Assembly: GCA_900299305.1 (NCBI GenBank)
Contig: OMJJ01000240.1
Location: forward strand, 1 to 45,429
DNA length: 45,429 bases
Origin: a bacterium
GTDB taxonomy: Bacteria; Armatimonadota; Chthonomonadetes; Chthonomonadales; Chthonomonadaceae
Reading direction: 5' to 3'
The notes below the pieces were generated by a model that searched no databases, was not told where the DNA came from, and saw only the letters and a list, made by a program, of their open reading frames with translations. Each line of letters begins with the position of its first letter. Within the stretch, counting starts at the first letter, position 1. Made by a program: the position numbers and the translations under genes. This document shows positions 1 to 45,429 of the stretch, piece by piece.

Positions 1-31
1 AAGGGGGGACGGTTTTCGTTTCTATCTAACT

Positions 32-301
32 TTACGCGGCACGGCTACGTTTGCCTTTCAAGCCTCCTTTTCGTCCAATTTCTGCCATGTGTTCACGGTT
101 ACTTGCTACCTTCTGCCCACCGCGCCGTCCGATTTCTGCCATATACTCACGGTTTCGTGATACTTTTCTACCCCCCAAACTACCCGCGTAGGCGTGTCCT
201 TCGGGGTCTCCATACCAGCCTCGTTTTCCTTCCAAAACGGGGCTATCTAACGCACTGTCCTTAATCTCTTCCTCACTTTTGCCTTGCTCATTGGGTCTCA
301 T
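32..301 (-). CDS. KGG-repeat (stress-induced) small protein
   Basis: Encodes an 89-residue basic, hydrophilic protein. The C-terminal half has three Gly-Gly units (AGSLGGRKVS, IGRRGGQKVA, IGRKGGLKGK), with the spacer REYMAEIG/REHMAEIG repeated. This is the pattern of the KGG stress-induced family (YciG / Con-10 type), small proteins linked to stress or sporulation with no known enzymatic activity. I chose the ATG at 299-301 because AGGAGG lies seven bases upstream. A longer frame to 337 would place this Shine-Dalgarno inside the gene. It is transcribed away from the pyrophosphatase gene. A hairpin with a short T run on this strand lies about 70 bases upstream. The family call is fairly secure; the role in this organism is unknown. 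Confidence 0.8.
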   Translation of the reverse strand: MRPNEQGKSEEEIKDSALDSPVLEGKRGWYGDPEGHAYAGSLGGRKVSRNREYMAEIGRRGGQKVASNREHMAEIGRKGGLKGKRSRAA

Positions 302-367
302 TCTGATACCTCCTATTGTTAATTTTTTCAAACCCATTTTGTACGCTTTGTAGTGCGATTGTTACTT

Positions 368-398
368 AAAACACCGCTCTTTAATAAGGAAAAGCGGT
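368..398 (-). terminator. Hairpin with T run upstream of KGG gene
   Basis: On the minus strand ACCGCT (393-398) pairs with AGCGGT (373-378), extended by a few A-T pairs, and is followed by GTTTT. It could stop leftward transcription before the KGG gene or act as a leader attenuator of that gene. The rest of 302-524 shows no gene and no convincing promoter. Confidence 0.35.
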
Positions 399-524
399 CT
401 CTCTACTCAATTATGACGCTGTAACCTGTACTTTTGTTCCCACTACGGTACATAATAGAAGAGTAGATAGGCGAGGGGAAAAATACACCTTCTTGCTTCA
501 AAATTTCCCCTAGAAAAGAGACTC

Positions 525-1859
525 ATGCTCACCACCAAACATGACAGGCACGATACTTGGAACCCAGAGACCACCTACGTGGTAGGACACCAACGCCCCG
601 ATACCGACGCGATAGCCTCTGCATTAGGCTTTGCGTGGTATCTTACCGCTATCGGGCGCGAAAATGTGCAGGCGGCACGCGCCGGTCAACCCGGTCAGCA
701 AGCTATCTTTGCCCTCCGAAAATTTGGGCTTTCTAGCCCCCAACTGCTTGCAGGTGTCGCACCCACCTTTGGACACGCCGTTATTCGTCAGCCCTATGTA
801 CGCCCCACCGACCCGCTTCCTGCCGCCATGATGCGTGTGGCTGCTGGTGATAGGGTGATCCCTTTGGTAGATGAGGAGAATCGCCCTGCTGGAGTAGTAA
901 CCTCACTGGCACTTGCGCTTGCCTATACCGCCCCTACCAACATCATGCACACGCTGATGCAACCCTGCTCTACCATCGCCGAACAGCCCCAAGTCTTTCA
1001 TCAGCGCGACAAAATCAGCGACCACCGTAACTCCCTTCTTCGTAGTGAAAACGATGACTTTCTTGTGGTATCCGACGACGGTGAGTATGTGGGAGTCGCT
1101 ACTCGCCGCCGTATTCTCGAACCCACTCGCGCCAAACTCTACCTTGTGGACCATAACGAACTAGGACAAGCCGTTACCGACGCAGAAGAGGCGGAGATTG
1201 TGGGAGTGCTAGACCACCACCGCTTGGGTAACTCGCCTACTGCGCTTCCTATTCCCTTTGTGGTCGATGTGGTGGGTAGCACCAGTACCCTCGTCGCAGA
1301 ACACTGTATCACCGCAGAGGTCACGCCCCCGCAGGGACTTGCAGGGATGCTTCTTAGCGGTATCCTCTCCGATACCCTTACCTTCCGCTCTCCTACCGCT
1401 ACGGGGCGCGACAAAGTAGCGGCAGAGTGGCTTGCCGAAATCGCCCAAATAGATATGCTTGCCTACGGCGACGAACTGCTTCACGCCGCTCCCGGTTTGG
1501 GCGCACGTACCATTCAAGAGATTTTGGATACCGACAGAAAAACCTATACCATGGGCGGACACCCCATCAGTTTGGCACAGGTAGAGGCGACGGGTTTTGG
1601 CTCACTTCCCTCCCGCCGTGAAGAGATTCTTGCCGCAATGGAAGAGTGGAGACAGCGCGAAGGTCTTGCCTTCTTTGGACTCATGGTAACGGACGTAGTA
1701 ACGGGAACCAGTCGCCTCCTTACCCGAAGCGAGAAGTGGATAAACGCTATCCTACCCTATACCCGCTTGGGAGAGGGTGAGTACGACATCGAAGGAATGG
1801 TGAGCCGCAAAAAACAACTGGTTCCCGCCCTCAGTGCGCTACTGGACGAAAGCCGCTAA
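525..1859 (+). CDS. ppaC: Family II (Mn-dependent) inorganic pyrophosphatase with CBS domains
   Basis: A 444-residue DHH-superfamily phosphoesterase that hydrolyses pyrophosphate to phosphate in the cytoplasm, pulling biosynthetic reactions forward. Metal-binding motifs in order: GHQRPDTDA (H22, D26, D28), DHNE (D209-E212), LDHH (D230-H232) and SDT (282-284), followed by the DHHA2-like C-terminal part. A CBS pair, roughly residues 75-205, is inserted between the first and second DHH motifs, as in nucleotide-regulated CBS-PPases. The usual DRTGG insert is not apparent. The start has AAAAGAGA upstream. Its TAA overlaps by one base the ATG of the helicase gene, so the two are probably co-translated. 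The enzyme class is clear; adenine-nucleotide regulation is inferred from the CBS pair only. Confidence 0.88.
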   Translation: MLTTKHDRHDTWNPETTYVVGHQRPDTDAIASALGFAWYLTAIGRENVQAARAGQPGQQAIFALRKFGLSSPQLLAGVAPTFGHAVIRQPYVRPTDPLPAAMMRVAAGDRVIPLVDEENRPAGVVTSLALALAYTAPTNIMHTLMQPCSTIAEQPQVFHQRDKISDHRNSLLRSENDDFLVVSDDGEYVGVATRRRILEPTRAKLYLVDHNELGQAVTDAEEAEIVGVLDHHRLGNSPTALPIPFVVDVVGSTSTLVAEHCITAEVTPPQGLAGMLLSGILSDTLTFRSPTATGRDKVAAEWLAEIAQIDMLAYGDELLHAAPGLGARTIQEILDTDRKTYTMGGHPISLAQVEATGFGSLPSRREEILAAMEEWRQREGLAFFGLMVTDVVTGTSRLLTRSEKWINAILPYTRLGEGEYDIEGMVSRKKQLVPALSALLDESR

Positions 1860-3805
1860 TGCCTACCCCGTGGGAGAGCCTAAGCCAACACCAAAAAGCG
1901 GCGGTACTGCACGATGAAAGCCCCGCGGCGGTGTTTGCCGGACCCGGTAGCGGAAAGACGCGGGTAGTCACACTTCGCACTGCCCGCCTCATTACACAGG
2001 GCAAAAACATCCTCGTTACCACCTTTACCAACGACGCAACCCAAGAGATGCGCCACCGAGTAGAGCAACTGGTAAGCAAAACCGATAGCAACAGAGCGCA
2101 CATCACCACGCTACACGCGCTCTGCCTCTCCCTACTTCGTAAGCAAAAGGTAACATTTCAACTCCTCACCGACGAGTTTCAACGCCGTAGCCTCGCCGAA
2201 GCCGCCCAAGCACACGACTTAGATGGGGGTGTAGGCGGCTTTCTCAGTCTCACCTCCTACCTCAAAAATCAGGGACAGACCGCTACCACCTACCAGCACG
2301 ACGGCTCGTCACAAGACCGCGATTTCCTGTTTGCTTGGCGAGACTACGAACGGCGCAAAGCAGAAAAAGGGCTTCGTGAGTTTGATGACCTTATCCTAGA
2401 CGCAAAGCAACTACTAGAGCAGAACGACGCGGTACGCAGAGAGTTCGCAAATGCCTACTCACACATCATCGTAGACGAGTGCCAAGACATGAACACCCCG
2501 CAGTATGCGATTGTGTTCGCACTAGGCAAAGACCACAAAAACCTGATGCTAGTCGGCGACATGGATCAGTCACTCTACGGATTTCGCGGGGCAGATACCG
2601 AGACGTTCCGCCGCTTCTCACAGCACCCACGCACCACCGTCTACGAACTGCGCGAAAACTACCGCAGTACCCGCTCTATTATCCACTTCGCCGATAGCAT
2701 TATCCGTCAAGATACCGAACGCCGCGCCCTCGTCTTTCTTCCCACCCGTCCCGAAGGCGACCCCGTGCAGTGGCAACGCTACCCCGACCCCGATATAGAG
2801 GCGATTGCGGTAGGTGAGCAGATACTGCGGCTCCACAACGGCGGCGCAAACTATAGCGACATGGCTCTGCTCTACCGTACTAACGCGCAAAGTGAGGCGT
2901 TTGAGCGCAACTTCGCCGCCCTCGAAATCCCCTACCTAATGAAAGAGTCTGGGGACTTCTATGCGCGTAAAGAGGTACAGGGACTACTTGCTTACCTTCA
3001 CTTTTTTGCGGATAAAGACCAGCAAGGGAATACCGGAGGCGATGAATGGCTACTCGCACTACTAAACGTTCCGAACCGAAAACTATCGCGGATGGTAGGG
3101 GGACAACTACGTAACTACGCCGAAATACGCGGCAGACGCATTTGGGAGGTACTAGGCGATTTCCATGCGGATAGCCTACACGCCCACAAAACTCTGCGCT
3201 CTCTGCGCGAAGAACTGCTGAAAATAGAGGCGAAACTCCCCTCGATTACCCATGCAGGAGAGGCAATTCACACTATTCGGCAAGTAACCTACTTCGACGA
3301 CTGGCTAAAGAAGAGCGAAAAAGACGAGCGGGACAATGACCGCCTACAGAACGTCCAAAGGATGCAGTCTGCCGCCGCCCACTACGCCACCATCGCAGAG
3401 TACTTAGCCGCCGTTCAGAAGGTACGCGACGAAGCCGAACGCCGCAAAGCCGAACGAGCCAAAAAGCGCAAGAAAGAGGAGGCGGTCACGTTCTGCACAG
3501 GGCACTCCGCCAAAGGCTTGGAGTGGCGGTTTGTGTTTGCCGTAGGGTGGAGTGAGCAGATACTACCACACCACAAATCGGAAGACATCGCGGAAGAGCG
3601 GCGCATTGCGTATGTCATGGCGACTCGTGCTAAAGACCGCCTTGTTATCTCCTCGCTGGAGAGTTGGAACGACGCGATAACCTCCCCCTCCCGCTTCCTG
3701 ATGCAAGCGCAGATACTGCCTACTACCGCTACCCCCCAAGAAGAAAAAGTAGAGCAGACAGAGCAGGAAGACCTTATCGGGGGGCTGTTTCTTGTGGATG
3801 TGTAG
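1859..3805 (+). CDS. UvrD/Rep/PcrA-like superfamily 1 DNA helicase
   Basis: A 648-residue ATP-dependent 3'-5' DNA helicase of the UvrD family, acting in DNA repair or replication restart. Visible motifs are a Q motif (Q12), Walker A AGPGSGKT (27-34), Walker B VDECQD (205-210, with C where most members have A), motif III GDMDQSLYGFRGAD, motif IV LRENYRST, motif V TGHSAKGLEW and motif VI VMATRAKDR. The length is slightly below typical UvrD (about 720), mainly at the C-terminus. A charged Lys/Arg/Glu-rich stretch precedes motif V. The ATG overlaps the pyrophosphatase stop (TAATG), so translation is coupled. Which of UvrD, PcrA or Rep it corresponds to cannot be settled from motifs alone. Confidence 0.93.
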   Translation: MPTPWESLSQHQKAAVLHDESPAAVFAGPGSGKTRVVTLRTARLITQGKNILVTTFTNDATQEMRHRVEQLVSKTDSNRAHITTLHALCLSLLRKQKVTFQLLTDEFQRRSLAEAAQAHDLDGGVGGFLSLTSYLKNQGQTATTYQHDGSSQDRDFLFAWRDYERRKAEKGLREFDDLILDAKQLLEQNDAVRREFANAYSHIIVDECQDMNTPQYAIVFALGKDHKNLMLVGDMDQSLYGFRGADTETFRRFSQHPRTTVYELRENYRSTRSIIHFADSIIRQDTERRALVFLPTRPEGDPVQWQRYPDPDIEAIAVGEQILRLHNGGANYSDMALLYRTNAQSEAFERNFAALEIPYLMKESGDFYARKEVQGLLAYLHFFADKDQQGNTGGDEWLLALLNVPNRKLSRMVGGQLRNYAEIRGRRIWEVLGDFHADSLHAHKTLRSLREELLKIEAKLPSITHAGEAIHTIRQVTYFDDWLKKSEKDERDNDRLQNVQRMQSAAAHYATIAEYLAAVQKVRDEAERRKAERAKKRKKEEAVTFCTGHSAKGLEWRFVFAVGWSEQILPHHKSEDIAEERRIAYVMATRAKDRLVISSLESWNDAITSPSRFLMQAQILPTTATPQEEKVEQTEQEDLIGGLFLVDV

Positions 3806-3826
3806 CCGCTAGAAAGAAAAACAACC

Positions 3827-4042
3827 ATGTCATCAAACGAAGAAGCATCACACAGACACACACTACCCCCAAAACTTGCTCAACCCGCGCAACGTGCACT
3901 TACAGGAGTGGGCATTACGTACCTAGAATAACTTACCGAAAGGCGCGAGGCAGAGATAATGGCATTGCACGGCATAGGGCAAAATGCAATGTGCTTACTT
4001 CGGGAAGCACTACAGGCACACCAACTTACTTTCCGTGAATAG
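3827..4042 (+). pseudogene. Helix-hairpin-helix (RNAP alpha-CTD-like) small protein interrupted by in-frame TAA
   Basis: One reading frame of 72 codons runs from ATG 3827 to TAG 4040-4042 and is interrupted once, by TAA at 3929-3931 (codon 35). The first part reads LPPKLAQPAQRALTGVGIT then YLE; after the stop it continues LTERREAEIMALHGIGQNA, then MCLLREALQ. Together this matches small helix-hairpin-helix proteins of the type xLPxIGxPAxRALxxxGxTTLxxLT...ALHGxGPKAxxxLRxAL, which resemble the C-terminal domain of RNA polymerase alpha. The codon at the break is Gln (CAA) in the expected consensus, so a single C-to-T change explains it. The frame is otherwise intact on both sides. It lies between the helicase and the SRPBCC gene, in the same orientation. 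Either a recent nonsense mutation or a sequencing error. Confidence 0.8.
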
Positions 4043-4060
4043 CCTACAGCGAGGGAGATA

Positions 4061-4492
4061 ATGGCAAGCAAAACTTTGTTCGAGAAGACCATCGAAATTC
4101 AGGCTCCACCAGAACGAGTATGGGCAGTAATGAGAGATGTAGAGAGGTGGGCGGAGTGGACGGCAAGCATTAGCAGCATCAAAATAGTTGGGGCGGCTCC
4201 GTTGGGAGTGGGTAGTTTTCTACTTATTCGCCAGCCCAAACTAATCCCTGCAAAATGGCGAGTTACACAGTGGGAAGAGGGAAAAGGCTTCGTTAGCATC
4301 AACGCCACTCCCGGACTATCTGTTACCGCGAAGCACTGGATAGAACCCACAAACTCAGGAAGCCATGTCATGCTATCCATTCAGTTTGAGGGGCTACTTG
4401 CCCCTCTAGTCGCAGGTATATTCGCAAACCTAAACGAACGCTATCTTACCCTAGAATCTCAAGGACTCAAGCGGCGTAGCGAGGAGAACTAA
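4061..4492 (+). CDS. SRPBCC (polyketide cyclase/START-like) family protein
   Basis: A 143-residue single-domain protein. The N-terminus, FEKTIEIQAPPERVWAVMRD then VERWAEWT, is the classic SRPBCC helix-grip opening, and the C-terminal helix (LNERYLTLESQGLKRRSE) completes the fold. Members bind hydrophobic ligands or act as cyclases, coenzyme-binding or activator proteins; no specific ligand can be read here. GGGAGATA immediately precedes the ATG. The TAA stop overlaps the TAG of the minus-strand HEAT gene, a convergent arrangement with no room for a terminator between them. The broken helix-hairpin-helix gene lies 18 bases upstream. Confidence 0.82.
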   Translation: MASKTLFEKTIEIQAPPERVWAVMRDVERWAEWTASISSIKIVGAAPLGVGSFLLIRQPKLIPAKWRVTQWEEGKGFVSINATPGLSVTAKHWIEPTNSGSHVMLSIQFEGLLAPLVAGIFANLNERYLTLESQGLKRRSEEN

Positions 4493-5382
4493 GTATTGGG
4501 GGCGTTCTCAGGGGAGTCGTCGATAGGTCTTAGGAGTTCGTTGGCTGGAGTTACGTCTGTGTTGTAGGCAGGGCGAAGCAACTCCTCTTGGTGTTCGGGG
4601 GCATCGGAGGCACGTAGAAGGGTCTGTGCGTTGCGTACCTCCTCAATATGAACCCGCAGATACGCCTCACACTCCTGTGCCGCAGTTCGCACTGAAGTGC
4701 CATACTTCGCCCCCTCTGCAATCTCCTGCACCACTTCTAAAGAGGTCTCATCGCCTATCTGCTCCAAACCCTTGAGAATAGCGATTTGAAACGGAATATC
4801 GTTCTTCTTGAGGTGTTTGTGTAGGATTTTACGGTGTGCCGCAGTCAACATATTCGTATGCTCTAACCGCAGTTGAGGAAGCAGCGTAATTAAGGTATTA
4901 CGAGATTGGGATTGTAGGTCTTTTTGGTTGAACTCTAACGCCTCTAACAAAAAAGGAACGGCGCGTATATCACTACTTTTTGCAAGGGCTGTCACCCCCT
5001 GCTTTTGTGCCGAGGATGCCACAAAAGCCGTACTCAGAACCGCGGTGAAGGAACCTATCAAACTCAACAACTGCACCTTAGCAAAAACCGCCAACAGAAG
5101 AAGTACCCCCACGATACTAAAGTAGACAATAAACCCCCTACGAATACGGTATGCACGCCTCATGCTCTCTTCCTTCATAATGGTTAGCAGAATATCCGTA
5201 CCCTCCTGCCCCATCTCCAAAAGAACTTCTACTGCGGATTCTTGCACCTTTACGTCCTTGTTGCTTAGTTTTGCCTTCAACACCTCAATAAGTCCCGGCG
5301 TTGCGGCGAACTTTACAGGGGGCATAACAGTGGCTTGAGGTAGAAGTGGTGATGGCTCCGGTTCTTGAAACTGCTGTTGCAT
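4489..5382 (-). CDS. HEAT-repeat-like membrane protein
   Basis: A 297-residue protein of unknown function. It has a proline-rich N-terminus, a short alpha-helical segment with HEAT-like character (about 30-70), two closely spaced hydrophobic helices (about 84-101 and 104-123), then further HEAT-like helical pairs (about 130-250) and a disordered acidic tail with the phrase ELLRP twice. The start at 5382 (MQQQFQEPEP) is preferred over one at 5445: AAGAGG lies upstream, and the longer frame would run into the preceding NHL gene. Only about 14 bases separate it from that gene, so the two are probably one operon. It likely serves as a membrane-anchored protein-interaction scaffold (inference). 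Confidence 0.65.
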   Translation of the reverse strand: MQQQFQEPEPSPLLPQATVMPPVKFAATPGLIEVLKAKLSNKDVKVQESAVEVLLEMGQEGTDILLTIMKEESMRRAYRIRRGFIVYFSIVGVLLLLAVFAKVQLLSLIGSFTAVLSTAFVASSAQKQGVTALAKSSDIRAVPFLLEALEFNQKDLQSQSRNTLITLLPQLRLEHTNMLTAAHRKILHKHLKKNDIPFQIAILKGLEQIGDETSLEVVQEIAEGAKYGTSVRTAAQECEAYLRVHIEEVRNAQTLLRASDAPEHQEELLRPAYNTDVTPANELLRPIDDSPENAPNT

Positions 5383-5396
5383 AGTGATATAACCTC

Positions 5397-6389
5397 TTAC
5401 TTGGAAAGGGCAAACTTTTGAATACGTGCGTTTTGCGTATCGCAAACGTAGAGGTTGCCTCTGCTATCGAACGCCAACCCATGCGGAGTTCGGAACTGTC
5501 CGGGTTGCTCTCCCAAGCCCCCCAACCTCTGTAGAAACTTCCCGGTATTGGTAAACTGCTGTACCCAGTGGTTGGTCGCGCTGACCCATACGTTCTCCTG
5601 CCTATCTACCGTAATCGCAATGGGACCGGGCAGGTTTTTGGCACGTCCCCCAAAGCCGCCCGGTTGGATTCCATTGTCGCCCCAAGAGAGCAGGTAGTTT
5701 CCCTCTGCAGAGAACTTCTGAACACGTCCCACGCTTCCTTCGGTGGTGTATACGTTGTCGTGCTTATCCACCGCGACAAACTGCGGACCACCGGTGCGAT
5801 TGGCAGGGTTCTCATTGCCGCCAAACTGTCCGGGCTCTACCCCGTACTCGCCCCAAGTCCGCAAAAACGTACCCTCTGGAGTAAACTGTTGAACGCGGCG
5901 ATTTACTTGGTCGGCGATAAAGAGTGTGCTGTTATGTGCAATCGCAATGCCCCCCGGCTGAAGAAACTGTCCGCTCTCCTTACCGTTCTCTCCCCACTGA
6001 TGGAGCGGCTTCCCTTTCGCATCGTATACCCCGATAATCCCAGAGAGCATATGGGCTACGTAGACCCGTCCTTCCCTATCTACCGCGATACCCCCCGGAT
6101 ACTCTTGTACAGGAAACGACGAAATAAACCTCCCTCTGGTGTCAAATTTTTGAACGCGGTTGTTACGAAACTCCGTCACCAGTATCTCGTCGTGCCGATT
6201 GATAGCGATACCAATAAGAATATCGAACTCGCCTTCGGCTTTGCCTCGCTTGCCCCATTGCGTTACAAAGCGCGGCGGGGTAACGGAGGGCACACTCGTT
6301 TTCGCCTCTCTTGGCTTCGCAAAAGTACACAGTGCGGTTGTACCCATCTGCAAAAGGGTTCTGCGGGTGACGACTGGTCTATTCAACAT
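5397..6389 (-). CDS. Tat-exported NHL-repeat beta-propeller protein
   Basis: A 330-residue protein. The N-terminus TRRTLLQMGTTALCTFA (residues 8-24) looks like a twin-arginine signal, so it is probably exported folded. Residues 40-330 contain about six NHL repeats, recognisable from units such as GIAINRHDEILVTEFRNNRV, GGIAIAHNSTLFIADQVNRR and GLAFDSRGNLYVCDTQNARI, which form a beta-propeller. WG(E/D)xG...PGQF linkers occur between blades. NHL propellers usually bind ligands or proteins; some are lyases, but no catalytic signature is visible. It is the first gene of a minus-strand pair with the HEAT membrane protein. A long open frame on the opposite strand is a shadow of the repeats. Confidence 0.85.
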   Translation of the reverse strand: MLNRPVVTRRTLLQMGTTALCTFAKPREAKTSVPSVTPPRFVTQWGKRGKAEGEFDILIGIAINRHDEILVTEFRNNRVQKFDTRGRFISSFPVQEYPGGIAVDREGRVYVAHMLSGIIGVYDAKGKPLHQWGENGKESGQFLQPGGIAIAHNSTLFIADQVNRRVQQFTPEGTFLRTWGEYGVEPGQFGGNENPANRTGGPQFVAVDKHDNVYTTEGSVGRVQKFSAEGNYLLSWGDNGIQPGGFGGRAKNLPGPIAITVDRQENVWVSATNHWVQQFTNTGKFLQRLGGLGEQPGQFRTPHGLAFDSRGNLYVCDTQNARIQKFALSK

Positions 6390-6446
6390 TTTTGCCTCAT
6401 TTCGTAAGGGTATAGGCTCTTTGGGTGCAAAAAAGAGGTCTTAAAA

Positions 6447-6466
6447 GGGATAAACATAGTTTACCC
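6447..6466. promoter_or_regulatory. Imperfect palindrome in divergent promoter region
   Basis: GGGaTAAAC-ata-GTTTACCC lies between the leftward NHL operon and the rightward MFS gene, a usual place for an operator serving both. One unpaired A in the left arm is the only irregularity. No -35/-10 pair was found convincingly nearby, so function is a guess. Confidence 0.25.
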
Positions 6467-6543
6467 ACTACGACTCACGATTCCGAGGAGGAGAAACCAC
6501 CTCTAAGGATAATCTATCTAAACGAAAATAGGAGGGGCGAACC

Positions 6544-7809
6544 TTGAACCAACAGACAACACTACCCGAAGACGACCAAGAGGGGGCAGAGCCTTCCCCC
6601 CAATCCGCAGAGTTCCGAAAGATGTGGCTCTTGCTCGGTCTGGGGTGGGTGGGTACGAATATAGGCTACTCGGTAGTAGGGCTACCCCTACGCATTATGC
6701 TCAAAGAGAACATGCACGTCAGCGCGGCGATGTTGTCTCAGTTTATGTTTATTGGTCACTCTACCAACTACATCAAACCCGTTGCAGGTATCCTCACCGA
6801 CTGTTTTCCGCTGTTTGGCTATCATCGACGCTCTTATGTGTTGCTCAACCTCTGTTTGTGCGCCTTTGGTTATCTGCTGTTCTCATTCTTACCGCACCAG
6901 TATACGCTTCTCCTCGTCACCTATACCCTTATGTACATGACGGTAGTCTTTATTAGTACCACACTTGGCGGGGTTATGGTTCAAACGGGTACACGCTTCC
7001 GAACCTCTGGACGGCTCTCGGCACAGCGCATCGGGTCGTTTCGGTTTGCAGATGTGGTGGGTGGTTTATCGGGAGGGTTCTTGGCGCAGTTCCCGCTCTA
7101 TTTTGCTACCAGTATCACCGCCTTCTTCCATCTTATGCTATTTCCCCTCTACTACTTCCATCTAAAAGAGGAGCGCGACTACACCGTAAACCGTGAGGGA
7201 TTGCAGAACGCCAAACGGCAGTTTATCGCTCTGTTTCGTAACCGTAGCCTTATGAGTGCCGCCGTTATGATATTTCTTATCGCTATCTCTCCCGGTTTTG
7301 GAACGCCCCTCTTCTACTATCAGCGGGATGTTTTGCATATTAGTACAAAGTACTTGGGGGTTTTGGGGGTTATCGGCTCTACTTGTGGGGTTGCGGGGGC
7401 TTGGTGCTATACACGAGTCTGCCGCCGTCTTACGCTACGTGGGATTCTCTGTTGGAGTATCGTTCAGCACTCCATCGGTACACTCCTCTACCTCTACTAC
7501 AAAGACACCGCTTCGGCAACGTGGATTACAGGAATAGAGGGCATTACGGGAATCCTTGCTACTTTGCCCGTCTACGATTTGGGCGCACGTGCCACCCCGA
7601 AGGGCAGTGAGGCTCTCGGCTACTCGGTAATGATGAGCGTTTGGAATCTCAGCTCGGGGTTATCCGACTGGATAGGCTCCAAACTGTTCGATATACTCCA
7701 CCAAAACTTTACGCCTCTTATTTGGCTTAATTCGGGGACGACACTTATTGCTCTTCTCGCTATCCCTCTGCTTCCCAAAACGCTCCTAGCACAGAAAGAC
7801 GCATCCTAA
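6544..7809 (+). CDS. MFS transporter, BT1 (folate-biopterin) family-like
   Basis: A 421-residue polytopic membrane protein with about 12 hydrophobic segments. The stretch KPVAGILTDCFPLFGYHRRS (about residues 79-98) resembles the KPxxGxxSDxxPLFGxRRxxY signature of the BT1 / folate-biopterin transporter family, a branch of the major facilitator superfamily. The N-terminal 25 residues are acidic and cytoplasmic. It starts at TTG 6544; GGAGGGG stands seven to eight bases upstream and no ATG competes. The substrate is not determinable from sequence; pterins or folates are suggested by family only. It is followed by a weak hairpin and then lipA. Confidence 0.72.
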   Translation: MNQQTTLPEDDQEGAEPSPQSAEFRKMWLLLGLGWVGTNIGYSVVGLPLRIMLKENMHVSAAMLSQFMFIGHSTNYIKPVAGILTDCFPLFGYHRRSYVLLNLCLCAFGYLLFSFLPHQYTLLLVTYTLMYMTVVFISTTLGGVMVQTGTRFRTSGRLSAQRIGSFRFADVVGGLSGGFLAQFPLYFATSITAFFHLMLFPLYYFHLKEERDYTVNREGLQNAKRQFIALFRNRSLMSAAVMIFLIAISPGFGTPLFYYQRDVLHISTKYLGVLGVIGSTCGVAGAWCYTRVCRRLTLRGILCWSIVQHSIGTLLYLYYKDTASATWITGIEGITGILATLPVYDLGARATPKGSEALGYSVMMSVWNLSSGLSDWIGSKLFDILHQNFTPLIWLNSGTTLIALLAIPLLPKTLLAQKDAS

Positions 7810-7814
7810 AGAGT

Positions 7815-7831
7815 CCCGTTCGGCGGGTTTT
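7815..7831 (+). terminator. Weak intrinsic terminator after MFS gene
   Basis: CCCG (7815-7818), loop TTCGG and CGGG (7824-7827) are followed by TTTT. The stem is only four base pairs but GC-rich and sits five bases after the stop of the transporter gene. Confidence 0.35.
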
Positions 7832-7896
7832 CGGGGTAAACTATCTCAAAACTACCAAACGAAATTCCCCTGACACAGATGGGGAGGGAGATAAGT

Positions 7897-8784
7897 TTGA
7901 ACTCACGACTACCCGAATGGTTGAAAAAGCGCGTTCCAAGCCCTATCACGGTTCAAAATGTAGAGATAATGATGCGGGACGCAAAACTGCACACGGTTTG
8001 CGAAAGCGCACGGTGTCCCAACTTGGGCGAGTGCTGGTCGAAAAAGACCGCGACCTTTATGATACTGGGCGACATCTGCACCCGCAACTGCGGCTTCTGT
8101 GCGATAAAAGTAGGCAAACCCCTAGAGATAGACCCCGACGAACCCCGCCGTGTGGCAGAAGCCGCCAAAGCCATGGGCTTGAAGCACGTGGTAGTCACCT
8201 CGGTAGCACGGGACGAGCAAGAGGACGAAGGCGCAGGGCAGTTCGCCGATACCATCATCGCCCTCCGAAACACCATACCGGGCGTAATTGTAGAGGTGCT
8301 TACCCCCGATTTCAAGGGCAAACGCTGGTGTATTCGGCGGGTAGTAGAGGCAAAACCCGACATCTACAACCACAACATTGAGACGGTGGCACGGCTCAGC
8401 CCCACCGTGCGCCCTCAAGCCAAGTACGAACGTACCCTCGAACTGCTACAAGCCGTGAAAAACATGGATAGCACCATCTACACCAAGTCCGGTATTATGC
8501 TAGGGCTAGGCGAGACCCACGAAGAGATACTACAGACCCTCCGTGACCTCCGCGCCGTTGGAGTAGATGCAGTCACCATAGGGCAGTACCTGCGCCCAAC
8601 AGTAACCCACCACCTACCCGTAGCGGAGTATGTTACCCCCGAAAGGTTTGCGGAGTATGCCCGTATTGGGGAGGAGATGGGCTTTATCTTTGTTGCCTCT
8701 GCCCCCTTTGTCCGCTCTTCTTACAACGCACACGAGTTCTCCGAAAAACTGATGACCGAACGGCTTGCACGAGTAGGGGTATAG
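7897..8784 (+). CDS. lipA: Lipoyl synthase
   Basis: Radical SAM enzyme that inserts two sulfurs into octanoyl groups on the lipoyl domains of pyruvate and 2-oxoglutarate dehydrogenases and the glycine cleavage H protein. Numbered from the TTG at 7897, the auxiliary cluster motif CESARCPNLGEC supplies C35, C40 and C46. The radical SAM motif CTRNCGFC supplies C61, C65 and C68. The C-terminal RSSYNAHE carries the serine that ligates the auxiliary cluster. The TTG is preferred because GGAGGGAG lies six bases upstream; an ATG at 7879 in frame would contain that site and has none of its own. The length (295 aa) is normal. No octanoyltransferase (lipB or lipM) gene is in the window. Confidence 0.96.
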   Translation: MNSRLPEWLKKRVPSPITVQNVEIMMRDAKLHTVCESARCPNLGECWSKKTATFMILGDICTRNCGFCAIKVGKPLEIDPDEPRRVAEAAKAMGLKHVVVTSVARDEQEDEGAGQFADTIIALRNTIPGVIVEVLTPDFKGKRWCIRRVVEAKPDIYNHNIETVARLSPTVRPQAKYERTLELLQAVKNMDSTIYTKSGIMLGLGETHEEILQTLRDLRAVGVDAVTIGQYLRPTVTHHLPVAEYVTPERFAEYARIGEEMGFIFVASAPFVRSSYNAHEFSEKLMTERLARVGV

Positions 8785-8812
8785 AGGCGGAGGGTAGAGA
8801 AGGGAAGGCAAC

Positions 8813-9199
8813 GTGAAGTACCTTGTGGTCGGGCTAGGCGGATTTATTGGGGCGAACGTGCGCTATATCGTGGGAGGCTGGGCGGCACAGAAGTGGGGAA
8901 CCGCTTTCCCTTACGGCACGTTTCTTATCAATATTACGGGGTGCTTTATACTCGGTCTGTTCGCCACGCTTACCCTCCAATACGCTTGGAGTGATGAGTG
9001 GAGGCTACTCATTGCAGTAGGCTTTGTGGGCGCATACACCACCTTCTCCACCTTTGAGTACGAGACGTTCCAACTGGTAGCGCAGGGCGCACTGCTAAGG
9101 GCAGGGGCGAATATACTTGGTAGTGTGGTACTGGGCTTCTTGGCGGCGTACTTGGGGGTACTGACGGCGCGTCTTATTACACGGGGACACCTCGCGTAA
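8813..9199 (+). CDS. crcB: Fluoride efflux channel CrcB/Fluc
   Basis: A 128-residue, four-helix membrane protein that dimerises to form a fluoride-selective export channel. Family signatures are GGFIGANVRY at the N-terminus, GTFLINITGCFILG in helix 2 (with the pore Asn) and GFVGAYTTFSTFEYE in helix 3 (the Phe-box and Na+-site region). It starts at GTG 8813 with GGGAAGG upstream. It lies 28 bases downstream of lipA in the same orientation. I looked for a fluoride riboswitch upstream and did not see one; the gap is too short to hold it. Confidence 0.93.
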   Translation: MKYLVVGLGGFIGANVRYIVGGWAAQKWGTAFPYGTFLINITGCFILGLFATLTLQYAWSDEWRLLIAVGFVGAYTTFSTFEYETFQLVAQGALLRAGANILGSVVLGFLAAYLGVLTARLITRGHLA

Positions 9200-9228
9200 A
9201 ACCCAACAAAACAGGTGAGAATCGTACT

Positions 9229-10005
9229 ATGTCGGCTATGACCCAAGAACAAAAACTCTTTTTCGAGACCAACGGTTATCTTGTCTTCCCAAACCTCCTC
9301 TCTCCGCAAGAGCTAGAGGCACTGCGCTCTGCCGCAGATACCACTGAGAGCGTTTGGCGTTCCGACCCCACTCGTTTAGGCTTGCGAAACCCCAATCTAC
9401 AGCAAGTACAAGCCCCCATCGAGTACGATAGCCGCTTTTTGCAACTCATGGTACACCCCCAAATTTTCCCCATTGTACGCGAGATAGTGGGCGAAGATAT
9501 TCAGATGATAGATAACGACTACTTTATCTCGCCGCCGCGTACCAACTCCCACGCTCTTTGGCATCACGATGTGGGAATGTCGAAAATCTATCATCCGCTC
9601 TCTACCCTTATGGTAAAGGTGTTCTACCTGCTTTCGGATGTTCCCAAGGGGGGTGGGGGGACGGCTCTTATTCCCGGTTCGCACCGTTTCCCACACGATT
9701 TTCCGCTACCCCAAGTCTCTAATCCCGACGAAATGCCCGGACATATCCGTATGGAGTACCCCGCAGGAACCGCCTACCTGTTCCATTGCCGCATCTACCA
9801 CGCCGCCCTGAATAACAGTACAGACACCACCCGCAGAGTACTTATCTACAACTATGGTCACTTTTGGATGAAACAGTGGCAGGGCTACGAGCCAAGCCAA
9901 GCCCTAAAAGCCTCCGCCAAAACACGGGTAATGCGTCAACTGTTGGGTATAGGAGACGCTTACGGAACATCACTTGCGGGTGTTACGGATTTAGAGCAGG
10001 AGTAG
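9229..10005 (+). CDS. Phytanoyl-CoA dioxygenase (PhyH) family protein
   Basis: A 258-residue Fe(II)/2-oxoglutarate-dependent oxygenase of the PhyH family. The iron triad is visible as H112-x-D114 in WHHDVG and a distal H191 in FHCRIYHAALN. The Arg-202/203 region after it (TTRRVLIYN) suits 2-oxoglutarate binding. The N-terminus, FFETNGYLVFPNLLSPQELE, is typical. Bacterial members hydroxylate diverse small molecules, so no substrate is assigned. It lies 29 bases after crcB in the same orientation, with the Uma2 gene directly downstream. The catalytic residues are all present. Confidence 0.87.
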   Translation: MSAMTQEQKLFFETNGYLVFPNLLSPQELEALRSAADTTESVWRSDPTRLGLRNPNLQQVQAPIEYDSRFLQLMVHPQIFPIVREIVGEDIQMIDNDYFISPPRTNSHALWHHDVGMSKIYHPLSTLMVKVFYLLSDVPKGGGGTALIPGSHRFPHDFPLPQVSNPDEMPGHIRMEYPAGTAYLFHCRIYHAALNNSTDTTRRVLIYNYGHFWMKQWQGYEPSQALKASAKTRVMRQLLGIGDAYGTSLAGVTDLEQE

Positions 10006-10013
10006 AACCTACT

Positions 10014-10613
10014 ATGGCGATATACGCACAGTCTTATCACGAGCCTCTTCTCTCCCCGCGTGAGTATCTGGAACGCGAACACCGCACCGATACCAAAAGC
10101 GAGTACGAGGAGGGCGTTCTTGTCGCTATGTCGGGTGCTTCTTGGGAGCATATCGTTATCAATAGCAACCTCTCGCTCTCTTTGGGAAGCCAACTAAAAG
10201 ACAAGAACTGTGTGGTACTCAGTAGCGATTTGCGGGTGCGTGCCGAGAAGCGTAACCGTTACTACTATCCCGATACCGTGGTGGTGTGTGGAAAACCCCA
10301 GTTCGAGCCAAACTCATTCGATTCCATTGTCAACCCAACGATGGTTATAGAAATCCTCTCGCCCTCTACTGCCGCAAGAGACAAAGGGGTGAAGCGGGAA
10401 GTATACCAGTCGCTAGAGAGTCTACAGGCTTACCTTATTGTTTCGCAGGATGCCCCGCGTGTTCTGCTCTATACCCGTCAGGAGGGCGATTTGTGGCATG
10501 AGGTTACTGTGGTAGGTCTGGAAAGTTCTTTAGAGATAGCGGCACTGAACTGTATCCTGTACCTCTCCGAAATCTACCGTAATGTGGAGTTCTCCAATAC
10601 CCCTTCCCTCTAA
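10014..10613 (+). CDS. Uma2 family (DUF820) PD-(D/E)XK nuclease-like protein
   Basis: A 199-residue protein of the Uma2/DUF820 family, a restriction-endonuclease-like fold abundant in cyanobacteria, Chloroflexi, Deinococcus and Armatimonadota. Characteristic segments are EYLERE near the N-terminus, KSEYEEGVLVAMSGASWEH, the catalytic-like YYYPDTVVVC and VIEILSPSTAARDKGVKR, then YLIVSQD. The D, E and K positions of the nuclease core look intact, but activity has rarely been shown for the family. The start at 10014 follows the stop of the dioxygenase by eight bases. A longer frame back to 9864 lies inside the dioxygenase gene and is rejected. Probably transcribed with the gene before it. Confidence 0.85.
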   Translation: MAIYAQSYHEPLLSPREYLEREHRTDTKSEYEEGVLVAMSGASWEHIVINSNLSLSLGSQLKDKNCVVLSSDLRVRAEKRNRYYYPDTVVVCGKPQFEPNSFDSIVNPTMVIEILSPSTAARDKGVKREVYQSLESLQAYLIVSQDAPRVLLYTRQEGDLWHEVTVVGLESSLEIAALNCILYLSEIYRNVEFSNTPSL

Positions 10614-10718
10614 GAAGGTTTTCCGCAACGAAACCCCGTCACAAATCCCCTGATTGCTGTGTCTAATCAGCATAAGACCATGTATAATAACCACACATCA
10701 CTCACGAAGGACAAAACG

Positions 10719-12152
10719 ATGTTTTCGCGTAGCCCTCTTATCGCTATTTTGGCACTCCCCTTACTGCTTTCGGGCAGTTTCTCGTACCCTGCCCTTGCCC
10801 AACGCTCTGCCCCGCGTAACGACACCGGACAGAGTGCCGTCATTATGAACCTCTACCGTGAGGAGATGCAGAGCGCACTAGAAAAACTGCACTGGCGCGG
10901 AGAGCGTATGGCAGATGACACCATCTACGCGCTTGCGCTTACGGGAACCTCGTGGCAACCCTTCTGGAACAAAAAGTTAAACCACCTCTATCTGCTCTCG
11001 CACGGCGAACTACGGCGGGTTCCTAGCCTCCGAAAGCGCAGTAACCGCGAAACCGAAAGCCTTGTCGCAAGTATTCAGTCGGCGTATCAGCAGGGGAACT
11101 ACCGTAGCGTGGTGCAGGAGGCAACCGATAACTTTTCGGTGGACGAGATGGGGTGTCATCCCGGAATCAAAGAGGCAGTGGGATATAGTCTCCTCAAGTC
11201 AGGGGATAATGAGAAAGCCTTTGCTGTGTTTACAACCCCCTTTGAACCCGCGAAAGGGGATACCGATGTCATTCAAAAGAACTTTCGGTATCGGCAGGGA
11301 GCGTTTGAGGCGGCGGTAAAGAGTATGCGGCACAGCGACTCAGAGATGCGGAAAAACGCGATTTCCCTTGCCCTCTCCCTGCTTTTAGAGCCAGACCCCA
11401 CCAACCCCGAACTGGATACCGAGAAACTGCGGTTTTTGGAGGGGCAAGGGGTAGACTTAGACAAAGTGTGCTTGGGGATAGTGCAGGCACCAGAGCGGCT
11501 TCCGGGTCTTCCCGCTTACGTCTACTCTGCCATGGATATTCTGGTCTATCATGCAAAGCCACGCCTCTTGCCCATCTTTATACACCTCGCCGAGAGTAAC
11601 GATGTCTACTTGCGCGGTAGGGCAGTGCTAGGGCTTGGGGCACTCGCATACCAAGAGCGTAGCGGCGACCCCTCTGGTTGGGAACGCGCTGTAGTCAACT
11701 TCCCGCTTCGTGCCTACGGTCTCTCGGTGGGAGAGCGGCAACTGATTAAAAAAGAGGCGGAGCAAGCGGCTCGTGATGGGAACTACAGACTGCGTACCGC
11801 CGGAACCATTGCGCTTGCTTTGATGGGAGAAGAGGAGTCGGTCAAAACTCTACAAAAACTCGCAAAAGACCGCGCTTACACCCTCTCCCCTGAAGAGCGC
11901 GGCAGACGCGATGCCCCCCGCAAGATAGGGTTCCCTGTGCGTATGGCGGCGGCGGCAGGGCTAGCACGGTTCGGGACTGCGGTAGAGGTGGTTAGCGGGG
12001 AGTTCTCTGGTAGGGAGTTGGACAAAGCCCGCCGTGGAGGGCAAGAGGTGAGCCGCGACAGGGGAGGATTAGACAGGGACTGCGTGGCGCAAATCTACAT
12101 CACCCCCATCGACTTCGCAACTGCAATTCCCTTTGAGTACAAGATAAAGTAG
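10719..12152 (+). CDS. Exported HEAT-repeat protein of unknown function
   Basis: A 477-residue protein with a clear Sec signal peptide (residues 1-27, ending PALA-Q). The remainder is largely alpha-helical. Recognisable HEAT-like units include LPIFIHLAESNDVYLRGRAV followed by LGLGALAY, and a second around RLRTAGTIALALMGEEESVK. It probably acts as a periplasmic scaffold (inference). The ATG at 10719 is chosen: GAAGGA is upstream and the signal peptide begins there. An in-frame GTG at 10659 would add 20 polar residues, and TATAAT at 10683-10688, a possible -10 box, lies between the two. It is convergent with the Nudix gene, with one base between the stop codons. Confidence 0.68.
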   Translation: MFSRSPLIAILALPLLLSGSFSYPALAQRSAPRNDTGQSAVIMNLYREEMQSALEKLHWRGERMADDTIYALALTGTSWQPFWNKKLNHLYLLSHGELRRVPSLRKRSNRETESLVASIQSAYQQGNYRSVVQEATDNFSVDEMGCHPGIKEAVGYSLLKSGDNEKAFAVFTTPFEPAKGDTDVIQKNFRYRQGAFEAAVKSMRHSDSEMRKNAISLALSLLLEPDPTNPELDTEKLRFLEGQGVDLDKVCLGIVQAPERLPGLPAYVYSAMDILVYHAKPRLLPIFIHLAESNDVYLRGRAVLGLGALAYQERSGDPSGWERAVVNFPLRAYGLSVGERQLIKKEAEQAARDGNYRLRTAGTIALALMGEEESVKTLQKLAKDRAYTLSPEERGRRDAPRKIGFPVRMAAAAGLARFGTAVEVVSGEFSGRELDKARRGGQEVSRDRGGLDRDCVAQIYITPIDFATAIPFEYKIK

Positions 12153-12153
12153 C

Positions 12154-12684
12154 CTATCCTCGAAGGCGTAGGTACTCCGCAAGGGCGCGTTTCGTCGAGT
12201 CAAACGCAATCTCTTCGCTGTCTACCTCTGCGGGGTCGAGAAAGACGATGTGCGCTACCTCGTCGTTGGGGGTAAATGCGCCCTCCTCTGCAATTTCACA
12301 AACGAAGAAGACATCGGTGGTGTGGTAGGTCACTCCGCGATAGGTGTAGATATTGGGAAAAGAGGCGAGATACTGTATCGCCCGTATCTCCATGTTCACC
12401 TCTTCGCGTACCTCCCGCGCTATCGCCTCTTCCGCCGACTCGTAGGGGTCTACAAAGCCGCCGGGTGTATTTAGTTTGCCTTTGGCGGGGTCTTTTACGC
12501 GCCGTACAAAAAGCACCTTTCCCTTAGAGTTCGTTAGGATACCGCCCACCGCAGAGGCAGGATTCGCAAAGAAGAGAAAGCCGCAGTCTGGGCAAGCGAA
12601 TAACTTTTCGGTCTCGGTGCGCCCGTTCTGAGAGCCGCACTGTGGGCAGTAGCGAAACACAGAGGTTGTGTATAGGTTGGACAT
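12154..12684 (-). CDS. Nudix hydrolase with N-terminal zinc ribbon
   Basis: A 176-residue protein. Residues 1-40 form a zinc ribbon (CPQCGS ... CPDCGF), followed by a Nudix domain with the box GFVDPYESAEEAIAREVREE, matching GX5EX7REUXEEXGU except for N in place of the last G. Zinc-ribbon Nudix enzymes include NADH pyrophosphatases (NudC) and ADP-ribose or nucleotide-sugar hydrolases. The SQPWPFPxS motif of NudC is absent, so NADH specificity should not be assumed. It is transcribed divergently from mnmE, with about 80 bases between, and convergent with the exported HEAT protein. The catalytic glutamates are in place, so activity is likely. Confidence 0.87.
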   Translation of the reverse strand: MSNLYTTSVFRYCPQCGSQNGRTETEKLFACPDCGFLFFANPASAVGGILTNSKGKVLFVRRVKDPAKGKLNTPGGFVDPYESAEEAIAREVREEVNMEIRAIQYLASFPNIYTYRGVTYHTTDVFFVCEIAEEGAFTPNDEVAHIVFLDPAEVDSEEIAFDSTKRALAEYLRLRG

Positions 12685-12764
12685 GAAATAGAGAGAACCT
12701 CGGTTCTAGGTGGTAACAACCATTCTGACACAAAAAGAAGGCATAAGGGAATAGTGACCCCGCT

Positions 12765-14177
12765 ATGAGAAGACCAGAGGAGACAATCGCCGCCGTTGCA
12801 ACCCCGCCCGGTGAAGGGGGGATTGCGATAGTTCGGGTCTCTGGGGGACACTCCCACTCCATAGCCGCGCAGGTATTTCGCCCCGTTCGTGCCGATAACC
12901 CCCTTACTTATCCCGGCTATACCGTCCGCTATGGACGTATCGTAGAACCCAAAACACAAGAGGTTTTGGATGACGGTTTACTAACTCTGTTTCGCGCCCC
13001 ACACTCCTACACTGGTGAAGACAGCATAGAGATAGCCTGTCATGGGGGCAGAGCCGTTACCTCAAGGGTACTACAAGCAGTCCTACAGGCTGGGGCGCGG
13101 TTGGCAGAGCCGGGCGAGTTTACTCTACGCGCCTTTTTAAACGGGCGCATCGACCTTGCACAAGCCGAAGCCGTTGCCGACCTTATCCGCGCCAAAACCG
13201 AATCGGCTCGCCGCCTTGCCCGTATTCAGTTAGAGGGTTCGCTGTCACACGCAGTAGCCGCTATCAAAGATGAACTCGTCGGTATTCTCGCTGCCATTGA
13301 AGCGACCATCGACTTTAGCGACGAAGTAGGAGAACTGGACTACCCTCCTCTACTAAAGCGTATCTCCCTTGCCAAAAGCCGCATATCTTCCCTCCTACAA
13401 ACCGCAGAGAAGGGGCGTATTTTGCGAGAAGGGTTGCGGGTCGCGATTGTTGGGAGACCCAACGTTGGAAAGTCATCCCTCCTCAACGCACTTTTACGTA
13501 CAGACCGCGCCATTGTTACCCCCATTGCCGGGACTACTCGCGACATTGTAGAAGAGAGTGCGAACATCGCAGGGGTGGCAGTGGTACTCGTAGACACCGC
13601 AGGGATACGAGAAACGGAGGATGTGGTAGAGCGCATCGGGGTAGAACGCGCCCACACCGCCGCCGAGACCGCAGACGTGATTCTGTTTGTGGTCGATGTA
13701 GAGATAGGCTGGACAGATGAAGAGGAGACCCTACTCTCACGGCTACACTCTGCGGAGGTAGGACATCTGCTCTGTGTACTAAATAAGTGCGACAAGGTTT
13801 CCGAAAACGGAGTACAGGCGATAGTTCGGCAACTAAGTCAGAGCAAAGGCAGTCTACTAAGCGGCTTTGTACCGCTATCCGCAACCTCCGGACAGGGCTT
13901 GGATACCCTAGAGACCGCTCTGCTCACCCTGATTGGCGGTACACCCGATAGCACCAATGAAACGGCAACCGTAGCGAATGTGCGTCACTACGAGGCACTA
14001 CAAGCGGCACAAAGCAGTGTAACCGAGGCAGAGCGCACCGCCCTTCTGCTTCTTCCCGGCGACTTTATCGCGATAGATGTGCGCGGTGCACTGGATGCAC
14101 TAGGGCGTATTACCGGCGAAACCGTTACCGAAGAGATTATCCACCGCATCTTTCACGACTTTTGTGTGGGGAAATAG
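12765..14177 (+). CDS. mnmE: tRNA uridine-5-carboxymethylaminomethyl(34) GTPase MnmE
   Basis: A 470-residue GTPase that, with MnmG, installs the 5-carboxymethylaminomethyl group on wobble uridine of several tRNAs. The N-terminal formyl-THF-binding domain begins ETIAAVATPPGEGGIAIVRV. The G domain shows G1 GRPNVGKSS (230-238), G2 TTRD, G3 DTAG, and G4 NKCD. The helical domain closes with the essential C-terminal FCVGK (466-470), in which C467 is the conserved cysteine. The usual IATPxGxGGIAIIRxSG block is present with minor changes. It starts with MRRPEETIAA; the upstream Shine-Dalgarno is weak. It is followed after 94 bases by a separate promoter, so downstream genes need not depend on it. MnmG is not in the window. 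Confidence 0.97.
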   Translation: MRRPEETIAAVATPPGEGGIAIVRVSGGHSHSIAAQVFRPVRADNPLTYPGYTVRYGRIVEPKTQEVLDDGLLTLFRAPHSYTGEDSIEIACHGGRAVTSRVLQAVLQAGARLAEPGEFTLRAFLNGRIDLAQAEAVADLIRAKTESARRLARIQLEGSLSHAVAAIKDELVGILAAIEATIDFSDEVGELDYPPLLKRISLAKSRISSLLQTAEKGRILREGLRVAIVGRPNVGKSSLLNALLRTDRAIVTPIAGTTRDIVEESANIAGVAVVLVDTAGIRETEDVVERIGVERAHTAAETADVILFVVDVEIGWTDEEETLLSRLHSAEVGHLLCVLNKCDKVSENGVQAIVRQLSQSKGSLLSGFVPLSATSGQGLDTLETALLTLIGGTPDSTNETATVANVRHYEALQAAQSSVTEAERTALLLLPGDFIAIDVRGALDALGRITGETVTEEIIHRIFHDFCVGK

Positions 14178-14200
14178 CCCTGCCCGCGAATCTGTTTTTC

Positions 14201-14229
14201 TTGACGTTTGCGCTACAACCGTCTATAAT
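14201..14229 (+). promoter_or_regulatory. Strong sigma-70 promoter for Rpn-like gene
   Basis: TTGACG (14201-14206), a 17-base spacer and TATAAT (14224-14229) form a near-consensus promoter between the mnmE stop and the Rpn-like gene. The expected start of transcription, near 14236, excludes a start at 14164 for that gene and supports the ATG at 14272. Confidence 0.8.
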
Positions 14230-14271
14230 AGCGTCTATATCCATATAGATTGCGGGAGACCTTACGCACTC

Positions 14272-15141
14272 ATGCCCTATGATACGACGAGTAAAGAGTT
14301 AGTATCTCGGTATCCCTACGACTGGCTTGCCCTGTTTCGGATACAACGCAACGCCAAAGTAGAGGAGGTCGTTCCCCTCGATACCGACCTCAGTAACATC
14401 AAACTACTCGCCGATAAACTCCTGCTTATAAAGACGAAGCCGCCCTACATCGTCCATATCGAACTCCAAACCTCATACGAAGCACGGATGGCAGAGCGGT
14501 TTATGGTGTACAATGGACTGATAGGGCAACGGGAAGGACTCCCTGTGCTAACGGTGGTGGTACTCCTCCGCCGCAAAGCCGACGGGGCTTGCATGAGGCA
14601 ACCCTACCGCCTGTACCTCCCACACAAGGAGGAACCGTACCATACCTTCGACTTTCAGGTGGTTCGTTTGTGGGAACTACCGGTAGAGGTGGTGCTGTAT
14701 GGGGGATTGGGAACTTTGCCCCTTGCGCCTCTATGCAAGATAACGAAGCGGAGTTTACCAGAGGTAATCCACCGTATGCGAGAGCGTATAGAGGCGGAGG
14801 CATCGGGTGAGGAAGAGGAGTTGATGTGGACGCGCACCCAGTTGTTGATGGGGCTACGTTACACAAAGGAAGAGATAGAGAGTGCGGTGAAAGGAGTTTT
14901 CGACATGAGAGATTCTGTGGTCTATCAGGCGATACTACAAGAGGGGATGGAGCGAGGTGTTGTGCAAGGCATTGAGCAAGGCAAACTGGATTCCTTGCTA
15001 TTGGTGAGTCGTAAGCGTCTTGGAGAGCCTTCGGTGCAGACAGTAGAGAAACTACACACACTTCCCTCCTCCAAGTTGGAGGAGTTGTTGGTGCGCCTGT
15101 TTGAAGTGGAGACGTGGGCAGAACTGCTCAAAGGTGTTTAG
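14272..15141 (+). CDS. Rpn/YhgA-like (PD-(D/E)XK transposase-nuclease) family protein with DUF4351-like tail
   Basis: A 289-residue protein. The N-terminal part (YDTTSKELVSRYPYDWLALF, then ADKLLLI and PPYIVHIELQTSYEARMAER) is typical of the Rpn / PDDEXK transposase-related family. Its E. coli members are DNA endonucleases that stimulate RecA-independent recombination, and some have been linked to phage defence. The nuclease core has E-x-Q at IELQ. The C-terminal 50 residues (LLVSRKRLGEPSV ... SSKLEELLVRLFEVETWAEL) resemble the DUF4351 helical domain often attached to these proteins. The gene has its own strong promoter at 14201-14229. Whether it is active as a nuclease is unknown. Confidence 0.8.
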   Translation: MPYDTTSKELVSRYPYDWLALFRIQRNAKVEEVVPLDTDLSNIKLLADKLLLIKTKPPYIVHIELQTSYEARMAERFMVYNGLIGQREGLPVLTVVVLLRRKADGACMRQPYRLYLPHKEEPYHTFDFQVVRLWELPVEVVLYGGLGTLPLAPLCKITKRSLPEVIHRMRERIEAEASGEEEELMWTRTQLLMGLRYTKEEIESAVKGVFDMRDSVVYQAILQEGMERGVVQGIEQGKLDSLLLVSRKRLGEPSVQTVEKLHTLPSSKLEELLVRLFEVETWAELLKGV

Positions 15142-15194
15142 GGGATGCCCCCTAGTTACAAAGATGTGTGAAGGAAGGAATGGGAGTATCTCTT

Positions 15195-16493
15195 ATGTTT
15201 TGTACCTCTTGCGGTGTAAGAAACGCCGCCGATAGCAATTTTTGTAAGCAGTGCGGCAAGCCTTTGGAGAAGCCGACTCATATCGAAGAGAGCGACTACG
15301 TTCATGCTCTACCCGACGACGAGCAGGTACGCGCCCTCCTAGATAGTGCCTACCAACACCGCGCACAAGGCGACTTGGAGGGGGCAATACGTCTCTGTGA
15401 TGAGGCTCTGCACCTCCAACCTGCCAACACGTCGGTACACTCGCTTTTGGGGCAAATCGCTCTACAGCAGGGCGATAAGGCACGTGCCATTCGAGAGTAT
15501 GAGCGCGTACTCCAACTAAACCCCCATAGTATCGCGGATAGAATTAAACTCGAAGAGATACGTTCCGGTAAAACTACCACAGGACGCGCCCACAGCAGTA
15601 CCTCTAATGAGAGTAGTGGGCTAAACCCGCTCTTGGTTGTGGCGGCGTGTGCGGGGCTTCTTGCGGTGGGTTGGGTAATGAACGAGCAGTGGCGCAAAAC
15701 ACACGCCAAAGAGGTGGCTACCGTTGCCACACAAAATACGGGACTACTCCAATCTCCACCACAAAGTCAGCCCCTACCGCAAACCACAAACACCTTTACC
15801 AACACGCCTAACCCGGTAGGCACAAATACCACGAATACGCAAGCACCCGCTCCCACTACATCCAACCAACCAACCACCGATGGAACGCAGTTAATCTCTG
15901 CGCCCCCCTTCTATCCGCCTGTGATGCTAAACACAAATCCAACCGTACAGACGGCAGTTGGGGGAGGAGCCAATCGGTTTCCACGACGGGAAGGGGGAGG
16001 TGGCTTACCACCCTTTAACCCTGCCAATGGCGGCATTACCGAGATATATAAGCCCACTCCCGGTACAAAGGTACACCTAGACAGCCCAGACGAAAAAGAA
16101 CCTACCTACAAAGTTCAGATAGATATGAAGCCCACGCAAGGCTCTGTTGCCGTTACGCCGTCCAGTCCTGCTAACACCAATATAGCCAGTGACCCCACTC
16201 CAGCAGAGACCCGGCAAGCCCTCGAAGCGGCTAGTAACCACACCTTGCGAAACGATTGGGATGGAGCCATTCGTGCGCTTAAACAGGCGCAAAAAAGCCC
16301 CGGTTCTCAATCGGGTAAAATTCACCAAGACCTCGCCTACTGCTACCAGCAAAAAGGCAACAAAGCCACCGCCAAAACCTACTACGAACAAGCCATCTCG
16401 GAGTACGAAAAGCAGATAGCGGCAGGTACGCAAAAAGAGTTGGCAGAGAGCGGTATAAAGGCGTGTAAGCGAGGAATAAAGGCATGCGAGTAG
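15195..16493 (+). CDS. Zinc-ribbon, TPR and single-pass membrane protein
   Basis: A 432-residue protein. Residues 1-22 form a zinc ribbon (C3, C6, C17, C20), residues 45-115 two or more TPR units, residues 145-161 a transmembrane helix. Then come a long Thr/Pro/Asn-rich linker (175-340) and a C-terminal TPR pair (about 350-425). The ribbon and first TPRs are predicted cytoplasmic and the linker and last TPRs outside. I start at ATG 15195, where GGGAG is eight bases upstream and the ribbon begins directly (MFCTSCG), rather than at GTG 15168. It overlaps the next gene by ten bases, so translation is coupled. Function unknown; it probably organises a protein complex across the membrane. Confidence 0.7.
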   Translation: MFCTSCGVRNAADSNFCKQCGKPLEKPTHIEESDYVHALPDDEQVRALLDSAYQHRAQGDLEGAIRLCDEALHLQPANTSVHSLLGQIALQQGDKARAIREYERVLQLNPHSIADRIKLEEIRSGKTTTGRAHSSTSNESSGLNPLLVVAACAGLLAVGWVMNEQWRKTHAKEVATVATQNTGLLQSPPQSQPLPQTTNTFTNTPNPVGTNTTNTQAPAPTTSNQPTTDGTQLISAPPFYPPVMLNTNPTVQTAVGGGANRFPRREGGGGLPPFNPANGGITEIYKPTPGTKVHLDSPDEKEPTYKVQIDMKPTQGSVAVTPSSPANTNIASDPTPAETRQALEAASNHTLRNDWDGAIRALKQAQKSPGSQSGKIHQDLAYCYQQKGNKATAKTYYEQAISEYEKQIAAGTQKELAESGIKACKRGIKACE

Positions 16494-18349
16494 CACGTAT
16501 CGTCACAATGCTGTGGAGCGTGGTTATGGGTTTTGGGTGTCTTGTTACCCTCAAAGCACCTGCTTACGCGGCACCAAAGCGCAACGACCAGTACCTCCTT
16601 GTGATTCCCTCACAAGGAGACCCCAAAAAGCCCCGCAAAGACGACCCCGTTCCCTATGTGGTAGACTATCTACGTGAGGTGCTACGCGACGTGGGCAACC
16701 ATGAGGTCGCTACTTTTTCCCCCGATAACCCACGTGCAAAACGCGGGGTTATCGACCACCTTATCGACTCCAAAGACCTGATACAGCCCTACTCTAACGA
16801 GACCCTTCAAAGGTTCGCGCCGCTCTTCGGGGCAAACCGCGTTCTCTATGTGGTAGTTACGGAGACCAAAAAAGGGCTAACCGCCTCCCTCGTTCTGCTA
16901 GGCAGAGTGGGACAACAGATATGGCAAGTTCTCTCCTCCGACGAGTTCTCGACAGGAGAGGTACTCGGAACGCAATACGTTGTACCCGGCGAGAAGCGCG
17001 GTGGGTTGAAAATCGGGCGAAAAGACCTTATGGCGATGCTTGCAGACTCTATCGTCGTGCGTTTGGGGCTACCCTCACAACTCAATGAGCGTATGCCTAG
17101 CCTAAACGCCATCCGCATCAACCAAAAACCCGTCGATACTGGTACATTACCAACAAACGTCAAAAAATCCACTCCTCCCGAAAACACTGCCCCCAAAACT
17201 ACAGGGCAAGAGACCGGAAAGGAGCCACCCCCTACCGTATCCAAAGGCACACCACCTACTCCGAGTGACCCTAATCCCGCCAAAACCGTAAAGCCCAACA
17301 TAGAGACCAACCTCACTCCGAAACAGACACCGCCACCTAGCACAAAACGCCCCACTGGAGACATAACCGTAGCCACCGATGCGATATCGCTTCCGCTCAA
17401 TGTTCAGCGTACCGACTCGGAAGAGCAACTACAGCACTATCGGCAGGAGAAAGACCTCGCGAACGTTATCCTCGCTCTACGCCGCGCCCTCAACGAACGC
17501 CCCAATGAACTGATGCTCAGAGAACAACTGGTACAGGCATATCAAGACCGCGGGATGTTCCCAATGGCACGGTTAGAGGTAGAGAGAGCGATGCTTCTTC
17601 AACCCGAAAGCACCATTCTGCGGCGGCTCTATGGCAACATCCTCTTCAATCAAGGAGACGTGCCAAACGCCCTGAAATCGTACCGAGAGGCGATACGCCT
17701 CGACTCCAAAAATGTTCTCGCACAGATTGCTTTGGGAGATGCACTTCTTGCCGACAACCAGTTTAAGGAGGCGTTCGAGGTCTACGAAGCCGCTATCAAA
17801 AACTCACCTGATAGCCCCATTCCCTATCGCCGTCTTGCTCGCGCCCTCCTCACTCGTGCCGACACCGACCCCAAGAACTACGCGGCAAGCATCGACGCTA
17901 TCCTCAAAGCAAAAGCCAAGACCCCGCCCACCGACATAGACGGTTATACTGAAGACTACATCGCGATAATGCGACTGATGGAATCGCGTATCCGTGATAT
18001 GGTAAGCGACCTGCAAAACGGGATTGCAGGGTACAAACAGGGCAAAATTAAGCCTACCGAACTGAATCGCACCCTGAACGATATGAAGGAACGGGCAAAG
18101 TATGCCGAAGATTACCTAGATAGTCTTCCGCCCGCCGCAGGACACGACCCTACCCATGCCAAATATCAGCAGGGAGCCGCGTTTCTCTCACAGGCAATCA
18201 GCCTCTTTCGGGCGTACCTACAAGACAACGATGCCATGACAGAGACCACCGTTCGCACCACGCTGGTCAATGCGAACCGTGAACTGAACGCCGCAAGCAC
18301 ACGCCTAAACGCTACCAAGCCGACAGTTCCTACCAACGCACCCCTGTAG
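16484..18349 (+). CDS. Exported TPR-repeat protein of unknown function
   Basis: A 621-residue protein with a signal peptide (about residues 1-29, ending AYA-APK). It has an unrecognised N-terminal domain (30-200), a Pro/Thr/Lys-rich linker (about 215-300), then at least four TPR units around 305-470 (for example NILFNQGDVPNALKSYREAI, ALGDALLADNQFKEAFEVYE). A helical C-terminal part ends in a low-complexity tail. The start overlaps the preceding gene by ten bases. The same arrangement of linker plus TPR in both genes suggests the products act together at the membrane. It cannot be assigned to a known pathway. Confidence 0.7.
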   Translation: MRVARIVTMLWSVVMGFGCLVTLKAPAYAAPKRNDQYLLVIPSQGDPKKPRKDDPVPYVVDYLREVLRDVGNHEVATFSPDNPRAKRGVIDHLIDSKDLIQPYSNETLQRFAPLFGANRVLYVVVTETKKGLTASLVLLGRVGQQIWQVLSSDEFSTGEVLGTQYVVPGEKRGGLKIGRKDLMAMLADSIVVRLGLPSQLNERMPSLNAIRINQKPVDTGTLPTNVKKSTPPENTAPKTTGQETGKEPPPTVSKGTPPTPSDPNPAKTVKPNIETNLTPKQTPPPSTKRPTGDITVATDAISLPLNVQRTDSEEQLQHYRQEKDLANVILALRRALNERPNELMLREQLVQAYQDRGMFPMARLEVERAMLLQPESTILRRLYGNILFNQGDVPNALKSYREAIRLDSKNVLAQIALGDALLADNQFKEAFEVYEAAIKNSPDSPIPYRRLARALLTRADTDPKNYAASIDAILKAKAKTPPTDIDGYTEDYIAIMRLMESRIRDMVSDLQNGIAGYKQGKIKPTELNRTLNDMKERAKYAEDYLDSLPPAAGHDPTHAKYQQGAAFLSQAISLFRAYLQDNDAMTETTVRTTLVNANRELNAASTRLNATKPTVPTNAPL

Positions 18350-18376
18350 ATAACCGCCGGTGCTAATGAGGTTAGG

Positions 18377-19225
18377 ATGAGCCTTGAGGTTTCCAACGAT
18401 ACGCTAGTATGGGGGCTAATTACGGGGGGAATCTCCTGTATTACCTATAGTGCCTACCAGCAGTATCAGGCGCACGCCATAGAGGCTTATGCGGCACGGC
18501 TTGGGGGCGATAGGGTCATTATGAGTACTCCCCTCCATACCAAGCAAGATGCGCTACTTATGCCCGTGCGAGATACTCGTGAACAGGCAACCGCAGAGGC
18601 GATTCCTGCCTATATCCAACAACTAGAGCGCACGACCCTCACCCTGCAAACCGACCCCCAACCCGGTGTTCACTACTGGGACACGTTTCCTGTGGGCGGC
18701 TCTGTCGTGGTAGAAGCGAAAGGCGCAGACGCTATCTACCGTTTCGAGACGCGAGTGCTGGATAGAGTACGCCTTCGCTCCAACCTACAAGAGTATCAGA
18801 TTACCCTCATGCGCCCTCGTTGGGTAGTAAAGGTACAGCGTCGTCGTCATCCGCGCCTTGCTATCTCCCTTCCTATCTCTATAGAGTGCCTTACCGCAGG
18901 GCAAAACCTCCTCCGAACCGGGGTGGTCGATAATCTTTCGGAAGGCGGAGTCTCGTTACATATCGGCGATGCCCTCTCCCCGCATCAAATCGCGGACTGG
19001 CAACATAGGTTCGTACCCGGTACTACCCTCCGCCTCCGCCTCAACCTTCCCAACCTCCCTAGTCACCTACTCGCACGGGTCTGTGCCGCCGAGACGATGG
19101 TGGTACGTGGGGGCTTGGCACTGCGTTTGGGATGTGCGTTTCTCTCTCCCGCCCTCAATGAACAAGAGGCTATCCTCCGCTACATCGCTCACCTGCAAAA
19201 CCGCGAACTAGAAGACGACGTATAG
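18377..19225 (+). CDS. PilZ-domain protein (putative c-di-GMP receptor)
   Basis: A 282-residue protein. An N-terminal hydrophobic helix (about 9-28) precedes a YcgR-N-like beta-rich region (about 90-150: VGGSVVVEAKGADAIYRFET), then a PilZ domain (about 153-275). Both c-di-GMP-binding motifs are intact: RxxxR at 156-160 (RRHPR) and (D/N)xSxxG at 186-191 (NLSEGG). The YcgR-like layout suggests control of motility or exopolysaccharide by c-di-GMP. The helix would tether it to the membrane. It lies 27 bases after the exported TPR gene in the same orientation and is probably part of that unit. Binding is expected from the intact motifs but is an inference. Confidence 0.85.
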   Translation: MSLEVSNDTLVWGLITGGISCITYSAYQQYQAHAIEAYAARLGGDRVIMSTPLHTKQDALLMPVRDTREQATAEAIPAYIQQLERTTLTLQTDPQPGVHYWDTFPVGGSVVVEAKGADAIYRFETRVLDRVRLRSNLQEYQITLMRPRWVVKVQRRRHPRLAISLPISIECLTAGQNLLRTGVVDNLSEGGVSLHIGDALSPHQIADWQHRFVPGTTLRLRLNLPNLPSHLLARVCAAETMVVRGGLALRLGCAFLSPALNEQEAILRYIAHLQNRELEDDV

Positions 19226-19264
19226 CCTCCCACTAAATCCGCGCCCCAAAGTTTATTCGCTACC

Positions 19265-19293
19265 TTGCATATCGCAAGCGAGTGGAGTATAAT
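19265..19293 (+). promoter_or_regulatory. Promoter of tRNA-Met gene
   Basis: TTGCAT (19265-19270), a 17-base spacer and TATAAT (19288-19293) lie just upstream of the tRNA gene. The predicted start at about 19300 gives a leader of only a few bases. Confidence 0.75.
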
Positions 19294-19305
19294 ACAGAGT
19301 GTTAT

Positions 19306-19379
19306 GGCGAGGTAGCTCAGTTGGTTAGAGCATACGGTTCATACCCGTAGTGTCGCGAGTTCGAATCTCGCCCTCGCTA
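19306..19379 (+). tRNA. tRNA-Met (anticodon CAU), elongator type
   Basis: A complete cloverleaf. The acceptor arm GGCGAGG pairs with CCTCGCT (first pair G-U). The D arm is GCTC...GAGC, the anticodon stem TACGG/CCGTA with loop TTCATAC, and the T stem GCGAG/CTCGC with loop TTCGAAT. The discriminator is A at 19379. CCA is not encoded (CTA follows). The anticodon stem lacks the three G-C pairs of initiators and position 1 pairs with 72, so this is not the initiator. An isoleucine-2 tRNA with lysidine is possible for any CAU tRNA, but the body resembles elongator Met. Confidence 0.93.
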
Positions 19380-19425
19380 CTACTGATATTTGTTGACCTT
19401 TAACCAAAGGTAAGAGTAGTTTTTT
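19380..19425 (+). terminator. Intrinsic terminator after tRNA-Met
   Basis: Nested stem: CTACT (19380-19384) pairs with AGTAG (19415-19419) around a perfect inner hairpin ACCTTT-aacc-AAAGGT (19396-19411). Six T residues (19420-19425) follow the outer stem. Confidence 0.7.
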
Positions 19426-19499
19426 GTACCTGTTGCGTGGAGAGTTGAAGCATCCAATCTAACCTGCATCGTCACCCAAAAAGATTACTCAAATCAAAA

Positions 19500-19531
19500 G
19501 CCAGTACGCGGCAAGCGTTCTGGCTGTTTTT
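19500..19531 (+). terminator. Second intrinsic terminator downstream of tRNA-Met
   Basis: GCCAG-t-ACGC (19500-19509), loop GGCAA and GCGT-t-CTGGC (19515-19524) form a ten-position stem with one T-T mismatch, followed by TGTTTTT. It is a good terminator with no gene directly before it. It may back up the tRNA terminator or close an unrecognised transcript. The rest of 19426-19747 holds only the coding-like fragment described separately. Confidence 0.65.
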
Positions 19532-19564
19532 GTAAGTATATGTCAGTGGTACGGAGAGTAGTAT

Positions 19565-19702
19565 TTATAGCCTCCTGTCGCCTTCTGCCTCATCGTTCGG
19601 AGTTTCTGGGTCTATCTTCAGGCGTGAGAGGTCAAAGTGGTCGGCATCATGGTTGCCTTTTGTCCTGCACCGCGTTGGGAATCGGGTACGAACAGTTAGG
19701 GA
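19565..19702 (-). pseudogene. Possible gene remnant (C-terminal fragment, no start)
   Basis: An open minus-strand frame of about 45 codons ends at TAA (19565-19567) and reads like protein: TKGNHDADHFDLSRLKIDPE, then TPNDEAEGDRRL. It is preceded by an in-frame stop at 19703-19705 and has no ATG, GTG or TTG. I do not recognise the family. It is either the tail of a lost gene or chance. Low confidence. Confidence 0.25.
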
Positions 19703-19747
19703 CTACATAAACTATCACACCACAGCTAGACACGGTATAATACTCTC

Positions 19748-20449
19748 TCAAAGACACGTATAGTCTTGTGCACGGAATAACTTCCCGTAAGTGCCGTCAT
19801 CAATGAGGACAGGAACCAAGGCACCCGGCATGACCGACTCGACTGTGTTCGGGGCGTTGGGGCCGCCCAAGTCCGTACGCAACCAGCCTGGATCAAGCAG
19901 GTTCATAAGTACGCCCTTGTCTTGCAGGTGCGGTGCCGTATCCTGGACAAATTTGTCGACCGCTGCTTTAGAAACTGCATAGGCTGTCAATTCCGGCTGG
20001 TCGCGAACACCTGATGTCACATTGATTATCCGTCCCCAACCGCGCTCGACCATGCCAGGAATGAGGCGAAAACATATCCGTATCAACGCCGTACAATTAA
20101 CCTCGAAACCTCTTCGAATATCTTCCGTTCGCACATTGAGCCAGTCACTACAGTAACCCGGCTGGATAGCTGCATTGTTGTAGAGAATGTCGATAGCAGG
20201 GCCTGTGGCGAGTAGTTCGTCTAGCATTGCTTCTACTTGCGCCGGTTCTCCCAACTCGGCTGCAATCTGTAGAACCTTCACACCTTTCGCCTCCAGAGCC
20301 TCTGCTAACTGGTTCGTATGTGCTGTATCTCGACTGTGCACGATGACGTTGCAACCATAATCAGCCAACCCTAAACTCACCTGTTTGCCAATTCCTCGGC
20401 TAGCCCCTGTAACGAGTGCCCACTTGCCGCGGATGTCCGTGGTGTTCAT
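19748..20449 (-). CDS. Short-chain dehydrogenase/reductase (SDR)
   Basis: A 233-residue NAD(P)-dependent oxidoreductase. Residues 9-20 carry the Rossmann motif TGASRGIG. YNNAAI corresponds to NNAG, TSG holds the catalytic Ser, and YAVSK is the YxxxK pair. PGWLRTDLGG after it is the usual nicotinamide-side motif. All classical catalytic residues are present. The substrate is unknown. I start at ATG 20449 (MNTTDIRGKWALVTG), although the Shine-Dalgarno is weak (GAAG). A TTG at 20512 would add 21 residues. It stands alone on this strand between tRNA-Met and an insertion-sequence remnant, flanked by non-coding and decayed DNA, so it may have arrived by transfer. Confidence 0.85.
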   Translation of the reverse strand: MNTTDIRGKWALVTGASRGIGKQVSLGLADYGCNVIVHSRDTAHTNQLAEALEAKGVKVLQIAAELGEPAQVEAMLDELLATGPAIDILYNNAAIQPGYCSDWLNVRTEDIRRGFEVNCTALIRICFRLIPGMVERGWGRIINVTSGVRDQPELTAYAVSKAAVDKFVQDTAPHLQDKGVLMNLLDPGWLRTDLGGPNAPNTVESVMPGALVPVLIDDGTYGKLFRAQDYTCL

Positions 20450-20623
20450 TAGATGTTCTTCGCGGAAAATATCCTCCCGCGCCTTCCCGTTAAATAGAGT
20501 GCTGGGATACAACCAGTGTAAACCATTAGAGTTCTGTTCGACGTATCTATAGTTCGTTCCTGCAACTAACCGAGAAAATCAGCCGCGTTCAGTGCCTGAT
20601 GAGGTCACTCCCTCCTGCTTGCC

Positions 20624-20785
20624 CTAATAGAAAGCGACCTCATTCTCTGAAACCAGCGCGATAGTCGTTCGCCCCATGTCCAGCACAACTTCTAGTAAAT
20701 TCCGGGCTTTGCAGTCAGCAATCCCTGCCCTTTTGAGAGCCTCCCAATAGGGAAAGCAAACGCCAGAGGGCAGGTGGAACGCCCA
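20624..20785 (-). pseudogene. Possible gene remnant upstream of SDR
   Basis: A minus-strand open frame of 53 codons, bounded by TAA at 20786-20788 and ending at TAG 20624-20626, reads plausibly as protein: FPYWEALKRAGIADCKARNL, then LEVVLDMGRTTIALVSENE. It has no ATG, GTG or TTG start. I do not recognise it. Together with the nearby insertion-sequence remnant it suggests decay. The remainder of 20450-20839 shows nothing I can name. Confidence 0.3.
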
Positions 20786-20839
20786 TTAAAGCAATTTTAG
20801 CCCCCGCCAGTGTAAAATCGGATTAACATTGCATACCTA

Positions 20840-20855
20840 TAACCTAAGTTGCTAC
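20840..20855 (+). repeat. Left terminal inverted repeat of deleted IS
   Basis: TAACCTAAGTTGCTAC, an exact inverted copy of 21235-21250. The stop codon of the transposase remnant (TAG, minus strand, 20852-20854) lies inside it. Confidence 0.85.
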
Positions 20856-21166
20856 TTACCGAAGAGGGAGCAGGCAAGAATAGCAAAAACAATCTTTAGT
20901 TCAAATCCTATTGGAGTAACCGCATGAATAGTTCTTGCGAACTTGCAGGTTATCTGACTAAAGGTAGTCTCTACTCGCTTCCTTATGACCTGACACAAGT
21001 AGATAATATGTCCCGGATGCGGTCTCTTACTGTTCTTCCTGCGGGCTACCGCCATCTCTATCGAAGGTACCTCAGTAGTCATTTGGGTTTGTGGGTCGTC
21101 TTTTTTATCATAAGCCGCTAAAAAGTCTGCACAAAGGCAGTAAATTGTGATAGTCTCTAGTTGCAT
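20852..21166 (-). pseudogene. Transposase remnant, N- and C-terminal ends fused in frame
   Basis: 104 codons. Residues 1-30 (LETITIYCLCADFLAAYDKK, then DDPQTQMTTEV) look like a transposase N-terminus. From about residue 40, RRKNSKRPHPGHIIYLCQ and VETTFSQITCKFARTIHAVT then PIGFELK match a transposase C-terminus, including the last catalytic Glu region and the adjoining helix. About 150-200 central residues carrying the two catalytic aspartates are absent relative to DDE transposases of this kind. The join falls near TTEVPSIEMAV and keeps the frame. It is probably inactive as an enzyme; a role as DNA-binding inhibitor cannot be excluded. Confidence 0.75.
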
Positions 21167-21234
21167 GAGTGTCTCCGGTATGTAGAATGGGCTATTCCAA
21201 TATAACGCAAAGACACTCTGTGCTAAATTTTAAC

Positions 21235-21250
21235 GTAGCAACTTAGGTTA
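21235..21250 (-). repeat. Right terminal inverted repeat of deleted IS
   Basis: Exact inverted copy of 20840-20855. The homology ends at both outer borders, marking the ends of the element. Confidence 0.85.
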
Positions 21251-21322
21251 GTATATCGTCTACGTTAAATTCGAGATGACTCATGTTTCTGTCTCTCTGC
21301 TATTTTTTCTTTTACCCCTCTC

Positions 21323-21351
21323 TTGACAAAAGTACTTTGAATATGTAAAAT
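21323..21351 (+). promoter_or_regulatory. Sigma-70 promoter of the marR efflux operon
   Basis: TTGACA (21323-21328), a 17-base spacer and TAAAAT (21346-21351), about 70 bases before the MarR start. Directly after it lies CCGA-aata-TCGG, a partial palindrome placed where a MarR dimer could block transcription. The first part of the region (21251-21322) shows nothing else. Confidence 0.75.
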
Positions 21352-21421
21352 ATCTCTATATCCGAAATATCGGGAAGTTCTAAGTATCTACCCAGCAGAG
21401 ATAGGCAACTAGGAACCCCTC

Positions 21422-22036
21422 ATGAACTCCTGCACCGAAGACGAAAAGCCTATAGTATCAGAGACCTGCCCTTTCGCAGACGAATCTCCACTCAGCAGTC
21501 ACTTTTTTTTAGCCATGCACGCGCTCTGGTTCGATGAAAACCCCAACCCAGAGATGGACGCTCTGCCCCTCGCACAGTTGCGCCTCCTCTGGACAGTGTA
21601 TGCCGCTCCCTATAGAACCATGAAAGACTACAGCGAGCGACTGTTTGTTGCCCAATCTACCGTTACCCAACTTGCAGACCGCCTCGTTCACCGCGGGTTT
21701 ATCGAGCGTCAGCCCGATACCCAAGACAGGCGCGTGGTACGCCTCAAAATGAGTGAACGGGGAAAGCAACTCCTTACCGCTACCGATGCCCCCCGTAAAG
21801 AGTTGGTACAAGCCGTTTGGGAGCGTATGGGAGCAGAGGAGCAAGAGACAACTATCTTTGCCCTGAAACAGATGATAAGCCTTGCCGAAACACTCAGAAA
21901 GGAGAGAGGCAGACCCCTACCCTCCCTTCTCTCCCTGCGACATCTGCAAGCCCCAAAGGCAGAGGCTCTCGAAGCCGCTTCGCCAAAACCGATGTTAGAT
22001 ATTATGTCGCGCTCTGTACGCGGAAAAGCCAGCTAA
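21422..22036 (+). CDS. MarR-family transcriptional regulator
   Basis: A 204-residue winged-helix repressor-type protein. The core (about 30-160) includes the recognition-helix region YSERLFVAQSTVTQLADRLV and the wing RQPDTQDRRVVRLKMSERGK, a textbook MarR signature. The N-terminal 25 residues contain two Cys (C4, C16) and the C-terminal 45 residues are an extra low-complexity tail absent from short MarR proteins. It starts at ATG 21422 with AGGAA upstream. It heads a same-strand run with export genes, so it probably represses its own operon and responds to a compound the pump removes. Cys-based redox sensing is possible but unsupported beyond the residues themselves. Confidence 0.9.
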   Translation: MNSCTEDEKPIVSETCPFADESPLSSHFFLAMHALWFDENPNPEMDALPLAQLRLLWTVYAAPYRTMKDYSERLFVAQSTVTQLADRLVHRGFIERQPDTQDRRVVRLKMSERGKQLLTATDAPRKELVQAVWERMGAEEQETTIFALKQMISLAETLRKERGRPLPSLLSLRHLQAPKAEALEAASPKPMLDIMSRSVRGKAS

Positions 22037-22200
22037 ACTTGCCGCTCCGCTTTGTAAACCCATAGTGAACAGGTGAAAACGTGATAACAAAACAGTTTTT
22101 CCTGCAAAACTGCAACCAATCCTTTTGTTCTCCGTCAACAGAGTTGACACTGGGGAATCGCCGCCCCACAAAGCTCTCGCCCGAAAGGAAACACGCAACA

Positions 22201-23757
22201 ATGGTTCGCCCCTTAGCACACTCCGCCCTCTGGATACTTCCCTCCCTCCTCATAGGCGGTGTGGCACACGCGGAAGACACGGAACAGAAAACCGCTACCG
22301 TACAAACTTCCCAAAAAACTCCTGCCCAAAAAATGTATGGGCTACCCAAAAACCCCATCGTGGGAGGAGCCGTTGATACCGATTTAAGCAAACCCCTCTC
22401 CCTAGAGAGAGCCGTAAAAATCGGGTTGGCACTCCAAAACTCCATTGCTATCGCCAAAACCCAAGCGGATGGTTCCCGTGCGCGTCTCAATCAGTCGCTC
22501 TCTGCCTACCTGCCGCAAGTAAAACCCAGTATACAGTACAACTCCAACCTACAACCCGGCGGTGTTATCAACTTTGGGGGAAACCTCATAAAGTCAGGCT
22601 CCAGCTCCGAAACCTTCTCGTCGGGTATCAACGCGACTTACAACATCTGGGACACAGGGCAACGCGACGCAAGCATCGGCTCTAGTAGGCACAGCCTCTA
22701 CTCTGCCGAATACGGAGTAGCAAACCAACGCCAAACGGTTATCTTTTCCGTAACGCAAGCCTACTACAACCTCACCCGCGCCCGTGCACTCGTAAAAGTA
22801 CAAGCCGATAGCGTAACCCGCGCCAAAACCAACCTAGACCTCATCTCGGAAACCGCCAAGCAAGGAACTGCCGCCAAGTCCGACACCCTACAAGCAGAGG
22901 CAGACTACGCAAACGCACAAGTTAGCCTACTCTCTGCCCAAAGTGACTACAATGTGGCACAAGCCACCCTGAAAAACACAATGGGAATCGTAACGGCAGA
23001 GACCCTCAATATCCCCGAAGACACTCTCGGTTCTCCCGATATGAAAGGAGATAGCAGGAGTATTGAGGACTATATCAAGGTTGCCTACAGCACTCGCTAC
23101 GACCTTAAAGAACAGCAAGAGGTTGTCCGTTCCCAAGACTTCCAACTCAAGTCGGCAAAAATTAGTAGTGGGCTTACTGTAAACGCAAACGTAACGGAGG
23201 GCTACCAACTCGACCCCAACTCTGGGCAGAACCGAACCTTCACCGTTACCTTTAGCTACCCGCTCTTCGATGGAGGAAACACCAAAGCCGCCGTAGACCA
23301 GAGTAAAGCCAACTTAGAGCAGGCACGTCGTACCCTAGACCAACTAGAGCAAGGCGTTCGCCTGAACGTAGAGCAAGCATGGCTTGTGCGCGAACTGGCG
23401 CGAAGACGCGGAGTCGCCGCACAGACCGCCGTAAAAGCGGCAGACCTCAACTTCCAAGTAGCACAAGAGAAGCAAAAACAGGGCTTGGTGAACATCCTCG
23501 AACTGATAACCGCGCAGGTGCAACTCACCAACGCACAGTCTTCCTACGTGCAAGCCCTCTACGACTACTATATCGCAGAGGCAAGCCTGCGACGCAATGT
23601 GGGCATAAACGATACAGAATACACACCCAAAGTACCCGGCGCGAAACCCATTCGCTCTCTTATGCTACTCCCCAACGGAACACAGTCCGCAGGAGTATCG
23701 GGAAGCACCCTGCAAACGCCGTCCATACTCTCTGAAATAAGAAGGGGGAACCCATAA
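22201..23757 (+). CDS. TolC-family outer-membrane efflux channel protein
   Basis: A 518-residue outer-membrane channel. The signal peptide spans 1-24 (MVRPLAHSALWILPSLLIGG, then VAHA). Two OEP repeats follow, each with long helices and a beta-strand pair: the first begins LSLERAVKIGLALQNSIAIA, the second about FSYPLFDGGNTKAAVDQSK. The latter is the conserved sequence before the helix of TolC-type proteins. Trimers span the outer membrane and periplasm and dock to an adaptor. I start at ATG 22201 because the signal peptide starts there and AAGGAA precedes it. A GTG at 22081 with AGGTGA upstream would add 40 residues unlike a signal peptide. Only one base separates its stop from the adaptor ATG. 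Confidence 0.9.
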   Translation: MVRPLAHSALWILPSLLIGGVAHAEDTEQKTATVQTSQKTPAQKMYGLPKNPIVGGAVDTDLSKPLSLERAVKIGLALQNSIAIAKTQADGSRARLNQSLSAYLPQVKPSIQYNSNLQPGGVINFGGNLIKSGSSSETFSSGINATYNIWDTGQRDASIGSSRHSLYSAEYGVANQRQTVIFSVTQAYYNLTRARALVKVQADSVTRAKTNLDLISETAKQGTAAKSDTLQAEADYANAQVSLLSAQSDYNVAQATLKNTMGIVTAETLNIPEDTLGSPDMKGDSRSIEDYIKVAYSTRYDLKEQQEVVRSQDFQLKSAKISSGLTVNANVTEGYQLDPNSGQNRTFTVTFSYPLFDGGNTKAAVDQSKANLEQARRTLDQLEQGVRLNVEQAWLVRELARRRGVAAQTAVKAADLNFQVAQEKQKQGLVNILELITAQVQLTNAQSSYVQALYDYYIAEASLRRNVGINDTEYTPKVPGAKPIRSLMLLPNGTQSAGVSGSTLQTPSILSEIRRGNP

Positions 23758-23758
23758 T

Positions 23759-25567
23759 ATGAAGCGTGCCATTACCGTTATCGTCACGCTTGCCATTCTC
23801 GTTGGAGGAGTTTTTCTTTTCTCCCGCGGCTCGTCTTCAGGAGCGAAGAAAGACCAAAACCAGTATCGGTTAGGGCAAGTAGAGAAGGGCAAAGTTAAAA
23901 AGACCGTTAGCGCAACGGGGGTGCTAAAACCTTGGACAACCGTTGACCTCCGTAGCCGTGCTGGTGGGCGTGTCTTGGGCTATGCCCCCGACCCCAACAA
24001 AACCAAAGACGGCAAAACTGGGATACTGGACGAAGGAAGTATGCTCAAAAAAGGGCAACCCATCGTCTATATCGACCCTTCCGATACCCAGCTCAGTGTA
24101 AACACCGCCAAAGCAGACATAGACTCGAATAAAGCCCGTGTAGATGAGACCATGCGTACCCTCACCCTCCAAGAAGAGCAGACGCAAATCTCCATTGCAA
24201 ACGCAAAGGCAAGCCTACAGGCGGTACAAGCCAGCTCTACCGCCACCAAAGCACGGGCAGAAGCTGCCAAAAAACAGGCAGAGGTACAAAAAGACCTTAC
24301 CAAAGCCACCATCGACAGCGCGAAAGCGAGTCTGAGTGCCGAGACCGAACGTCTACGCCAACTACGCCAAGCCACCAACCTACAACAGAAGGCGGCAGCA
24401 GTCTCTGCTCTTAATCAGGCAAAGGCGAACCTCAAAAACTCGGAACTTCAACTCAATCGCCAAAAGAACCTCCTAGAGAAAGGTTTTATCGCTGCCTCTG
24501 TGGTAGACCAAGCCGAGGCGACCTACGAAGTCGCAAAAGCAACTTACGATTCTGCAAAGCAGAGGGTAGACACTATCGACCCTGAGTTAGATGCCGACGT
24601 AAAAGCCCAAACCGCCCGTGTAAACCAACTGAGGGCGCAACTTCGTAGCGCAGAGGCAAGCCAAGCCGATATTATCCTCAAGCAACAAGCCGCCGACGCC
24701 GCCGATGCCGACTACCAACGTTCGCTTGCCGATATAGAACAGGCAAAAGTCGCGGTGCGACAAGCAGAAGCGAACCGCTACAACAACCAGATTCGCAGAA
24801 CCCAAATTCTACAAGCGAAGGCGGCAGGAGAGCGTTCCAAAGCCTCTTTCGTCAACGCGAACATTCAGCTAAAAGAGACTACCGTAGTTGCACCTAGCGA
24901 CGGTATTTTCCTAAAGCGGTACATCGACGCAGGAACGCTTATCCCCTCCGGTATCTCGGCGTTTAGCTCCACGGGAAGTAACATCATCCAGTTTGGTGAT
25001 ACAACCCGTATGTACGTAGATGTGCAGGTAGACGAAACCGACATCGCAAATGTAGAACTCGACCAAAAAGTAGACATCGTGTTTGATGCATACTCCACCA
25101 CCACCTTCGAGGGAAAAGTCATTCGCATCGACCCGCAGATGGTTATCGAGCAGAACGTTACCACCTCTCACGTCCGCGTAGAGGTAGACAACTCCGCCGC
25201 AACCTTCCAACTGCTAAAACCCGGTATGAACGCTACTTGCGAGTTTATTATCAACAAGAAGGATGATGTGGTCTCTGTTCCCAACGAGGCACTAAAAACC
25301 GACTCCGATGGTACGCGCTATATAGAGATTGCTTCTGGTGGTAAACCCGCCCCAGCAGATAAAGGCGAGCAACCCGACCCCAACCTCAAGGTAGAGATCA
25401 AAATCGAGAAGCGGAAAGTAGAGATAGACCTTGAAGGTAATGACAGCACCGAGATAAAATCGGGGGTAAAGGAGGGCGAAACCGTTGTCCTCCAAGTGAT
25501 AGAACCCGCCGTAGCCGCACCGGGAGGTAACCCGTTCGGCGGTGGCAAGGGCCCAGGACGTAAATAA
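23759..25567 (+). CDS. HlyD/MacA-type periplasmic adaptor of ABC exporter
   Basis: A 602-residue membrane-fusion protein. An N-terminal transmembrane helix (4-24) anchors it in the inner membrane. The two halves of a lipoyl domain (about 38-110, and 376-395 with VVAPSDGIFLKRYIDAG) flank a very long Ala/Lys/Gln-rich coiled coil (about 105-370). A beta-barrel domain (about 415-470, VDVQVDETDIANVELDQKVD) and a membrane-proximal domain complete it. The hairpin is much longer than in MacA of E. coli (371 aa in total), so the adaptor may span a wider periplasm. It links the TolC channel to the MacB-like permease. An 11-bp perfect hairpin follows in the gap before the permease. Confidence 0.9.
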   Translation: MKRAITVIVTLAILVGGVFLFSRGSSSGAKKDQNQYRLGQVEKGKVKKTVSATGVLKPWTTVDLRSRAGGRVLGYAPDPNKTKDGKTGILDEGSMLKKGQPIVYIDPSDTQLSVNTAKADIDSNKARVDETMRTLTLQEEQTQISIANAKASLQAVQASSTATKARAEAAKKQAEVQKDLTKATIDSAKASLSAETERLRQLRQATNLQQKAAAVSALNQAKANLKNSELQLNRQKNLLEKGFIAASVVDQAEATYEVAKATYDSAKQRVDTIDPELDADVKAQTARVNQLRAQLRSAEASQADIILKQQAADAADADYQRSLADIEQAKVAVRQAEANRYNNQIRRTQILQAKAAGERSKASFVNANIQLKETTVVAPSDGIFLKRYIDAGTLIPSGISAFSSTGSNIIQFGDTTRMYVDVQVDETDIANVELDQKVDIVFDAYSTTTFEGKVIRIDPQMVIEQNVTTSHVRVEVDNSAATFQLLKPGMNATCEFIINKKDDVVSVPNEALKTDSDGTRYIEIASGGKPAPADKGEQPDPNLKVEIKIEKRKVEIDLEGNDSTEIKSGVKEGETVVLQVIEPAVAAPGGNPFGGGKGPGRK

Positions 25568-25575
25568 CACCACAC

Positions 25576-25605
25576 GCTAGGGGAGGATTACCTTCCTCCC
25601 CTAGC
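25576..25605 (+). other. Perfect intercistronic stem-loop, adaptor/permease gap
   Basis: GCTAGGGGAGG (25576-25586) and CCTCCCCTAGC (25595-25605) form an 11-bp perfect stem with an eight-base loop. No T run follows, so it is not a standard intrinsic terminator; a role in mRNA processing or stability is more likely. The Shine-Dalgarno of the permease (AGGAG) lies a few bases after it. Confidence 0.7.
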
Positions 25606-25626
25606 AGATACACAGGAGAAGAAACT

Positions 25627-26838
25627 ATGTGGGTTGGATTTGTAGCCGCACTACGTGGGCTTGCCGCCAACAAACTGCGCTCGTTTCTAACTATGTTGGG
25701 TGTTATCTTTGGTGTCGCCGCCGTTATCGTGGCGGTAGCACTGGGGCAAGGCTCTAGGGACGCTTCGCTAAAACGATTCCAGAGGTTTGGAACCCGTACC
25801 CTTACCGTGATACCGGGTCGGCAAAACAAGTCTGGTATCAGTTTTGGAACGGTATCTACCCTCAAACTAGACGATGCAAAAGCCATTACACGCGGATGTC
25901 CTTCGGTACGCCGAATCTCTCCCGAACGTAGCGGGTTTTTGCAAGCCAAATCCGGTAATAAAAACACCAACACCCAAATCTACGGCTCTGGTGCGGATTT
26001 TCCTAAAATCCGCAACTTTGAAGTCGTGCAGGGTGCCTACTTCACCGAGTCGGATGTACGTTCCAAACGCTTCGTCTGTGTTCTGGGGTGGCAGGCATTC
26101 AAAGACCTCTTCGATAGAGGCAACGTCATTGGTCAAAAGGTCTATATTAAGGGGCAAAACTTCAAGATAGTGGGCGTGTTCAAAGAGCGCGGTAGCGGTG
26201 GTTTCCAAAACGAGGATGACCGTATCTATGTTCCCGTTACCTCGGCTCTACACCGCCTCTTCGGTTCAGACAATATCCTCTCTACCCTCAGTATTGAAGG
26301 GCGTTCCGAAGCACTCATGCAGAAGGCGCAAGAAGAGGTGACGAACGTCTTGAAGAAGCGTCACAAAATCGGTAGCAATAAAGCCAACGACTTTATCATC
26401 TTCAACAACCAAGTCGCGATGCAGAACAACGCCGAACAGGCGGCGGACTTCGAGCAACTAATTAGCTGGCTTGCGGCGGTGGCTCTTATCGTTGGTGGTA
26501 TCGGGATTATGAACATCATGCTAGTCTCTGTCACCGAGCGTACCCGCGAAATCGGTATCCGCAAAGCCATTGGCGCAAAACGCTGGAACATTCTGCTTCA
26601 GTTCCTACTCGAAGCCGTGTTCCTCTCGCTTACTGGCGGCGTTATCGGGGTGATTTCGGGGGTTCTGTTTACCCTCTACGGGCTACCTGCCCTCAAGCCC
26701 AGTTGGGAGACCACCCTCACCGTCGCGCCGATTATGGTGTCGTTTGGCTTCTCGGCACTGGTGGGTATCTTCTTCGGATACTACCCGGCTTTCAAAGCCT
26801 CCAAACTCGACCCTATTCAGGCACTGCGCTACGAGTAG
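25627..26838 (+). CDS. MacB/FtsX-type ABC transporter permease
   Basis: A 403-residue inner-membrane protein of the MacB/LolCE type. TM1 is at about 17-42. A large periplasmic MacB_PCD domain (about 45-275) follows, then three C-terminal helices (about 277-302, 322-347, 362-385) forming the FtsX domain. VTERTREIGIRKAIGAK between TM2 and TM3 is the cytoplasmic coupling helix that contacts the ATPase, and the end (YYPAFKASKLDPIQALRYE) is diagnostic of the family. Unlike MacB, the nucleotide-binding domain is a separate gene (27672). Such machines act as mechanotransmitters, pushing peptides, lipoproteins or antibiotics out through TolC. CAGGAGAAGAAACT precedes the ATG. Confidence 0.93.
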   Translation: MWVGFVAALRGLAANKLRSFLTMLGVIFGVAAVIVAVALGQGSRDASLKRFQRFGTRTLTVIPGRQNKSGISFGTVSTLKLDDAKAITRGCPSVRRISPERSGFLQAKSGNKNTNTQIYGSGADFPKIRNFEVVQGAYFTESDVRSKRFVCVLGWQAFKDLFDRGNVIGQKVYIKGQNFKIVGVFKERGSGGFQNEDDRIYVPVTSALHRLFGSDNILSTLSIEGRSEALMQKAQEEVTNVLKKRHKIGSNKANDFIIFNNQVAMQNNAEQAADFEQLISWLAAVALIVGGIGIMNIMLVSVTERTREIGIRKAIGAKRWNILLQFLLEAVFLSLTGGVIGVISGVLFTLYGLPALKPSWETTLTVAPIMVSFGFSALVGIFFGYYPAFKASKLDPIQALRYE

Positions 26839-26852
26839 TACCTTGTAGACTA

Positions 26853-26880
26853 TCCCCTACGCTTTTGTAAGTAGAGGGGA
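26853..26880 (+). other. Imperfect intercistronic stem-loop after permease
   Basis: TCCCC-TAC (26853-26860) pairs with GTA-GA-GGGGA (26871-26880) with a two-base bulge; a second short hairpin, GAAACC-GGTTTC, follows near 26888-26906. Neither has a T run. They lie before the next gene of the same operon. Confidence 0.45.
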
Positions 26881-26976
26881 GAAACTGAAACCCTACATAG
26901 GTTTCAAGCGTCTTATCTGCGTTACAACGTGTTACGATAACGTTACACAACCTACCTATTTTAAGGAGTGAATTCC

Positions 26977-27594
26977 ATGAACCTACGAAATGCTCTCCGC
27001 TTGGGAGTTGCCTCCCTTGCCATTATGAGCGTTACTACCCTTGCCCCCTCAGCCAAAGCACAAGGTGGTGGCTTCCAGATGCCTCCCGAAATACAAAAAA
27101 AGATTAAGGCGTGGCAAAAATGGGGAGAAGACCACAAAAAACTGACTAACCTCAGCGACCTTATCTTCCAGATTGGTGAGATGAACAAAGCGGCAGGCTA
27201 CGAAGTGGACAAAAAGCAATCCACCGCGATTCTTAAAATCATTGATGCCAACAAAGCAAAAACGTCGCTGACCGAAGACGAAGCAGGCGCGATGTCCAAA
27301 GCCTTTACCAATGTTCTCACCCCCAAACAGATTAAAAAGATGACCACCATCGAACCCCCTAGCGTTACCCGGCGCAAAGCCGCCATGAGCGGTGGTATGG
27401 GTGGCGGCGGTGGAGCGCGTCCGGGCGGTGGCGGTGGCGCGGCAGGTGGTGCAGGTGCTTTCAAGTTCCCCGACCCTCCCGCCAAAGGCTGGAACCCCCT
27501 CAACCCCGACTCCCTACCCTTCGAGCAGATGCGTCCTCGTGCTAAAGAGAGCATGAACAAGTTCGTTACCGACCTGAAAAATCGTGCCAAGTAG
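26977..27594 (+). CDS. Exported glycine-rich protein inside efflux operon
   Basis: A 205-residue exported protein. The signal peptide spans 1-29 (ending SAKAQ). A helical, Lys-rich domain (about 35-130) contains LTEDEAGAMSKAFTNVLTPK, which resembles periplasmic metal-stress or Spy-like helical proteins only loosely. A glycine-rich block (about 137-162) and a C-terminal helix follow. The start at ATG 26977 is set by AAGGAG eight bases upstream; an in-frame GTG at 26968 overlaps that site. It sits between permease and ATPase genes, so it is probably a periplasmic accessory of the exporter (inference). I do not recognise the family. Confidence 0.7.
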   Translation: MNLRNALRLGVASLAIMSVTTLAPSAKAQGGGFQMPPEIQKKIKAWQKWGEDHKKLTNLSDLIFQIGEMNKAAGYEVDKKQSTAILKIIDANKAKTSLTEDEAGAMSKAFTNVLTPKQIKKMTTIEPPSVTRRKAAMSGGMGGGGGARPGGGGGAAGGAGAFKFPDPPAKGWNPLNPDSLPFEQMRPRAKESMNKFVTDLKNRAK

Positions 27595-27612
27595 GTAGTT
27601 ACACTCTCATCT

Positions 27613-27641
27613 GTCCCCTTCCCTTGTTTAGGGAAGGGGAC
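27613..27641 (+). other. Perfect 12-bp stem-loop before ABC ATPase
   Basis: GTCCCCTTCCCT (27613-27624), loop TGTTT and AGGGAAGGGGAC (27630-27641) pair perfectly. No T run follows. It may protect mRNA ends or set relative expression between the glycine-rich protein and the ATPase; a factor-independent terminator is less likely without U residues. Confidence 0.7.
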
Positions 27642-27671
27642 ACTTACAGGATACAAGGTTAATCTATCGCT

Positions 27672-28409
27672 ATGAGTGATGTTTTAATTGAGGTTAATGA
27701 CGTTCACAAAATCTACAAGATGGGCAAGATGGAGGTTCGCGCTCTGCGTGGAGTCTCTATCACCATCAATCGCGGAGAGTTTGTGGCGATAATGGGGCCC
27801 TCCGGTTCGGGGAAGTCTACCTTTATGAACATGATTGGGTGCCTTGATAAGCCCACGCTTGGCTCGTACAAACTCGACGGCATCGAAGTTGCCCGGCTTA
27901 CCGACAACCAACTCGCCGAGATTAGAAACCGCAAAATCGGGTTCGTTTTCCAGACATTCAACCTACTGCCCCGTACCACAGCAATTCGGAATGTAGAGCT
28001 ACCCCTGCTCTATAGCAATGCCAAAAACCGTGCCGAGACCGCAATGCGCTGTTTAGAGATTGTGGGCTTAGGCGAGCGCATGGATCACAAACCCAATGAA
28101 CTTTCGGGAGGGCAACAACAGCGTGTCGCGATTGCCCGTTCCCTCGTAAACGACCCGCCTATTATCTTTGGAGACGAACCTACCGGAAACCTCGACACCC
28201 GAACGGGCGAAGAGATTATGCAGATTTTCCAAAACCTGAACAATCAGGGGAAAACGGTGGTACTGGTTACGCACGAACAAGACATTGCCGAACACGCCAA
28301 GCGCATTATCCGCTTCAAGGACGGTAAAGTACTTCTGGACGAGATGGTAGCACACCGAAGGGTGGCTTCGGAAGAGCTAGAGAAACTGAACCAACTGGCA
28401 GACGATTGA
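27672..28409 (+). CDS. ABC transporter ATP-binding protein (MacB/LolD type)
   Basis: A 245-residue nucleotide-binding subunit. Walker A is GPSGSGKST (42-50), the signature [10 protein letters not shown] (144-153), Walker B IIFGDEP (164-170), followed by the D loop GNLD and the H-loop LVTHEQD. The overall sequence is of the LolD/MacB/FtsE group that partners FtsX-type permeases, so it drives the permease at 25627. The C-terminal extension of about 20 residues is charged. The Shine-Dalgarno is weak (AAGG at a distance). A GTG-started small membrane protein follows after 16 bases. Confidence 0.93.
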
Positions 28410-28425
28410 TGAGGAGGGCTTTAGG

Positions 28426-28626
28426 GTGTCTCCACTTATCACACACGGACTTATAGGGCTATCACTTCGGCTAGGAGGCGTATTCCTGCTAGCCGGAGGG
28501 ATTCTGCTGTTTCCTCTACAGGGAACTACCCTCCTAGAGTGGCAGAATACGCTCGTCGCGTTTGTAGTGGTATTTGGAACTGGTAAAGCCCTCTTCGATT
28601 CGTTTTATGAAGAGAAGGCGAAGTAG
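28426..28626 (+). CDS. Small two-helix membrane protein
   Basis: A 66-residue, strongly hydrophobic protein with two predicted transmembrane helices (about 8-31 and 40-59) and a charged C-terminus (DSFYEEKAK). It starts at GTG 28426 with GAGGAGGG upstream and lies 16 bases downstream of the ABC ATPase, so it is probably the last gene of the efflux operon. I do not recognise the family. It could stabilise the permease, as small proteins do in several transporters, but that is conjecture. Confidence 0.6.
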   Translation: MSPLITHGLIGLSLRLGGVFLLAGGILLFPLQGTTLLEWQNTLVAFVVVFGTGKALFDSFYEEKAK

Positions 28627-28726
28627 CGACTCCGCTAGTAGCCCTCTCTCCTAAAAAAGTAAACAGAAACCTTTCTTAACACTCCCTCCGTATACAAGGA
28701 AGATAAGCAGATAAGGAAGGTTTTTT

Positions 28727-29635
28727 ATGTCAAAACTGTTAAATCAAAAAGGGTTTACCCTTATTGAACTACTTGTTGTTATTGCCATCATTGCGATATT
28801 AGCCGCCATCCTATTCCCTGTTTTTGCACAAGCACGGGAGAGCGCACGAAAGACCTCGTGCCTCTCTAATGAGAAGCAGGTAGGAATGAGTGCAAGGCTC
28901 TATATGGAGGACTGGGATGGCTCACTGTTTCATCACCATGAGGGTTGGGTGCTGGACGATGGAACCCAACTAGCCCAACTGCCAAGTGACATATCGGGTT
29001 GTACTGGCGGTGGCGCAGGAAACAGCAACGCCGAAAAGCCCTGGATGATTCTCTTTAGCCCCTATATGAAATCACGTCAGATAGGGTTTTGCCCCTCCGA
29101 TACTCATGCCCCTTCACCACATCCTGCCAACAATCTTACCGAATATAACGGGGGAATAGCGGAAATTGGTCAGGAGTGTGCCGCCGCCCCTAATGGCGAA
29201 CAGTGCCAAGCCGAAAAGAGCCACTGGACGATGTGGAGTTACCTTTTGAACTCCGTGTTTACGCATAAGTCGTGCCGCTACGCAATGGAAGGGGTGCTTT
29301 CGGGCTTCGCTACCGACCCCGTAGTAACCGGGCTTACCAACCCAAACCTTATCCTCTTTGCAGAGCGGAACTCCACCTTCCTCGATTCTGCCGACAACGC
29401 TTTTGGGTATGTACCCCAAGACGATTTCGACTCGTGGGCAGGAGAGGCGGTTCTGGTACGCTGGGGGGCAGGAAACTATCCCAATCAAGGCTGGATAAAG
29501 TATGACCGCCACCAACTCGGTGCGAACTACGTCTATACGGATGGTCATGCTAAATGGTCGCGCTGGAGCAAAGCGAGGGAGGACATCTTCCCCGACCACA
29601 AAGTTCGCAAGCCTCTTGATAACCCGCCTAACTAG
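28727..29635 (+). CDS. Type II/IV prepilin-like protein, DUF1559 type
   Basis: A 302-residue secreted pilin-like protein. The prepilin peptidase site is KG-FTLIE (cleavage after G9, with the conserved E at mature position 5), followed by the hydrophobic helix [13 protein letters not shown] and [20 protein letters not shown]. The C-terminus has the H-x9-DG motif ([13 protein letters not shown]) of the DUF1559 group, numerous in Planctomycetes and Armatimonadota. AAGGAAGG lies six bases before the ATG. Proteins of this group are thought to be major or minor pseudopilins; many paralogues per genome exist. No pilus assembly genes are in the window. Confidence 0.93.
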
Positions 29636-29641
29636 CAGTAA

Positions 29642-29667
29642 GCCCTCCTTCTTTGGGAAGGAGGAGG
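29642..29667 (+). other. Stem-loop after prepilin gene
   Basis: CCTCCTTC pairs with GAAGGAGG around the loop TTTGG, about nine bases after the stop. There is no T run. Same style as the stem-loops at 25576 and 27613. Confidence 0.5.
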
Positions 29668-29708
29668 GTAGTCCCAATTTGGGGTGTACAGATATAGGAG
29701 AGAGTTTT

Positions 29709-31256
29709 ATGGAGACATCACCCAGCAGATACAGGGTGCAACGTCCGCAAGGCAAAAGTGTTTTTCGCACTGTCCTGCTCTGTTTAGGACTCTTCTGTGG
29801 GATGCTAAGTAACTCTACGGCAGTTTTTGCCCAAGAAATCAGCACAGAATCTACCGAAGAGGCGGAAGCCTTTTTCCGCGATAACGGTGTATTGGATGCA
29901 AAGCCCCTTACCCATCAATCTCTTGCTACGTTTATTGAGGCACGTAAACTCTACCTAGCCAAAGACTACCAAACTTGCCTCAAAACCCTCAATGCACTCT
30001 GGAAACAGCACCCTATTGGTAGCGAGGACTGGCATCAATCCAATATGCCCCTTACCAATGTCAATCTCGGAGGGCCTCATGCTTATACCGGGTTGCTTAT
30101 GCTTACCGATGCCTGCAAGTGGCACCTAAACCCTGAAAGCACCTCCCTCACTCCCACTAAAATGGTTATGGGGGTCGTTATCTTTGGGCATTCTCGTGGT
30201 CACTACCCACACAACAAAGCCGAACTCCTCTCTGGTAGGTCTCCCATAGTTATACACGATATACAACCAGAGATACTTGCGAATAACCACCAACTTGTCC
30301 GCGACTCGCTTTGGCTCTTTGGGGAGTATCTTCTCGCCCTTAGCCAAGGACATCTACAACTTGAACTAGAGTTCATTGACCTACCTGACGTTACCATTCC
30401 TGTACTTATGGAAAATGGACCTGCTCCGATTGCCGCCCCACCTCCTACCTACTGGCAACAAATCTGGCAAGACCTTCTGCAATATACCAAAAAAGAGCCG
30501 GAATGGTGGTGGACTATCTATCCCTCCAATGTACCTGATGAGTACCCCGATTTTGCACGTTCCGAGTTTATTACTGGTGGTAGTGGGCTAGCCCCTATCA
30601 CAAAGGGACTGCGTTTAGAAATCGACGATAAGTGGCTGACTCGCCTTCCACCGCATCTAGGGAAAGGCAAAATGACTCCTCTCGAAATACAGACATACCT
30701 CCCCATGTGGCTACAACACGAGTTTTTTCACCATGTGCATGGCAGATACCCAGAACTAGGACTGGAGAAAAAAGCACACCAGTGGCACCATAAAGCCGAC
30801 TGGCCCCGTGACTTTGTGGGTATTTTCGAGCCGGACTACTTCTACCAAGAGGCACACAAACGCCTTATGACGGATAAGGTGGAGCCGATTTGGGTGCGCT
30901 TACGTTACAATAGACCCTCTGTGGAGGTTATGCATAGGGTGGATATGAGCAGATTGCTAGGAGTGTATGCGATGCCCCAAACGGAAGACCCTTGGGGAAC
31001 AGGTCAGATTACTTTTGCGGGGCGAGATGACAACGGTACTCCTGTGTTTCGATGGACAAACAAGGCAAATGTCTCGTGGTTACTCCATCCCCAAAACGAC
31101 TCTCTGGAACTAAAAGCGGGTAATGGCAACCCCTATACCAATGACCCTAATGGGAAAGTGTTTGCCGTTCAACTAAAAAGGGACAACAACGGGAAGTTCA
31201 TCCCAGAGATTCGTGCTTTTACCTTTATGAACGGAACCTACATCAAGATGCGCTAG
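29709..31256 (+). CDS. Putative exported zinc metalloprotease-like protein (HEFFH motif)
   Basis: A 515-residue protein. A hydrophobic segment (about 19-42, VFRTVLLCLGLFCGMLSNST, then AVFAQ) is a signal peptide or anchor. The centre has HEFFH (337-341), matching the HExxH motif of zinc metalloproteases; downstream histidines and glutamates (HQWHHK, EPDYFYQEAHKR) could provide a third ligand. I do not recognise the family, and HExxH alone is not proof. The start ATG 29709 has AGGAGAGA upstream. The longer frame from 29502 lies inside the prepilin gene and is rejected. It follows the prepilin gene by 73 bases in the same orientation; whether it acts on pilins is unknown. Confidence 0.7.
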   Translation: METSPSRYRVQRPQGKSVFRTVLLCLGLFCGMLSNSTAVFAQEISTESTEEAEAFFRDNGVLDAKPLTHQSLATFIEARKLYLAKDYQTCLKTLNALWKQHPIGSEDWHQSNMPLTNVNLGGPHAYTGLLMLTDACKWHLNPESTSLTPTKMVMGVVIFGHSRGHYPHNKAELLSGRSPIVIHDIQPEILANNHQLVRDSLWLFGEYLLALSQGHLQLELEFIDLPDVTIPVLMENGPAPIAAPPPTYWQQIWQDLLQYTKKEPEWWWTIYPSNVPDEYPDFARSEFITGGSGLAPITKGLRLEIDDKWLTRLPPHLGKGKMTPLEIQTYLPMWLQHEFFHHVHGRYPELGLEKKAHQWHHKADWPRDFVGIFEPDYFYQEAHKRLMTDKVEPIWVRLRYNRPSVEVMHRVDMSRLLGVYAMPQTEDPWGTGQITFAGRDDNGTPVFRWTNKANVSWLLHPQNDSLELKAGNGNPYTNDPNGKVFAVQLKRDNNGKFIPEIRAFTFMNGTYIKMR

Positions 31257-31266
31257 AGGGTCTCTC

Positions 31267-32241
31267 TTACCCAGAAGTGCTGAGTACGAAGGGGTCTGCA
31301 TAGATGTCGGGGAGGTTTGCCCCGCGTAGAAACGCCGTCCGCTTTGCCCCTTTTACCATCTCCGGGTGTCCGCACAGATAGACTTGCCAGCTGGTCACAT
31401 CGGGTATGTGGCGGAAGGCAAGCGAGTCGGCGCGTCCTATCTCATGGTTATACTCTGCCTCTGCATCCACGCACGCATGGTAGTAGAACTGCGGATACCT
31501 CTCGGCTAAAGCGTTTAGTTCCTGTTGTAGATAGAGTCCTTTGGGGTTCCAACTCCCATGAAAGAGGTGTATCTCCCCTTGATGTCCTGCGTAGAGCGCA
31601 GAGCGAAGTACTCCCCAGAGCGGTGCAAGCCCAGAGCCAGTACCGACAAGAAGCAGTTTTCTATTGGGGTTGCCTTCAATATAAAAACAGTTCCCGTTTG
31701 CCCCCGAAATCTCTAAAGTACTACCCTCCGTCACCTCATTGTGTAGCCATTGGGTCATGTTACCGTTGGGTAGGAGACGAATGTGGAGGTCGATAAAGGG
31801 GTCTGTTTGTGAAACGCTGGCAATGGAGTAACTTCTCACAAGCCCATCGGGACGATGAATTTGCAGGAACTGTCCCGCCTGATACTCAAACCTCTCGTCT
31901 GGTAACAACTGAAACAAGAGAATGTCGTCGTTGAGGTATCTTCTCTGTACTACGGTTGCCCGTACCCTTTGAACCGCACTCTCATCCGGTAGGCTAAGAG
32001 CCATGTCTTGGGTCGGTTTACACATACAGGCGAGAAAATAGCCTTGCGCGGCAAGCGTGTTTTTTATGCCCTGCTGTGCGCTAAGGGGAGGTGTTCCTTG
32101 TGTTGCTCGCATAAGGCAGGACTGACACACTCCTGCCCTACACGAGTTTGGGACTGCTATTCCATACCGTTCAAGTGCCTTGAGTACGGTCTCATCAGGG
32201 TCACAAGGCACATCGTGACCCTGAAAAGTGAGCGTTGTCAT
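31267..32241 (-). CDS. Ferredoxin-linked FAD/NAD(P)H oxidoreductase
   Basis: A 324-residue flavoprotein. An N-terminal [2Fe-2S] ferredoxin domain (C34, C39, C42 and C72 or C74) is joined to a ferredoxin-NADP reductase-type module. That module has the FAD motif RSYS (136-139) and the NAD(P) motif GTGSGLAP (200-207). The C-terminal LCGHPEMV is typical of reductases that pass electrons from NAD(P)H through FAD to the iron-sulfur centre. It lies 16 bases downstream of the truncated hemoglobin gene, so it is probably that globin's reductase: together they equal the parts of flavohemoglobin, with an extra ferredoxin. GAGG precedes the start. Confidence 0.88.
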   Translation of the reverse strand: MTTLTFQGHDVPCDPDETVLKALERYGIAVPNSCRAGVCQSCLMRATQGTPPLSAQQGIKNTLAAQGYFLACMCKPTQDMALSLPDESAVQRVRATVVQRRYLNDDILLFQLLPDERFEYQAGQFLQIHRPDGLVRSYSIASVSQTDPFIDLHIRLLPNGNMTQWLHNEVTEGSTLEISGANGNCFYIEGNPNRKLLLVGTGSGLAPLWGVLRSALYAGHQGEIHLFHGSWNPKGLYLQQELNALAERYPQFYYHACVDAEAEYNHEIGRADSLAFRHIPDVTSWQVYLCGHPEMVKGAKRTAFLRGANLPDIYADPFVLSTSG

Positions 32242-32257
32242 TCGGGACTTCTATCCT

Positions 32258-32635
32258 CTATCGTCCTAAAACGTCGTTACGGGTTGTTTCGGCAAGAGCC
32301 GCAACTTCGGCGATGTCTGCATCCGATACCCCTAGTTCGTGCAATGTAGCACCAAGGTTCTCTACCACTGCATCGAAGTGACTATCGTTCAGCCCTCGTG
32401 CTACAAGGTGCGCGTGTCCTTTTCTCATGTCTAGCCCGGTGTAGTTGTTGGGTCCTCCGAAAACAAACGTTAGAAACGCTTTCTGCTTTGCGGCTTGCCG
32501 CTCCATATCTACCCCATCAAAAAAGGCGTTGATTCTATCGTCTACCAGTACTTTTCGGTAGAAGTTGTTTACGGCGAGGTCTACGGCGGCGGCTCCTCCT
32601 AATCGCTCGTAAAGGGAAGTGTTTGCATCAGACAT
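32258..32635 (-). CDS. Group I truncated hemoglobin
   Basis: A 125-residue 2/2 globin. It has SLYERLGG at the N-terminus, B10 Tyr in FYRKVL (Y26), the GGP-NNYTG stretch before helix F (60-67), and the proximal F8 His in LDMRKGH (H74). The pattern follows TrHbN, known for nitric oxide dioxygenase activity in mycobacteria. The start at 32635 (MSDANTSLYE) is set by AGGAG seven bases upstream; a start 12 codons earlier has no such site. It shares an operon with a ferredoxin-flavin reductase, which could reduce the heme between cycles. Nitric oxide detoxification is a likely role (inference). Confidence 0.93.
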   Translation of the reverse strand: MSDANTSLYERLGGAAAVDLAVNNFYRKVLVDDRINAFFDGVDMERQAAKQKAFLTFVFGGPNNYTGLDMRKGHAHLVARGLNDSHFDAVVENLGATLHELGVSDADIAEVAALAETTRNDVLGR

Positions 32636-32682
32636 TAGATTGCTCCTATTCTTGTGTAGTGATAAACCCATCTCACATAGTG

Positions 32683-32712
32683 AGTATAACGCCCTCTGGT
32701 TGCCTGTGTCAA
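32683..32712 (-). promoter_or_regulatory. Promoter of globin-reductase operon
   Basis: On the minus strand TTGACA (32707-32712), an 18-base spacer and TATACT (32683-32688). The predicted start of transcription near 32676 leaves a leader of about 40 bases. The -35 box lies inside a large inverted repeat. Confidence 0.75.
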
Positions 32713-32736
32713 GATATATAGATAAGTTTATCTTGA
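32709..32736. promoter_or_regulatory. Inverted-repeat operator over -35 of globin operon
   Basis: TCAAGATA (32709-32716) and TATCTTGA (32729-32736) form a perfect 8-bp inverted repeat with a 12-base gap, with a smaller one (GATAA-gt-TTATC) inside. The AAGAT/ATCTT ends recall the NsrR consensus ends, but the spacing is one base longer. Binding here would compete with RNA polymerase. The regulator is unknown. Confidence 0.6.
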
Positions 32737-32951
32737 TGTTTAGTATAAATACTACAAGAGACCTCTAGTGTCCCTACTCTAGAGAGGTTCTCCTTTCATC
32801 TTGCCTCCACCCCCTAAAATAAATTTTTGTAACATTTCCGCTTTTCATACGTACATAAGAGTAGCAAAAGAAGCATACCTATTGCCTACCATGAGGTAAC
32901 TAGAATAGATTAAAATACAAGACAAGATTCTAGGAAAAAACGCGAAAAAGG

Positions 32952-32981
32952 TTGACAAACGTTACCGGTATGCGCTATAGT
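32952..32981 (+). promoter_or_regulatory. Sigma-70 promoter of FxLYD-like membrane protein gene
   Basis: TTGACA (32952-32957), an 18-base spacer and TATAGT (32976-32981), about 65 bases upstream of the gene at 33047. The palindrome TACCGGTA (32963-32970) sits in the spacer and a 7-bp inverted repeat CTAGAAT/ATTCTAG (32900-32906, 32927-32933) lies upstream; either could be a regulator site. The remainder of 32737-32899 is AT-rich and holds no gene. Confidence 0.75.
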
Positions 32982-33046
32982 AGTAGACAAGTATCTAATG
33001 AGATACAACCACTTGTAAGTTTGTGATAAACAAGGGAGAAACGACC

Positions 33047-33571
33047 ATGAACGCCGTCTTGAAGCAGGAACTTGAGTACGAAAGCCCTATGCTATCGCTC
33101 GTAGATAGCCCTCCCCTCTCTCCAGTACGCCATTCGGGGCGAGTGAGTATGAACTGGTTTACACTGCTTATCGCAGTCACCTTTACCATTGTGGCAAGCA
33201 CCGTCGCTTTCGCGGTTTTGCAACGAGTGTTTCTTTCCGATACTACCCCCTCCTCTCTAAAAAGAGTAGACAGCCCTATTCTCACCCGTCTTGTTCTTCC
33301 CTCCAACCTACAAGCAGAGAGAAGACTAGGCTCCCTAGAGGTATCGGGTGAGGTGGTAAACCAGACGGCGGATGCCCTGTCGCACGTGGAGGCGGTGGTA
33401 GAACTGATGGACGCAGAGGGAAAAGTGGTTCAGACTGCAAACAGCCTTATCGTCTTCGACCCACTACCCGCAAGAGGGCAGAGCAGTTTTAAGGTCTCAC
33501 TCTCCGACAACCCCAGCGCAGTAGGCTACCGTGTGCAGTTCCGCGAGATGATGGGCAGAAACTTGAACTAG
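33047..33571 (+). CDS. Membrane-anchored protein with FxLYD-like domain
   Basis: A 174-residue protein. A transmembrane helix (about 37-62) follows an N-terminal cytoplasmic segment of 35 residues. The exported part (about 80-174) has the pattern GSLEVSGEVVNQTADALSHV, VELMDAEGKVVQTANSLI and ARGQSSFKVSL, typical of FxLYD domains, small immunoglobulin-like modules that replace the domain in many cell-surface proteins. GGGAGAAAC precedes the ATG at 33047. It is monocistronic: it has its own strong promoter and is followed by a strong terminator. The function is unknown. Confidence 0.7.
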   Translation: MNAVLKQELEYESPMLSLVDSPPLSPVRHSGRVSMNWFTLLIAVTFTIVASTVAFAVLQRVFLSDTTPSSLKRVDSPILTRLVLPSNLQAERRLGSLEVSGEVVNQTADALSHVEAVVELMDAEGKVVQTANSLIVFDPLPARGQSSFKVSLSDNPSAVGYRVQFREMMGRNLN

Positions 33572-33591
33572 GCACACTCCCTAAAAATTGG

Positions 33592-33636
33592 CACAAAAGC
33601 CCCCACCCTCAAAAAGAGGAGTTGGGGGCTTTTGTG
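33592..33636. terminator. Strong bidirectional intrinsic terminator
   Basis: CACAAAAGCCCCCA (33592-33605) pairs perfectly over 14 bases with TGGGGGCTTTTGTG (33623-33636), with an inner stem CCTC-aaaaa-GAGG. The GC core is flanked by A residues on one side and T residues on the other, so it can work in both directions. It closes the FxLYD-like gene. Confidence 0.8.
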
Positions 33637-33650
33637 GTGTATCTACCCCC

Positions 33651-36044
33651 ATGACGAAGTGTTACCCCCTACTTCTAACTTTTCTTTTGGGAACCCTTTT
33701 CCCCCTTGTTGCTGTGCAAGCCGCTCCGCAAAACGCACAAGGCAAAGCGGTCTCCTTACCCTCTTCCTACTTCGAGACACAGGTACGCCCCCTCCTTCAA
33801 CAAAACTGTTTGGGGTGTCATGGGGTAGGCAGTACGCTCGGTAGTTTAGACCTGCGTACCCGTGCCTCTGCCCTAAAAGGGGGAACACGGGGAGCCGCCT
33901 TCGTAGCAGGTAGCGCGGAAAAAAGCCTGCTCTACAAACTGGTGACGGGAACACGCGCCCCCGTCATGCCTCCCAATAAAAAACTGACCCCCAACCAGAT
34001 ACAAGTCCTAAAAACGTGGATAGACAACGGCGCAAACTGGGAAGGTAGCCTTGTAACGGCAACCGCACAAGTATGGTGGTCGTTCCAAGCCCCAAAACTG
34101 CCCAAAGTCCCCGCCCTTAGCCCCGTAAACACGGCAAAGAACCCTATAGATGCGTTTGTGTTACAAAAACTCCATGCCGCAAACCTTACGCCTTCCCCTA
34201 TAGCAGACCGCCGTACCCTTATTCGTCGCGCCTACTTCGATATGGTGGGCTTACCTCCTACCCCTAAAGAGGTGGACGATTTTATAGCCGATAGGTCGCC
34301 AAACGCTTACGAGAAGGTGGTCGACAGGCTTCTCGCCTCTCCGCGCTATGGAGAACGTTGGGGGCGGCACTGGCTCGACCTTGCCCGCTATGCCGATAGC
34401 GGTGGTTTTGAGGGAGACAGAGACCGTGCCCTCGCATGGCGGTATCGGGACTATGTGATACAGGCTTTCAATACCGACAAGCCCTATAATGAGTTTATAA
34501 AAGAACAGATTGCGGGGGACGAACTGCGCCCTAATGACCCCGAAGCACTCGTCGCAACGGGCTATCTTGCTTGTGGACCTCAAGATATTGTGGAGATGAA
34601 CGCCCGTACTCGTGCCAACGAACTAGACGACCTTGTGGCGACAACGGGGTCGGTGGTGCTAGGTTTAACCATTGGGTGCGCGAGATGCCATGACCACAAG
34701 TACGACCCCGTGAAGATGACCGACTACTACCGCCTGAGTGCCGTGTTTGCGCCCACAGAGCGCAGGGAGGTCGATATTCCCACCCCAGAAGAGCGTAGCG
34801 CGTATGAGAAGAGAAACGCGGAGGTAGAGCAGGTTGCCGCCCCCCTACGTCCCAAAGTAGAAAGTCTACTACAACGGGGAAAAGCACTCTCTATAAAGGC
34901 GGGAGTGCTTTCCCCAAACGACGACCAGATAGTAATGGCACTGCCCGAAGCGGAGCGCAAGCAACTTAAAGAGTACCAAGACGCGATACGTGCCGCAGAA
35001 GCGCGGCGAATAGTACTACCCCATGCCGCCATTATCACCGATAAGGGAAGGGAGTTTCCTAAGTGCTACCTGCTTTTACGGGGAGATGCCTACCATAAAG
35101 GGGCGGAGGTGAAGCCGGGCTTTATTGTATCACTACCCAATGGGCAACAGGATATAGGGGACGCACCTGCCGACTCGTCTACCACAAAAAGGCGCACGGC
35201 TCTCGCTAACTGGCTGGTATCGCCCGAAAACCCTCTAACGGCACGGGTATGGATGAATAGGGTATGGCGATGGCATTTCGGGCGCGGTATTGTAAGCACA
35301 CCGAGCAACTTTGGGCTAAACGGCGAACTGCCCTCCCACCCCGAACTCCTCGACTGGCTTGCGCTTACTTTCCAAAAAGAGGGGTGGAGACTCAAGCCCA
35401 TTCACAAACTTATCTTGCTCTCTTCCACCTACCAACAGGCTACAGTGGTACGCCCCGACGCACTCAAAGCAGACCCCCAAAACCGACTCTATTGGCGTAT
35501 GCCACTCCGTAGATTAGAAGGCGAAGCGATACGGGATAGCATCTTGGCAGTGGCAGGTACTCTGAATTTGGAGATGGGGGGCGCACCTGTCTACCCGCCT
35601 ATAGACCCCTCCTTACGCGCAGACACCTTCCAAGGTCCCAACTGGTTCAATGGGCAAGACGACCCGACTACATGGCGCAGAAGCGTGTATGTAAAAGTAA
35701 AGCGGTCTCTTTTGTTGCCGCATTTAGAGGTGTTCGACTGCCCCGAAATCACCTATACCGTAGCACAACGTAACACCACCACCACCCCATTACAGGCACT
35801 ACTCCTCCTAAACGACCCCCTCATACTCCATCAGGCACAACTCTTTGCAGAACGCCTAAAGCGCGAACGCCCTAGCAGTTTGCCCGAACAGATAGAGTGG
35901 GGATACCGCCTTGCGGTGGGGCGTTCGCCAAAACCCCAAGAGCGTAGCCTCGTTCTCCAGTTTGTTCGGCAACGTGGAGAGACGGGCTTAACCGATTTCT
36001 GTCAAGCCCTCTTTAATCTCAATGAGTTCGTCTACTCTCCCTAA
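33651..36044 (+). CDS. Cytochrome c (PSCyt1)-DUF1549-DUF1553 protein
   Basis: A 797-residue exported protein of the Planctomycete cytochrome architecture. A signal peptide (about 1-25) is followed by a c-type heme site C53-LG-CH57 (QQNCLGCHGVG) in the PSCyt1 region (about 35-125), the DUF1549 (PSCyt2) domain (about 155-365, with KNPIDAFVLQKL and RYGERWGRHWLDLARYADS) and the DUF1553 (PSD1) domain from about 530 to the end (RTALANWLVSPENPLTARVW). The partner DUF1501 gene usually found next to it is absent. The ATG 33651 lies directly after the hairpin terminator with no clear Shine-Dalgarno. Its stop abuts that of the acyl-CoA ligase. A role in polysaccharide or redox metabolism has been proposed for the family but is not established. 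Confidence 0.88.
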   Translation: MTKCYPLLLTFLLGTLFPLVAVQAAPQNAQGKAVSLPSSYFETQVRPLLQQNCLGCHGVGSTLGSLDLRTRASALKGGTRGAAFVAGSAEKSLLYKLVTGTRAPVMPPNKKLTPNQIQVLKTWIDNGANWEGSLVTATAQVWWSFQAPKLPKVPALSPVNTAKNPIDAFVLQKLHAANLTPSPIADRRTLIRRAYFDMVGLPPTPKEVDDFIADRSPNAYEKVVDRLLASPRYGERWGRHWLDLARYADSGGFEGDRDRALAWRYRDYVIQAFNTDKPYNEFIKEQIAGDELRPNDPEALVATGYLACGPQDIVEMNARTRANELDDLVATTGSVVLGLTIGCARCHDHKYDPVKMTDYYRLSAVFAPTERREVDIPTPEERSAYEKRNAEVEQVAAPLRPKVESLLQRGKALSIKAGVLSPNDDQIVMALPEAERKQLKEYQDAIRAAEARRIVLPHAAIITDKGREFPKCYLLLRGDAYHKGAEVKPGFIVSLPNGQQDIGDAPADSSTTKRRTALANWLVSPENPLTARVWMNRVWRWHFGRGIVSTPSNFGLNGELPSHPELLDWLALTFQKEGWRLKPIHKLILLSSTYQQATVVRPDALKADPQNRLYWRMPLRRLEGEAIRDSILAVAGTLNLEMGGAPVYPPIDPSLRADTFQGPNWFNGQDDPTTWRRSVYVKVKRSLLLPHLEVFDCPEITYTVAQRNTTTTPLQALLLLNDPLILHQAQLFAERLKRERPSSLPEQIEWGYRLAVGRSPKPQERSLVLQFVRQRGETGLTDFCQALFNLNEFVYSP

Positions 36045-37682
36045 CTACTCCGAGAGCCCCGCCTCTAAACGGGCGCGTAGCACCTTTTTGTCTAGTTTAC
36101 CCACGCTCGTTTTGGGCAGTGCCTCTACAAAGTGAAAGTCTCCCCGTCGTGGTAACTGCCAAGAGGCGAAGTGCGTACCCAGCAGTACGATAATCTCCTC
36201 TATCATCGCCTCGTGCGGTCTCTCATTCGATAACACCACAAACGCGACAGGAGCCTCATCGCGGTTAGCGTCGGGTCTACCAACCACACACGCCTCTAGT
36301 ACGTCCGTGTGCTGAACAATGAGGTTCTCCATATCGACGCTAGAAATCCACTCTCCTCTACTCTTGATAACGTCTTTTTTGCGGTCTGTTATCTCCATAT
36401 AACCGAACCTATCTACCTTCGCGATGTCACCCGTTTTGAACCAACCGTCCGGAGTAAGCGCGTTGAGGTTTCGTTCGTCCTTATAGTAACCGCTCGTTAT
36501 CCATGCGCCTCGTATCACCACCTCGCCCACCTGCTCGCTATCCCAGTCCAGAACTTCGTTGCCATCCCCTCTAATCCCAATCTCCAAGCCAGGAAGCGGA
36601 ATACCCTGCTTGGCGCGTACCTTGAGTTGGTCTGAGGGCGATAAGTCACTCATCCCGGCGCGTAGGCGGCTAATGGTCGCAACCGGAGAGGTCTCGGTCA
36701 TACCCCAGAGGCAGAGAACCTTTATCCCGAAATCTTTTTCGTAGGCATCTATCATGCTGGCAGGCATTGCCGACCCGCCTACAACGATGGTATGGAGGCT
36801 AGAGGTGTCGTAGGAGTGCTGTTTTAGGTGTTGGTGCAGTAGTTTCCAGACGGTAGGGACCCCCGCCGTTAGGGTAACGCGCTCCGACTCTATCAGGCTG
36901 GCAATGGGCGCACCGAGTAGATTACGTCCCGGAAGAACCTGCTTTGCCCCCGTCATGGCACAGGCGTAGGGTAGCCCCCAAGCGTTTACGTGGAACATGG
37001 GAACCACGGGCAACACCGTATCCCGCTCACTCACCCCAATCGAATCTGCCAAGCAGACCCCCATAGAGTGCAGGTACATAGAGCGGTGGCTATACAGAAC
37101 CCCTTTGGGGTCTCCCGTAGTCCCAGAGGTGTAGCAGAGACCAGAGGCGGCTCTCTCGTCGATGTCGGGGAAGTTTTCGGCATTGGATGCGGAGGCAAGT
37201 AGGGTTTCGTAATCGAGGTAGGGGGTGGGGTAGGCACTCGGCGGCTCGCTATAGTCCTCCATCACCACAAAGTGCTGTACTTGGGGGAGTTTGGGCTGTA
37301 GTTCTGCAATCATCCCCGCCACAGACTTATCCAAAAAGAGAATGTGGTCTTCGGCATGATTCACGATATACTCTATCTGGTCGGTAGAGAGGCGATGGTT
37401 TACCGTGTGCAGTACCGCCCCAAGACACGGTATGGCAAAATAGAGTTCCAGATGCCTCTGGCTATTCCATGCACAGGTTGCAACACGGTCACCAGGGCGT
37501 ACCCCCAAATCGCGTAGCACATTCATTAGGCGCACTACTCTCTCGTAGAGTTCGCCGTAGTTCGCACGAGTGATTCTGCCGTCGCTCAGTCGGCTTACTA
37601 TCTCTTTTTCGGGGTATATCTGCGCCGCCCGTTTGAGGATAGCGGGAACCGTAAGCGGGTAGTCCATTATCAAACCGTTCAT
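36045..37682 (-). CDS. Acyl-CoA synthetase (AMP-dependent fatty acid-CoA ligase)
   Basis: A 545-residue adenylate-forming enzyme that activates a carboxylic acid to its CoA thioester with ATP. Motifs include A3 YTSGTTGDPKGV (around residue 190), A5 LWGMTETSP, A7 DGWFKTGDI, A8 ITDRKKDVIKSRGEWIS and the C-terminal catalytic lysine in PKTSVGKLDK. The sequence resembles medium- to long-chain fatty acyl-CoA ligases (FadD3/AlkK-like) rather than acetyl-CoA synthetases. GGAGG is upstream at a slightly long spacing. It is convergent with the cytochrome gene, with stops next to each other, and divergent from glpD. Confidence 0.92.
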   Translation of the reverse strand: MNGLIMDYPLTVPAILKRAAQIYPEKEIVSRLSDGRITRANYGELYERVVRLMNVLRDLGVRPGDRVATCAWNSQRHLELYFAIPCLGAVLHTVNHRLSTDQIEYIVNHAEDHILFLDKSVAGMIAELQPKLPQVQHFVVMEDYSEPPSAYPTPYLDYETLLASASNAENFPDIDERAASGLCYTSGTTGDPKGVLYSHRSMYLHSMGVCLADSIGVSERDTVLPVVPMFHVNAWGLPYACAMTGAKQVLPGRNLLGAPIASLIESERVTLTAGVPTVWKLLHQHLKQHSYDTSSLHTIVVGGSAMPASMIDAYEKDFGIKVLCLWGMTETSPVATISRLRAGMSDLSPSDQLKVRAKQGIPLPGLEIGIRGDGNEVLDWDSEQVGEVVIRGAWITSGYYKDERNLNALTPDGWFKTGDIAKVDRFGYMEITDRKKDVIKSRGEWISSVDMENLIVQHTDVLEACVVGRPDANRDEAPVAFVVLSNERPHEAMIEEIIVLLGTHFASWQLPRRGDFHFVEALPKTSVGKLDKKVLRARLEAGLSE

Positions 37683-37831
37683 ATCTGCCTAAAACCTCCT
37701 TTAATAACACCTGCGATATACGCAAACCGAGGCGCATTTTCCTGCACACGCTACAAAATCGTGTGTGTTCCAGTTTTAGAAAAACAAACTACGACTATGC
37801 TCCCATAAAAAGGAGGCATCCTTGAAAGCAT

Positions 37832-37872
37832 CCCCACCCCCCCAAAGCACTCTACTGCTTGGGGGGCGGGGG
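37832..37872. other. Large GC-rich stem-loop between acyl-CoA ligase and glpD
   Basis: CCCC-A-CCCCCCC-AAAGCA (37832-37849) pairs with TGCTT-GGGGGG-C-GGGGG (37856-37872), with one mismatch and small bulges. Divergent genes flank it, so neither would be ended by it. The rest of 37683-38031 has a possible promoter and no gene. Confidence 0.55.
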
Positions 37873-37900
37873 ACTTCTCTTGTAGACATAGGAACCGTTT

Positions 37901-37928
37901 TTGGAGTTCCGTACATATCGGGTAGAAT
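37901..37928 (+). promoter_or_regulatory. Possible promoter of glpD
   Basis: TTGGAG (37901-37906), a 16-base spacer and TAGAAT (37923-37928), about 100 bases before the glpD start. GGAAC...GTTCC at about 37891-37910 overlaps the -35. Both boxes are imperfect. Confidence 0.45.
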
Positions 37929-38031
37929 CCAGAAGATAGTTGCATGAGGTTACTCCTCTGTGGTGAGTTGGGAACTCGATTTTAGGACACGTATCTCATG
38001 CAATACCACTCAAAATGAAAGCGTACCCTTA

Positions 38032-39618
38032 ATGACGGATGTTCTTATTCTTGGTGGAGGTATTATCGGAAGCGGCATCGCACGGGACTGCGCCCAGCGC
38101 GGTCTTAGTGTGTCCCTGTTCGAGCGGGAAGACTACGGCTACGGCACAACCTCCCGCTCTACGCGCCTCATTCATGGGGGGCTACGCTATCTTGAGATGC
38201 TCGATTTCGGACTGGTGCGCCAAGACCTGAAAGAGCGGGAAATCCTCCTCAAAATTGCGCCGCACCGTGTGCAACCGCTTCCCTTCCTTGTCCCGTTCTA
38301 CCATACTTCTCTCTTTTATCGCCTAAAAATGCGCGTGGGTATGGCACTGTACGACCTTCTCTCCTACGATAAAACGCTCCCCAATCATCGTATGCTAGGC
38401 AAGGAGGAGACGCAGAGAGCAGAGCCAGGACTAAAAGAGGAGGGGCTACAAGGCTCTGCTATGTACTACGACTGTCAGGTCGCTTTTCCCGAACGCCTCT
38501 GCCTTGACAACATCCTCTCTGCCCAACGCAACGGCGCACAGACCTATAACCACACACAGGTACACGAGGTACTACGAGATGCAGAGGGGAGGGTATACGG
38601 TGTAAAAGTGCAAAACCGGCTGACAGGTGAAGAGAGTGAGCATAGAGGCAAAATCGTAATTAATGCAACAGGGGCGTGGGTAGACCGCCTTTTAGAAGGC
38701 TGGCAAGCCCCCAAACCGCGCCATCTCCGCCTTACAAAAGGGATTCATTTTGCCGCCCCTCCCGCAAACCGGTGCGCTCTGGTGCTGTTCTCCAAAACAG
38801 ATAGGCGGCTGATGTTTGCTATCCCATGGTTGGGCTACTCGTGGGTAGGAACCACTGACACTGACTTCGATGCTGACCTTGATATGGTTCATGCTCTACC
38901 GGAGGAGGTAGCCTATCTACAAGAGACGGTTAGCGACTATCTACCTCAAGGCAACTGGTCGGAAATCCACTTTACCAATGCGGGGGTACGCGCCCTTGTT
39001 CGGGATAACCGCCCCAACGCAAACGAGTCGGCGGTATCGCGTAAGCACGGCATAGTGCTTCATACGCAAAGCGAAGGTTTGGAGGGGATGATAACGGTAC
39101 TGGGCGGCAAGATAACCGCCTACCGCGATATTGCGGAAGAGGTCTCTAATCTTGCTGGTAGCTTTCTCTCAGATACCACAGAGGGCAAGACCGCGACGAC
39201 CCCGCTACCGGGGGGCGATACCCTGAACTTGCAAAGCCTGAAAGCGGAGGTAGGCAGAGCGGCAAAAGAGTACGGCTTAACACAAGCGCAAGCAGATAAC
39301 CTCGTCTTTCTGTATGGTACGGAGGCGTATGCCGTCCTAAACCGTATCGAACACGACCCTAGCCTTGCAGAACGCCTCTCTCCCGCCTATCCCGATATAA
39401 AGGCACAGGTAGCCCACGCAATAGAAGCAGAGCAAGCGCAGACCCTAAACGACTTTCTGTTACGGCGTTCCCTGCTCACCTTTACACCCGACCAAGGGGT
39501 GCAGGCGATACCCTCCCTTCTCGAATATATGACAACCTATCTTCACTGGTCATCAGAGCGGGTAGAGGCAGAACGCGCCGCCGCCTATTCTCAGCAAGAG
39601 CGTACTCATTACAGATAA
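38032..39618 (+). CDS. glpD: Aerobic glycerol-3-phosphate dehydrogenase
   Basis: A 528-residue FAD-dependent enzyme, peripheral to the inner membrane, that oxidises glycerol-3-phosphate to dihydroxyacetone phosphate and passes electrons to quinones. The FAD motif GGGIIGSGIARDCA starts at residue 8, then GTTSRSTRLIHGGLRYLE matches the glpD signature. The C-terminal domain (about 390-528) has GTEAYAVLNR and DFLLRRSLL. The start is MTDVLILGGG at 38032, although no clear Shine-Dalgarno is present; a GTG at 37960 would add 24 residues with no conserved content. No glpK or glpF is nearby, so the substrate may come from lipid turnover. A terminator follows. Confidence 0.94.
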   Translation: MTDVLILGGGIIGSGIARDCAQRGLSVSLFEREDYGYGTTSRSTRLIHGGLRYLEMLDFGLVRQDLKEREILLKIAPHRVQPLPFLVPFYHTSLFYRLKMRVGMALYDLLSYDKTLPNHRMLGKEETQRAEPGLKEEGLQGSAMYYDCQVAFPERLCLDNILSAQRNGAQTYNHTQVHEVLRDAEGRVYGVKVQNRLTGEESEHRGKIVINATGAWVDRLLEGWQAPKPRHLRLTKGIHFAAPPANRCALVLFSKTDRRLMFAIPWLGYSWVGTTDTDFDADLDMVHALPEEVAYLQETVSDYLPQGNWSEIHFTNAGVRALVRDNRPNANESAVSRKHGIVLHTQSEGLEGMITVLGGKITAYRDIAEEVSNLAGSFLSDTTEGKTATTPLPGGDTLNLQSLKAEVGRAAKEYGLTQAQADNLVFLYGTEAYAVLNRIEHDPSLAERLSPAYPDIKAQVAHAIEAEQAQTLNDFLLRRSLLTFTPDQGVQAIPSLLEYMTTYLHWSSERVEAERAAAYSQQERTHYR

Positions 39619-39631
39619 GTAGAGCCTCCCT

Positions 39632-39655
39632 GCCCCTATCAAAAAGGGGCGTTTT
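39632..39655 (+). terminator. Intrinsic terminator after glpD
   Basis: GCCCCT (39632-39637), loop ATCAAAA and AGGGGC (39645-39650) are followed by GTTTT. Confidence 0.7.
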
Positions 39656-39718
39656 AGGGTATGCTAAATAGTATCAAATACCTCTCCTAGAGAACGCCTT
39701 AGAGGACACTACTGCGCG

Positions 39719-41110
39719 ATGCCGCGAACTGAACAACCCGAAACCCCTGCGACACCGCCCTCTACCACCCCTCCCACACCGCAAGGCGAATCCCCCGAGC
39801 TGACCGAACCCTACGACATAGGGGGGGCAATGCCTTCGGTTGCCAAGTGGAACCTCTCTGTCCTTACGATGGACGTTATCTTCTTCTCGTTGAGCGTGGC
39901 GTTCCTCGACCCTAGCACGGTACTACCTCAACTGCTAGAGCGGCTTGGCGCAACGGGCTTGATGATAGGGCTATTCTCTAGCCTCCGTAGTTTGGCGTTT
40001 AATCTACCGCAGATATTTGTGGCGTATGCCACCATGAACCGCGAAAAGCAGAAGCCTTTCTTGGGGAAAATCAACGCCGCTTGCCGTCTGCCTCTGCTAC
40101 TTTTACCCCTTATTATTTCGCGCTCAGAACTCTCTGTCGAAAATCGAAATGCCGCCCTTCTTACCGTTATGGGGCTACTGTTTGCTTGGTCGTTGGGAGA
40201 TGGTTTAGGGTACGTGCCTTGGATGGAGATAGTGGCACGTAGTTTCTCCGAACGCACACGTGGGCGGTTCTTCGCAACCACGCAGTCTATCTCTGGGATT
40301 ATCAGCATAGGGATTGCCGCGCTTGCCGTTGCCCCTATTCTCTACTCCAAAACACTGGGCTACCCCGCCAACTACGCGGTACTAGGTCTGCTCTATGCGG
40401 TTCTGATGCAGTTTTCGCTAGCAGGTGTGCTACTCATAAAGGAACCCCCCATCCCCGACTCGTTCTACGAGCGACTCAAACAGCCCCACCCTAGCCTAAA
40501 AGACTACCTCAAGCGGCTACCCACCTTTATTCATGGGAATCCCGTCTTTGGCAAACTCTGTACCATTGCGTTACTGGTAAATTTTGGTATGGCGAGTCAA
40601 CCGTTCTATGTACTCTATGCCAAGCGTCTGTTCCATCTTGGCGACGAGTGGGGAGGCACATTTCAGGTCTATTTGGCGTTAGGGGCGGTAACACTTCTCC
40701 CGCTTTGGGCGTTTATCGGAGAGCGCAAGGGGGCGCACAACTCCATACGCGCCGCCGCCTTCGCCTGTTTCCTTATGCCGATTATCGCCCTAACTCTGGG
40801 TAGGGTCTCGCCGTGGCTGTTTGGACTGGTGTTCTTGCTTATGGGGGGTACCCTCGGTTGGGGCTTCTGGATTGTAGTAAACCACTACCTGCTTATCCAC
40901 ATCAAAGAAGACGATAGGCAGGTCTATGTCGCGCTTATCAACCTTGTGCTTACTCCTTCGGCTTTTTACGCCACCTTGGGAGGATTCTTAGTTCCCAATA
41001 CGCAATTTATCGCCATTCAGGGCTTTCCGGTACTCTTTCTGCTTACCGCGTTTGTAACTGCGATTGGGGTCTACCAGACGCGCTACCTGCCCAACCCCTC
41101 CGTAGAGTAG
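39719..41110 (+). CDS. Major facilitator superfamily transporter
   Basis: A 463-residue membrane protein with 12 likely transmembrane helices after a 45-residue Pro/Thr/Glu-rich N-terminus. It has the MFS layout with a central cytoplasmic loop (about 240-270, LKQPHPSLKDYLKRLPTF) and the Arg/Gly/Arg motif between helices 4 and 5 (RTRGRFFA). I do not recognise its substrate from sequence. It starts at ATG 39719, with no strong Shine-Dalgarno. It is preceded by the glpD terminator, so it has its own promoter, not identified, and is followed after 49 bases by the RCC1-repeat gene. Confidence 0.82.
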   Translation: MPRTEQPETPATPPSTTPPTPQGESPELTEPYDIGGAMPSVAKWNLSVLTMDVIFFSLSVAFLDPSTVLPQLLERLGATGLMIGLFSSLRSLAFNLPQIFVAYATMNREKQKPFLGKINAACRLPLLLLPLIISRSELSVENRNAALLTVMGLLFAWSLGDGLGYVPWMEIVARSFSERTRGRFFATTQSISGIISIGIAALAVAPILYSKTLGYPANYAVLGLLYAVLMQFSLAGVLLIKEPPIPDSFYERLKQPHPSLKDYLKRLPTFIHGNPVFGKLCTIALLVNFGMASQPFYVLYAKRLFHLGDEWGGTFQVYLALGAVTLLPLWAFIGERKGAHNSIRAAAFACFLMPIIALTLGRVSPWLFGLVFLLMGGTLGWGFWIVVNHYLLIHIKEDDRQVYVALINLVLTPSAFYATLGGFLVPNTQFIAIQGFPVLFLLTAFVTAIGVYQTRYLPNPSVE

Positions 41111-41159
41111 CCCCCTGCATAGGAGAGGAGATAAGGACATCAAACGACGCTATTTCCTG

Positions 41160-42875
41160 TTGCAACTCCTACCCACCCTCTCGCTTTTCACCCTGCTGTG
41201 TGGCTTTACGGGTACATCTGCTACCGCTCAGGCGGGGCAAATTTTCGCATGGGGCTACAACGCTTATGGGCAGTTGGGTAATGGAACCTATACCAGTAGC
41301 ACTCTTCCCAACCCTCTCTCCAAACTCTCTAATGTGATTCAGATAGCAGGGGGCGGCGACCACTCCCTTGCACTAAAATCGGATGGAACGGTGTGGGCTT
41401 GGGGGGATAACAGCGTTGGGGAGTTAGGGGAGGGAACCACTCAAAAGCACAATAGCCCCGTTCCGGTTAAAAAGGTAGCGCATATTGTTCAGGTTACGGG
41501 TGGAAAGCACCACTCTCTTGCCCTTACTTCTGAGGGCAGGGTATGGAGTTGGGGCTGGAATAGTGAAGGGCAGTTGGGTAATGGAACTTACACCGATAGT
41601 TGCCTTCCTATAAAGGTCTTGAACCTCCCTCATGTGGTACAGATAGCGGGAGGGGGAACGCACTCTCTTGCGTTAAGGGCTGATGGAACGGTATGGGCTT
41701 GGGGTGAAAACAGTTTTGGTGAACTAGGGGATGGAACCACACAAAACCGCAATACTCCTGCTCAAGTCGTCGGGCTAACCTCTATCGTACAGGTGTCCGC
41801 AGGGAAATACCACTCCCTTGCCTTAAAATCCGATGGAACGACGTGGGCATGGGGGTATAGCGAACATGGACAGTTAGGAGATGGAACCACACAGAGCCAA
41901 AAAGCCCCTATCCAAGTAACAGGGCTAACCGATGTAGTTCAGGTTGCGGGTGCGAAACACCACTCTCTTGCGTTAAAGGCTGATGGAACCGTGTGGGCAT
42001 GGGGTGAAAACGTTTTTGGGCAGTTAGGCGACGGTACTATCACAGAACGTCATAGCCCGGTACAGGTAGTAGAATTAGCCCATATTGTGCAGGTTGCAGG
42101 GGCATATACGCACTCTCTCGCCCTTAAATCCGATGGAACGGTGTGGGCATGGGGAACCAACGAATATGGGCAGTTGGGCAACGGAGGCACAAACAGTAGT
42201 AGTCTTCCAATTATCGTGCCCAGCTTAACACAACAGACCTACCTTTCGGCAAGCGGCTTCCACTCCGCTTCCTTGCAAGCCCTTACACAAGACACCACTC
42301 TAAGCCTGAAGGACTCCTCCCTTACCTATGCTCCCGCCTATACCCTCTCTGCAACGCTAACAAGGCAACAAGGCTTCCCGTTAGTCTATCAGCCTCTCAC
42401 TTTTGCAGTAGATGGAGTATTACTAGGGATAGCACGGACGGGTGCTTCTGGAACAGCCTTCCTAACGGTTGCAAATACGCCCCTCTTGGCGATAGGAACG
42501 CACTCCCTGGTCGTAAGTTTTGTAGGAGATGGACGCTGGAATCCCGCTTCTAACTCCGCAACGCTTACCATTACGCAAGCCCCAACACAACTCAGTGCCA
42601 CGAACGTATCGGGGAAAGTAGGTAGTAAGGTTAGCCTCACCGCAAAACTGACTCGTGCCAGCGATAACACAGTTTTAGCGGGGCAGACTATCCAGTTTCA
42701 AATCGCAGGTGTGGTAGTGGGTAGCGCGAAAACCGATTCCAAAGGAGTTGCGGCTCTTGCCTACACCATACCCACAAACACATCAAAAGGGGGCTACTCA
42801 CTGACCGCAGATTTCGGAGGCACTGCCTTCTATTTTAGTAGTAGCGATAGCAGTAAAACCCTTACTGTGAAGTAG
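41160..42875 (+). CDS. Exported RCC1-repeat protein with Ig-like domains
   Basis: Seven RCC1-type repeats of about 50 residues (units such as DGTVWAWGENSFGELGDGTT ending HSLAL), probably a seven-bladed propeller, are followed by two Ig-like (Big_3-type) domains (about 375-571). The N-terminus (LLPTLSLFTLLCGFTGTSAT, AQA) is a signal peptide, so the protein is exported. The first canonical start is TTG 41160, without a Shine-Dalgarno. The frame continues upstream to ATC 41139-41141, preceded at eight bases by GGAG, with IKRRYFLLQLLP next; this looks like the natural start with ATG changed to ATC. A start-codon mutation, rare ATC initiation or a sequencing error are all possible. The function of such secreted RCC1 proteins is unknown. 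Confidence 0.82.
   Translation: MQLLPTLSLFTLLCGFTGTSATAQAGQIFAWGYNAYGQLGNGTYTSSTLPNPLSKLSNVIQIAGGGDHSLALKSDGTVWAWGDNSVGELGEGTTQKHNSPVPVKKVAHIVQVTGGKHHSLALTSEGRVWSWGWNSEGQLGNGTYTDSCLPIKVLNLPHVVQIAGGGTHSLALRADGTVWAWGENSFGELGDGTTQNRNTPAQVVGLTSIVQVSAGKYHSLALKSDGTTWAWGYSEHGQLGDGTTQSQKAPIQVTGLTDVVQVAGAKHHSLALKADGTVWAWGENVFGQLGDGTITERHSPVQVVELAHIVQVAGAYTHSLALKSDGTVWAWGTNEYGQLGNGGTNSSSLPIIVPSLTQQTYLSASGFHSASLQALTQDTTLSLKDSSLTYAPAYTLSATLTRQQGFPLVYQPLTFAVDGVLLGIARTGASGTAFLTVANTPLLAIGTHSLVVSFVGDGRWNPASNSATLTITQAPTQLSATNVSGKVGSKVSLTAKLTRASDNTVLAGQTIQFQIAGVVVGSAKTDSKGVAALAYTIPTNTSKGGYSLTADFGGTAFYFSSSDSSKTLTVK
41241..42230 (+). repeat. Seven tandem ~150-bp RCC1-coding repeats
   Basis: The repeat (TGGGCTTGGGG...CAGTTGGG..ATGGAAC...CACTCTCTTGC) recurs near 41251, 41397, 41546, 41696, 41845, 41995 and 42145, a period of about 150 bases or 50 codons. 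The copies differ by scattered substitutions yet keep identical blocks. Confidence 0.85.
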
Positions 42876-42895
42876 TTAGAGAGAGGCAAATACCT

Positions 42896-43921
42896 ATGTC
42901 TGTTCATGCCGATTTGCACCGTCATCTGGGCGGCTCTGTCGTCCCCCGCATCTTTTGGAGATACCTCCAACGCTCTGCGAATCGGCTTGCTTCCGAATAC
43001 CCTGTCTACGAGGATTTTGAGGCGTTCGTTACCCGTCCGCGCACCACCCTCACCGAGTTTTTGGAACTGCACACGATGGTAGAGAAGACCCAAACTCTGG
43101 AGACCCTTCCCTACTTTATCTCCAAACTGGTACGCGGGGCGTTTGTATTCGAGGGTATCCTGTATCTGGAGTTGCGGCACACGCCCTACTACCGCACCGA
43201 TAGCTACCTAACTGAAGCAGAGCGCATCCATCAGATGCGCGAGGTCGTGCGAACCATTGCCAAAGCGAGCTATCAACCGGACTACCCCATTCGAGTCCGT
43301 CAGATTCTCTGTATGCATAGCCGACTCCCAGAACACATCAATCGTGCTATACTAAATCTAGCGGTACAAGAGCAGGAGAGCGTCTGCGGTGTGGACTTAG
43401 CAGGTCCGGACACGCTCTACCGCGAACGCCTACAAGAGCATATTCAGATGTTTATGTATGCACGGGCGCAGGGGCTAAAAACCACGTGCCACCTCTTCGA
43501 GACGGCAAACGGTGCGTACCCCGAACTACTGCCCTACGTAGATAGAATTGGTCACGGAATCCATATTCCGCTACAACGCCCCGAACTGCTCTCCGAGATT
43601 GCTGACAGGGGGCAGTGCCTTGAGGTATGCCCGACCTCCTACCTACGCACAGGAACCCTACAGAGCCTAGAGGCACTTCGCCTCGTGTTCGAGAGGTGCG
43701 AAAAAGCACAGGTAGACATCGCGATTTGTACCGACAACCCGGGGCTACACGATGTACGCCTCCCTTTCGAGTACGAGAATCTGCTCACACTCGACGTAAT
43801 AGATTTTAGCCAGTTACAGCGTTGCCAAGCCGCTGCTTTCCGCCACGCTTTCGACTGGCCCCATGCAGAGCCGCCCCAAGTGTTTCTGCAAAAACTAGCA
43901 GAACCAGACAGGTTTGTATAA
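42896..43921 (+). CDS. Adenosine deaminase family protein
   Basis: A 341-residue zinc amidohydrolase. It carries H8-R-H10 (LHRHLGG), H199-LF-E202 (the HAGE position, zinc His and catalytic Glu), G219-H220-G221, EVCPTS and C278-TDNP (D280, N281). The zinc and catalytic residues are all present, but the usual TDDP is TDNP, with Asn replacing the second Asp that contacts purine N7. Some bacterial family members carry TDN there, so activity is still possible, perhaps on another aminopurine. It stands directly before a BMP-type nucleoside-binding lipoprotein and an ABC ATPase, which supports a role in nucleoside salvage. Confidence 0.85.
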   Translation: MSVHADLHRHLGGSVVPRIFWRYLQRSANRLASEYPVYEDFEAFVTRPRTTLTEFLELHTMVEKTQTLETLPYFISKLVRGAFVFEGILYLELRHTPYYRTDSYLTEAERIHQMREVVRTIAKASYQPDYPIRVRQILCMHSRLPEHINRAILNLAVQEQESVCGVDLAGPDTLYRERLQEHIQMFMYARAQGLKTTCHLFETANGAYPELLPYVDRIGHGIHIPLQRPELLSEIADRGQCLEVCPTSYLRTGTLQSLEALRLVFERCEKAQVDIAICTDNPGLHDVRLPFEYENLLTLDVIDFSQLQRCQAAAFRHAFDWPHAEPPQVFLQKLAEPDRFV

Positions 43922-43959
43922 AACCTATAACCCTAACCCACCCAAAAAGGAGAACTCAG

Positions 43960-45036
43960 GTGTTCCGAAAAACCCTTTCCCGGAAATCCCTTCTCATTAC
44001 GCTACCCCTCGCCGCGTTTGCCCTTGCGGGGTGCAACAACAGTAGCGACACCAGTAAAACCGACAGCACGAAAACCGAGACTAAAGCCGAAGGCACAAAG
44101 CCCGAAGGAACCGCAAGTGGCGGCAGTTTCAAGGTTGGGCTTGTTACCTCCGGACCCGTTAGCGATAACGGTTGGAACGCGGGGGCATATAAGTCCCTTC
44201 AGTCCATCAAGACCGAACTGGGCGCAGAGGTACAGAACGTAGAGGCTCCCAACGCCGGACAACGTGAGGAGAGCCTACGCGCCTACGCCAGTAAAAAGTT
44301 CAACGTGGTAATTGGGCACGGTGCGGAGTTTGAAGAACTCGCCCTCAAAATAGAGAAAGAGTTCCCCAATACGCAGTTCCTTATCTCTTCTGGCGGCAAA
44401 GCCGGAACCAACACCACCCCCATTATCTACAAACTAGAGGACGGGGCGTACCTGCTAGGAATGTTGGCGGCGGGAGTGAGCAAAACCGGAAAACTCGGTG
44501 CGGTGGGAGCCATGAAAATCCCCCCGCTAGAGCGTATCTTCAAGGCGTTTGAACTCGGTGCGAAAGCCGTTAATCCGAATATCACCCTCCTGCCTGCGGT
44601 CTATACCGGCAGTTGGGATGACCCCGTAAAAGCCGGTCAGCAGACGAAAGCCGTTCTCGACCAAGGTGCAGATGTGATATTGCAGGACGTAGATGCCGCG
44701 GCAGTAGGTGTCTTCAACGCCGTAAAAGAGCGCAACACCGCCGCCAAGCCCATCTACGCACTAGGAACCAACAGCGACCAAAACGCCGTTGCGCCGGAAG
44801 TGGTGCTTGCCAGTGCGCCCATTTTCTACGATAAAACGATGGTAAACCTCGCCAAAAAGGTGAAAGACGGGAACTATAAGCCCTCCGATACCCCTATTGG
44901 TATGAAAGATGGAGCCATCGGTTTTGTGCTGAACCCGCAACTCGCGGCAAAAGTACCCGCCGATTTGAAAGCCAAAGTAGATACCGCTACCAAAGACATC
45001 ACTGACGGCAAACTGGACGTTTTGAAGGGAAAATAG
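43960..45036 (+). CDS. BMP family ABC transporter substrate-binding lipoprotein
   Basis: A 358-residue lipoprotein. The signal peptide ends in the lipobox LAGC (C25), followed by a Ser/Thr/Lys-rich tether (26-54). The periplasmic-binding fold (about 55-358) begins FKVGLVTSGPVSDNGWNAGA, and the motifs GQREESLRAYASKKFNVVIG and PIIYKLEDGAYLLGMLAAGV match the BMP/PnrA/Med family, whose studied members bind purine nucleosides. It starts at GTG 43960, set by AAGGAG seven bases upstream; a frame back to 43822 lies within the deaminase gene. The ABC ATPase follows three bases after the stop. Nucleoside specificity is inferred from the family and the neighbours. Confidence 0.92.
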   Translation: MFRKTLSRKSLLITLPLAAFALAGCNNSSDTSKTDSTKTETKAEGTKPEGTASGGSFKVGLVTSGPVSDNGWNAGAYKSLQSIKTELGAEVQNVEAPNAGQREESLRAYASKKFNVVIGHGAEFEELALKIEKEFPNTQFLISSGGKAGTNTTPIIYKLEDGAYLLGMLAAGVSKTGKLGAVGAMKIPPLERIFKAFELGAKAVNPNITLLPAVYTGSWDDPVKAGQQTKAVLDQGADVILQDVDAAAVGVFNAVKERNTAAKPIYALGTNSDQNAVAPEVVLASAPIFYDKTMVNLAKKVKDGNYKPSDTPIGMKDGAIGFVLNPQLAAKVPADLKAKVDTATKDITDGKLDVLKGK

Positions 45037-45039
45037 CTC

Positions 45040-45429
45040 ATGTCCTCTGCGCGTGACACCGCGCCCTCTCAAGGGACGCTCGAAGCGCAACCGAATAGCC
45101 AAACGCCCCTCCTCGTTATGCAGGGGATAACCAAACGCTTTGGCGACAATACCGCTCTCTCCCGTGTGGATTTCGACATCCGTGCGGGAGAGATTCACGC
45201 TTTGCTAGGCGAGAACGGCGCGGGTAAATCGACCCTAATGCACGTACTTTCGGGGCTAATGCGTCCCGATACCGGCACGATTACGCTGAATGGTTCGCCT
45301 GTACGCCTTACTTCGCCCCAAGCGGCACGAAAACACGGTATCGCGATGGTACACCAGCACTTTGCGCTCGTACCTGCCTTTACCGTTACCGAAAACCTTG
45401 CTCTTGATACCGAGACCTCTTTCGGAAAA
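45040..45429 (+). CDS. ABC sugar/nucleoside transporter ATP-binding protein (partial, runs off window)
   Basis: The first 130 codons of an ATPase that continues beyond the window. After a 25-residue polar N-terminus the ABC core starts LVMQGITKRFGDNTALSRVD. Walker A is GENGAGKST, and the Q-loop region reads HGIAMVHQHFALVPAFTVTE. ARKHGIAMVHQHF is typical of the sugar/nucleoside ABC group (YufO, RbsA-like), which usually has two fused nucleotide-binding domains of about 500 residues in all. It begins three bases after the BMP lipoprotein stop, so it is certainly its partner. The membrane components are expected next, outside the window. Confidence 0.9.
   Translation, partial: MSSARDTAPSQGTLEAQPNSQTPLLVMQGITKRFGDNTALSRVDFDIRAGEIHALLGENGAGKSTLMHVLSGLMRPDTGTITLNGSPVRLTSPQAARKHGIAMVHQHFALVPAFTVTENLALDTETSFGK

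Follow-up and report, generated by a model that had tools for sequence, protein, structure and literature searches.

A truncated hemoglobin and a [2Fe-2S]-flavin reductase encoded side by side in an armatimonadotal genome: a putative two-component nitric oxide dioxygenase

Introduction

What re-reduces a single-domain globin has been called the limiting question in deciding whether these proteins detoxify nitric oxide (NO), knowledge of the partner reductases being judged more useful than additional data on NO and O2 binding (PMC2323109). The question is raised anew by two adjacent genes in a 45,429-nucleotide stretch of DNA (hereafter, the window) from a 4.47-Mb draft genome, 95% complete, with Chthonomonas-like Armatimonadota as its nearest named relatives. 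One gene encodes a group I truncated hemoglobin (trHbN) and the other a ferredoxin-FAD-NAD(P)H reductase; is the second protein the electron donor of the first, and what would the two accomplish together?

The suggestion in the original prediction that this pairing may identify the missing reductase partner of trHbN comes late. Rodionov et al. 2005 described the glbN-lpg2536 operon (glbN-ferredoxin reductase) of Legionella pneumophila, the only target predicted for NsrR in that organism, and proposed that its products oxidise NO in the manner of the flavohemoglobin Hmp (PMC1274295); Gardner 2012 restated the proposal and argued for FNR-like donors to truncated globins generally (PMC3820574). 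The central idea is thus already published as a prediction, of which the window pair is a further case; no experiment on a globin–reductase pair was found in the open-access literature, a search that could miss subscription work. Added here to the Legionella prediction are the extent of the pairing, its specificity for one reductase subfamily, natural fusions, and an armatimonadotal operator with a candidate regulator.

The gene pair and its promoter

Both coding sequences (globin 32635-32258, reductase 32241-31267) lie on the minus strand, which the original prediction did not give, and Pfam and PDB matches together with the coordinates confirm the gene order and the 16 intervening bases that it did describe. 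The features of the locus are:

32707..32712, minus strand: TTGACA, -35 like element (consensus scan; kept in L100 and L101)
32683..32688, minus strand: TATACT, -10 like element (consensus scan and position)
32643..32647, minus strand: AGGAG, ribosome-binding site of the globin gene (sequence)
32258..32635, minus strand: group I truncated hemoglobin of trHbN/GlbN type, 125 aa (Pfam Bac_globin, PDB 2hz2, residue alignment)
32242..32257, minus strand: 16-nt spacer AGGATAGAAGTCCCGA from globin stop to reductase start, with an AGGA ribosome-binding-like stretch (sequence)
31267..32241, minus strand: [2Fe-2S]-FAD-NAD(P)H reductase, 324 aa (Pfam Fer2, FAD_binding_6, NAD_binding_1; PDB 5ogx, 4wqm, 1krh)

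The promoter, TTGACA-18-TATACT, lies 48-77 nt upstream of the globin start and agrees with the consensus at 11 of 12 positions. Taken alone, this agreement is weak evidence, because the region contains three promoter-like sites where shuffled sequence would give 1.8; the -35 region and a palindrome overlapping it are conserved in two same-genus genomes (L100 and L101), and the good promoter noted earlier ahead of the globin stands with that addition. Further along the window, at 33588-36044 on the plus strand, is a large open reading frame (ORF) whose product contains a CxxCH motif (NCLGCHG) and has a planctomycete-type appearance; it is unrelated to the pair.

The globin

The window globin matches Pfam Bac_globin over residues 7-121 (E 1.2e-17), and its best solved relative is Synechocystis GlbN (PDB 2hz2, E 3e-35). 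THB1 and Mycobacterium tuberculosis HbN (E 4.5e-19) are also matched in the PDB; the best matches are all group I, with the group II protein HbO appearing only at 7e-5. Alignment to Synechocystis GlbN places His74 at F8, Tyr26 at B10, Gln47 at E7, and Gln51 at E11, and the full-length domain match combined with His F8, Tyr B10, and polar residues at E7 and E11 assigns the protein to group I. Tyr B10, Gln E7, and His F8 occur in all 86 aligned globins, and Lys E10 and Gln E11 in 85 of them. The distal set Tyr B10/Gln E7/Gln E11 is of the kind that stabilises bound O2 in trHbN. M. tuberculosis HbN, likewise group I, has the same Tyr B10 and Gln E11 but carries Leu at E7. Lys E10 is common to the window globin and THB1; in the algal proteins THB1, THB2, and THB4 this residue takes the sixth coordination position of the heme (PMC7082302).

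A profile search of the same genome (draft, 95% complete) found no PF00042 globin, and therefore no flavohemoglobin is detectable there. The second Bac_globin match of that genome (C70; L003:1474-2616, plus strand) is a 380-aa globin fused to ankyrin repeats and was rejected as a part of the pair.

The reductase

The window reductase begins with a plant-type [2Fe-2S] domain (Fer2), followed by FAD_binding_6 and NAD_binding_1; this is the order found in the reductases of benzoate dioxygenase (BenC) and toluene-4-monooxygenase (T4MO), and its solved relatives are PDB 5ogx, 4wqm, and 1krh. The cluster cysteines Cys34/39/42/72 (C-x4-C-x2-C...C), RSYS at 136 (RxYS), GTGSGLAP at 200 (GxGxG), and a CG motif are those of a [2Fe-2S]-FAD-NAD(P)H reductase of BenC-type order. 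None of 77 aligned reductases departs from the four cysteines or RxYS, the nucleotide motifs vary little, and a G-x-C-x-Y motif at 183-187 is kept in at least 95% of the aligned proteins. The heme, flavin, and NAD(P)H parts and the added [2Fe-2S] domain that had been predicted are all recognisable in the domains and cofactor-binding residues, and the folds of both proteins are fixed by their sequence matches to solved structures.

Identification with BenC, MmoC, or another named oxygenase reductase was rejected, every NCBIfam equivalog cut-off being well missed (BenC, 144 bits against a cut-off of 430; MmoC, 149 against 500). BenC/T4MO-type reductases share the succession of an N-terminal [2Fe-2S] domain followed by FAD and NAD domains (PDB 1krh, 4wqm), but the gene partnering the window reductase encodes a globin, not an oxygenase. 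The two products of the operon also differ markedly in constraint: the globin is 70-90% identical across phyla and the partner reductase mostly 40-50% (L004-L083).

Conservation of the pair

Conservation of the gene pair, on which the original prediction could be judged, was sought in the 80 nearest globin loci of 84,980 species genomes. In 72 of them the reductase gene comes directly after the globin gene in the same orientation, and one of the remaining eight (L046) is cut by a contig end; the loci span Pseudomonadota, Armatimonadota, Myxococcota, Acidobacteriota, and others. To avoid sampling only close kin, 229 genomes were drawn evenly from one proteobacterial class. There, 32 of 37 reductases of the subfamily (E <= 1e-53) stand directly behind a globin, at 8-178 nt, as against none of 12 more distant reductases (29-34% identity). 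Counted by genome, 33 have both proteins, 11 the globin only, one the reductase only, and 184 neither (Fisher p = 3e-29, a value that ignores kinship between genomes and is best read as 'strong' rather than as a probability). Chance cannot explain the pairing.

The reductase might still mainly serve an oxygenase or another iron protein, adjoining the globin only as both are induced by NO. Subfamily reductases that stand apart from a globin do occur near a NorB-like gene (L212), a hemerythrin-like gene (L210), and Psr/NapC-like genes (L211), these neighbours being named by eye, and no subfamily reductase was found in the genomes of six nearby globins (L024, L032, L038, L039, L074, and L080). 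The globin can, therefore, have other donors, as also follows from the 22 unpaired globin matches among 54 in the class sample. Set against service to other partners are the 32 of 37 placements directly behind a globin, the existence of reductase–globin fusions (below), and the lack of any oxygenase component among the ORFs neighbouring the window pair, which make this account very doubtful. The stand-alone reductases at L210:1053-2837 and L212:1290-3397 hint at use of the subfamily with other O2/NO proteins.

In both the globin and the reductase trees the window groups with L004 and L005 (support 98-100), in a clade separate from three other armatimonadotal pairs (L036, L077, and L081); the globin tree is poorly resolved. 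It is possible, on these trees, that the pair was acquired more than once.

Fused versions were also looked for and found, in two genomes. The genome of locus L010 contains a 537-aa ORF (L177:1477-3090, plus strand) with Fer2, FAD_binding_6, and NAD_binding_1 domains and then Bac_globin (residues 373-458, E 1.7e-8), and genome G246 contains a 530-aa relative (L209:1165-2757, minus strand) of the same reductase–truncated globin build. The reductase comes first and the globin last, the reverse of flavohemoglobin. These natural fusions support a functional partnership of the two domain types; they are not read as the ancestor of the window pair, because their globin part is diverged. Both fusions carry a C-terminal CxxC...CxxC stretch, and a radical-SAM-like gene (named by eye) adjoins each.

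Nitric oxide in the surroundings of the pair

A globin alone is weak evidence for a role in NO metabolism, because many globins destroy NO once artificially reduced (PMC2323109). An NsrR homologue lies within about 5 kb in 34 of the 80 loci, in most cases transcribed divergently from the globin gene at a distance of a few hundred bases, and canonical NsrR boxes with at most one mismatch precede 28 of the 80 globins, against 0.6 expected from shuffles. The gene for the Fe-S repair protein RIC/YtfE is nearby in four of the loci (L025, L029, L030, and L034) and NorCB in three (L025, L039, and L061). In a Methyloprofundus culture, furthermore, a group I truncated hemoglobin ranks in the top ten genes by transcription, which the authors regarded as a possible NO response (PMC8788690). 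The link of the pair to NO, as read from genomic context, is strong but indirect.

The same regulatory context would be predicted if the pair acted on nitrogen oxides mainly at low oxygen, the reduced globin serving not as a dioxygenase but to reduce nitrite, NO, or hydroxylamine. Algal group I globins, when reduced, do reduce nitrite (PMC7082302), and the NorCB neighbours are denitrification genes. The distal residues of the window globin are, however, of the O2-stabilising kind, and a second NO reductase would be redundant where NorB is present, which together make such a function unlikely. The donor chain would be identical if the globin carried or stored O2 for respiration in a microoxic environment, the reductase being simply its methemoglobin reductase, and a terminal-oxidase role of trHbN has been argued for in an iron-oxidiser genome paper (PMC3770913); yet the regulatory links—NsrR genes, NsrR boxes, RIC, and NorCB—are to NO and not to genes of oxygen respiration, and respiratory O2 supply is considered most improbable.

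A candidate operator and regulator

In the promoter of the window pair no canonical NsrR box was found, the best match having three mismatches. Two other elements are present:

32711..32734, minus strand: 24-bp imperfect palindrome AAGATAAACTTATCTATATATCTT, candidate repressor operator over the -35 box (sequence, own-genome search)
32720-32733, minus strand: inner core RGATAWNNWTATCY of the palindrome (sequence)

The 24-bp palindrome is the sole match in its genome when up to three mismatches are allowed. The core occurs at seven places in the genome against one for the reversed control, a count that is partly circular as the motif was first read off the genome's own globin and rrf2 promoters. 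Three of the seven places are promoters, namely, those of the globin operon, an Rrf2-family gene on contig C71, and the RIC/YtfE gene on C144, and the other four are inside ORFs. Given the derivation of the motif, it is the RIC site and the relatives that offer an independent test. Among the relatives the motif is found in eight of 18 rrf2 promoters (shuffles, 0.01), in six of 21 RIC promoters, the window genome's own gene being one of the six (shuffles, 0.00), and in two of six globin promoters, both same-genus. The RIC promoter of the same-genus genome G002 has AAGATAAGATTATCTATATATCTT where the window has AAGATAAACTTATCTATATATCTT. The element comes after the -10 box in G002 and lies across the -35 box in the window. 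The occurrence of a single element at both promoter positions is what a repressor operator would show, for which the palindrome is a candidate.

The RIC/YtfE gene itself (L091:3-1396, minus strand) encodes ScdA_N and Hemerythrin domains; a YwiC-like gene follows it, and the motif is upstream. The Rrf2-family gene (L086:1404-1841, minus strand) is divergent from that of a 442-aa CxxCH protein without a Pfam match (1961-3289, plus strand), an arrangement that recurs in L113, L114, L115, and L117. In genome G007 the globin, reductase, and rrf2 genes stand in a row, and the Rrf2 orthologue adjoins RIC in several relatives. This gene is preferred as the candidate regulator because two further Rrf2 genes of this genome lack the operator motif and were set aside: that of L085 precedes a gene read as a cysteine synthase, and that of L084 has the SUF regulator as its best specific-model score. 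The preferred protein is not NsrR proper, scoring 58.7 bits against a model cut-off of 182 and having two conserved cysteines in CPL-x8-CPLHR versus the three Fe-S cysteines of NsrR; 'NsrR-like' is, for this reason, a statement about its context only. That it binds the operator and responds to NO is what we infer from these arrangements.

Proposed mechanism and comparison with known systems

Because the pair is conserved, fusions exist, regulators and neighbours are linked to NO, and no flavohemoglobin is detectable, the two genes probably form an operon for a two-component NO dioxygenase, a putative activity. NAD(P)H would reduce the FAD of the reductase, and the [2Fe-2S] domain would relay the electrons one at a time to the ferric globin heme. 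The ferrous heme would then bind O2, and the oxy-heme would turn NO into nitrate, leaving a ferric heme for the next cycle. The cofactor chain is backed by residues in both proteins, from which point each electron-transfer step, and NO as the substrate, is our proposal. The Rrf2-family repressor would probably occupy the palindrome that overlaps the -35 box and come off it under nitrosative stress; its release would co-induce the globin–reductase pair with RIC/YtfE. A split flavohemoglobin-like module accordingly remains the best explanation of the locus, as originally predicted; it is the novelty of the partner that does not stand.

The closest precedent is glbN-lpg2536, which, by its published description, resembles the window in consisting of a GlbN-type globin gene directly followed by a ferredoxin reductase gene, in its predicted Rrf2-family NO regulator, and in a genome without flavohemoglobin. 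The window differs in belonging to Armatimonadota, in having the operator RGATAWNNWTATCY instead of the canonical NsrR box gATGyAT-N5-ATrCATc, and in a candidate regulator outside the NsrR model. Hmp, too, is a functional unit built from heme, FAD, and NAD(P)H domains that follows the logic of an NO dioxygenase. The window pair is, however, not itself a flavohemoglobin: there are two chains, the globin is a truncated 2/2 (Bac_globin, not PF00042) rather than a 3/3 type, a [2Fe-2S] domain is added, and the FAD/NAD part is only distantly similar (61.8 bits against an Hmp cut-off of 432). In algae, Chlamydomonas THB1 with the nitrate reductase diaphorase, and NR2-2/2HbN of Heterosigma, also combine a group I truncated globin with a reducing flavin domain of the FNR superfamily for NO detoxification; the algal donor is a nitrate reductase of cytochrome b5 type, whereas the window partner is a [2Fe-2S]-flavin reductase.

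The chances seem evenly balanced that these pairs make up a widespread class of NO dioxygenase distinct from Hmp. Its members would use a [2Fe-2S]-flavin reductase as the dedicated electron source of a truncated hemoglobin with Lys E10, they would be encoded by two-gene operons in several phyla and by single-chain fusions, and in Armatimonadota an Rrf2 repressor of non-canonical type would govern them through an operator of its own. Were this so, the reductase partner would be settled for a large share of trHbN proteins. This pair offers a candidate answer: the gene partner is conserved, fusions occur in nature, and the regulon is of NO type, so that two small soluble proteins suffice for a direct test. 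The 2005 Legionella prediction is thereby extended to several phyla, and a testable operator and regulator are offered for the NO responses of Armatimonadota.

The same globin also occurs as tandem in-frame copies, three in one ORF of 428 aa and two in each of several ORFs of about 270-300 aa (L008:4080-5366, L078:4950-5756, and genomes G102, G114, G121, and G240).
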